Of a DNA stretch of 40,688 nt, positions 1 to 40,688 are shown piece after piece. The notes under the pieces were generated by a model, which had not been told where the DNA came from, ran no database searches, and saw only the letters and a program-made list of their open reading frames with translations. The position numbers were made by a program, and so were the translations under genes. Source of the DNA: Alphaproteobacteria bacterium (GTDB taxonomy: Bacteria; Pseudomonadota; Alphaproteobacteria; RF32; CAG-239); the NCBI GenBank assembly GCA_017471705.1, contig JAFUSH010000032.1:1-40688 (forward strand). Reading direction: 5' to 3'. The first letter of the stretch is position 1. Every line of letters begins with the position of its first letter.

Positions 1-1240
1 AACAGTATTTGAAATAAAGGAGTTATTATTAGATGAATAATTTCCTTTGTTATAAACAGCACCTCCTTCTTCCGCCGAGTTACCGCTGAAAGTCAGAGTG
101 TTACCGCCGGCAACGGTTCCGCTGATGGTTCCTTCATTATAAATAGCACCGCCTCGAGAATATCCGTTGGATGAAGATGTACGGTTGTTTATAAAAGTCC
201 CGCCGTTCATAGTGATTTGACCGAGGTTAGCAATAGCACCGCCGATAGCATTACCGGAGCCTATGCCCTGTGCATAGTTTGCACTAAAGGCCGAATTATT
301 GCCGATAGCACTGATAACACCATCGGTATCATTATAAATGGCGCCGCCGGCGGCAAGCGATGTAGCGGTAACGTGGTTACCTAATCCACCGGGAACGGTT
401 GGGTCATTACCGAAATAAACGGTATTTTCATTCGAGGAGTTAATATTGAATGTACTGTCATTATAAAGAGCGCCGCCTTGCGCCGTAGAACTGAATGAAG
501 TACCGCTTTCTCCTTCACCTGCAGAGTTGGCGGTAAAAATGACATCGCCGTTTAGGTACGTTTGTGCATCTTGAGCATTGTAAAACGCTCCGCCCCGAGA
601 AATGGCACTATCAAAAACGGTATTAGAAGCAAAAAAGTTATTGTTGGAGGAATAACTGCCTTCGTTATATACGGCACCGCCATCTTCTGCAGTGTTGCCA
701 TTGAAGAGTATGGAATCACCATCGGCAACGGTTCCGCTGATGGTTCCTTCATTATAAATAGCACCGCCCCGAGCATATCCGTTAGCGGAATATGAGTGGT
801 TATTGGTAAATGTGCCGCCTTCCATTGTAATTCGTCCGAGGTTAGCAATGGCACCGCCGATTGCATTGCCGTTTTCTAATCCTTGAGAATAGTTTTCTTT
901 GAAAACAGAATTATCTCTGATAGCGTTAATAACACCGTCGGTATCATTATAAATGGCACCTCCGCCGGCAATCACGGTTGCAATTGCATAATTTCCCTTG
1001 CTTCCCGAAGTACCTTCATCATTACCGAAGTAAACCATATTATAATCGTCACCGACAGCGATATTAAGATTACCGTCATTATAAACGGCGCCTCCGTATG
1101 ATGATGAGCCGTAAACGGTTGCACCGGTAGCAGTTTTTCCTTGTCCGACATAGTTGCTGACAAAAGTTACAATTCCGTTTAAATAAGTTTCGCCGCCAAA
1201 GTCTCCGATAGACGGATATTGACTGTTTTTATCATTGTAT
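1..1240 (-). repeat. Two imperfect 615-bp (205-residue) tandem repeats inside the adhesin gene
   Basis: Sequence blocks recur at an offset of 615 bases. The block beginning caacggttccgctgatgg occurs at 111 and 726, and the block encoding VYFGND lies near 410 and 1025. Because 615 is a multiple of three, the repeat keeps frame and encodes a 205-residue module containing several GGAIYN motifs. The copies are clearly diverged, so this is an old duplication. The copy at the window edge may be followed by more. Confidence 0.7.
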
Positions 1241-2196
1241 AAAGCTCCGCCTTTAGAAGTTTCGCCGATAGCGTGGTTATATTCGAAACGATCATTGTTT
1301 GAAACATAAGAACCTTCATTATGAATGGCACCGCCGGTAGCTAAAATACTTAAGTCACCGTTAGCTGTATCTGCGGAATTATTTTTCCAAACATCAAGTA
1401 TTTTGCTTTCTACTTGAGAAGAATCACCTTCCACATAGGAAGAATATTCCATAAGTTCATTACCGGCGTGATTGTTTACGTAGGTGGAACCGCCGCCGGA
1501 TTCGATACTTCCCAAAACCACAATTGTTCCGAACAGTGCGTTTGAACCGTTATATATAGCACCGCCGGCAGCGTGATTGAAATGCATTACATAGTTCTCA
1601 TTAAAGGAGGATCTTGCTATATCAGCTTGGTTGGCGCTATAATTTGATAACGCACCGCCGGCAGCAATACCGGTGGTATCTTTGGCGCTGAATTCATTGA
1701 GAAAACGGGTTGCGCTGTTATCATTGAACTCGGAGCGGTAGATACTTAACACGGTACTGCCGGAATCGTTATTCATATTAGCGATGGCACCGCCCCCGTT
1801 AATTGCCAATCCGTTTAAAATGGTAATATTATGCTTATGAGAAACAACCGTGGAATCGACTTGAGTGCCGGAGGTGTTATAACCAAAATAGGTATTTCCT
1901 TTATTGCGAATCCACGCATCGTTATGGGTATCGCTGCCGCTGCCGCCGCCATCGTTTATAACTTCTTTAAGGTTATATCCGGCATTACCGTATACATATG
2001 CGGTATCACCTTCATATACCGACATTCCCATATATTGGAAGCGCGGTGTTGCTGCAGAATCATAAACGGTTGCGTTTGCAATCGGTGATAATAAAAGCAT
2101 ACCGCCCGCACACATATTGAGTAATAAACATTTACGCAATACGCTTCTGTATTGTGCGGTTAACAGACCAATACCGTTACGGCTTAATTTGAGCAT
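1..2196 (-). CDS. Pmp/autotransporter-like repeat adhesin, N-terminal part (runs off left edge)
   Basis: An open frame of 732 codons runs from the ATG at 2196 to the window edge without a stop, so the C-terminus (where an autotransporter beta-barrel would lie) is not visible. A strong GGAGG sits 6 bases upstream of the start. The N-terminus has a long basic stretch and then a hydrophobic core ending in ANA (cleavage near residue 42), resembling an extended signal peptide. The rest is built of short repeats of the type GGAIYN / GGAVYN / GGALYN alternating with F-x-x-N segments, rich in Asn, Gly, Ser and Thr. This is the GGA(I/V/L) plus FxxN pattern of chlamydial polymorphic membrane proteins and predicts a secreted beta-helix passenger. 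A longer 205-residue period is superimposed. Adhesion is an inference; the architecture is well supported. Antisense frames here are shadows. Confidence 0.85.
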   Translation of the reverse strand, partial: MLKLSRNGIGLLTAQYRSVLRKCLLLNMCAGGMLLLSPIANATVYDSAATPRFQYMGMSVYEGDTAYVYGNAGYNLKEVINDGGGSGSDTHNDAWIRNKGNTYFGYNTSGTQVDSTVVSHKHNITILNGLAINGGGAIANMNNDSGSTVLSIYRSEFNDNSATRFLNEFSAKDTTGIAAGGALSNYSANQADIARSSFNENYVMHFNHAAGGAIYNGSNALFGTIVVLGSIESGGGSTYVNNHAGNELMEYSSYVEGDSSQVESKILDVWKNNSADTANGDLSILATGGAIHNEGSYVSNNDRFEYNHAIGETSKGGALYNDKNSQYPSIGDFGGETYLNGIVTFVSNYVGQGKTATGATVYGSSSYGGAVYNDGNLNIAVGDDYNMVYFGNDEGTSGSKGNYAIATVIAGGGAIYNDTDGVINAIRDNSVFKENYSQGLENGNAIGGAIANLGRITMEGGTFTNNHSYSANGYARGGAIYNEGTISGTVADGDSILFNGNTAEDGGAVYNEGSYSSNNNFFASNTVFDSAISRGGAFYNAQDAQTYLNGDVIFTANSAGEGESGTSFSSTAQGGALYNDSTFNINSSNENTVYFGNDPTVPGGLGNHVTATSLAAGGAIYNDTDGVISAIGNNSAFSANYAQGIGSGNAIGGAIANLGQITMNGGTFINNRTSSSNGYSRGGAIYNEGTISGTVAGGNTLTFSGNSAEEGGAVYNKGNYSSNNNSFISNTV

Positions 2197-2283
2197 AATA
2201 TTCCTCCATTATATACTGCTAACATAAGAGCAAATCATTAATATTTTCATAATAAAGGAGAGTTTATTTCAGATTTATCGGGA

Positions 2284-3342
2284 TTACTCGTTTATGTAAA
2301 CGGTTAAATTAAATACGTTTGCCAAGAAAAACAAACAAATAAAGCAAATAATCATCGCTATAAGCGGAGCGGAAACCCAACCAACGACGATTTTGCGGAC
2401 TATAAGCCAGTTAATTCCGCGTCCGCCTTTGATTAATCCTATTCCCAATATTGCACCGATAACTGCCTGTGAGCTGGAAACCGGTACCAAAGGAATGGTA
2501 GGAAGCGAAGAATTTTCTAACCACGCGTGCAGTGAAGTTGAAGAAAACAGCAAAAGAACCGCCGATTGAGCCAAAACGACGATTAATGCAACCATAGGAG
2601 ACATTTTCATCAGGTTATTTCCAACCGTCATAATTGCTTTTTTAGAATAAGTCATAATTCCGACGCTGACGGCGAGTGCGCCCAGCAAAAACAATACCTG
2701 TTCCGGATTCAAAAGAGCAAAATTACCGATATTCAGCGGTTTGAAAGGGCAGGATTTTACAAATACTCCCACGGCATTGGCAATATTGTTCGCCCCTAAA
2801 GCATAGGCGCCGATGGCTGCGGTCACAAACATTGCAATACGGGTAAGTTGGTCTTGCATTAACAGATGTATGCTTGAACATTTGATTAATTTTTTCAGCA
2901 ATAAATATAAAAAGACGGCAATTACTCCTGAAATTAATGGACATAGAACCCAAGTCGATACTACTTTGGCGAGGGTTTCATAATCTGTCGGTTTGCCGGC
3001 ATATAAGTTCCATCCGATAATTGCGCCGACGATGGCTTGGGAAGTGGAAACGGTAATGCCTACCCTAATCATTAAGTATACTGCCAATGCTGCCGATAAG
3101 GCGACCATAAATGAACCTGCTAAAGCGTTAACAGCACCCAATTCTCCTAAAGTTTCGCTGGTTCCGGCACCACCATATACAGCTCCCAAAATCACAAATA
3201 CGGAAGCAAGCAGGGCAATAGAGGTAAAACGTACCATTTTTGAGCCGACGGCAGTACCGAAAATATTGGCGGCATCATTCGCCCCCAATGACCAGCCCAA
3301 AAATAAACCGCTGCTTAAAAAGAAAAAATAACTGAGTTCCAT
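2284..3342 (-). CDS. pit: PiT-family inorganic phosphate transporter
   Basis: A 352-residue, highly hydrophobic inner-membrane protein of the PiT (PF01384) family, which takes up phosphate or metal-phosphate by cation symport. The duplicated signature is visible: GANDAANIFGTAVGSK near residues 21-36 in the N-terminal half and GANNIANAVG in the C-terminal half. The length fits the short bacterial and archaeal PiT proteins. Its ATG overlaps the stop of the upstream DUF47 gene by one base (TAATG), so the two are translationally coupled, the usual DUF47-PiT pair. No sodium/proton preference can be read from the sequence. Confidence 0.93.
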   Translation of the reverse strand: MELSYFFFLSSGLFLGWSLGANDAANIFGTAVGSKMVRFTSIALLASVFVILGAVYGGAGTSETLGELGAVNALAGSFMVALSAALAVYLMIRVGITVSTSQAIVGAIIGWNLYAGKPTDYETLAKVVSTWVLCPLISGVIAVFLYLLLKKLIKCSSIHLLMQDQLTRIAMFVTAAIGAYALGANNIANAVGVFVKSCPFKPLNIGNFALLNPEQVLFLLGALAVSVGIMTYSKKAIMTVGNNLMKMSPMVALIVVLAQSAVLLLFSSTSLHAWLENSSLPTIPLVPVSSSQAVIGAILGIGLIKGGRGINWLIVRKIVVGWVSAPLIAMIICFICLFFLANVFNLTVYINE

Positions 3343-4001
3343 TAAATATCCCTTTTAATCGTGAATATCAACACGGCATCTATGCAATCCTCGGCACGAT
3401 CTGCAACATCAGCCACTTCGCCTATAAGTGAGCTTAACTGAATTTTATGTGCCAATTCCATATCGGAATCAAAAACATCTTGTTTCAGAGCTGCCCACGT
3501 TTTGTCACTTTCGTGTTCCAAAAAATAAACTTTGCGCGAATAATCACGTACGGTTGTGAAATCACGGAAAAACGCTCGTGAAGCTATTGCCATATTTTCG
3601 GCGCATTCGGATACTTGTTTGACTAATAAACGGAATTTATCCTGAAATTTATCGGGTATTTCAGGTTGTTCAATGTAGAATTTATGAGCAACTTCATCAA
3701 ATTCATTGATTACTTTATCAATATTTTCCACCATTTGCAGAACATCTGCCCGTAAATCGGGAATTAAATTTTGAAGATATAATCTGCTTTCTATATCGCG
3801 CCGCAAATCATCGGCTTTAGCCTCGATAATTTTTATTTTTTTACTGGCGCGACGATAATTTTCGCTGCGCTTTTCTTTGAGATAAATATCGAATGCTTCG
3901 CTGAAATAAAGCGAACTTTCGATGATTTTATCGTGCATTTCATCAATTTTTTGTTCTAACTCGCGGGTTGCCGAAAATATAGAAAGTTTCATATTAAACA
4001 T
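3342..4001 (-). CDS. DUF47 / PhoU-like partner of the phosphate transporter
   Basis: A protein of about 219 residues that is almost entirely helical and charged, of the DUF47 (TIGR00153, PhoU-like) family that accompanies PiT transporters and is thought to control them. It ends in a conserved helical segment with EVADVADRAED near residues 197-207. The frame can also open at 4013, but the ATG at 4001 has a GGAG (4008-4011) at good distance, so I prefer 4001. It is coupled to the downstream pit gene by a TAATG overlap. The regulatory role is family knowledge, not visible here. Confidence 0.88.
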   Translation of the reverse strand: MFNMKLSIFSATRELEQKIDEMHDKIIESSLYFSEAFDIYLKEKRSENYRRASKKIKIIEAKADDLRRDIESRLYLQNLIPDLRADVLQMVENIDKVINEFDEVAHKFYIEQPEIPDKFQDKFRLLVKQVSECAENMAIASRAFFRDFTTVRDYSRKVYFLEHESDKTWAALKQDVFDSDMELAHKIQLSSLIGEVADVADRAEDCIDAVLIFTIKRDI

Positions 4002-4095
4002 TTTAATCTCCATCTGTATGCTTGCTATATATAAAGAATAAGAAATAAAAATCTGTTAAAATTTAGGGCGTTTTGTTAAAAAAATGTTTTTATAC

Positions 4096-4124
4096 TTGCG
4101 GAAATAAAAAAAAAAGATTATGTT
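4096..4124 (+). promoter_or_regulatory. Candidate sigma-70-type promoter of the DsbA-like gene
   Basis: TTGCGG at 4096-4101 and TATGTT at 4119-4124 are separated by 17 bases, the optimal spacing. Transcription would start near 4131, leaving the GAGGAA ribosome site at 4150-4155 within the leader of the gene that starts at 4163. Pattern match only. Confidence 0.4.
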
Positions 4125-4162
4125 AACCGTGTTTGAACATTAATTATTTGAGGAAATAAAAT

Positions 4163-4918
4163 ATGAAAAATTTTTCAATCATTCTTTCAACGGTTGCTAT
4201 TATTTTAGCTACTGTTGCTATTGTTTCAGTTTTTAAAATCAAATCTCCGGTTGTGACAGCAGCTCCGATGGCTACTGCAAGCGGTGCCGTAACACAAGCT
4301 GATTTAGCCAGTGTTTTGAGCCAAAATCCGAAGATTGTTGCCGATGCTTTGCAAGCCTTTGAACAACAACAACGTGAAGAACAGGAAAGAGCTGCAGCTG
4401 AATTGCTCGCTAAATATGCAGGCGAAATCAGCAGTGAAGCAAATGTTCCGTTTATCGGTCCGAAAGATGCTAAAGTTACGGTTACCGAATTCTTTGATTT
4501 TTCTTGCGGTTACTGCAAGAGATTAGCTCCTGAACTTGAAAAGGTTATTGCTGACAATGCTGACGTTAAATTCGTATTCAAACCGTTGACATTCGTTTCT
4601 CCGGTTTCGGTATATCAGGCTAAAGCCGGATTTGCTGCTTTCAATCAGGATAAATTCTTAGACTTCTACAAGGGAGTTATGAACGGTGATGCCGGCAGTG
4701 AAGAAGCTGTTGATGAAGTTGCAAGAAATGCCGGTCTTGATATGGATAAGTTCAAGGCAGATATCGCTTCTGAAGAAGTTGCCAAACATATAAGCGATGT
4801 TGCCGCTTTTGCTTCTAAAATTCAGGTTAACGGAGTTCCTGCTGTGTTTATTAACGGTAAACAAGCTCAGGGAAGAACTTCTGCCGAATTACAAGCAGAT
4901 ATCAATGCAGCTAAATAA
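4163..4918 (+). CDS. DsbA-family thiol:disulfide oxidoreductase
   Basis: A 251-residue periplasmic or membrane-anchored thioredoxin-fold protein. Residues 5-25 form one hydrophobic signal/anchor. Residues 45-90 are a charged helical extension like that seen in ScsC/Com1-type DsbA proteins, where it mediates oligomerisation. The redox motif is C115-G-Y-C118 after FDFS, and the cis-proline loop is V225-P226 near the C-terminus. It is probably involved in disulfide formation or isomerisation in secreted proteins; which one cannot be told. It is monocistronic, with GAGGAA upstream and a hairpin terminator after the stop. Confidence 0.9.
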   Translation: MKNFSIILSTVAIILATVAIVSVFKIKSPVVTAAPMATASGAVTQADLASVLSQNPKIVADALQAFEQQQREEQERAAAELLAKYAGEISSEANVPFIGPKDAKVTVTEFFDFSCGYCKRLAPELEKVIADNADVKFVFKPLTFVSPVSVYQAKAGFAAFNQDKFLDFYKGVMNGDAGSEEAVDEVARNAGLDMDKFKADIASEEVAKHISDVAAFASKIQVNGVPAVFINGKQAQGRTSAELQADINAAK

Positions 4919-4939
4919 TTCAATATGAAATTGATATAA

Positions 4940-4965
4940 AAAACAGCCCGTTTGCGGGCTGTTTT
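4940..4965. terminator. Bidirectional intrinsic terminator between converging genes
   Basis: A perfect inverted repeat (AAAACAGCCCG, loop TTTG, CGGGCTGTTTT) is flanked by an A-tract on the left and a T-tract on the right. It can therefore stop transcription from the DsbA-like gene on the plus strand and from the flavoprotein gene on the minus strand. Confidence 0.9.
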
Positions 4966-4986
4966 TTTGTGCGTTAAAATATATGT

Positions 4987-6378
4987 TTATTTACCGTTTA
5001 AAATGGCATTGAACAATTCGTGTATGCTCGGAATATGATTATTGGCATACAGAGGGTCTGTCGCAAAACGATACACATTGTGTCCGGCAAATGCCAGATT
5101 GTTTTGGATATCTCCGCCGTGTCCTATATCCATCAAAGTATGGTGGATGCAATATGTACGCGGATCAGGCAGCTTGCCGGTGGTACCGTTGGCACGTGAC
5201 CATCCTGAAAATTGACACTGTGACAAACAGCCGACACATTCTGCGCGTTGTATTTGAATGTTGGTCCATTCGTCAGGGGTTAAGAACACTAAAGTTTCAT
5301 CAGGAGTTTCTTTTATCATAGAATATCCTAAATGACGTTGCTGCTCAACGTGTTGTTTATCTTCCGATCGAATATATACCGCTTTAATCGGAGAAACAGG
5401 TAATAAAAACGTCATTTCTTCGGTAGCGGTTTCGCTATACGGAATTTCAGCCTTTTTACGGCGAATCAAATTGCTTAAAAAGTTATTTTTAATAGCCGAA
5501 GAGAAAAATCCGGTAGGACTGAATTTTTGCAAAATAACGTCGCCTTTTTGGGCGTGCATCATCAGCATTTTCCAAGCATCGCTTATAGGACTTTCTTTGG
5601 TAATCATCGGACGTGTACCGAATTGGAATGCCACCTGTCCGAGTTCCGGATTATCTATATAATCCTGCCAGTCGCTTAAGCTCCACACGCCGCCGGCAAT
5701 AATAATCGGTAAGTTCGGCAATCCGAGTTCAGTCAGAACTTTACGCAGCTCAATCAAACGTTCATAAGGTCTTTCCGGTTGTAACGGATTTTCGGCATTT
5801 GATAATCCGTTATGTCCGCCTGCCAGCCAAGGGTCCTCATAAACTACACCGCCCAAGTATTGTGCATAATTGCGAAAAGAGCGTTTCCATAAAATTTTCA
5901 TAGCTCTGGCCGAAGATATAATCGGATAATAATATACATTGTGTTCTGCCGCTATGGCTCCCAAATTATAAGGTAAACCGGCTCCGCAGGTTACGCCGTG
6001 AATGAGTCCTTTGGCCCCTTCCAATACTCTGATGATTACTTCTTCCGAATCGGCCATTTCCCACAACATATTAATGTGTATACGTCCGTTGTTTCCTGCA
6101 ATATCGTGAGCAATTTGAGCTTGCGATATACCTCCTCTGATAGCATATTCAACCATTTCGCGATGTCTTTTGGCGCGAATTTTTTCGTGGAATATTTCAG
6201 GTATGATTGTTCCGGAAAGAGAAATTTCGGTCGGACTTACCATAGAAATTGTTCCGACCCCGCCTTCTTTAGCCCAGTACCCCGAACTTTTTCCGTCGGT
6301 TCCGTTAATTCCTTTACCGCCTTCTATTAAAGGATATACCTCTGCTCCGGATATGTTTATTTTGTTAATTGTTTTCAT
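4987..6378 (-). CDS. Nitronate monooxygenase / PfaD-like FMN oxidoreductase with C-terminal Cys motif
   Basis: A 463-residue protein of the nitronate monooxygenase / 2-nitropropane dioxygenase-like TIM-barrel flavoprotein group (also including PfaD-type enoyl reductases). Visible barrel landmarks are VTCGAGLPYNL, the Gly-rich DPWLAGGHNGLSN, IIIAGGVWS and QVAFQFGTRP, the phosphate-binding regions for FMN. It is longer than simple nitronate monooxygenases (about 320-360 residues). The extra C-terminal part holds C381-x2-C384-x3-C388 and C410, which could bind a metal or cluster. There is no fatty-acid or polyketide synthase gene nearby, so a PfaD role is not supported. TGAGG precedes the ATG. 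The true substrate is unknown. Confidence 0.75.
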   Translation of the reverse strand: MKTINKINISGAEVYPLIEGGKGINGTDGKSSGYWAKEGGVGTISMVSPTEISLSGTIIPEIFHEKIRAKRHREMVEYAIRGGISQAQIAHDIAGNNGRIHINMLWEMADSEEVIIRVLEGAKGLIHGVTCGAGLPYNLGAIAAEHNVYYYPIISSARAMKILWKRSFRNYAQYLGGVVYEDPWLAGGHNGLSNAENPLQPERPYERLIELRKVLTELGLPNLPIIIAGGVWSLSDWQDYIDNPELGQVAFQFGTRPMITKESPISDAWKMLMMHAQKGDVILQKFSPTGFFSSAIKNNFLSNLIRRKKAEIPYSETATEEMTFLLPVSPIKAVYIRSEDKQHVEQQRHLGYSMIKETPDETLVFLTPDEWTNIQIQRAECVGCLSQCQFSGWSRANGTTGKLPDPRTYCIHHTLMDIGHGGDIQNNLAFAGHNVYRFATDPLYANNHIPSIHELFNAILNGK

Positions 6379-6488
6379 TTTTTACGCCTCATTTTTCCTT
6401 TCGGAATAATATATAAGCATATTTGGAGAAAAATAAAAGTAGGCACTTTTCAATGCCATAGTTACCCGAAGGATACTGAAAAGACAGT

Positions 6489-7958
6489 TTAATCAGCTAA
6501 ATCGAACCATTCAAAGGGTATGCCGTTAAGCCTTAGAAAAGCTATAAACAGGCAGATGTAGGCAAAAATCCTGAGCATACTCATTATATTTTGCTGTTTT
6601 TCAATGCTGACGACAGATAAAATGATTTTGAGCAATTTGTTGATACCAGCTATGCCGGCGGCAATGAGAAAAAATTGTGCGAAAATACCAGCATTGAGAA
6701 TTTCGTTTTTGAAGATTCCGGCTAATTTATATAAAAAGGTGAAAAACACCAAGTATGATGCAAGTATGACATAAGAAAGATAATTTTTCAGATGATTGCG
6801 TTGTTCTTTTTTTTGCTGTTTTTTGCTCAAATCTTCATTTTGCAGTTTTTCGATATTTACACCGCGTACGGTTTGCGGTTTTTCCTGTTGTTTTTTATAG
6901 CTGTCAAGCTGAAGTTTAAGTTTTTCTTCAATCATACATAAACCGCAACCTTTGGGGGTAAAATATATATGATTGCGATTTTTTTTGCATTGTTTGCCGT
7001 GTCCAATCAGATAATCCAGATGTTGCTGCCATTCCAGAGCGCTCGGACGTTCACTGCCTTTATTGAATGCCCGTTCAAATAAATTCATAGTGGATTTGTC
7101 AAAATAATCGTGAATGCTGTAAGGATGCGGAGCCTGATAGCTGTCAGGCCAAATACCGTAGGCATAATGATATTCCGAAATACGTTCTTGAATAGAGAGC
7201 ATATTATCGTTTTTACGCGGGCTTCCCGAAAACGGATGGATACCTTCATTTAATAATTTGAAAATGATGACAGCCAAAGCAAATTTATCTTGTTCTTCTC
7301 CCATTTCCTGACAAGTTTGTTTCATACCTTCAGGATAAATATATTCTTCGCTGACAAATTCGGCGGGATAACGCGCATCATTATCTCCTTTAATGGAAAA
7401 TCCGTCACAATCAAACATAGCTACCAACATAGTTTTTTTGTAAATGGAAACATTGGAAGGTTTTAAATCAACAATGTAGTGTCCGCAAGCGTGCAAAGCC
7501 GCTACAACCGAGGTAAGATTGAATGCGGCGTATAATCTGTTTTTATAACTGTCGGAAATTCCCAGTTTCTGCCGCACCGCTTTTTGAATTAAATGGTCCA
7601 AAGATATCGCCCGAGATGTATCTATAAGCGGCATTAAATAACCGACGCAGAATCCCTGTTCATCTTCAAGCAGGGCTGTCGGCCAAGCTATTTGAATATA
7701 TTCAATATTATTATGAATGCGTGACGGAATATCCGGACGGTTATGAAGCATCGCCTGAAGTTTTTTACGATTGGTGTCGCTGTGTTCTTTTTGGTGAAAA
7801 ATCTTTGCGACACTGTCCGGATGGGTAATATCTTCATAAATACTTCCGGCGGCGCCCCCTTTGTTAATCAGTTTTCCCAAAGTGACTTTTTCATTATGAC
7901 CGTCGGCGTATAAAGCCAAATAAGTTTTGTTTTCTCCACTCATTGCAGTTTTATCCAT
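6489..7958 (-). CDS. Membrane-anchored protein kinase of a TerY-P triad
   Basis: A 489-residue protein with an N-terminal Ser/Thr-type kinase fold. A Gly-rich loop lies near G34-G38, an ATP-binding Lys in VAKIF (K52), the catalytic loop is YIVDLKPSN (D164, N169), and FDCDG (D183/D185) stands in for DFG. It is followed by a small zinc-binding knuckle C324-x5-H330-x7-C338-x2-C341, a charged linker (345-395) and three hydrophobic segments (about 396-412, 424-440, 463-478). This matches kinases found with a PP2C and a VWA protein in TerY-P phosphorylation triads. It overlaps the end of the PP2C gene by 19 bases. An alternative ATG at 7943 (residue 6) would give the common 4-base ATGA overlap and may be the true start. 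Targets are unknown. Confidence 0.85.
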   Translation of the reverse strand: MDKTAMSGENKTYLALYADGHNEKVTLGKLINKGGAAGSIYEDITHPDSVAKIFHQKEHSDTNRKKLQAMLHNRPDIPSRIHNNIEYIQIAWPTALLEDEQGFCVGYLMPLIDTSRAISLDHLIQKAVRQKLGISDSYKNRLYAAFNLTSVVAALHACGHYIVDLKPSNVSIYKKTMLVAMFDCDGFSIKGDNDARYPAEFVSEEYIYPEGMKQTCQEMGEEQDKFALAVIIFKLLNEGIHPFSGSPRKNDNMLSIQERISEYHYAYGIWPDSYQAPHPYSIHDYFDKSTMNLFERAFNKGSERPSALEWQQHLDYLIGHGKQCKKNRNHIYFTPKGCGLCMIEEKLKLQLDSYKKQQEKPQTVRGVNIEKLQNEDLSKKQQKKEQRNHLKNYLSYVILASYLVFFTFLYKLAGIFKNEILNAGIFAQFFLIAAGIAGINKLLKIILSVVSIEKQQNIMSMLRIFAYICLFIAFLRLNGIPFEWFDLAD

Positions 7959-8686
7959 AATATTGTTTTATCATCGGGATTAATGCGTTGCGCTTTATTG
8001 TCATCTAAAGTATTATGCAAAGCGGTAATGGCTTTTTTCTTATTTTTTTCGTTATCAAGATATTCGGCTATCGGAATTAAAAAATTTTGGCGTATCTTGG
8101 AATAGTCTTCGGCAAAAACAAAGCCTGTAACGCCGTCGGTCATCAAAACGATTCTGTTTGCGTTGTTATAAGAAGTAAAACGCAAAGATGATTTCCAATC
8201 AGACATAGTATAAAAGTAAGTTTCGCAAGCATAAGCACCGTTTTCAGGTTCCGAAATTATGAAATTCTCATAATTATTTTGTGAAAAGGCAATACCTGCA
8301 CCGTCTCCGATATGAAAAAAAATACCTTGCCCTTTACAATAAAAAGTTCCGATAACGGTAGCCGAAAAATTAATAAGTTCACTCTCTGATTTACTGCGAT
8401 TGAAACGATGAAAAATCAGTTTTTGACGAGCAGTATCAACGGCTCGTATAATATCTTTTTTTATATTTTTAATATTTGAGTTAATCAAAATGTCACACAA
8501 TGTCTCACAAATTATTTTTGCTCCGATTTTACCGTATTTCGCCGAACCGGCTCCGTCTGAAACGGTTGCTACTATTTTGTTGTCCGAACATTTGGTGCAA
8601 TAATAATCCTGACAAGGTATATTTTTTGCTCTATGCAAAGCGCCGCGTACGGAAGTTGCTATGATATGGTGGCATTTTTGTGTCAT
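7940..8686 (-). CDS. PP2C-family protein phosphatase of the triad
   Basis: A 248-residue cytoplasmic PP2C (PPM) phosphatase, expected to remove phosphate from Ser/Thr residues modified by the adjacent kinase. The metal-binding pattern is visible: CQD (D27), VSDGAGS (D44), GDGAG (D128) and MTDGVTG (D184). It is compact, with no membrane segment, as in TerY-P triads. It starts 3 bases after the VWA stop and overlaps the kinase start, so the three genes form one translationally coupled unit. Confidence 0.9.
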   Translation of the reverse strand: MTQKCHHIIATSVRGALHRAKNIPCQDYYCTKCSDNKIVATVSDGAGSAKYGKIGAKIICETLCDILINSNIKNIKKDIIRAVDTARQKLIFHRFNRSKSESELINFSATVIGTFYCKGQGIFFHIGDGAGIAFSQNNYENFIISEPENGAYACETYFYTMSDWKSSLRFTSYNNANRIVLMTDGVTGFVFAEDYSKIRQNFLIPIAEYLDNEKNKKKAITALHNTLDDNKAQRINPDDKTILWIKLQ

Positions 8687-8689
8687 TGA

Positions 8690-9373
8690 CTATTTCTCAT
8701 TCCAATCGGTTATATCATCCATATAGTTATCTGCGTTTGGCGCGGCTTTAGATATGCAAGAAACACTGCGGCTGAGCCAGAGGAAAAATTCCGTAAATTT
8801 CAGACCTGTTAATCTTTTGGGCGGAAGCATAGAAAACTTTGCCAATTTATCCAAATTAGCTTCCTGAGTTCCGATGGCGTGAATAACAGCTTTTTTGTTC
8901 TTTTGAGCATAGCGACAAATTTCGGCGGCTTCTTCCCAACCGTAGTCGGTAGGCTCTCCGTCACTGATTAAAAATATCCACGGTCTTTTGGATGTAATAC
9001 CGCAACTGTCATATAAACATTTTTGTTCCTCTATTTTTTTTAACGCTGTTTCCATTGCCTTGCCGAGAGGTGTTAAACCGCCGGCTTCCATCACCGGAGC
9101 CGTAAAATTCATAGCATCTGTCCAATCGGATTCTATTTTTACTTCATCTTTGCCGAAAGCCTTAATAATAAGCAATTGCACGCGTGAACTGGCATCAATA
9201 TCGTCTTTTAATTCTTTTTCCAAAGAAACCAAACCTGCGTTTAATTGCTTAATCGGTTCGCCGCGCATCGAACCCGAACAATCCAATACCAAAACACAAG
9301 GAGTACGCTCGTTGGCATTATCGGCAAATTCTACATATGGTATGCGCTCGGAAGTATTTTTATTGCTGTCCAT
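8690..9373 (-). CDS. VWA-domain protein, TerY-like
   Basis: A 227-residue cytoplasmic von Willebrand factor A protein. A complete MIDAS metal site is visible: D31-x-S33-x-S35 (VLDCSGSM), T101 (GGLTP) and D138 (LISDGEPTD). Size, order and partners match TerY of the tellurite/stress-associated Ter systems, where VWA, PP2C and kinase genes occur together. GGGGGA precedes the start, which lies 12 bases after the stop of the small lipoprotein gene. The role in binding or scaffolding phosphorylated partners is inference. Confidence 0.9.
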   Translation of the reverse strand: MDSNKNTSERIPYVEFADNANERTPCVLVLDCSGSMRGEPIKQLNAGLVSLEKELKDDIDASSRVQLLIIKAFGKDEVKIESDWTDAMNFTAPVMEAGGLTPLGKAMETALKKIEEQKCLYDSCGITSKRPWIFLISDGEPTDYGWEEAAEICRYAQKNKKAVIHAIGTQEANLDKLAKFSMLPPKRLTGLKFTEFFLWLSRSVSCISKAAPNADNYMDDITDWNEK

Positions 9374-9385
9374 AATCTTTCCCCC

Positions 9386-9526
9386 TTATTGATGTTGAGG
9401 ATAAGTATGAGGAAAACCGCTGTCTTCAACCGGATACGGAGCAGAGTATCTTCCGCAGGCGGCAGTTGATAATGAAAGAACACCGATAACGGCAAACAGT
9501 AGAATTATTTTGCAAATATTTGTCAT
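9386..9526 (-). CDS. Small 46-residue lipoprotein, LptM-like
   Basis: A short frame: start ATG at 9526, stop TAA at 9386-9388. The product begins with a signal sequence (MTNICKIILLFAVIGVL) and a lipobox-like TAAC at residues 21-24, followed by CGRYSAPYP, a short Pro/Tyr-rich tail and PHTYPQ. A Cys at the lipobox followed by a tiny Pro-rich tail with a Y/F-P-x-x-Y-P ending resembles alphaproteobacterial LptM/YifL-type small lipoproteins, which assist maturation of the LPS translocon in enterobacteria. AAGG lies upstream. It is the first gene of the VWA-PP2C-kinase unit by position, though it may be functionally separate. Confidence 0.7.
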   Translation of the reverse strand: MTNICKIILLFAVIGVLSLSTAACGRYSAPYPVEDSGFPHTYPQHQ

Positions 9527-9620
9527 TTGTTAACCTTTTTTTGAAGCTTGATGTTATATCTATCACTATAAAGTGAAAAAAGTTAAAGATAATTTATTTT
9601 TAGCAGAAAGTTGTTAAAGA

Positions 9621-10193
9621 ATGAATAAGATTTTAAGCACGATTTTATTTTTTGCGTTTTTTGTTTTATCGGCGAGCGTGGCTGAAGCGAAAATTAATAT
9701 TTTTCCCAAACCGCGCTATATACCGGCATTAAGTTTTTACGGCGAAAGCGGAAAAGCCTATCGTTTGACCGATTTTAAAGAAGATATGCTGATGGCGGTT
9801 GTTTGGTCAAGACGCTGCGGTCCTTGTGTAGCAGATTTAAAACATCTGAAAAAATTTGCTAAAAAGGTGGAAAAACAGGGAATTAAGGTGATTTTGATTT
9901 CACCTGAAAGCGAATGGAAAACCACCGATGAGCGCAGAATGTTTATGCAACGCGTAGGCGGTTTGGGGTTGGTCAACTATTTGGACCGCAAAGCTAATTT
10001 TCGCGACGGTATGGGATTAAGGGTCACTCCGACTGTTATTTTGGTAAATCGTAACGGCGAAGAAGTAGGGCAAATAACAGGCTCAGTTGATTGGGATGAT
10101 GAAGATGTTATCGAATATATGATTAATCTCAAAAATGAGTCGTTAAAAAAGCTTGATGAGCAAGAATCCGCCGATGAGCAAGAGCAAAAATAA
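9621..10193 (+). CDS. TlpA/ResA-like periplasmic thioredoxin
   Basis: A 190-residue protein with a signal peptide ending near A-E-A (residues 21-23), then a redoxin domain with RR-C66-G-P-C69 and the cis-Pro loop V-T136-P137. The layout fits TlpA/ResA-type thiol reductants of the periplasm, used in cytochrome or cuproprotein maturation or general reduction; no cytochrome gene is adjacent. The C-terminus is a short Glu/Gln-rich tail. Its last 51 bases overlap, on the opposite strand, the end of the DedA-family gene. Confidence 0.87.
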   Translation: MNKILSTILFFAFFVLSASVAEAKINIFPKPRYIPALSFYGESGKAYRLTDFKEDMLMAVVWSRRCGPCVADLKHLKKFAKKVEKQGIKVILISPESEWKTTDERRMFMQRVGGLGLVNYLDRKANFRDGMGLRVTPTVILVNRNGEEVGQITGSVDWDDEDVIEYMINLKNESLKKLDEQESADEQEQK

Positions 10194-10736
10194 TATAGAC
10201 AGCCATCCCAGATTTTTTTCGATAAATAATCGCATTTTTTCGCCGTAAACTTTGAGTAGCCAAGCTATGAAAAAGAAACGCAAACCTCTGGCAATTACCG
10301 AAGCAATCGTGAATACAACCAAATTAAGATGAACCACGCCGCTGGCGATGGTGATTATTTTATAAGGGAACGGAGTTATGCCGGCACCGAAAACTATCCA
10401 CGCTCCGTATTCGGAATAAAGGTTCTTAAATTCGTTGAACTTTTCCAAGTAACCGTAAAACTGGAGCAACGGTTCGGCGATGAGTGCAAAGAAAAAAAAT
10501 CCGATGACATATCCAAGATATGCTCCGATTACGCTTGCAATTGTGCAAACTCCGGCAATTTTCCACGCTCGTTCAGGTGCCGCCAGAATCATTGGAATTA
10601 ACATAATATCAGGAGGTATCGGAAAAAATGAGCTTTCAACGAAAGATATTACAAACAGCCACACTAAAGCGTGTTTGTTTGCCGATAAATTAATAACGTA
10701 ATCATAAATCTTACGTATAAACCCGTTGAAAGACAT
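10143..10736 (-). CDS. DedA/YqaA-family membrane protein (SNARE-associated/VTT fold)
   Basis: A 197-residue polytopic inner-membrane protein. The motif ESSFFPIPPD near residues 34-43 and GAGITPFPYKIITIASG near 117-133 are characteristic of the YqaA branch of the DedA superfamily, implicated in lipid carrier (undecaprenyl phosphate) translocation or membrane homeostasis. It lies 28 bases after the receiver-like gene and is the last gene of the minus-strand run. Its 3' end overlaps the TlpA-like gene tail to tail. Confidence 0.85.
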   Translation of the reverse strand: MSFNGFIRKIYDYVINLSANKHALVWLFVISFVESSFFPIPPDIMLIPMILAAPERAWKIAGVCTIASVIGAYLGYVIGFFFFALIAEPLLQFYGYLEKFNEFKNLYSEYGAWIVFGAGITPFPYKIITIASGVVHLNLVVFTIASVIARGLRFFFIAWLLKVYGEKMRLFIEKNLGWLSILFLLLLIGGFLLIKLF

Positions 10737-10764
10737 AGTATTCCCTTCCTCTTTTTAAGGAATA

Positions 10765-11397
10765 CTAATTTAAAAATTTTTCGATTTCAGTAATATCTTG
10801 CTGCCTATCCACATAAAAAATTCTGTTGTGTTGCAAATGATGACGGGCTGTCAGTAATTTGGGATTATATTCCACAAAAACCGTCTGAGGATTGTTTTTA
10901 CTCAGGTAAATTTCCGCCGCTTCCAAATTATGAACTTCAAAATAGGTATATCCGCCGATATCAAGCGAGCGGTGTAACCTGTCATATTGTGGGCGGTATT
11001 CGCTTAAAAATAGAATTTGGTGATTTTTGTGTCCAAGACAATAGCTTTCCATAATATCTTGCAATTTAGCAATTTCCAGAGGCAGGTGTATGTAGTGCGC
11101 CACTCTTGAATGAACCGAAAATTTTTGATTATGCGGTTTGGTTAAAACAATCGGAAAATTTGTGAGCCGTATTTGCTGATTAAAACTTGCTCCGGTTTCT
11201 TCGGAATATTTTTTCTCATCATCCAAGTTAAATATCATCAGATCCGGCGACAGTTCTTTTGCATATTGCAGAAATTGGTAAATATTACCGGTGGTGAATG
11301 TTTGGTATATACCTGAAGATAAAACATTTTGCAATACAGCAAGGTTTTGTTCAGTGTTATTATAAACAAATATGTGTCCGAAATCAGAAAACTGCAT
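10765..11397 (-). CDS. Tandem degenerate receiver-domain (pseudo-REC) protein
   Basis: A 210-residue soluble protein that I read as two CheY-like folds in tandem (about 7-120 and 126-210). In the first, strand 3 reads PDLMIFNL, so the usual phosphorylatable Asp is N57. The acidic pair after strand 1 is N13-N14, and the conserved Lys in the K-P turn is L105-P106. In the second, PQTVFVEY places E176 at the Asp position and no Lys-Pro is evident. Phosphotransfer is therefore unlikely; a constitutive binding role is possible. AAAGGAG precedes the start. The fold assignment is by eye and not certain. Confidence 0.6.
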   Translation of the reverse strand: MQFSDFGHIFVYNNTEQNLAVLQNVLSSGIYQTFTTGNIYQFLQYAKELSPDLMIFNLDDEKKYSEETGASFNQQIRLTNFPIVLTKPHNQKFSVHSRVAHYIHLPLEIAKLQDIMESYCLGHKNHQILFLSEYRPQYDRLHRSLDIGGYTYFEVHNLEAAEIYLSKNNPQTVFVEYNPKLLTARHHLQHNRIFYVDRQQDITEIEKFLN

Positions 11398-11444
11398 TAT
11401 ATCTCCTTTCTTTTGAAAGAAAATATAATTATTGATTCTTAAAA

Positions 11445-12293
11445 TTAAAGCTTTCCGTGTTGTAATAAGTATGCTCGGTATGTGTTTTGCAGCAGCATTG
11501 CTACCGTCATCGGTCCAACTCCGCCCGGTACAGGTGTTATAGCCGCGGCTTTGTCTTTCACATCATCAAAATCAATATCACCGCACAATTTGCCGTTTTC
11601 CCGATTAATCCCCACATCAATCAAAACGGCACCGTTTTTTATCCAATCTTTTTTTACCATATTGGCAACTCCGCAAGCGGCAACCAAAATATCTGCCTTA
11701 GAAGTCAATTCTTTTATGTTTTGGGTATGAATGTGGGTAATCGTAACGGTGCATTCCTGATTTAAAAGCAGGGTAGCAAGAGGTCGGCCGACAATCAGCG
11801 AAGCACCGATTAATACAACATTCTTACCGCTTAAGTCAGAGCAGATGGTTTTAATCATTGTCATGATGCCAAGCGGAGTGGCGGCAACAAAAAACGGTTC
11901 TTCGTTATTTTGCAGCAAACCGGTATTATACGGGTGGAAACCGTCGACGTCTTTTTGCGGAGATATGCGATTTATTATTTTGTTACTGTTCAGGTGCGCC
12001 GGCAGAGGAAGTTGCACAATTATGCCGTTGATAGTATCGTCGCTATTGCAGTTATCAATAATTTCAAGAAGTTTGTTTTCGTTTGTATCTTCTTTTAAAT
12101 GAAACAATACGGTCTGTATACCGACTCTTTCGGCGGCTTTTTGCTTGTTGCGGACGTATATGAGGCTGGCATCATCATTACCAACCAGTACTATTGCCAA
12201 TTTGGGAGCATATCCGAAGTCAGCCGTTTTATATTTTATGTCAGCTAAAATTTCTTGTGCTATTTTTTTTCCGTCAATGATTTCTGCCGTCAT
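11445..12293 (-). CDS. folD: FolD, methylene-THF dehydrogenase/cyclohydrolase
   Basis: A 282-residue bifunctional enzyme that interconverts methylene-, methenyl- and formyl-tetrahydrofolate with NADP. The catalytic Y46-x3-K50 (YVRNK), VQLPLP, the KDVDGFHP block, the nucleotide-binding GASLIVGRP and the C-terminal TPVPGGVGPMT signature are all present, and the length is typical. It begins 1 base after the DUF167 stop codon region, continuing the YggT-DUF167 unit. Confidence 0.97.
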   Translation of the reverse strand: MTAEIIDGKKIAQEILADIKYKTADFGYAPKLAIVLVGNDDASLIYVRNKQKAAERVGIQTVLFHLKEDTNENKLLEIIDNCNSDDTINGIIVQLPLPAHLNSNKIINRISPQKDVDGFHPYNTGLLQNNEEPFFVAATPLGIMTMIKTICSDLSGKNVVLIGASLIVGRPLATLLLNQECTVTITHIHTQNIKELTSKADILVAACGVANMVKKDWIKNGAVLIDVGINRENGKLCGDIDFDDVKDKAAAITPVPGGVGPMTVAMLLQNTYRAYLLQHGKL

Positions 12294-12295
12294 TA

Positions 12296-12610
12296 TTAAT
12301 CGGTCTCCGCTAATTTATCTATTATTGTGCATAAGCTCGGAATGGGTGATTCTATATAAATCTTTTTGTAATGTTCAGTTTGTCCGCTGATAACGCTTAT
12401 ATTGCTTTTTGCTATTTTTAATTTCTTTGAAAGCATTTTAATCAAGTCATCATTTGCGCGTCCCTTTTCGGGAGCCGTTTGCACATAAGCTTTCAAGTAT
12501 ATAACCCCATCCGCATCGCAAACCGTACCTTTAAACCCGCAAAACGAAGCGTTAGGCGTCAATTTTATACGCAGCAAGTAACCTGATTTATACTCTTCGC
12601 AAAAACTCAT
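12296..12610 (-). CDS. DUF167 / YggU-family protein
   Basis: A 104-residue protein of the DUF167 (YggU) family of unknown function. The family pattern is clear: LRIKLTPNAS, a short beta region, then APEKGRANDDLIKMLSKKL and a SGQTEHYKKI strand. I place the start at the ATG at 12610, one base after the YggT stop (TAGTATG), rather than at the upstream TTG at 12628, because it restores family length and suggests translational coupling. Linkage of YggT and YggU genes is widespread. Confidence 0.88.
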   Translation of the reverse strand: MSFCEEYKSGYLLRIKLTPNASFCGFKGTVCDADGVIYLKAYVQTAPEKGRANDDLIKMLSKKLKIAKSNISVISGQTEHYKKIYIESPIPSLCTIIDKLAETD

Positions 12611-12611
12611 A

Positions 12612-12929
12612 CTACATATATTGTTCAATCCAACGGCTTAAATGCGTTACGAATGAGCTTATAAAGATTATTACCACCAATAAAACATAAGGTGCCACAT
12701 CATAACCGGAAACCGGCGGAACTTTCTTTCTGATTTTTGCATATACCGGTTCGGTGACTGCTTTAAGTATTTCCATAAATTTTTCGGCATACTTGTTATG
12801 GACCGTCATTATTTTATAATGAAGCATCCAATACAAAATAATGTCTATAGCAACTACCTTGAAATATATATCAATGATTACTCCCAGAATGTCCAAAAAC
12901 GGCATTAAAATTAAACCGATAATTCCCAT
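12612..12929 (-). CDS. YggT-family membrane protein
   Basis: A 105-residue protein with two hydrophobic regions (about 5-35 and 78-95) separated by a polar segment containing TEPVYAKIRKKVPP. The P-x-Y-x-x-I-R-x-x-x-P block and following hydrophobic helix define the YggT/CCB3 family, linked to membrane integrity, osmotic tolerance and, in plastids, cytochrome b6 maturation. GGAG precedes the start. It is followed directly by DUF167. Confidence 0.9.
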   Translation of the reverse strand: MGIIGLILMPFLDILGVIIDIYFKVVAIDIILYWMLHYKIMTVHNKYAEKFMEILKAVTEPVYAKIRKKVPPVSGYDVAPYVLLVVIIFISSFVTHLSRWIEQYM

Positions 12930-12943
12930 ATTTTTTTATCTCC

Positions 12944-13840
12944 TTACTGATTATCACCGTCCATCGGCGACTGTTCTTTAGATTGTTCTAGCATAATAAA
13001 ACGCTTACTGTCAAATCTTCTTTTATCATAAGTCCCACGTAATTGCGCGATTTTTGCTTCCAAATCGTTATTTTTAGAAGGTAACACCGCATTTGAAGAA
13101 GGAATATTAATGAAGTCCGAAGTAGTTATTTGGGTAGCGGAAATTTCTTTACGCAGCTGTAATAACATCAATCTCTTCAGCCAGTTAGCGTAATTAAAAT
13201 CATCACCTAAATCTTCATCGTCTTCGTGGTCAATATCTAAGCTTTCTCGCTCACGCGGGCTGAAATTATAGTCATATCCCAGATTTTGCAGAGATTTCAA
13301 CATTTTATAAATCGGACGCGCCTGTTCAAATTCTTCTCGGCTGACTTCCACTTCGATTTCATTGCGAGTATAGTTTTCAACCAAATCTTGAAATTCTCTG
13401 AGACGAATAATATTAAGCTTTAATTCGTGAAGAGTTTCCGAATTAAATTCTCCGCAGGCTTGTCTAAGCGCATAAGCCGTGAACAAATCAAATTCGTTGC
13501 GGGCGGCATCTTCAAGAAAAGTTCGGCGCTCTGCAGCATCTTCCGTAGTTATGTAACCGTCATTCATATGCTTAATGATATCGGCGACTTTTTCAATCGT
13601 ACGCTCAAAAGTTTCTTGCGGAGAGCCTGATATACAAAGACCTATAAGCGCGCGGGCAATTAAATCCATCATTTGCTTTTTGTTGTAAGAGGTATCCTCA
13701 AATTCAACGGTATAATCGTCGGGAGCTAAAATAACTTCGCGTAAAATGGTGCGTGCGTTCTCTCGGTCAACCTGCGGAAAACTGTTACCCACGGCATCGT
13801 ACAGAGTGCTGAAATATGTGCAGTTTTCGTAACGCCCCAT
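12944..13840 (-). CDS. Unrecognised acidic 298-residue protein coupled to a TerB-like gene
   Basis: I do not recognise this family. The 298-residue product has no signal peptide or membrane segment. It is mainly helical, with a strongly acidic stretch at 202-214 (DIDHEDDEDLGDD) and a charged, probably disordered C-terminus from about 240. Its ATG overlaps the stop of the TerB-like gene by one base (TAATG), with GAGG upstream, so the two proteins are likely made in fixed ratio and may act together. It could be a lineage-specific protein. Confidence 0.75.
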   Translation of the reverse strand: MGRYENCTYFSTLYDAVGNSFPQVDRENARTILREVILAPDDYTVEFEDTSYNKKQMMDLIARALIGLCISGSPQETFERTIEKVADIIKHMNDGYITTEDAAERRTFLEDAARNEFDLFTAYALRQACGEFNSETLHELKLNIIRLREFQDLVENYTRNEIEVEVSREEFEQARPIYKMLKSLQNLGYDYNFSPRERESLDIDHEDDEDLGDDFNYANWLKRLMLLQLRKEISATQITTSDFINIPSSNAVLPSKNNDLEAKIAQLRGTYDKRRFDSKRFIMLEQSKEQSPMDGDNQ

Positions 13841-14277
13841 TATTTTTCCTCAAAAATATATTTAGCCTGTTCAAGCCATATAATACGGTCTATAATCCAA
13901 TTGCTGATTTGCTCTATTTTCTCCATTTCAATCCCGAGAGCAATTCCCACTTTTCCGATAAACAGAGTTTCTTCGTCCGAAAGCAAATTGTCGACGTGTG
14001 ACAACATACACATTTCTTTAATAAGTTCCAGTGCCAAGTGACGATTTTTTATGATTTTTACTTCTTGCAACAGCTCATCTTCATTGTTCTCAATAAACAA
14101 ATCATCTATATTTTTAACACCGTGAATTTCGGCAGCTTCTTTTATGAATTTCACTTCCGCTTCATCGGTATGACCGTCAGAAGCGGAGAGGTGAACCAGA
14201 ATTTTAAAGAAAATGTTTTTTTCTTCTGAAGTTGCCTTGCCCAAATATGACGGCACTATATTGTTTATATCGGACAT
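13840..14277 (-). CDS. TerB-like (tellurite-resistance TerB family) protein
   Basis: A 145-residue all-helical cytoplasmic protein. The paired acidic motifs SASDGHTDEAE (30-40) and LSHVDNLLSDEE (92-103) are the duplicated metal-binding signature of the TerB/DjlA-N family. AAGGAG lies upstream and a promoter candidate is at 14308-14336, so this is the likely first gene of the run down to the DedA gene. TerB proteins are membrane-proximal, metal-linked stress components. No TerC, TerD or TerE is nearby, so a tellurite phenotype cannot be inferred. Confidence 0.8.
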   Translation of the reverse strand: MSDINNIVPSYLGKATSEEKNIFFKILVHLSASDGHTDEAEVKFIKEAAEIHGVKNIDDLFIENNEDELLQEVKIIKNRHLALELIKEMCMLSHVDNLLSDEETLFIGKVGIALGIEMEKIEQISNWIIDRIIWLEQAKYIFEEK

Positions 14278-14307
14278 AATGTTTCTCCTTGTTAAAACTT
14301 AAGGTTC

Positions 14308-14336
14308 ATACTATATAATATCTATCTATTTTGCAA
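14308..14336 (-). promoter_or_regulatory. Candidate promoter of the TerB-to-DedA run
   Basis: On the minus strand TTGCAA (14331-14336) is followed, after 17 bases, by TAGTAT (14308-14313). It lies 31 bases upstream of the TerB-like start, with the AAGGAG ribosome site between. The -10 box is a weak match, so this is tentative. Confidence 0.33.
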
Positions 14337-14367
14337 TACAAAAAAAATAAGATTAAATATGAAATAT

Positions 14368-15000
14368 TTATTTTTTATCTTTGCTGTTGCAATAGTCATA
14401 AATAGGGCATTTATCACATAACGGACGTTGAGCTTTGCAAATATAGCGTCCGAACAATACCAGCCAGTGATTAGTGTTGACAATCATATTATCGGGGAGA
14501 ACTTTTACCAAATCTTGTTCAATTTCCAAAGGCGTTTTTCCGCGGCTGAAATCCAAGCGGCGGGCAATTCTCATAACGTGCGTATCAACGGCTAAAGTCG
14601 GTTGATGACACCATACGTTCATAACCACATTTGCGGTTTTGTGTCCCACCCCCGGTAAGGTAGTTAAAATATCGCGGTCAATCGGAACTTCGCCGCCAAA
14701 ATTTTCAACCAATTGCCGGCTTAAGGCAATAATGTTTTTGGCTTTGGTATTGAAAAGCCCGATGGTCTTTATATATTTTTTTAAGTTTTCCTCACCTAAA
14801 TCCAGCATTTTTTGCGCATTGTCGGCAATTTTGAAGAGTTCGGAAGTAGCTTTATTAACCCCTTTATCGGTGCTTTGCGCGGAAAGAACCACTGCAACCA
14901 ACAATGTGTACGGATTATGAAAATTAAGCTCGCTTTGCGGATGCGGATTTTGCCGAGCGAAAATATTCATAATTTCCAAAATTTCTGATTTTTTACGCAT
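14368..15000 (-). CDS. nth: Endonuclease III (DNA glycosylase/AP lyase)
   Basis: A 210-residue base-excision repair enzyme removing oxidised pyrimidines. The helix-hairpin-helix LPGVGHKTANVV holds the catalytic Lys K121, and VDTHVMRIARRL holds the catalytic Asp D139. The C-terminal [4Fe-4S] loop is intact: C188-x6-C195-x2-C198-x5-C204. Its ATG overlaps the tsaD stop codon (TGATG), so the two are co-translated. Confidence 0.97.
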   Translation of the reverse strand: MRKKSEILEIMNIFARQNPHPQSELNFHNPYTLLVAVVLSAQSTDKGVNKATSELFKIADNAQKMLDLGEENLKKYIKTIGLFNTKAKNIIALSRQLVENFGGEVPIDRDILTTLPGVGHKTANVVMNVWCHQPTLAVDTHVMRIARRLDFSRGKTPLEIEQDLVKVLPDNMIVNTNHWLVLFGRYICKAQRPLCDKCPIYDYCNSKDKK

Positions 15001-16076
15001 CAGGCTTTAACTCCTCCGGCTCCCGGAGCTTTAGGCGCGTCTTCATCAAGCGGCCAACGAGGTCTCGGTTTGAAATCAAGCGGACTTGTGTATCCCAATC
15101 TGAAACGTTCCAATCCTGCCCAAGCCACCATAACGCCGTTGTCGGTGCAAAAACGAATCGGCGGAGCGGCAAATTCCAAATCATTATCATCAGCTAAATT
15201 TTTCAGGGCACTTCTTAAATAAGTATTTGAGGCAACGCCGCCGGAAACAACCAAATGCTGACCGTCAGGATATTTTTGCTTAAAATATTTAATGGCTTTT
15301 TCCAGCTTGCGAAGCAAACAATCGGTAGCTGTCATCTGAAAACAGGCACAAATATCGGCAACATCTTGTTTAGGTAAAATGGCGTGCTCGACGATGCCGT
15401 CGGGAGAATAAGATTCTATAATTTTACGCACGGCGGTTTTCAAGCCGGAGAAAGAAAGATTACAGTCCCCCGAACCGATTAACGGCCGCGGTAAAGAAAA
15501 GCGAGCATCATCTCCGACGGCGGCTAATTTTTCTATCATCGGTCCGCCCGGATAGCCTAATCCGAGCATTTTTGCCACTTTATCAAATGCTTCGCCGGCA
15601 GCATCATCAATGGTAGTTCCCAAGCGTTCATAGTCTCCTACATTTCTGACTACTAAAATTTGGCAATGCCCGCCGGAAACCAGCAAAAGCAGATAAGGAA
15701 ACTCAATATCGTGAGCAATACGGGCGCAAAGAGCGTGACCTTCCAGATGATTTACGGCAATAAAAGGTTTGTTCTGCGCCAAAGCTAATGCCTTGGCGGT
15801 CATAACCCCGACTACAACTCCGCCGATTAATCCCGGACCGGCGGAAGCGGCAATGGCATCGACATCTTTAAGCTCAATATGAGCGCGTTGCAGACAGGCG
15901 GAAACAATTTCATCAACGTGTTCCAAGTGTGCTCTTGCCGCAATTTCCGGCACAACTCCGCCGTATTGTTTATGCTCTTCCTGTGATTGCAGAGCTTCGC
16001 CCATAATTTCTTTCATATCGGTAACGACTGCGGCTCCGGTATCATCACAACTGCTCTCTATTCCCAAAACAATCAT
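15000..16076 (-). CDS. tsaD: TsaD, tRNA N6-threonylcarbamoyltransferase catalytic subunit
   Basis: A 358-residue ASKHA-fold protein that, with TsaB and TsaE, transfers threonylcarbamoyl to A37 of ANN-decoding tRNAs. Visible motifs are GIESSCDDTGAAVV at the N-terminus, the metal-binding NHLEGH, the phosphate loop LLLVSGGH, GYPGGPMIE and VVSGGVASN. I start at the ATG at 16076; the TTG one codon earlier is unlikely. GGGAA lies upstream. The neighbour on the other strand is the mic60-like gene, an arrangement known from Alphaproteobacteria. The C-terminus carries a short Pro/Gly/Ala-rich tail. Confidence 0.97.
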   Translation of the reverse strand: MIVLGIESSCDDTGAAVVTDMKEIMGEALQSQEEHKQYGGVVPEIAARAHLEHVDEIVSACLQRAHIELKDVDAIAASAGPGLIGGVVVGVMTAKALALAQNKPFIAVNHLEGHALCARIAHDIEFPYLLLLVSGGHCQILVVRNVGDYERLGTTIDDAAGEAFDKVAKMLGLGYPGGPMIEKLAAVGDDARFSLPRPLIGSGDCNLSFSGLKTAVRKIIESYSPDGIVEHAILPKQDVADICACFQMTATDCLLRKLEKAIKYFKQKYPDGQHLVVSGGVASNTYLRSALKNLADDNDLEFAAPPIRFCTDNGVMVAWAGLERFRLGYTSPLDFKPRPRWPLDEDAPKAPGAGGVKA

Positions 16077-16102
16077 CAATTTTCCCGAAATATTTTTTAT
16101 TC

Positions 16103-16130
16103 GTTGTTTTTAATCATTTTTTGATATAAA
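16103..16130 (+). promoter_or_regulatory. Weak promoter candidate for the mic60-like gene
   Basis: GTTGTT (16103-16108) and TATAAA (16125-16130) are 16 bases apart in the AT-rich gap between tsaD and the mic60-like gene. Transcription from here would start near 16137, leaving a leader only if translation starts at 16177 rather than 16141. Tentative. Confidence 0.28.
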
Positions 16131-16176
16131 TATATGAATTATGTTAGCGTCAATTGTCAAGAAAAAGGATAAAAAA

Positions 16177-17193
16177 ATGGCTAAAAAAGATAAATCAAAT
16201 GAAGTTAATGAACTTGTTGAAACGGAATCTTCCGAAAAAACAGGAGAAAAAGAGCAGATTAAAGCTAAGAAAAAAAATCATTTCGGACGTAATTTTGCAG
16301 TATTTATTTTTCTGGTGTTAGCCGGAATAGCCGCTTTTTTGGCGATTCAATTGAAACAAACAGAAGCAAGTAATCAACGCGCATTGCAGGATCTGCAAAA
16401 AGCATATGAACATAAGTTGAGCGTGATATCTTCCAGATTAAATGATTTGCAAAATGAAGTAGAGCAAATAAAAAATAAACCTTCGGCTGTTGCCGTCGAA
16501 GGGGTAAGCGAAGCGTTTGTAGAACAGAAATTGGCGCAATTAAAGCAGGAAATTGTACAATATATTCCGCACGAAAATTCCGAAGTTATACAAGCAAATC
16601 CGATTGTTGCCGAAAACACTCCGGCGAAGCAAACGCAAGAAGTTTTGCTTGCCAGCGGTGCATTGATTGTACGTGATTTGGCAGAGCAGGGAAATAAATT
16701 TGAATATGAGGCGGAAGTTTTACAAATTTTGGCTCAGGGAAATCCGCAGGCAATGAAATACGTTGAAGTTATGCAAAAGTATGCGGTTTCCGGCATAACG
16801 GGAAAAAGCAGACTGATTAAATCTTTCGATAAAATATTTGCCGATTTGAATACGGCAAAAGTTAAGGAAGAACAAAAAACGGTTGCCGAAAGCCCGCAGA
16901 ATTGGCAAGATAAAATTTTAGTATGGGCTAAAAAATTATTTGTTTCCAGAAAAGGACGCAAACGTCCGGTGTTCAATCAGGTTAATGATGAGGTTTATAC
17001 TCTGGTTCACGAAGGAAATTTAGGAGAGGCGTTAAATGAGCTTAAAACCAGCGAAAAATATTCTTCGGTATCCTCCTTCCCTTTAACACAATGGCAGATT
17101 AAGGTTGCCGATTATTTACAATTTGAACACGCGGTTAACGGACTTATTATGAACTCTTTAGCTAATTTACACTTAAAAGAAATGGAACATTAA
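16177..17193 (+). CDS. Mic60/mitofilin-like inner-membrane protein
   Basis: A 338-residue protein. The N-terminus is charged and Lys/Glu-rich, one membrane helix lies at about 39-58, a coiled coil at about 60-110, and a helical C-terminal region in which residues 150-330 end in LTQWQIKVADYLQFEHAVNGL. This architecture, together with the divergent tsaD gene, matches alphaproteobacterial Mic60 (COG4223), which shapes intracytoplasmic or outer-membrane contacts. It is shorter than typical Mic60. I choose the ATG at 16177 because AAGGA lies 7 bases before it; the frame also opens at 16141. The usual hemC/hemD/hemY neighbours are absent. An ADP-dependent kinase follows after 5 bases. Confidence 0.65.
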   Translation: MAKKDKSNEVNELVETESSEKTGEKEQIKAKKKNHFGRNFAVFIFLVLAGIAAFLAIQLKQTEASNQRALQDLQKAYEHKLSVISSRLNDLQNEVEQIKNKPSAVAVEGVSEAFVEQKLAQLKQEIVQYIPHENSEVIQANPIVAENTPAKQTQEVLLASGALIVRDLAEQGNKFEYEAEVLQILAQGNPQAMKYVEVMQKYAVSGITGKSRLIKSFDKIFADLNTAKVKEEQKTVAESPQNWQDKILVWAKKLFVSRKGRKRPVFNQVNDEVYTLVHEGNLGEALNELKTSEKYSSVSSFPLTQWQIKVADYLQFEHAVNGLIMNSLANLHLKEMEH

Positions 17194-17198
17194 AATTT

Positions 17199-18596
17199 AT
17201 GATTAATACGGTACTTAAGGAAAAATGGAATCGTTTTTATGATATGGTTCCTCAGCAACTTGAAAAAATAAAACAGGTAAAGCGCGTTGCTACGGCATTC
17301 AATACCAATATCGATGCGGTGGTGAAAATCAGCGGCGATAAAATTGCAAAACTCGCCGAATTGTGTGAAGTAACGGAAAAAAATTTGCAGGGAGTTTCGC
17401 AAATAATTTGCGGACGAGATGCAGTGAGAGGCATTATAAAATGTTTTACGCAAGGTATTGCCGAAGAATGGTTGTGCGAAGGAATCGAAACATTTAAATG
17501 GTTGCAGGATAATATCGGATATAATCGTCTGCAAATGGGCGGACAGGGTGGTATTGTTGCCAATGCAATGGCTGTTTTGAAGGTGCAAAATGTCTATGCG
17601 CATACGGCATCACATCCTAAGCTTCAGGCCGAACAATTTTTGAATTTGGACAATTTATTGGCTTCCGATGAACAGGGAAATATATGTAAGGCTTGTGAAA
17701 TCAACAGACAAAATGATGTTCCGCTTATTCATTGGATTATGGAGTTTGATGCAGGTGATGAATTTACGTTGGACGGTAAAAAATTTGTTTGTCCTAAATC
17801 GAATCGGTTTATTGCCACTTATGATCCTGCCAATATGATGCTGAAAAAAGATGAAAGTTTTTTGCAGAATCTGGATAAAACAGGTTTTGATTATATGATT
17901 TTATCGGGTTATCATAATTTAACGAGTGCAAACGGCGGAATAGAGAGAATTAAAGAAACTGTGCCGCTTATCGGAAAGTGGAAAGCTGATAATCCGAATG
18001 CGGTTATTCACTTGGAACTTGCTTCAACTCAAGATATTGAAGTCAGAAAAGCAATTGTTGAATACATAGCTCCGCTTGCAGATTCCGTAGGTCTTAATGA
18101 AAGGGAGGCTTTGGATGTTTTGGAGATTATTGATAAATCTGAATTTGAAAAAATCAAAGAAATGAAGTTAGATTCTCCGGTTTTATTTGAAGTACTGCAT
18201 AAAATTAAGGATAAATGCCGTACTTCACGAATACAGCTGCATTTCTTCGGTATGTATTTAACGATGCAGGATAAAGGATTTAAAATAGGCAAAGAACAAA
18301 ATAAACGCGGTATGATGTTGGCGGCAACCATAGCTGCCGCTAAAGCCGGCACCGGTCAAATAAATAAATATGAAAATCTTTTATGGGCACAGGGAAAGGA
18401 TGTTTCGGATATCGGGACGAATGAACTTGAAAAATTAGCTCGGTATTTGAATATTCAGGAATTGTCAACAAGCGGAGTTTGTGATTGGAATAATCTCGAA
18501 ATTATAGCTGTCCCGACAATCTTAATCGAAAAACCGTTGACATTGGTGGGAATGGGGGATACCATTTCCTCAATATCATTAGTGGGAGCATTGTAA
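17199..18596 (+). CDS. ADP-dependent sugar kinase (ADP-glucokinase/phosphofructokinase family)
   Basis: A 465-residue enzyme of the ribokinase-superfamily ADP_PFK_GK group (PF04587), which phosphorylates glucose or fructose-6-phosphate using ADP rather than ATP. Landmarks: N-x-NID (N37, D39) for sugar contact, GGQGGIVAN (114-122), LSGYHNL (235-241), HLELAS (271-276), the metal-linked N300-E-R-E303, RIQLHFFGMYLT and the catalytic G451-M-G-D454 (VGMGDTISS) near the C-terminus. Length is typical. The family is classically found in hyperthermophilic archaea and animals and is rare in bacteria. Sugar preference cannot be read. It starts 5 bases after the mic60-like stop and has no strong ribosome site, so translation may be coupled. 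Confidence 0.85.
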   Translation: MINTVLKEKWNRFYDMVPQQLEKIKQVKRVATAFNTNIDAVVKISGDKIAKLAELCEVTEKNLQGVSQIICGRDAVRGIIKCFTQGIAEEWLCEGIETFKWLQDNIGYNRLQMGGQGGIVANAMAVLKVQNVYAHTASHPKLQAEQFLNLDNLLASDEQGNICKACEINRQNDVPLIHWIMEFDAGDEFTLDGKKFVCPKSNRFIATYDPANMMLKKDESFLQNLDKTGFDYMILSGYHNLTSANGGIERIKETVPLIGKWKADNPNAVIHLELASTQDIEVRKAIVEYIAPLADSVGLNEREALDVLEIIDKSEFEKIKEMKLDSPVLFEVLHKIKDKCRTSRIQLHFFGMYLTMQDKGFKIGKEQNKRGMMLAATIAAAKAGTGQINKYENLLWAQGKDVSDIGTNELEKLARYLNIQELSTSGVCDWNNLEIIAVPTILIEKPLTLVGMGDTISSISLVGAL

Positions 18597-18597
18597 A

Positions 18598-18663
18598 ATG
18601 GTAATGATGATTATTGTTGCGGTTGTCTTTGTTGTTGTGCTGTTGCTCAACAACAGAAGATAG
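18598..18663 (+). CDS. Possible 21-residue membrane peptide
   Basis: A 22-codon frame begins one base after the kinase stop (TAAAATG), with GGGAG about 10 bases upstream. The product is one hydrophobic helix (IIVAVVFVVVLLL) closed by NNRR, a classic positive-inside single-span peptide, similar in form (not proven in kind) to KdpF-like small subunits. Such a frame could arise by chance, but its composition and tight spacing argue for expression. Confidence 0.4.
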   Translation: MVMMIIVAVVFVVVLLLNNRR

Positions 18664-18701
18664 CAGTTTTTTCCGTTTATTTGATTTATACCTCGGCAGT
18701 A

Positions 18702-19277
18702 TTACTGTGTCTTGCTTTTCAATGACCAGTAGGCAACGGTGTTGTATATCGACGGATTAGATGTGGCATAAAACAGGGCATTTTTTCCGTAAATATTTTT
18801 GACCAGCGGATTAGCTTTTTGTTTAAGCAATGCTTTTATGATTTCAGGATAAGCGCTGAATAATGCGGCTAATATCAGAGGTGTTTCTTCCAAAATGTTT
18901 TTATCTTCCACATTGGCGCCTTTTTCGACCAAAAGGTCGATAATTTCAGGATATTTGCTGTATTTCGCCGCAAGCATTATAGGAGTATTGTCATAAGGGC
19001 AGGTTGTATTGTTATGACAACCGGTACTTCCGCATACAGTACCGCAATTTTTTGCCTCTTTTCCTGTGGCATCAGCACCTTGGTCAAGCAACTCTTTTAC
19101 TTTTTCCGGTGTAGCATCCCGCCACCATTGCGGCCAACTCGGAAAATCAGGTTTGACTTTTCCCGAAGACGGGAGGGAAGAACTGCCGACTTCTCTGCCT
19201 AAAGACAATTGGGCAGATGTCGGAAACGTCACAAAAATTATCCCGAAAGATAAAATAACAGCAAATAATTTCTTCAT
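18702..19277 (-). CDS. Secreted ankyrin-repeat protein with a four-Cys loop
   Basis: A 191-residue protein. The start is placed at the ATG at 19277, where GAGG precedes a clear signal peptide (MKKLFAVILSFGIIFV..TSAQ, cleavage near 22-23). The upstream extension to 19385 has no such features. From about residue 55 there are three to four ankyrin units with TPxxLAA-like turns (TPIMLAAKYS at 98, TPLILAALFS at 132). A loop between the first two units carries C78, C82, C87 and C93, suitable for two disulfides in an oxidising compartment. Partner unknown; it may bind a periplasmic protein. Confidence 0.8.
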   Translation of the reverse strand: MKKLFAVILSFGIIFVTFPTSAQLSLGREVGSSSLPSSGKVKPDFPSWPQWWRDATPEKVKELLDQGADATGKEAKNCGTVCGSTGCHNNTTCPYDNTPIMLAAKYSKYPEIIDLLVEKGANVEDKNILEETPLILAALFSAYPEIIKALLKQKANPLVKNIYGKNALFYATSNPSIYNTVAYWSLKSKTQ

Positions 19278-19393
19278 AAGAACCTCGCTTTGAATGATAT
19301 TCGGATATATTAAGGTTACCACGATATGTGTATAAGTCAACACTTTATGGCTGTATGAAAAATGCGCCACATTTAAGTGACGCATTAAGAATA

Positions 19394-19792
19394 TTAACGA
19401 TGGTGATGTCCTCCTCCGTGGTGACCGCCGCCGTGATGGTGACTATGGTGTCCGAACAAGGCACTGCCGATTACTATACCGGTGACTCCCGCCAACATAG
19501 CGGTGGCGGCCGAATCGTAGTAATAAGTGCGCGGTCTGGACGTTTCTCTAACAACGACGTATTGCTGAACCGGTTGCTGAACCACAACTTGTTGCTGCGG
19601 GTAGTAATATCCCGAAGACTGTTCAGGGTAGTAATAACTTGACGTTTGCGTCACAACCTGACTTCCCATCGGTTGAGTATATATTTGCTGACGCACCACA
19701 TTATTGCCGTCTACCACTACAACCGTATCAGCATAAGCGGCAAACGGGGAAAAAATAAGAGAAAAAGCAATTAAATAAACCAATTTTTTCAT
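19394..19792 (-). CDS. Small secreted protein with His-rich C-terminus
   Basis: A 132-residue protein with a signal peptide ending at AYA (residues 19-21), a Tyr/Gln/Val-rich middle (50-92) containing repeated YYYP, and a glycine-zipper-like hydrophobic segment (95-114, AMLAGVTGIVIGSALFG). The tail has ten His in 17 residues (115-131) spaced by Gly. The tail could chelate Ni, Zn or Cu. AGGAG lies upstream. I know no specific family; a metal-binding envelope protein is a guess. Confidence 0.7.
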   Translation of the reverse strand: MKKLVYLIAFSLIFSPFAAYADTVVVVDGNNVVRQQIYTQPMGSQVVTQTSSYYYPEQSSGYYYPQQQVVVQQPVQQYVVVRETSRPRTYYYDSAATAMLAGVTGIVIGSALFGHHSHHHGGGHHGGGHHHR

Positions 19793-19860
19793 TTCAATAA
19801 ACTCCTTATGTTTGTTTATAAGGATATATTTAAACCTAATTTAGATAAATTGCAATAAAA

Positions 19861-19888
19861 TAAATATACATTCAGGTATGTATATTTA
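19861..19888 (-). terminator. AT-rich hairpin after the small acidic gene, probable terminator
   Basis: An 11-bp perfect inverted repeat (TAAATATACAT, loop, ATGTATATTTA) lies 4 bases past the stop of the minus-strand gene at 19893. On that strand it is followed by TTTTATT. The stem is AT-only apart from one pair, so efficiency is uncertain; a protein-binding palindrome is the alternative. Confidence 0.5.
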
Positions 19889-19892
19889 ATTT

Positions 19893-20186
19893 TTATTCCA
19901 CAAAGGTTGCTTCATAAGCATAGATAATCTCGGTTTCATCGGGGTTATCGGTAGGTTGAATTTCACAAACCAAAAGTTTGTCTTCTTCGGCTAAATTGTT
20001 GAAAATATCGCTGTCAACATATTGCAGAGTCAGCGCATCTTCGGAATTACGATACAGCTCAATCGTATGATTTTCGGCATCCAAGTGAACTGCCGGATTT
20101 TCGGGTTCGCTGTCACGGGAGTATAAAATCAGCATAACTTCATTTTCATCGCTGATGAGAAAGTCATAAGTATTATTGTTTGCCAT
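19893..20186 (-). CDS. Small acidic protein of unknown function
   Basis: A 97-residue soluble, strongly acidic protein (many Asp and Glu; few Lys or Arg), with alternating beta-like segments and no signal peptide. I recognise no family. The start is set at the ATG at 20186 because GGAGG sits 5 bases before it; the in-frame ATG at 20198 would place that site inside the gene. It is transcribed alone, divergent from the M50-like protease gene. Confidence 0.7.
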   Translation of the reverse strand: MANNNTYDFLISDENEVMLILYSRDSEPENPAVHLDAENHTIELYRNSEDALTLQYVDSDIFNNLAEEDKLLVCEIQPTDNPDETEIIYAYEATFVE

Positions 20187-20261
20187 AACAGCCTCCATAA
20201 AATATTTTTAATTAGGATAATTTTAGTATATTTAGGTTAACATTTATATAATGAGGGAAAA

Positions 20262-20951
20262 ATGTTTACTAAGTCAATAGATTTTGTGTTTAAATTGATA
20301 AAATGGCCGGTAGCCTTATTTTTGTTGGTTTCAATTCCGGCATTATTGCGCTCGTATGATTATTTTAATATTAATTCAATAAAAGTATGGGCGTTTGCCG
20401 GCGGTGCGGTATTATATTTTGCGATAATGATATTTGCCGGACAGAATATCAGCCGTACTATGCAGATTATATCGCACGAGTTGACACATCTTATGTTTGC
20501 CTATCTTACTTTTCACGATGCCGGAAGAGTTCGCATAAATCCTGATGACAGCGGAGGGGAAATGATTGTAAAAGGCGGCGGAAATTGGCTCATAACGCTT
20601 GCTCCGTACTTTTTCCCGTTGTTTTCTTTTTTATATATGTTGTTAATGCCGTGGTTGGTAATAGCCTCGGGTGAGCATTTTATGGTTTATGCCATATTCG
20701 GCTATTTCTTCGGATATTATTGGGGAACCGTATTGTCGCAGGTTCATCCCGAACAAACCGATATAATAAGGGAAGGATATATTTTTTCTGCCATATTTAT
20801 AGTAGGTGCGAATCTGTATACCACTGGGATTATATTGGCGTTTAACAGCAAATTGTGGGACGGGGTCAAAGAATATTTGAATCTGGTATGGAGACTGGAT
20901 ATTCACTACTGGTTGAAAGCGGCAAAGTTAATATTGCAATATTTCGAGTAA
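20262..20951 (+). CDS. M50-like integral membrane metalloprotease
   Basis: A 229-residue, multi-span membrane protein. The zinc motif H72-E-L-T-H76 lies in a hydrophobic segment (QIISHELTHLMFAYL), and a second-ligand region H162-P-E-Q-T-D167 follows a run of aromatic helices, as in the short M50B-type site-2-like peptidases (PF13398). No PDZ or CBS domain is present. GAGG lies upstream. Substrate unknown. Its 3' end overlaps the ldcA-like gene on the other strand by 24 bases. Confidence 0.7.
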   Translation: MFTKSIDFVFKLIKWPVALFLLVSIPALLRSYDYFNINSIKVWAFAGGAVLYFAIMIFAGQNISRTMQIISHELTHLMFAYLTFHDAGRVRINPDDSGGEMIVKGGGNWLITLAPYFFPLFSFLYMLLMPWLVIASGEHFMVYAIFGYFFGYYWGTVLSQVHPEQTDIIREGYIFSAIFIVGANLYTTGIILAFNSKLWDGVKEYLNLVWRLDIHYWLKAAKLILQYFE

Positions 20952-21818
20952 TGTTTTGTCGGCATTTAATCTGACCTCGGCACCCTGCGGCAAAACGCGT
21001 CGGGATACTGTATGTCCGAAATCAAAGTTTTTAACCGCCGGCATCAGGTTATCCTGCAGAAAATCATTGAAACAATCGTCCAAATGTCCGTCTTCGGCGT
21101 CGCAATTGCTATCGGTAAATTGTCCTAATATCAGTCCTTGCAGTTTTTCAAAATCAGGTTGTTGTTTCAATTGCTGCAGCATTAAATCAATTTTGTGAAT
21201 TTTTTCGTGAACATCTTCAATAAGCAATATTTTACCGTTTAAATCCGGAAAATAAGGAGTTCCTGCCATTTTGGTCAGAACACTTAAGTTGCAGCAAATT
21301 AATTTTCCTTTTGCTACACCCGAATGCAAAGTTTCTCCGGATTTTACGGAGAATGTTTCTCCGCGCAGCAGTTTCTCCAAATCTGATTTGATTTGCGAAT
21401 CCAAACGGTTATTTTTAAAATCATAAGACATTACGAATCCGTTATATGATATAATATCTGATTTTTGATAAAGGGCTATTTGCAAAGCGGCATTGTCGCA
21501 GAAACCGATAACCGGCTTAGGATTAAGGCGAGCCGTTTCATAATTGATATAAGGCAAAATGCGAGTGCCTCCCGCGGCTGCACGGACACAAAAAACGGCT
21601 TTGATTTCACGGTCGGCAAAAGCTTGATTGATGTCGGCAGCGCGTTCTGTGTCGGTTCCCGCCATATAACGGTATGTGTTAAAAACATTTTTACCTAGGA
21701 CAGGTTCGAATCCCAATGATTTAAGGTAATCAAGCGCATATTGTATTTTTTCTACGCTGCCGATTTGTCCGCAAGGAGCAAGAACGGCTACTTTATCTCC
21801 CTTTTGTAATTTATACAT
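20928..21818 (-). CDS. LD-carboxypeptidase (S66/LdcA family) with Cys at the nucleophile position
   Basis: A 296-residue S66-family peptidase. LdcA removes the terminal D-Ala from recycled murein tetrapeptides. The family frame is visible: AVLAPCG at the N-terminus, CVRAAAGGTRILPYI (77-91), the G105-F-C107-D108 nucleophile elbow, LIEDVHEK (E201) and FGHT (H269). In LdcA/MccF enzymes the elbow is G-x-S-D; here Ser is replaced by Cys, while Glu and His remain. I start at the ATG at 21818, one base past the ligase stop (TAATATG), with GGAG upstream; the frame is open to 21869. It is coupled to the Mur ligase gene, which suggests a murein-recycling pair. Confidence 0.88.
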   Translation of the reverse strand: MYKLQKGDKVAVLAPCGQIGSVEKIQYALDYLKSLGFEPVLGKNVFNTYRYMAGTDTERAADINQAFADREIKAVFCVRAAAGGTRILPYINYETARLNPKPVIGFCDNAALQIALYQKSDIISYNGFVMSYDFKNNRLDSQIKSDLEKLLRGETFSVKSGETLHSGVAKGKLICCNLSVLTKMAGTPYFPDLNGKILLIEDVHEKIHKIDLMLQQLKQQPDFEKLQGLILGQFTDSNCDAEDGHLDDCFNDFLQDNLMPAVKNFDFGHTVSRRVLPQGAEVRLNADKTLLEILQY

Positions 21819-21819
21819 A

Positions 21820-23184
21820 TTACAGTTTCTCCAAAATGTGGTGGCATAAATCGGTAAGCGAATTATCACGGGCTCCCATAATTATAATGCGGTCGTGAGG
21901 TTTTGCCAATGAAAGTATTTTTTCTTCGGCTTCGTTTTTGTCGGCAAAGAAATATGCTTCGGCTTTGCTCAGTGTTTTAAAATGGGCAATTAAATCAGCG
22001 GAAGATATATCTTTGGTAACGGTTCCGCCGACAAAGAAAATTTCCGGCATAATTAAAATATCCTCATCGGTCATATGAGCGGCAAATTCGGCCATAATAT
22101 CTTTGCCGAGCGAGCGCATAGGACCGAATCCGTGCGGCTGAAACATTATAATCAGGCGTCCGGAATATTGTCTTAAGGCTGAAACCGAAGCACGTACTTT
22201 GTCAGGATTGTGAGCAAAATCATCAATGACCGTTATATCGTTTTTGCTACCGATAACTTCCAATCGACGCTTGGTACCGTGAAAATCCTGCAGTATTCGA
22301 GCCGCTTCAAAAACATCAACGCCCATTTGAGAACAAACGGCGATTGCAGACAGAGCATTGGCAACGTTAAAAGCACCGATGAGATTTAAAGTAAATGTTT
22401 TGCCGCGCAGGTTATAACGCGTACCTTGCGGAAGCGGTATTATATCAGATGCGTAAAAATCAGCTTTGGGATTTTTTATCGAAAAAGTCAGAATATCGGT
22501 ATCCGACGTAATTTCACGGCAAAGCGGATAATCATTGTTGATGACCGCACAGTGAGATGTGCGATTGGCAAAACGCTGAAACAGGTCAACCAACTCTTCA
22601 AGTGTTTTATGGTCGGATGAAATATTATTGATAACCGAAATGTAAGGGTTATAGAGGTCTATACTGCCGTTACTTTCATCGGCTTCCACCACACAAATAT
22701 CGCCTTTATTATATATGATATTGGCAATCGCTGATTTTCCCTCATAATCTTTAAGCAAACCGCCGTTAATTACACAAGGCTTTTTACCGGCTTTATCCAA
22801 AATAAATCCTACCATTGCGGTAGTTGTTGTTTTACCGCTGGTGCCGCCTACGGCGATACCGTGTTTATAAGAATGAAAAGTTTCGGTCAACAATTCGGGA
22901 CGCGTTTTTATGGCAATATTTTGTTGCTTTGCTGCTTTTATGTCGGGAATGCTGTCTTCAACCGCAGTGGAGGCGCAAACAAAATCCAAATCCGGAGTTA
23001 TGCCTGAGCCGTTTTGAGGAAAGATTTTTATTCCCATTTTTTCAAGCGCTGCTTTGTTTTGTTTATCACGTCCCAAATCAAAATTGCGATCGGAACCCTG
23101 AACTTCGTGTCCGGATAATTTAAGTATTTGAGCAAGTGAACTCATACCGCTGCCGGATATTCCGCAAAAACTGATTTTTACCAT
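21820..23184 (-). CDS. MurC/Mpl-type Mur ligase
   Basis: A 454-residue ATP-dependent Mur ligase with all three domains: an N-terminal Rossmann start (FCGISGSGMSSLA), the P-loop GGTSGKTTTT (113-122), EADESNGS in the central domain, FHGTKRRLEVIG and DDFAHNPDKV at the domain junction, and FQPHGFGP in the C-terminal domain. EADESxGS is closer to MurC (UDP-MurNAc:L-Ala) than to Mpl, but the partner LD-carboxypeptidase makes tripeptide, the Mpl substrate. It is therefore either a MurC paralogue or a recycling ligase. TAAGGAAC precedes the ATG. Confidence 0.85.
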   Translation of the reverse strand: MVKISFCGISGSGMSSLAQILKLSGHEVQGSDRNFDLGRDKQNKAALEKMGIKIFPQNGSGITPDLDFVCASTAVEDSIPDIKAAKQQNIAIKTRPELLTETFHSYKHGIAVGGTSGKTTTTAMVGFILDKAGKKPCVINGGLLKDYEGKSAIANIIYNKGDICVVEADESNGSIDLYNPYISVINNISSDHKTLEELVDLFQRFANRTSHCAVINNDYPLCREITSDTDILTFSIKNPKADFYASDIIPLPQGTRYNLRGKTFTLNLIGAFNVANALSAIAVCSQMGVDVFEAARILQDFHGTKRRLEVIGSKNDITVIDDFAHNPDKVRASVSALRQYSGRLIIMFQPHGFGPMRSLGKDIMAEFAAHMTDEDILIMPEIFFVGGTVTKDISSADLIAHFKTLSKAEAYFFADKNEAEEKILSLAKPHDRIIIMGARDNSLTDLCHHILEKL

Positions 23185-23201
23185 AATTTTGTTCCTTATG
23201 T

Positions 23202-24230
23202 TTAGATATCGCCGATTAAGTTGTTAAGTTTAGTTTGTTGCTCTTCTCGCATCATCTGTAAGTTTTTATAATCTATGGATATATAACTCTGACTGTCTCC
23301 GTCTACGGAAACTCCTAAAGTGATACCGAGTTCTTTGTTTTCAAATGTGGCGTACAAAACCGCCAATCCTTCCTGTAATTGTTTTAAAAAGTTATCATTA
23401 CCGATTTCTCCCGCACGGGTGACGGTTTCCGGTTCTTCCTCACCTTCCTGAATTTCTTCGGTGTAAGTGTAAGGCGTGAAATATTGCTGAGCATTGCCGT
23501 ATTTCTTACCGAGTGCTTTATAATACTTATTATATAAATCAATAACATCGGAAGCTTGCGGCGTATCCTTTTGCGGCTTGCTTTGGGCATAGATGCACCA
23601 AAGTTTGTTTTGCTCGCCGAAAATAGCGGTAACTATATCAAATGTATCCGAATTTTGCTTAGGATTTGTTACCAAATAAACATTAGTATAATCTTCGCGC
23701 TCGGCAGGTCGGATAACAAAACCCAATTGTTCGGTTTGTTCTTTATCAATACCCCAAAACAGCCCAAATGGTGCCGATTGATATTTTTCGGTTATTTTTT
23801 TGGTTATTACTTCATTTTTTTCTTCGGGAGTTATTTCAGAATTTGCAGTTATTTGTTCAATTTGACGTTCTTCCTGAATTTGTTTAAGCTCTTGCAATAG
23901 TTGTTTCCGTTTGTCTTCTCCTTCTTTTATAAGGCGTTTTTGACTGTCGCGCAAACTTATGACGTTAGGTTGTTGCTCTAAAAGCTGACGAGCACCAATT
24001 TGAGCTTTTTGCGCATTTTCCACATCGTCAAAATATTCGCTGATGTAATCACTGTTTTCTTCTGCGTTATTATCAGTGATTTTATCGGAAGTCTTGTCAA
24101 TTTCTTCTTTTTCGGTTCCCGTAATGGAGTTGGCCAGTTCATCTATATCAAACATATCAAGCTGGGCTTTCACCGAAAAAGCGCTGAAAGTAAAAACAGA
24201 TACTATGGTCAGGTATATAAGTTTTTTCAT
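23202..24230 (-). CDS. Secreted protein of unknown family with coiled coil
   Basis: A 342-residue protein with a clear signal peptide (cleavage after A22, KA-Q). A Glu/Asp/Asn-rich segment (30-75) is followed by a Lys/Glu/Gln coiled coil (about 95-150) and then a globular region beginning FGLFWGIDKEQTEQLGF (about 155-300) that ends in a second short coiled coil. I do not recognise the family. AAGGA precedes the start. It lies 17 bases upstream of the Mur ligase gene and may be transcribed with it. It is divergent from a TetR regulator across a palindrome, so it is a plausible target of that regulator. Confidence 0.75.
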   Translation of the reverse strand: MKKLIYLTIVSVFTFSAFSVKAQLDMFDIDELANSITGTEKEEIDKTSDKITDNNAEENSDYISEYFDDVENAQKAQIGARQLLEQQPNVISLRDSQKRLIKEGEDKRKQLLQELKQIQEERQIEQITANSEITPEEKNEVITKKITEKYQSAPFGLFWGIDKEQTEQLGFVIRPAEREDYTNVYLVTNPKQNSDTFDIVTAIFGEQNKLWCIYAQSKPQKDTPQASDVIDLYNKYYKALGKKYGNAQQYFTPYTYTEEIQEGEEEPETVTRAGEIGNDNFLKQLQEGLAVLYATFENKELGITLGVSVDGDSQSYISIDYKNLQMMREEQQTKLNNLIGDI

Positions 24231-24272
24231 TGAATTATCCTTTTAATAACCGTAAAAAGAAATTGAAACAGA

Positions 24273-24289
24273 TATAAGTCTGTCTTATA
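24273..24289. promoter_or_regulatory. Palindrome, candidate TetR operator
   Basis: TATAAG (24273-24278), a 5-base spacer and CTTATA (24284-24289) form a perfect inverted repeat in the gap between the secreted protein gene and the TetR gene. Overlapping arms CAGA and TCTG (24269-24282) form a second, offset symmetry. Size and place fit a TetR-family operator controlling both divergent genes. Binding is inferred only. Confidence 0.4.
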
Positions 24290-24343
24290 GTAAACCATAA
24301 AAGCAAATATTTTATTAAATGTTGTACGGATTTAAGATTGAAA

Positions 24344-24949
24344 ATGGAAAAAGACAATATACAAAATCAGCTTATTGCCATCGGACGCAAAATTGTTAAA
24401 GAAAAGGGCAGCGAGGCACTTACGGTACGTAAGTTGTCGGAAGCTTCGGGCTGTTCCGTCGGGGCGATATATAACCAATTTTCCAATATGGATAATTTTA
24501 TAGTTATTCAAAATTATATGACATTGGATGAATTGGGGCAACGTTTGAAAAAAATATCGGAAAGCGCGAATCCGTATGCGGATATGAATCGTTTTTTGCA
24601 GGTTTTTGTTGATTATGTTGAAGAAAACAGCAATCTTTGGTATATGCTGTATTCTTTTCATTTGAGTCGTAATCAGCGTGCTTATTCGTATTTATATTTG
24701 CGCAAAGTTGTTAATATCGTGGGTTGTATCAATAATTTATTACGAAGAATTCTGCCGCAGATGGAACGTCCTGAAAGCATTCTTTCTTCACAAGTTTTGT
24801 GGCTTACGATGTTTGCTTTAAGCTCTTTTTTAACCAAAGATACTTTGGATTCCTTTGCCAAAATCAATAAAAGTTCGTTATGTCAAATCGTGCTTAATAC
24901 GTATATAGCCGGTTTGAGTGTTTTGGAAGGCAAAAAACAAAACGGTTAG
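24344..24949 (+). CDS. TetR-family transcriptional regulator
   Basis: A 201-residue protein. The TetR N-terminal helix-turn-helix is visible at about 7-55: GRKIVKEKGSEALTVRKLSE, then SGCSVGAIYNQFSNMDNF, with the recognition helix SVGAIYNQF. The C-terminal helical domain (60-195) would bind a ligand and dimerise. I start at the ATG at 24344; the TTG six bases earlier is less likely. The ligand is unknown. The stop overlaps the DUF2155 gene on the other strand by 4 bases. No efflux gene is adjacent. Confidence 0.88.
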   Translation: MEKDNIQNQLIAIGRKIVKEKGSEALTVRKLSEASGCSVGAIYNQFSNMDNFIVIQNYMTLDELGQRLKKISESANPYADMNRFLQVFVDYVEENSNLWYMLYSFHLSRNQRAYSYLYLRKVVNIVGCINNLLRRILPQMERPESILSSQVLWLTMFALSSFLTKDTLDSFAKINKSSLCQIVLNTYIAGLSVLEGKKQNG

Positions 24950-25602
24950 TTTTTCAGCTGCGGCAAATCCGATACATCTTCTTCAACAGCATCTTCGGCG
25001 CTTTCTTCTTCATCGTAGAAAAATTCGGTCTGCGGCATTTCTTCGGATTTTGTGATTTGAGGTTCTTGGTTTTCCATTTCACTTATGGTTCCGGTTAATT
25101 CAAGAGAATCTTCCGAACTGACCGACGAATCGGATTTATCGGCATTTTTATTATTATCGCCGAGCATCGGCAGGGTATCTCGTTTGGCAAGTTGTTCTTC
25201 GCTTAAAACTTTTACATTGTCATTTTTTTCATCACTGCATTGCAGGAGCCAAACATCATAAATAGGGTGTTCAACGGCGTGTGTTGCCGGAGATGATGAA
25301 ATCATCCATCCTTTGAAAATATTAAATTCTTCTCCCTTAAGGGTTTTATCGGTAATATCCACAAAAGCAAAATTATCCGGTGTTTCTTCGGCAGGTCTTG
25401 TTTTGCAGCTGCGTACCACAATAGAAAGCGAACCGAATTCCACCATAGAATTAACCGACACATTTATAACGCTGACACGACCGGTAATTTTATCCATTGC
25501 CTGCATTTTTGCATTGTTTTTGGCTATACCGTTTGCGGCATAAACCGAGCAGATTGGAGATAATACAGCCATAAGTACGAGAGAAACAAATTTATTTTTC
25601 AT
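24946..25602 (-). CDS. DUF2155-domain periplasmic protein
   Basis: A 218-residue protein with a signal peptide (cleavage near A22-A23). Its DUF2155 core spans about 25-120: MQAMDKITGRVSVINVSV, FGSLSIVVRSCKTRPAEE and FNIFKGWMISSSPATHAVEHP, including the conserved Cys pair (SCKTRP and LLQC). A low-complexity acidic tail of about 90 residues is longer than usual. The start at 25602 overlaps the MlaD stop by 11 bases. Linkage of DUF2155 to mlaD is familiar from Alphaproteobacteria; function unknown. Confidence 0.85.
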   Translation of the reverse strand: MKNKFVSLVLMAVLSPICSVYAANGIAKNNAKMQAMDKITGRVSVINVSVNSMVEFGSLSIVVRSCKTRPAEETPDNFAFVDITDKTLKGEEFNIFKGWMISSSPATHAVEHPIYDVWLLQCSDEKNDNVKVLSEEQLAKRDTLPMLGDNNKNADKSDSSVSSEDSLELTGTISEMENQEPQITKSEEMPQTEFFYDEEESAEDAVEEDVSDLPQLKN

Positions 25603-26056
25603 TTTTCTGTCCGCCGTCAGTAACCATAAATATAATTTCACCCACCATATCCTCTAAGGTTTTAAAATCTTTGGTCTTGGTAAATGCTTCACCGTCTTTG
25701 AGATATTCAGAGGATTTTCCCGGTTCTATCTTAACAAACTTGTTTCCCATCAAGCCGTCGCTTACAATGGCAACCGTACTGTCTTTCGGCAGTTTTATAT
25801 CTGATGAAATACTAAACGTTACGTCAACGGTATAGTCTTCGTTATTGAGCGTTTGATTGGTAACCGTACCAACCTTAATACCATTGATACGAACATCGGA
25901 GCCGGTACTTAATCCTCCCACTTTCATAAATTCAGCGGTTAAGGTATAACCTTTAACAACCTGCAAATCGGATACATTGTAGGCGAAGCCCAAAAACAGT
26001 AAGGCAATCAGCAAAACTACCAATCCCATAATGGTTTCAACAGGTTTTTTCAGCAT
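25592..26056 (-). CDS. MlaD-family lipid-binding protein (second of a tandem pair)
   Basis: A 154-residue protein with an N-terminal membrane helix (about 8-28) and an MCE/MlaD domain: YTLTAEFMKVGGLSTGSDVRINGIKVGTV and VSDGLMGNKFVKIEPG. MlaD hexamers carry phospholipid through the periplasm in the Mla/OM asymmetry system. I prefer the ATG at 26056, with AGGAG 8 bases upstream, over that at 26062. It is coupled to the paralogue upstream. No mlaE or mlaF gene is in the window. Confidence 0.85.
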   Translation of the reverse strand: MLKKPVETIMGLVVLLIALLFLGFAYNVSDLQVVKGYTLTAEFMKVGGLSTGSDVRINGIKVGTVTNQTLNNEDYTVDVTFSISSDIKLPKDSTVAIVSDGLMGNKFVKIEPGKSSEYLKDGEAFTKTKDFKTLEDMVGEIIFMVTDGGQKNEK

Positions 26057-26058
26057 AT

Positions 26059-26565
26059 TCATATCTCCTCTTGAGGTTGTATTTCGGTTGCAGGAGTATT
26101 TCGTTTGGCTTTACCGAGCGATATAATACGATCAACCAGTTCTTCTAATACTATTGCATCCTGTGTGTATGAAAATTCTCCTTCGTCTTCGATATAATCT
26201 TCCGAGCCTCCCGGTTCGATTTCAATGTATTTGCTGCCCATTATGCCGGAGCTGACGATAGAAGCGCTGCTGTCATCAGGAATAAGGATTCCATCGTGTA
26301 TTTTGAGAGTTAGCGTGGCACGGTAATCTTCATCAAGAACAGATTTTTCCACCAGCCCGATATCAATACCGGCCATACGCACTTTATCACCGATTGACAA
26401 GCCGTCGGTCCGGTTAAATGTAGCATAAACACTGTAATCGGAGTCTTCGGAATCTTTCCACGTATTGCGCTCAAGCTTAAATATAGCCACGCACAACAAA
26501 CAAAAACCGATAACACACAGTCCGATAATCAAATTTTTTAATTCTTCTTTTGTAAAGTAATCCAA
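26059..26565 (-). CDS. MlaD-family lipid-binding protein (first of a tandem pair)
   Basis: A 168-residue MCE/MlaD protein with an N-terminal membrane helix (about 11-28) and domain motifs YATFNRTDGLSIGDKVRMAG and VSSGIMGSKYIEIEPGG. It is clearly homologous to the next gene but diverged, with a longer acidic C-terminus. The best start is a TTG at 26565 with GGAG 8 bases upstream; no ATG in this frame gives a reasonable N-terminus. Its stop lies 2 bases from the next start. Confidence 0.82.
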   Translation of the reverse strand: MDYFTKEELKNLIIGLCVIGFCLLCVAIFKLERNTWKDSEDSDYSVYATFNRTDGLSIGDKVRMAGIDIGLVEKSVLDEDYRATLTLKIHDGILIPDDSSASIVSSGIMGSKYIEIEPGGSEDYIEDEGEFSYTQDAIVLEELVDRIISLGKAKRNTPATEIQPQEEI

Positions 26566-26701
26566 TTCAATTGCTCCATATCAGGTTTGTTACAATTAAT
26601 ACCTCAATAAAATTAATTTGTCATCAATGTTTTTTATAATAGTTGAAAAATTTTTTAAAAAGCTGTTATATATAGATATTGTTAATGAAAGTGAGATAAT
26701 T

Positions 26702-27409
26702 ATGCTGAAAGTTAAAGAAGTTTCTAAATTATTTTCCGATAAAAAAGCGCTTGATAATGTGTCTTTTAGCGTTAAAACGGGAAAGATAGCTGCTTTGCTG
26801 GGAGAAAACGGTGCCGGAAAATCTACGCTGTTGCGGGTTTTAAGCGGATTTTTTGAAGCTGAAACCGGAGAAGTTTTTATTGATGATATAGGTATATCAG
26901 AGCGCGAAAAATATTTGAATAACGTCGGATATGTACAGGAAATTTCGGCTTTATACGGTGAAATGACCGCTTACGATTTTTTGGATTTTGTAGCTGATTT
27001 GCATAAAATACCCGAAAATGAAAAAGGCGAAAAAATAAAAAGCGTAATTAAAATGCTGGATTTGCAAGATGTTTTGACACAAAAAAACGAAACACTTTCA
27101 AAGGGATATAAAAAGAGATTGGAATTGGCGGCGGTTTTGCTTTTTTCTCCGAAAATGCTGTTGTTGGATGAACCGACCGAAGGTTTGGACCCGAATCAAA
27201 AAGAGGCATTGCGTAAAATTATAAAGCAATATGCCGAAAATCACATCATAATTATATCTACGCATACTTTGGAAGATGTTGAGGCTTTGGCAGCGCAAGT
27301 TTTATTGTTGCATAAAGGAAAACTATTGGCAGATAAAACTTTGAACGAATTTAAAAAAGAGGCTGACAATGATTTACTGGCTTCTTTCAGACAGGCTACA
27401 AAAAATTGA
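26702..27409 (+). CDS. ABC transporter ATPase, GldA-like
   Basis: A 235-residue nucleotide-binding subunit: Walker A GENGAGKS (34-41), Q-loop Q79, signature LSKGYKKR (132-139), Walker B LLLDEPTEG (153-161; D156, E157) and switch His H188 in STH. I start at 26702, where the N-terminal strand begins (MLKVKEVSKLF), not at the frame opening at 26618. It is followed 8 bases later by a permease-GldG fusion and then DUF4340, the arrangement of Gld-type exporters. Confidence 0.92.
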   Translation: MLKVKEVSKLFSDKKALDNVSFSVKTGKIAALLGENGAGKSTLLRVLSGFFEAETGEVFIDDIGISEREKYLNNVGYVQEISALYGEMTAYDFLDFVADLHKIPENEKGEKIKSVIKMLDLQDVLTQKNETLSKGYKKRLELAAVLLFSPKMLLLDEPTEGLDPNQKEALRKIIKQYAENHIIIISTHTLEDVEALAAQVLLLHKGKLLADKTLNEFKKEADNDLLASFRQATKN

Positions 27410-27417
27410 GGTGAAAA

Positions 27418-29739
27418 ATGCAACAATTCTTTGCTCTATTTAAAAAAGAAATGAACGGATATTTTAAGAGTTATTTCGCTTTTATGATTTTCTTTATATA
27501 TCTGTTTGTATCTATAGGTTGCGCTTTCTATTTCGGGGCATATTTGGCAATGCACGATGCATCGGTCTATGCATTGTTTTATTTGCAACCGGTCATATTG
27601 GCGCTTTTAATTCCGGCATTGACAATGCGTTTATGGTCTGATGAGTATAAATCCGGCACGGCTGAATTTTTGCTTACTCAACCGCTTAAGAATCGATTGC
27701 CGGTGCTGGCAAAATTTGCCGCAGCCGGAGTATTTGCCGTTGCAATGAGCTTATTTTTGCTGCCGTTTATTATGTATACGGCAACTTGGTTGAAAATTGA
27801 TTGGAATAATATTTTATGCAGCTATGCAGGGATATGGCTTTATATTTTGCTGTTTTGTTCTTTAGGATGCTTTATCTCGTCGCTGAGCAAATATACGATT
27901 ATTTCATATCTGCTGACGGTTTTTATAAGCGCTCTATGGTTGTTGTTACCTTTAAGCAAATTGTATGATGTATATAATAACTTTTTATTTGCCGAAGTGG
28001 GAATATCCGACTTTTTGTATTTTGTAATATCGACGGCGGCGTTGTTATGGCTTAATGTTTTGGTTTTGGACTACAGACGTTCAGCGCAAAAAAATAAAAA
28101 TTTACGTTTCGGAATTTTTGCGTCGCTGTTTGTTGTCGGAGTGGTGCTTTTGAACAGCGCTTTGTTGATATTGTTTGATGCGCATAAAACGGATTTTACC
28201 AGTGACGGTCAATATACTTTACAGCCTAAAACGCGTCAAATCGTAAGTTCGGTGGTAAAACCGATTACTTTGGATGTTTATATTGCCAAAGATTTAAAAG
28301 CTAAAAATGCCGAATATTACTATTACTACCAACAAACAAAGCGGTTCATTGAAAAATACGGTAAAGAATCGGCTTCTATGATAAGTGTAAACGTTACGGA
28401 AACGGAGCCTTTTTCCGAATTGGAAAAGAACGTAATAAACAGCGGATTGTACTATGAAGAAAATGCCAAAGGCACCAAAGATTATTTCGGTGCGGTTATC
28501 CGAGATAATGAAGGGCAGGGTTTGGTTATTAAGCAATTTTTGCCGCAAAGGCGTGCTTTCTTGGAAAAAGATATAGATAAAGCTCTGCTTAAATTGACGC
28601 AAAAGGAAGTTATAAAATCAATAGGCATATACTTCGATCCGTTGCAGAATTTGGGTGAATTTAACGCTTTTACCCTTAATTTGGAAGAAGATTACAACAT
28701 CTTGAATGTTACCGATGATACTTATGAAATTTCATCAAAATTAGATTTATTGATTTTAGTCAATCCGAAAGAAATGCCGCTTTCGTTTTTGTACGCAATC
28801 GATCAATATATAGCCAACGGCGGCAAAGTCTTGATATTCTTCGATTTATTAACCAATGGGCAATCGGAAAATACAAATATGAAGACATTGCAGGTAGTTG
28901 CATTCTTAGATCAGATGAATGTTTTATTGGGTGAAGATTTTACTGATGAAGGTACTGCTGCCGGCAATTATAAAGTGTCGGAGCAAAAATTAAAATTGTA
29001 TAAAGCTTTGACTTTCACCGCAACCGACAGTGAATTTGAGATTACTCCGGTTATTGAAAATACAAAAGGTTTTATCGGTGCTGTTCTGCGCGGACAGTAT
29101 AAGTCAGTCTTTGAAACAAATCCGCACCAATCGAAAGAAATTTTGAGTAGTATGATGCCTCATACCATTTACAGTTCGGAAACCGCTACCGTGGCGTTTG
29201 TAGGTGATGCTGATATTATCGAAAACGAAACTTGGGTGGCAGACGGTTCGCCGGATACCAATCCGTACAGTGTGATTAATAAGTCGGCGAATATGCTGTT
29301 GTTGCGCAAATTAATTGATGAGCTTGCCGGTAACGATATATATAATGAATTGCCGCAGAAAAATGACTATGAAAGCTTATTCGGTATAGGAGAGCAAGTG
29401 AATGCCGAAATTTTCGGTCAGTACTATGAAGAATACGGTTCCATTTTGGAAGATATGAAAATGGCACAGCTGAAATTATTGCAAAAAAGCGGTGGCGATG
29501 AGCAGAAACTGCAAACTATGATGCAACTTGATGAAGCAGGATTGGCTCTCGGGCAAGCCGAACAAAAAATGGAAAATTTATTCTATCAAATCAGACGGCA
29601 ATATTCGTCTGAGATAAATGAGGTTATAGCCATAAATGTTTTTGCGATACCGGTCTTGTCCACGATATTTTTATGGTTGGCGGCATTGCTGGTCGGCAGA
29701 TACAGACTGAAAAAAATTAAGGAGCTTAGTAATGAATAA
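27418..29739 (+). CDS. ABC-2 permease fused to a GldG-like extracytoplasmic domain
   Basis: A 773-residue fusion. Residues 1-255 are an ABC-2-type permease with about six membrane helices (e.g. LFKKEMNGYFKSY at the start, then RLWSDEYKSGTAEFLLTQP, the permease motif). A seventh helix follows near 235-255. Residues 260-700 form a GldG-type (ABC_transp_aux) soluble domain, with LDLLILVNPKEMP and GKVLIFFD, closed by a C-terminal membrane helix (about 737-757). In Bacteroidetes these are separate gldF and gldG genes of the gliding/secretion-linked ABC system; here they are one polypeptide. Substrate unknown. The stop overlaps the DUF4340 start by 8 bases. Confidence 0.87.
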   Translation: MQQFFALFKKEMNGYFKSYFAFMIFFIYLFVSIGCAFYFGAYLAMHDASVYALFYLQPVILALLIPALTMRLWSDEYKSGTAEFLLTQPLKNRLPVLAKFAAAGVFAVAMSLFLLPFIMYTATWLKIDWNNILCSYAGIWLYILLFCSLGCFISSLSKYTIISYLLTVFISALWLLLPLSKLYDVYNNFLFAEVGISDFLYFVISTAALLWLNVLVLDYRRSAQKNKNLRFGIFASLFVVGVVLLNSALLILFDAHKTDFTSDGQYTLQPKTRQIVSSVVKPITLDVYIAKDLKAKNAEYYYYYQQTKRFIEKYGKESASMISVNVTETEPFSELEKNVINSGLYYEENAKGTKDYFGAVIRDNEGQGLVIKQFLPQRRAFLEKDIDKALLKLTQKEVIKSIGIYFDPLQNLGEFNAFTLNLEEDYNILNVTDDTYEISSKLDLLILVNPKEMPLSFLYAIDQYIANGGKVLIFFDLLTNGQSENTNMKTLQVVAFLDQMNVLLGEDFTDEGTAAGNYKVSEQKLKLYKALTFTATDSEFEITPVIENTKGFIGAVLRGQYKSVFETNPHQSKEILSSMMPHTIYSSETATVAFVGDADIIENETWVADGSPDTNPYSVINKSANMLLLRKLIDELAGNDIYNELPQKNDYESLFGIGEQVNAEIFGQYYEEYGSILEDMKMAQLKLLQKSGGDEQKLQTMMQLDEAGLALGQAEQKMENLFYQIRRQYSSEINEVIAINVFAIPVLSTIFLWLAALLVGRYRLKKIKELSNE

Positions 29740-30688
29740 AAAATATATTTTAGGCGGTATTTTATTTGTTTTAACGGCTCTGGTAATTTTAGCCGGAGTA
29801 TGGTTTTATTCTCGCTACAAACAAGAGGCTAATGTCAGAGGAAAATATACTTTTTCAGCCACTAAGGATAAAATAAATTACTTGGGAAACATTAAAATGA
29901 TTACGGCAAACGGCGGCGAATTTAATATTCATCGCTTGCCTGACGGAAGTTGGCGTTTTAAGGAAGCCAAGGACTATTACGTTAATGAAGAAATGCTCGC
30001 CTCTTTTTTAAGTATGGTGAAAAATTCGGTTATTGTTTCGGTGTTACCGGTAAATGATACATTTTTACAACAAAATAACTTGACTGAAGAAAACGGTATT
30101 GAAATTAAAACGTATGATTATGACGGCAAATTACTTGATGACATTATATTGGGAAAATGGATACCTGAACAGCAATTGGTAATGATTAAGGACGGTAAAA
30201 ACGAGCATTATGCGTATGCGGCGAGCGCTGCAAACGTTTTTTCCGGAATGCCTCAGGATTGGATACCGTACCCGTTGTTAAATATTAAAACATCGGAAAT
30301 TAAATCGGTAATAATTAATGATAAGAAGAAAGATTATAAAGAATTCAACAGGTTGCTGGCGCATTCTTCGGCTTGGCGTGAGTTGGTCAGAGTTTTGAAT
30401 TTTATGGAATACCAAGGATTAACCTATAAATCTGATTTGGCTGATTTGCCTCCGGATGTTAAAGTGCGGCAGATTGATGTTTTGCTGTTGACGGGAATGT
30501 TTTATAAGTTAACGGTGTTGAATGTGGATAACGCATATTGGGTTTTAATTTCAATGGATGCACAAAAAGTATTTGCAAAAGAAGCGATAAATGTTGCGGC
30601 GAATACTTATCGTTTTTATGCAGACTGGGTTTTTCAATTAATGGAACAGCAGGGTAAGGTTTTATTTAATGAAGAATTGATTAATTAA
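29732..30688 (+). CDS. DUF4340-domain protein, third gene of the Gld-type operon
   Basis: A 318-residue protein with an N-terminal signal/anchor (7-25), then two similar beta-rich domains with HRLPDGSWRFKE (about 70-81) and ILGKWIPEQQ, characteristic of DUF4340, which accompanies GldG-fusion ABC transporters. It is probably periplasmic and membrane-tethered. Its ATG lies inside the end of the permease gene (AATGAATAA). Confidence 0.82.
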   Translation: MNKKYILGGILFVLTALVILAGVWFYSRYKQEANVRGKYTFSATKDKINYLGNIKMITANGGEFNIHRLPDGSWRFKEAKDYYVNEEMLASFLSMVKNSVIVSVLPVNDTFLQQNNLTEENGIEIKTYDYDGKLLDDIILGKWIPEQQLVMIKDGKNEHYAYAASAANVFSGMPQDWIPYPLLNIKTSEIKSVIINDKKKDYKEFNRLLAHSSAWRELVRVLNFMEYQGLTYKSDLADLPPDVKVRQIDVLLLTGMFYKLTVLNVDNAYWVLISMDAQKVFAKEAINVAANTYRFYADWVFQLMEQQGKVLFNEELIN

Positions 30689-30723
30689 TTCGCTTCAGGT
30701 TTATGAAGCAGATTGCCGTTAAA

Positions 30724-30757
30724 AAGAAATGCCGGTGCTTGCAAACCGGCATTTCTT
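30724..30757. terminator. Bidirectional intrinsic terminator
   Basis: A perfect 13-bp stem (AAGAAATGCCGGT at 30724-30736 and ACCGGCATTTCTT at 30745-30757) with an 8-base loop is followed by a T-rich stretch on the plus strand and preceded by As. It sits between the converging DUF4340 and ackA genes and serves both. Confidence 0.85.
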
Positions 30758-30770
30758 CTGTTTTGTGGGA

Positions 30771-31955
30771 CTAGATGCCCGATAAACGAACCGTATCGCG
30801 AGCGATAACCTGTTCTTCGTCGGTAGGTATAATATATACTTTTACTTTAGAATCCGGAGTGGAAATCATAATGGTTTCACCGCGAACACGGTTATTTTTC
30901 TCATCCAATTTTATTCCCAAATATGCTAAACGTTCAATCAATACTTTACGTAATAACCAGCCGTTTTCACCGACACCGGCCGTAAAGACTATGGCATCAA
31001 CTCCGCCCAATACGGCAATATAACCGCCGATGATTTTTAACAGAGAGTGAACATAGCAATAAGTAGCCATAGTGCATTTTTCTTCACCTTGCAACATTCT
31101 GTCCTCAACATCGCGGTTATCGGAATATCCGCACAACGCCAGCATACCGCTTTGTTTGTTCAACAAATCATTTACTTGATCAACGGTTAAGCCGTCTTTT
31201 TTCATTATGTAAAGAGGAATATACGGGTCAATGTCACCGGAACGCGTTCCCATAATGGTGCCGGCAAGCGGAGTGAAACCCATTGAAGTATCAACGCAAA
31301 TACCGTTATCAATTGCGGAAATGGAAGCACCGTTTCCTAAGTGGCAGGTAATGATTTTCCCTTTTTTACCGATTAATTTGGCACATTCTTCAGAAACATA
31401 CTTATGCGATGTTCCGTGGAAACCGTAACGACGAATTTTGTTGCGGGTATATTGGTCTTCCGGAATGGCATAGCGATACGCTTCCGGTTTCATTGTCTGA
31501 TGAAAAGAAGTATCAAATACCACCACTTGCGGAATATCAGGCAATACTTCTTTAACAGCCTTCAAACCCAATACGTGAGCCGGATTATGCAGAGGAGCCA
31601 AATCAGAAAGAGAGGCAATTTGCTCGATAACTTTATCGGTTACCAATACGGACTCTTTGAAGATATCACCGCCTTGTACGATACGATGTCCGACAGCATC
31701 CAATTCGTCCATAGATTTCAAAGCGCCGTTGAGCAATAAATCAAATACGCCGCGAATTGCTTCCGAGTGTGTCGGCATAGCAATTTCGTGTGCTTGCTTA
31801 GGATTGTTGCCGTATTGAATTTTTATAACCGAATTTTCCATACCGATACGCTCGGCAATACCTTTGGAAACAACTTCATAGTTTTCGCCTTCTACATTAT
31901 AAAGCTGAAATTTTAATGAAGAAGAACCACAGTTAATTACGAGAATTTTTTTCAT
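30771..31955 (-). CDS. ackA: Acetate kinase
   Basis: A 394-residue ASKHA-fold enzyme, acetyl phosphate + ADP to acetate + ATP. Active-site residues are in place: N8 (NCGSSSLK), R91 (VGHRIVQGG), H123 (PLHNPAH), D148 (VFDTSFHQTM), and the HLGNGAS and FTAGVGENG loops. Length is typical. It follows pta by 12 bases with AAGGAA upstream. Together they provide substrate-level phosphorylation and acetate excretion. Confidence 0.97.
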   Translation of the reverse strand: MKKILVINCGSSSLKFQLYNVEGENYEVVSKGIAERIGMENSVIKIQYGNNPKQAHEIAMPTHSEAIRGVFDLLLNGALKSMDELDAVGHRIVQGGDIFKESVLVTDKVIEQIASLSDLAPLHNPAHVLGLKAVKEVLPDIPQVVVFDTSFHQTMKPEAYRYAIPEDQYTRNKIRRYGFHGTSHKYVSEECAKLIGKKGKIITCHLGNGASISAIDNGICVDTSMGFTPLAGTIMGTRSGDIDPYIPLYIMKKDGLTVDQVNDLLNKQSGMLALCGYSDNRDVEDRMLQGEEKCTMATYCYVHSLLKIIGGYIAVLGGVDAIVFTAGVGENGWLLRKVLIERLAYLGIKLDEKNNRVRGETIMISTPDSKVKVYIIPTDEEQVIARDTVRLSGI

Positions 31956-31967
31956 CTTTTTTGTTCC

Positions 31968-32972
31968 TTATTTTGTAGCTTGTAAACAAGTAATGGCGAT
32001 TGCGCCGACAATATCTTCGGCAAAGCAACCGCGGGACAAATCGTTAACAGGTGCATTTAATCCTTGCAAGATAGGACCATAGGCTTCGCAGCCGCCGAGA
32101 CGTTGCAACATTTTATAGCAAATATTGCCGGATTCCAAGTTAGGGAAAATCAGGACTCTTGCTTTGCCGGCAACATCGCTGTTCGGAGCTTTTTTAGCGG
32201 CAACAACGCTATCCAGCGCGGCATCTGCTTGCAGTTCACCGTCAAGTTTTATGCCGAGATTTTTGTATTCATCGCTTAAAAGAGCTTGCTTGGCAATCTC
32301 GGTGGCACGCTTAACTTTTTCCACTTCATCACCTTTTCCGGAACCTTTGGTCGAAAACGACAATAACGCTACGTTTGGTTCAATACCGAAGTGTAAAGCG
32401 GTTTCGGCGGCGTCTAACGCAATATCGGCTAATTCTTGTTCGCTTGGGTTAATTATAATACCGCAATCGGAAAAGATATAAGGTGTTCCGTTTGAAAGCA
32501 TAATGAAAAACGAAGAAGCACTGCGTCCTTTTTTGGCAGATTTAATAATTTGTAAAGCCGGACGTACGGTGTCGGCGGTGGAATGATTTGCACCTGATAC
32601 CATACCGTCAGCGTGTCCCGATTTTATCATTAAAGTTCCGAAATAGTTGTAGTTGAGAGCCAGTTTTTCGGCATCTTCATAAGATAATCCTTTTTCCTTA
32701 CGCAAATTGTACAATAATTCGGTATATTCGGTCAAATACGGAGATTCTTCCGGTTTAATAAATTCTATGTATTCAGTGTCCCAACCGTTGTTTGAATAAA
32801 AAACGCGCATTTTTTCGACATCACCTAAAATGATTATTTTAGCCGCTTTTTGCTCGGCAATAATGTGAGCGGCAGTCAAAACGCGTTCATCTTCGCCTTC
32901 CGGCAAAACAATTGTTTTAAGGTTTTTTTTGGTTTTTTCCAATAAACTCAGTATGTATTTACTTTTTATCAT
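31968..32972 (-). CDS. pta: Phosphate acetyltransferase (short form)
   Basis: A 334-residue enzyme, acetyl-CoA + phosphate to acetyl phosphate. Family blocks are VLPEGEDERVLTAA, GHADGMVSGANHST, SFFIMLSNG, LSFSTKGS and LIFPNLESGNICYKMLQRLGG. It is the short class of about 330 residues, without the N-terminal regulatory domains of the E. coli enzyme. I start at the ATG at 32972, preceded by GAGG; the frame opens at 33014. Confidence 0.96.
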   Translation of the reverse strand: MIKSKYILSLLEKTKKNLKTIVLPEGEDERVLTAAHIIAEQKAAKIIILGDVEKMRVFYSNNGWDTEYIEFIKPEESPYLTEYTELLYNLRKEKGLSYEDAEKLALNYNYFGTLMIKSGHADGMVSGANHSTADTVRPALQIIKSAKKGRSASSFFIMLSNGTPYIFSDCGIIINPSEQELADIALDAAETALHFGIEPNVALLSFSTKGSGKGDEVEKVKRATEIAKQALLSDEYKNLGIKLDGELQADAALDSVVAAKKAPNSDVAGKARVLIFPNLESGNICYKMLQRLGGCEAYGPILQGLNAPVNDLSRGCFAEDIVGAIAITCLQATK

Positions 32973-33100
32973 TTTAAGTCCTCTTGATAATTTTAAATTT
33001 ACCATAATAAACAACGGATCTTATCAAAAGTCTATAAAAAAGTTTTGCTTTTTAGACTAATTTGTAATATGTTGTAAAAAAATTCAGTAAAGGTAGTAAA

Positions 33101-34141
33101 ATGAAAAAAATATTCGCGTTTTTCTGTTTTATATTGATAAGTTTTCAGGCTGAGGCAAAATTGGATTATGCCGTTCCGGTTCCGGTGGATGTAGAAGCCG
33201 AAAATTCGGTGGTTGCGAAAGAAAAGGCTATGAGGCAAGCACAACGTCAGGCATTTTTAGATGTTGCCGGAAAGCTGACTTCAGAGGAAAATGTGCAGAA
33301 ATTATCCGAGTTGTCCGATGATAAAATTATGCGATTTGTGCAATCAGTCAGCGTGGCAGATGAAAAATCCGGCGGAACGAAGTATATTGCCAATTTAACC
33401 GTGCAAATTAATGAACAGCTGCTGAAAGATTATATGGCTGAAAACGAAATGATAAAATCCGATGCGCAGGAAATGTTGGTGATACCAGTATTCAAAAAAA
33501 GTCCCCGCGCTTATCCGCTTTTGTGGGAAGGAGATAATGTTTGGCGGCAAAATTGGCGCTCCAAAGGGTTGATAAAGTTCGGGGTTATGCAACTGCGAAC
33601 CATAGGCGAGCATTTTCGCAATATTGATGATTTGAATGCCGATAATGCCTTATATATGAGCAGTTCTTTGTATGAAAAGATAAGTGAAATGAACGGTTCA
33701 GACCAAGTATATGTTATTTTGGCCGAAGTTATGGAAAACGGGGATTTAAAAGTTACCGTTAAAAATGAAAAAAATAAAACGGAAGAAAGCTTTGCCGTGT
33801 ATAATGACGGAGAATCCAATGTTTTTGATAAGGCAATCGAAAAAAGCGTAATGTATATTTCAAATATGGAACGCGAAGTTAAAAATAATGAAAACAAGGG
33901 AGGTATTTCCAAAGGTGCCGTTAACGCTGTTTATGTGTATCAAAATGTAAAAGATTGGCTGATTAAAAGCAGAACCATAGAAGCGATGGAACAGGTGGAA
34001 AAAGTGGAAACTAAAAGTTTTGGCGGCGGCAAGGTTAACTTTGTTATCCATTATACCGGTTCTCCGGATGATTTGTGGCTTAGTTTGCAGGAAGAAGGAT
34101 TCAGCCACGAACCTGAAGAAAATTACTATATCATAAGGTAA
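33101..34141 (+). CDS. DUF2066-domain secreted protein
   Basis: A 346-residue protein with a signal peptide (cleavage near AEA, 17-19) and the DUF2066 opening VPVDVEAENSVVAKEKAMRQAQRQAFLDVAGKL, followed by a repeat-like, beta-rich C-terminal half. Function unknown. It lies 4 bases upstream of a PerM/AI-2E gene, a pairing I recognise from Alphaproteobacteria. Confidence 0.8.
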   Translation: MKKIFAFFCFILISFQAEAKLDYAVPVPVDVEAENSVVAKEKAMRQAQRQAFLDVAGKLTSEENVQKLSELSDDKIMRFVQSVSVADEKSGGTKYIANLTVQINEQLLKDYMAENEMIKSDAQEMLVIPVFKKSPRAYPLLWEGDNVWRQNWRSKGLIKFGVMQLRTIGEHFRNIDDLNADNALYMSSSLYEKISEMNGSDQVYVILAEVMENGDLKVTVKNEKNKTEESFAVYNDGESNVFDKAIEKSVMYISNMEREVKNNENKGGISKGAVNAVYVYQNVKDWLIKSRTIEAMEQVEKVETKSFGGGKVNFVIHYTGSPDDLWLSLQEEGFSHEPEENYYIIR

Positions 34142-34145
34142 AATA

Positions 34146-35216
34146 ATGAATAAACAGGAAATAAACAATCAAAGGGTTATGTTGCTTTTGGCAGTCTTTT
34201 TGATTTGCGGCGGGTTGCTGTATGCTTTGCGCTCGGTTTTATTACCGTTTGTCGTGGGTATAGCTGTAGCTTACTTTTTAGATCCGGCCGTAAATAAGCT
34301 GGAAAAATCGGCTAAGTTTTCTCGCTCACTTGCAACCGTAACTGTTCTAAGCGTATTTTTATTGATTCTGCTTCCGATTATAGCAGTTCTCGGAAGTATG
34401 GCATTTTCGCAGATAAGCGATTTTTTGAGCAATTTACCGCACTATGTCGACGGATTTGTAAAAAAACTGAAAGTTTGGCTGGAGCAGGTGCAGGAATATG
34501 TTCCGGCTTTGGGAACTGGTAATTTGAGTAATTTGTGGCAGGGACATCAAGGAGAATCAATAAAGCCGTTGGTGAACGTGGTGAGAAAAATTGCCGAGAA
34601 CGGTTTTGCAGTAATAAATGTGTTGTCGTTATTGCTGATTTCTCCGGTGGTAGCGTTTTATATGTTGCGCGATTGGCACGATTTTACCGGAAGAATATTT
34701 GCATTGGTGCCGAAAAAACATAAAAAGACCGTAAAAGACGGTGTTGAAGCGGTGAATCGAATTATATCCGGATATTTGCGCGGGCAAATGCTGGTTTGCA
34801 TTTTTTTGGGCAGCTTTTATTCTTTGGGGTTGTGGTTAATCGGTCTGAAATTGGGATTGCTGATTGGTTTTCTGGCAGGCATTATTTCATTTATTCCTTA
34901 TGTCGGGTCAATTTCCGGATTTTTGATGGCGATAATTCTGGTAGTTACGCAGTATGGCACGTTGCCGAAGATTTTGGCTGTGGTGACGGTATTCGGTATC
35001 GGACAATTTTTGGAGGGTAATTTCTTAACTCCGAAATTGGTTGGCGAAAATATCGGATTGCATCCGGTATGGGTAATGTTTGCCTTGCTTGCCGGCGGTG
35101 TGTTGCTCGGACTTTTAGGTATGATTATCGCGGTTCCGGTTGCAGCTTGTATAGGCGTGTTACTGCGCTTTATGGTGAACAGATATAAAAAAAGCGCCAT
35201 TTATTTGGAAAAATAG
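34146..35216 (+). CDS. AI-2E family transporter / PerM-like permease
   Basis: A 356-residue membrane protein of the AI-2E transporter (PF01594) family, with paired N-terminal helices (LLLAVFLICGGLLYALRSVLLPFVVGIAVAYFLDP), a polar segment and four or more C-terminal helices including GFLAGIISFIPYVGS and FGIGQFLEGNFLTPKLVG. Members act as exporters of signalling molecules or Na+/H+ antiporters; the substrate cannot be told. AAGG lies upstream. Confidence 0.92.
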   Translation: MNKQEINNQRVMLLLAVFLICGGLLYALRSVLLPFVVGIAVAYFLDPAVNKLEKSAKFSRSLATVTVLSVFLLILLPIIAVLGSMAFSQISDFLSNLPHYVDGFVKKLKVWLEQVQEYVPALGTGNLSNLWQGHQGESIKPLVNVVRKIAENGFAVINVLSLLLISPVVAFYMLRDWHDFTGRIFALVPKKHKKTVKDGVEAVNRIISGYLRGQMLVCIFLGSFYSLGLWLIGLKLGLLIGFLAGIISFIPYVGSISGFLMAIILVVTQYGTLPKILAVVTVFGIGQFLEGNFLTPKLVGENIGLHPVWVMFALLAGGVLLGLLGMIIAVPVAACIGVLLRFMVNRYKKSAIYLEK

Positions 35217-35235
35217 GTACCTATTTCCCCATCTC

Positions 35236-35718
35236 TTATCTGCCGGTATCGCTACGATAATTTTGCATATATAACTTTTCTTTTATTTTGGCTTTATTCG
35301 GATCACCGTGACGTTTTTCCCACTCCAAATCGGCTTTATCAGCGCGGCGTGCGTATTCGTTTGCATACATTAAATAACGGTCGGCACTGTGCTTATCAAA
35401 CAGTTCTTCGCGGCATATTTTAACAGCAGCCTTGCAATAATTCCGCTTTGTTTTATTTGCCTCAATCGGACCGAAATACTTTTCTTGCATTAAGTCTATT
35501 ATTTCATCAATCATCCCAAGTTTTTTTACCGGATCGGTCTGTGGGTCATCTATGTAAAAGTCGAGTTTTCTTAGTCTTTCAATACGGTCTTCCCGTTCAA
35601 TTTTCTTTTCCTGTTTCAGTTGTTTTTTACGAAAATACTTTGCGATATCTTTGTAAGGGAAATTATCTTTATCTTTAGACAATTTATAAGCGCCATATAT
35701 AACTTCGCCGTATAGCAT
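35236..35718 (-). CDS. Charged hypothetical protein
   Basis: A 160-residue, Lys/Arg/Glu/Asp-rich soluble helical protein without signal peptide or membrane segment. I recognise no family. There is no strong ribosome site before the ATG at 35718. It is the last of three minus-strand genes, 45 bases after the 92-residue protein gene. Confidence 0.6.
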   Translation of the reverse strand: MLYGEVIYGAYKLSKDKDNFPYKDIAKYFRKKQLKQEKKIEREDRIERLRKLDFYIDDPQTDPVKKLGMIDEIIDLMQEKYFGPIEANKTKRNYCKAAVKICREELFDKHSADRYLMYANEYARRADKADLEWEKRHGDPNKAKIKEKLYMQNYRSDTGR

Positions 35719-35763
35719 TATATCAACGCCGCGGCTGTGAAAGTAAGCGTCTTTGGCAATGCG

Positions 35764-36042
35764 TTACAAATCAGCCGGATTTTTTTTATCTATGTATGGC
35801 AGTTGTTTCGCAAGTACATCACAATAAGCAGCGTTATTACTCGGAAAAATGTTATGCAAAGCAGCCAACACACCATCAAAAGCGCGGACTTTTCTTTCAT
35901 TGCTGACGTGAGCGTCCATTATTTCATATTGTCTTGATTCTATGAAAGACCACGCGCTCTCATCTTCTTTCGAATAGTTCTCGACTGCTTTATTAAATTC
36001 TTTGCAACGAAGCTCAAAATGCACCTCTTCGGCCATATTCAT
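35764..36042 (-). CDS. Small hypothetical protein
   Basis: A 92-residue acidic, helical protein of unknown family, with AEEVHFELRCKEFNKAVENY at the start. GGGAG lies 7 bases upstream of the ATG at 36042. It follows the GNAT gene by 11 bases, so it is probably co-transcribed with it. Confidence 0.6.
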   Translation of the reverse strand: MNMAEEVHFELRCKEFNKAVENYSKEDESAWSFIESRQYEIMDAHVSNERKVRAFDGVLAALHNIFPSNNAAYCDVLAKQLPYIDKKNPADL

Positions 36043-36053
36043 ATGGTTTCTCC

Positions 36054-36491
36054 CTATAAATCTTTAACCATTTTCATAAAGGTAATGCCTTGTTCGTTGA
36101 ATGCTTCACCTTCGGCGCGATAGCCCATTTTTTCATAAAAACCGACCACAAACAGCATTGCGTGCATCACTATTTTGTCATATCCGGCGGCTTTGGCGCG
36201 TTTTTCGGCATATCTAACCAATTCTTTACCAACTCCTTCACCTTGATAAATGGTATCTACGGCAACCTGCATAAGACGAATGGTATGGTCATCAACCGGC
36301 GCCAATATCAAACCTCCCACAAGCCGATTATCGAGCATTTCAATACAGCCGATATGCAGATAATTTGCTTCTTCGGGACGAAAAGAATCCAAAAATTTAA
36401 GTCCCAACGGCTCCAATAAAATTTTATAACGAAGCTCTACCAATTCGTTGTAGCGCGATGAACCGAAATCTATATCAATCATTTTACGCAT
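36054..36491 (-). CDS. GNAT-family N-acetyltransferase
   Basis: A 145-residue acyl-CoA-dependent acetyltransferase. The acetyl-CoA-binding motif is VDTIYQGEGVGKELVRYAEKRAKAAGYDKI (about 78-107), and the C-terminal VGFYEKMGYR block (about 115-125) is typical. The fold is complete and short. The acceptor is unknown. A promoter candidate lies at 36550-36578; two unknown genes follow. Confidence 0.88.
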   Translation of the reverse strand: MRKMIDIDFGSSRYNELVELRYKILLEPLGLKFLDSFRPEEANYLHIGCIEMLDNRLVGGLILAPVDDHTIRLMQVAVDTIYQGEGVGKELVRYAEKRAKAAGYDKIVMHAMLFVVGFYEKMGYRAEGEAFNEQGITFMKMVKDL

Positions 36492-36549
36492 AGCTCTTCT
36501 CCTTTACAACGGATTTTGCTATAAGACAAAATGCCGCACATTTTTGTTC

Positions 36550-36578
36550 ATTAAAACATATTTTTACCGTTTTGACAA
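36550..36578 (-). promoter_or_regulatory. Candidate promoter of the GNAT gene
   Basis: On the minus strand TTGTCA (36573-36578) is followed after 17 bases by TTTAAT (36550-36555), giving a start near 36543 and a leader of about 50 bases. A TTGACA on the plus strand (36572-36577) overlaps it, so a promoter facing the other way may share the site. Confidence 0.45.
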
Positions 36579-36627
36579 TAGCAAAAGACACAACGCTAAG
36601 TATTTTGCACTTTTGCGAAAATTTAGA

Positions 36628-36655
36628 TTGATTTTTTGTCAAAATAAGCTATGAT
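36628..36655 (+). promoter_or_regulatory. Candidate promoter of the RNase-J-like gene
   Basis: TTGATT (36628-36633) and TATGAT (36650-36655) are separated by 16 bases. Transcription would start near 36662, just before the AGGAGG ribosome site at 36674-36679 and the ATG at 36685. Confidence 0.45.
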
Positions 36656-36684
36656 GTAGGCAGAATGTAAAACAGGAGGCGGAT

Positions 36685-38697
36685 ATGGCAAAAATGAATG
36701 GCGGCAAGACACAGTTAAGACTTATAGGCGGAGTTCCTGCCGGTAATAATGACGGAATCGGTGCCAACAGCCAAGCAATAGAATATATTGAAAACGGTAA
36801 AACTACCAGAGTTTTGGTTGATTTCGGGGTTAAACTTCCTTCTGATGATGTAAAGAAAAAACATCCTGAATTTACCGGAATTATGCCTGATTTTCGTCGC
36901 TTTTTTCCGGGAGAAAACGGAGAACCTGCCGAGTTGCCTCTTGATGCCATTGTGCTTACTCACGCTCACGCAGATCATTTGGATGGTTTGATTTATATGA
37001 CATTATATGCGCAAGCAAAAAAGTTAAAAATGCCGCCTATCATCGGAAGTCAGTACACCCGAAATACTTTGTACCGCTTACTTCGCCAGCAGAATTTACC
37101 TAAAGGAATGTTTCCAGAGTTTGAAATAATGCAACCGTGCAAAGGTAAAAAAATCGGAAAGATTGAAATAAAAACAATACCTGTTTCTCATACGACAGTG
37201 GGGGCTTACGGTTATATTTTTGAAACACCTACCGCCGGATATTTCAATCAGGGTGATAACCGTATGTTGTTGTCACATACCGGAATCGGCGGCAATAATC
37301 AAATGACCGTAGGTATGCTTCGTAAATCTAAAGTTACTCATTTTTCGGTTGATTCAACTTCATCTGGCAATGAAACAACCAAAGATATAACTTTTGAGAG
37401 AACATTAAGCGAAATAGGCCGTTTTTTTGATGAAACCAAAGGTAAACAAGCTATTTCTCCGGTAATATCCCGCAGTATCGAAAATTTATTGCCGATTTTG
37501 ATTCAAGGCAAAGAACACGGTAAAAAGATATTTATTGACGGATATCAGGCTAAGGGTGCTTTCCGCGATTGGCAGAATGATAATACCGTTTATTATATGG
37601 AACACGGCAAATTACAATCGACATCTGATAAAAAATTATTGAAAGAACTTCGTGATAAAGGAACTAAGATGTATTGCGCGGAAGATTTCCGCGAGCATAT
37701 ATGGGACTATGATAACATTATGAATGCCAATGCCGATAATTATGCCAAAAGCGTGGGTAATAAAGACAGATTAATTATTGTCAGCGGTGCATTTGCCGAA
37801 GTTTCGGAAACACAACGTTCAGGTGCAATTCGTATTGCCGAAGGCAGTCATCTTACTTTCCACGATGGTAAAGATACGGCTTGGGGATATTTTCAAAGAA
37901 TTATAGAAGGTTTGAATGATCAGGGCGTTATTGATTTGATGAATATGAATCTCAGAAACGGTGGAACGCTATATTTGAATTATATGAGCGAACCTGTTTT
38001 GCGGAAGAAAAATTGCAAAAGTATTCTAAATAATTGTAAATTTTTGGAGGCACAGCTATCAGGTCACAGTGATGAAGAAGGAACCAAAGAAAATGCTGAC
38101 CGGATAGCCTCTAATGCCAAAAATTATAAAGATTTTGATAAAGCAAAATTGCAGGCTTTAGCGATTCACGGCAATGAAGAACAACGAGAAAACAGTAAGA
38201 AAGCCTTGACCGGTAATGAACGCATAGAATGTTATAGTTTTTGTAACGGTGATGTTGTAGAGATGGCTTCGGGTGTATCAAAACTCATTGAACACGAAGA
38301 TATTAAAGACCAGAGATTTCTGGGTATAATCAATGAGCCTAACAGCGGGGAATTTGTGTTCAAATCGCTTGATGGTGTATATGATGAGAGCCTGCGTGGA
38401 GATGAAGTGCTTCCAAAGCTGAGCCAGATAGCGGCAAGGGAAAGTTATAGAACCGAAAGAGAGCTGAAAAGAGCCGAAGCCTTGGAGGAAGAGGGCGGAA
38501 AATCAAGTATGAATAAATATATGGTGCAATACGGTAAAAATGCCGGTAAATCAAAGAAACTTCCTCAAACAAAAGAAGAACGCAGCCGTAAAATAATGGG
38601 GAAAATTGAAAAGAAGGCTCGTCGTATGGAAGAAAATAAAAATCGCAAAGCCGCTCGCAGACAGAAGCAAGTTGATTTTAATAGTTTTGAGAGATAA
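36685..38697 (+). CDS. RNase J-like metallo-beta-lactamase/beta-CASP nuclease with basic tail
   Basis: A 670-residue protein of the MBL/beta-CASP family. Metal ligands are H93-A-H95-A-D97-H98 (LTHAHADHLDG), H169 (PVSHT) and D191 (NQGDNR). A DSTSSGNETTKD segment (223-234) is followed by a beta-CASP-like region with LSGHSDEEG and ALAIHGNEEQREN, which resemble the His motifs of RNase J. It is longer than RNase J (about 550), and residues ~600-670 form a Lys/Arg-rich tail likely to bind RNA. The N-terminus is diverged from canonical RNase J. An RNA-processing role is inferred. AGGAGG is a strong ribosome site. Confidence 0.75.
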   Translation: MAKMNGGKTQLRLIGGVPAGNNDGIGANSQAIEYIENGKTTRVLVDFGVKLPSDDVKKKHPEFTGIMPDFRRFFPGENGEPAELPLDAIVLTHAHADHLDGLIYMTLYAQAKKLKMPPIIGSQYTRNTLYRLLRQQNLPKGMFPEFEIMQPCKGKKIGKIEIKTIPVSHTTVGAYGYIFETPTAGYFNQGDNRMLLSHTGIGGNNQMTVGMLRKSKVTHFSVDSTSSGNETTKDITFERTLSEIGRFFDETKGKQAISPVISRSIENLLPILIQGKEHGKKIFIDGYQAKGAFRDWQNDNTVYYMEHGKLQSTSDKKLLKELRDKGTKMYCAEDFREHIWDYDNIMNANADNYAKSVGNKDRLIIVSGAFAEVSETQRSGAIRIAEGSHLTFHDGKDTAWGYFQRIIEGLNDQGVIDLMNMNLRNGGTLYLNYMSEPVLRKKNCKSILNNCKFLEAQLSGHSDEEGTKENADRIASNAKNYKDFDKAKLQALAIHGNEEQRENSKKALTGNERIECYSFCNGDVVEMASGVSKLIEHEDIKDQRFLGIINEPNSGEFVFKSLDGVYDESLRGDEVLPKLSQIAARESYRTERELKRAEALEEEGGKSSMNKYMVQYGKNAGKSKKLPQTKEERSRKIMGKIEKKARRMEENKNRKAARRQKQVDFNSFER

Positions 38698-38768
38698 AGT
38701 TAATTTTATTTCTTGCGTTTTACGTAAGTTTGATTTATGCCGTATACTAAATATATGGAGAGATTTTG

Positions 38769-39569
38769 ATGTATACTAATAAGAATAACATAAAAATATA
38801 CGATAGCCCCGAAGACTTTGAAGGTATGCGTAAAGCAGGCTATGTGGCAGCTGCCTGTTTGGACTATATAGCTGATTATGTACAAGTTGGTGTCACTACA
38901 GGCGAATTGGACGATTTGTGCTTGAAATTTATGGAAGATAACGGAGCAAAATCAGCTTGTCTGGGGTATCGCGGATATCCTAAAGCTACTTGTATATCCA
39001 TTAATCAGGTAATTTGTCACGGTATTCCCGATTATGAACGAAAACTCGCCGACGGTGATATCTTAAACATTGATGTAACGGCTATTGTTGACGGATATTA
39101 CGGTGATACAAGCAGAATGTATTATGCCGGAAAGCCTAAAATTAAAGGTAAGCGTTTGTGCGAAGTAACTTATGAATGTTTGATGCGCGGTATTGATGTT
39201 GTCAGACCGGGGGCTCATTTCGGTGATATCGGTGCTGTTATTGAAGAATATGCCCATAAATACGGGTATTCGGTAGTGGATATGTTTTGCGGTCACGGCT
39301 TGGGTAAGGTGTTTCACGATAATCCGAATGTTATGCACTGCGGAAAAAAAGGTACGGGACCGATTATGGAAGAGGGTATGTTTTTTACCATAGAACCGAT
39401 GATAAATTTAGGCAAAAAAGACGGGGTTATTCTGTCTAACGGTTGGACGGCAGTGACTTGCGATCACGCTTGGTCAGCGCAGTTTGAACATTCAATGGGT
39501 GTGACTAAGGACGGGGTTGAAGTGTTTACGTATTCTCCAAAGGGGTTGGATAAACCTCCTTATAAATAA
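38769..39569 (+). CDS. map: Methionine aminopeptidase type I
   Basis: A 266-residue metallopeptidase that removes N-terminal Met. H84 and the metal ligands D102, D113, H176, E209 and E240 are all present (NIDVTAIVDGYYGDTS, CGHGLGKVFHDNP, FTIEPMI, QFEHS). I start at the ATG at 38769, with GGAG upstream; the TTG just before is not needed. The N-terminal SH3-like zinc extension is absent. radC follows after 18 bases. Confidence 0.97.
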   Translation: MYTNKNNIKIYDSPEDFEGMRKAGYVAAACLDYIADYVQVGVTTGELDDLCLKFMEDNGAKSACLGYRGYPKATCISINQVICHGIPDYERKLADGDILNIDVTAIVDGYYGDTSRMYYAGKPKIKGKRLCEVTYECLMRGIDVVRPGAHFGDIGAVIEEYAHKYGYSVVDMFCGHGLGKVFHDNPNVMHCGKKGTGPIMEEGMFFTIEPMINLGKKDGVILSNGWTAVTCDHAWSAQFEHSMGVTKDGVEVFTYSPKGLDKPPYK

Positions 39570-39587
39570 TCTCCAAGAGGTACATAG

Positions 39588-40307
39588 ATGACTACTAAGG
39601 TTGAAGAAAAACCATTATATTTGGGCCATAGAGAAAGATTAAGACAACGCTTTATGGTAGACGACGGCGCAAGTATGTCGGATTATGAGTTATTGGAATT
39701 GTTGCTCACTATGGCTATTCCGCGGCGAGACGTAAAACCTTTAGCCAAAAAATTAATAAATCGTTTCGGGGATATAGGTGAAGTTCTTCATACTCCGGCG
39801 CACGAATTGATGGACGCCGGTGTCAGCGTGAATACGATTGTTCTCATTCGATTGGTGGCAGCTTGCGGTATGCGCTCGGCATACGCCGGATTTAGAGATT
39901 CCAATGAACCGATTTTCAGTAATTGGATACAATTTGAAGAATATTGCCGTGAAAAAATGGCATATAAAGAAATTGAAGAGTTCAGAGTATTTTTCTTAGA
40001 TGCTTCTTATCGTTTGAAAGGTGAAAAACTGATAACGACCGGAACAGTGAATAAAAGCAGTATTCACCCGCGGGAAGTTATTCGTGCTGCACTGGATAAC
40101 AAGGCTGTTTATATTATAATGGCGCACAATCATCCGTCGGGGGATGTTAAGCCTTCGGATGCAGATATTTTGATGACCAAAAATTTTGAGGAACTTACCA
40201 GTATTATGGATATAGTGTTATTTGACCATTTGATTGTAGGCAGAGAAGGAACTTTCAGTTTTCGTGCGGCAGGATATATAAAAGACAAAAAGAAGAAAGA
40301 TGAGTAG
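39588..40307 (+). CDS. radC: RadC family JAMM-domain protein
   Basis: A 239-residue protein with an N-terminal helix-hairpin-helix region (about 1-95) and a JAMM/MPN+ metalloprotease-like domain with H180-x-H182-P-S-G-D-x7-D193 (MAHNHPSGDVKPSDAD). RadC is now thought to act in DNA metabolism or as a peptidase, though its biological role is unsettled. AGAGG lies upstream, closely after map. Confidence 0.95.
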   Translation: MTTKVEEKPLYLGHRERLRQRFMVDDGASMSDYELLELLLTMAIPRRDVKPLAKKLINRFGDIGEVLHTPAHELMDAGVSVNTIVLIRLVAACGMRSAYAGFRDSNEPIFSNWIQFEEYCREKMAYKEIEEFRVFFLDASYRLKGEKLITTGTVNKSSIHPREVIRAALDNKAVYIIMAHNHPSGDVKPSDADILMTKNFEELTSIMDIVLFDHLIVGREGTFSFRAAGYIKDKKKKDE

Positions 40308-40341
40308 AGTAAAAAGGTTTGCACATTAATAAAAAAAACAC

Positions 40342-40370
40342 TTGCAAAATAAAAAATATGGTGTAAATAT
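40342..40370 (+). promoter_or_regulatory. Candidate tRNA promoter
   Basis: TTGCAA (40342-40347) and AAATAT (40365-40370) are 17 bases apart, placing the start near 40377, just before the tRNA at 40383. The -10 match is moderate. Confidence 0.4.
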
Positions 40371-40382
40371 GGCTTTGGTCAA

Positions 40383-40459
40383 CGGGGTGTAGCTCAGCCT
40401 GGTAGAGCGCTTGGTTTGGGACCAAGATGTCGCGTGTTCGAATCTCGTCGCCCCGACCA
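40383..40459 (+). tRNA. tRNA-Pro (anticodon UGG), CCA encoded
   Basis: A full cloverleaf. The acceptor stem CGGGGTG pairs with CGCCCCG. The D arm is GCTCAGCCTGGTAGAGC. The anticodon stem CTTGG/CCAAG encloses the loop TTTGGGA with anticodon TGG. The T arm is GCGTGTTCGAATCTCGT-like with the TTCGAAT loop, then discriminator A and encoded CCA. The opposite strand is open but carries only the familiar spurious tRNA-antisense peptide. Confidence 0.97.
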
Positions 40460-40498
40460 ACATAAAAAAATAAAAACGGATACCTTTTAGGGTCCGCT

Positions 40499-40600
40499 GG
40501 TTCATCGTCAAAGTTGGGGGCAAGAGTAAAAAAATATAAAAAGTATAAGGGTTCATCGTCAAAGTTGGGGGCAAGAGTAAAAAAATATAAAAAGTATAAG
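40499..40600. repeat. Two exact 51-base tandem copies after the tRNA
   Basis: A 51-base unit beginning GGTTCATCGTCAAAGTTGGG occurs exactly twice in a row (40499-40549 and 40550-40600). It lies 40 bases past the tRNA, and the right flank begins TCATCAG, like a third, truncated start. The period is a multiple of three but no credible protein uses it. The remainder to 40688 shows no gene. Function unknown. Confidence 0.9.
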
Positions 40601-40688
40601 TCATCAGTTTGACCTTTTTGTTAGTTAAGTTTAAGCACATAAAATTCGCACACGCAAGCGATAATTTTCAAAATTTCTAAATCCGTAC

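Follow-up and report, generated by a model that had tools for sequence, protein, structure and literature searches.

Glycolysis driven by ADP is regarded as an archaeal trait. In Thermococcus kodakarensis, PEP synthase recycles the AMP formed in ADP-dependent glycolysis (PMC8100219), and a 2025 review lists ADP-glucokinase (ADP-GK) for the Archaea and, for bacteria, only the ADP-using phosphofructokinase (PFK) of the PFK-A type (PMC12965863). The presence of the ADP-dependent kinase family in bacteria has already been noted, and alanine scanning of one of its members, AncMsPFK, has assigned K179, N181 and R212 to fructose-6-phosphate (F6P) binding; conservation of these three residues is confined to the PFK and bifunctional enzymes and that of E90 to the GK and bifunctional ones, and the Thermococcus litoralis GK has a His at position 181 (PMC7948494). 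The PFK-A enzymes that use ADP, including those of cyanobacteria and Azospirillum brasilense, are defined by the donor signature GGDGSxxI, as opposed to GGDGSxxG in ATP enzymes and GG(D/E)D in PPi enzymes (Shen et al. 2024, PMC11609450). Our literature searches returned no bacterial ADP-GK in the group described below, no biochemistry of a bacterial PF04587 protein and, as far as they went, no description of ADP-GK combined with ADP-PFK-A.

The locus considered here lies in the window, by which we mean the whole stretch of DNA analyzed (40,688 nt; contig JAFUSH010000032.1 of GCA_017471705.1; Alphaproteobacteria; RF32; CAG-239). A first interpretation of the letters, the sequence-only reading, had presumed an alphaproteobacterial source, which the nearest loci show to be correct. 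One open reading frame, running from ATG to TAA, encodes a 465-aa protein that is a full-length member of PF04587 (Pfam ADP_PFK_GK; 244 bits, cut-off 27, E 3e-72, profile positions 1-429 of 430), with the family motifs NxNxD, GG, HxE, (N/D)xxE and GxGD all aligned and conserved. Its AlphaFold2 model, made from 27 related sequences (pLDDT 92.6, pTM 0.90), matches the ribokinase-like fold with lid of the family; the top 22 entries in a PDB fold search are all ADP-dependent sugar kinases, and the highest TM-score, 0.87, is to the T. litoralis ADP-GK 4b8s. Profile search, motifs and fold thus confirm the ADP_PFK_GK assignment of the sequence-only reading, and ADP is the predicted phosphate donor. 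The gene and its motifs are given below, with counts over 83 sequences, namely the window kinase and a non-redundant set of its bacterial relatives, and with the residue numbering of PMC7948494 mapped on the 6c8z chain, where 13/13 looked-up residues gave the right letter.

17199..18596, + strand: ADP-dependent sugar kinase, predicted ADP-glucokinase (full PF04587 profile, specificity residues, tree, AlphaFold2 model and fold search)
17301..17315, + strand: sugar-site motif N35-T-N37-I-D39, aligned to AncMsPFK N32/N34/D36, of which N32 and D36 have been probed by mutation (PMC7948494)
17466..17468, + strand: Glu90, glucose-site glutamate (E90 in AncMsPFK, Ala in the Pyrococcus PFK), Glu in 82/82 sequences that have the column
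17535..17555, + strand: M-G-G-Q-G-G-I motif, residues 113-119 (GGQGG, 114-118), by motif and alignment
17724..17732, + strand: Leu176-Ile177-His178, replacing the Lys-x-Asn of ADP-PFKs and equal to the 'LIH' of T. litoralis ADP-GK (His in 83/83, Lys in 0/83)
17805..17825, + strand: catalytic Arg203 (AncMsPFK R206) and Asp209 (replacing ADP-PFK R212), both in 83/83
18009..18107, + strand: stretch with the Mg/nucleotide motifs H271-x-E273 (HLE) and N300-x-x-E303 (NERE), by alignment, with motif roles from PMC7948494
18549..18569, + strand: catalytic G-M-G-D454-T-I-S motif, D454 in 83/83

As read from these columns, the specificity pattern of the window kinase and its relatives is of the T. litoralis glucokinase type. 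Alongside Glu at AncMsPFK position 90, they carry His at 181 (His178 in the window), Asp at 212 (Asp209) and no Lys at 179 (Leu176), which is the combination of the ADP-GK subgroup (Glu90, no Lys179, His181, no Arg212), and the F6P-binding Lys/Asn/Arg of ADP-PFKs have become Leu176/His178/Asp209. Position 310, the N of N-x-x-E, is Asn in 83/83 sequences, like T. litoralis GK. One glucose contact, Gln244, is His in 75/83; the remaining contacts from PMC7948494 (D36, E90, G114, G115, Q116, D471 and the His at 181) are kept or GK-type. The window kinase is probably an ADP-dependent glucokinase, converting ADP and D-glucose to AMP and glucose-6-phosphate, and residues and tree both favor glucose over F6P, between which the sequence-only reading had not chosen. 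It would work like an ADP-GK yet stand outside the named NCBIfam ADP-GK equivalogs, because it scores below the cut-offs of NF010642 (201.0/387 bits) and NF010641 (175/554).

In a search covering Glk, PTS-EIIC, ROK and PfkB, the ADP kinase appears to be the only clear glucokinase candidate. No Glk scored above cut-off in 13 genus genomes and PTS-EIIC was found in 0/20; the PEP-utiliser matches in the source genome are a pyruvate phosphate dikinase (PPDK) and an N-terminally extended enzyme I, in design nearest the nitrogen-PTS type, and the single PfkB protein resembles a ribokinase/adenosine-kinase-type enzyme. Each genus genome also has one ROK gene, encoding about 266 aa (source copy G000:C39, L141:3007-3807), and this protein could phosphorylate glucose, leaving the ADP kinase as a side enzyme or low-energy backup. 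Its nearest PDB match is the ROK glucokinase 3vgk, and some relatives, in genus g18, do manage without PF04587. We nevertheless regard this as unlikely: the protein scores weakly, its best subfamily, N-acetylmannosamine kinase, lies well under cut-off, and both the ExGH motif usual in the sugar site of ROK proteins and the zinc motif CxCGxxGC are absent in 10/10 congeners read. The short ROK protein adjoins a large protein of 920 aa.

Overall similarity leaves the substrate undecided, because the nearest solved relative is an ADP-PFK and the NCBIfam models are nearly tied. The top phmmer match of the window kinase in the PDB is AncMsPFK (1.5e-60), and TIGR02045 (ADP-PFK) is marginally the best NCBIfam model at 204.5 bits of a 408.1 cut-off, the ADP-PFK and ADP-GK models falling within 4 bits of each other and all under cut-off. 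These scores would suit an ADP-dependent PFK or a bifunctional PFK/GK acting on F6P, as would Glu90, which is common also to bifunctional enzymes, and the five kinase-bearing genomes without a detected PFK-A. We consider such an activity quite unlikely, given the loss of the three F6P-binding residues (with the same His and Asp in all relatives), the PFK-A already present in most genomes, and the tree. In the version containing three archaeal ADP-GKs, these and the bacterial clade (100/100) fall together opposite the PFK/bifunctional enzymes (99/98, a bootstrap that is not fully settled), and forcing the clade onto AncMsPFK is rejected (15.6 log units worse, p-AU 0.023); an earlier tree, built with a single GK, divided in the same way and carried a warning of long branches.

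Turning back to the predicted glucokinase, the His that replaces the glucose-contacting Gln244 makes another hexose a possible substrate. A drift in bacteria from glucose to some other sugar or a nucleoside-type substrate, still phosphorylated with ADP, would also be in keeping with the long stem branch of the clade and with a neighborhood without sugar genes. It is, in our view, decidedly improbable: all other glucose contacts are preserved or GK-type, Gln244 itself is kept in the Ignavibacteriota relatives, and the genus has no other clear glucokinase among the Glk, PTS-EIIC and ROK proteins examined.

The sequence-only reading held the family to be rare in bacteria, and of genomes sampled evenly across the class 4/289 have a PF04587 kinase. 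It is present in 21/22 genomes of the source genus and in 49/66 sampled genomes of the order, representing 15/15 sampled genera, with losses concentrated in genus g18. The relatives are uncultured Alphaproteobacteria of rumen and gut, among them 'Azospirillum sp. CAG:239'; beyond the order, a Rhodospirillales MAG (SZUA-500) carries the gene, as do Ignavibacteriota (L106, L107). The site is conserved as well: in 77/80 database loci the kinase gene follows members of a cluster made up of a divergent tsaD, a mic60-like gene and a HemY-like gene, and the three loci that depart from this all come from beyond the order, where the Ignavibacteriota and SZUA-500 genes have unrelated neighbors (methylmalonyl-CoA mutase genes, a ZnuA-type zinc transporter). 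The window has two genes of this cluster.

15000..16079, - strand: tsaD, divergent, marking the conserved site (TIGR03723, 411.6 bits; synteny)
16141..17193, + strand: 'mic60-like' gene, encoding by appearance a membrane-anchored coiled-coil protein, co-directional and 5 bp upstream of the kinase (anatomy and position)

That the kinase reached this single assembly as contamination or by a recent stray transfer, a reading to which the rarity of the family in the class might lend weight, is already refuted by this conservation and synteny and has virtually no chance of being right, the more so as the base composition of the gene (0.38, against 0.39 for the window) is like that of its neighbors and the genome is 100% complete with 0.66% contamination.

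Several relatives stand out. Near-complete genomes of genus g18, in the same family (G069, G314, G317, G319 and others), mostly lack PF04587 and keep PFK-A. A contig labelled Lactobacillaceae (L079, JAISVX010000001.1) has the alphaproteobacterial order nth-tsaD-mic60-kinase and branches inside the clade, and is likely a mislabelled MAG. In L086 (JAFTNB010000100.1), the kinase frame is in two pieces, through gene decay or a frameshift in assembly.

The gene directly upstream had been called mic60-like; its adjacency, anatomy and position stand, but the label lacks the support of the Mitofilin profile, which gave no match up to E = 1. A homolog lies directly or one gene upstream of the kinase in 75/80 loci, and a HemY-like TPR gene separates the two in 29 loci. 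Direct adjacency depends on the absence of the HemY-like gene and so tells nothing about metabolism, and we reject a functional link of the kinase to the mic60-like gene, the more so as we saw no sugar genes in the conserved neighborhood. The pta-ackA genes noted nearby are real, but lie 12 kb off and outside the conserved site, and a functional link to them is likewise rejected.

Other genes of the window include a row encoding vWA, PP2C phosphatase and Ser/Thr kinase-like proteins (6489-9373, - strand), resembling a TerY-phosphorylation-type triad, accompanied by a nitronate monooxygenase-like gene (4987-6378), and a TerB-like gene (13840-14277). An ankyrin-repeat protein is encoded directly downstream of the kinase (18702-19385, - strand, convergent), outside the conserved neighborhood. 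The ABC transporter genes at 26618-30688 (+ strand) are weakly of the GldF/GldG auxiliary type, under cut-off, in an alphaproteobacterium.

To judge from its position in a tree without mouse ADPGK, the bacterial kinase clade is likely of archaeal origin, with too long a stem for that origin to be dated or located. Horizontal acquisition, one of the two explanations offered in the sequence-only reading, is plausible for the clade as a whole, with its long stem beside the archaeal ADP-GKs, and would be old; a recent import is not, because the gene spans the order and occupies a constant position. Plasmid mobility is rejected, relatives being carried by only four haloarchaeal plasmids at 24-27% identity.

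The only PFK-A of the source genome (G000:C56, L145:3327-4406) has the donor motif GGDGSMNI, which disfavors an ATP- or PPi-dependent PFK. GGDGSxxI is found in 35/36 PFKs read across the order, including those of genomes without the ADP kinase, so that the kinase and the PFK-A motif are separable traits. In a small tree, PFKs of the order join a single cyanobacterial PFK (100/99) away from Escherichia coli PfkA, a grouping to be read with the long cyanobacterial row in mind and in a tree that included no characterized ADP-PFK-A. The motif alone is no proof of ADP use, because the PFK of Ilyobacter, outside the clade, has GGDGSQKI and the PFK-A of L215 (G334) has GGDGSMGV on a longer branch, the latter a possible change of donor. 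The PFK-A of the order is predicted to belong to the ADP-using class, and its fold is unrelated to that of the window kinase. Five near-complete genomes with the ADP kinase (G017, G340, G354, G355, G360) have no detected PFK, from assembly gaps or a different route. Pgi is present in 20/20 genus genomes. The source genome encodes a PPDK (TIGR01828, 1352 bits), and PPDK-sized matches occur in most sampled genus genomes; pyruvate kinase is also present (17/20 genomes), so PPDK need not run glycolytically.

From the family, residues, gene set and conservation described above, we propose an ADP-driven entry to glycolysis in which donor, substrate, flux and the AMP cycle are predictions. The window kinase, with its ribokinase-type fold, would use Asp454 as catalytic base, Arg203 on the phosphates and Glu90 and His178 on glucose, and would be the main glucose-phosphorylating enzyme of the cell; its glucose-6-phosphate would pass through Pgi to the PFK-A of the ADP-using class. 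At each of the two investment steps ADP would be spent and AMP left over; adenylate kinase would recharge the AMP, or PPDK would do so if PPi is at hand (AMP + PPi + PEP -> ATP + Pi + pyruvate), with PPi coming from biosynthesis and pyruvate kinase competing. The use of ADP brings no saving by itself, since each AMP returned to ADP costs adenylate kinase one ATP; a gain in energy would arise only if the dikinase recharges AMP, as PPDK could here. The low-ATP glycolytic strategy suggested in the sequence-only reading draws support from the ADP-type PFK-A and PPDK and none from pta-ackA. That these parts form a complete ADP-driven Embden-Meyerhof entry, in which ADP-GK and ADP-PFK-A make AMP and PPDK recharges it, a counterpart of the Pyrococcus pathway from different parts, is a tentative proposal, to which we would give slightly less than an even chance. 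If true, bacteria of an order from animal guts would begin glycolysis by using ADP for each of the two kinase reactions, catalyzed by unrelated enzymes, and would offer a mesophilic, non-archaeal system for asking what purpose ADP-dependent glycolysis serves. The nearest automatic labels would then mislead at both steps, pointing to a phosphofructokinase for the window glucokinase and to an ATP enzyme for its partner PFK.

Among known systems, the window kinase stands as a new branch, in bacteria, of a family already known. It shares fold, catalytic motifs and the specificity residues E/H/D/N with the archaeal ADP-GKs (T. litoralis 1gc5/4b8s, Pyrococcus furiosus 1ua4, P. horikoshii 5o0j) and falls on their side of the tree, but is about 27-28% identical to them in fold alignments, has His for the Gln244 contact across most of its clade, comes from a mesophilic gut bacterium and occupies a separate long branch. 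The Methanosarcinales ADP-PFK (AncMsPFK, 6c8z/6xio) is of the same family and gives the top pairwise sequence score, yet its F6P-binding residues are absent from the window kinase and a joint grouping is rejected. Animal ADPGK (mouse 5ccf/5ck7) has the same family and fold at 55.6 bits and TM 0.65, far under the archaeal enzymes and too distant to be the source. The ADP-PFK-A of cyanobacteria and A. brasilense is a different protein from the window kinase; it shares its signature with the PFK of the order, for which identity to the Acaryochloris PFK is 38%, just below the 40% within-class figure of PMC11609450. On paper, the proposed pathway is like that of Thermococcus and Pyrococcus, where ADP-GK and ADP-PFK yield AMP and a PEP dikinase returns it to ATP (PMC8100219), whereas in these gut bacteria the PFK comes from an unrelated family, the dikinase is the PPi-using PPDK, and pyruvate kinase is encoded as well.
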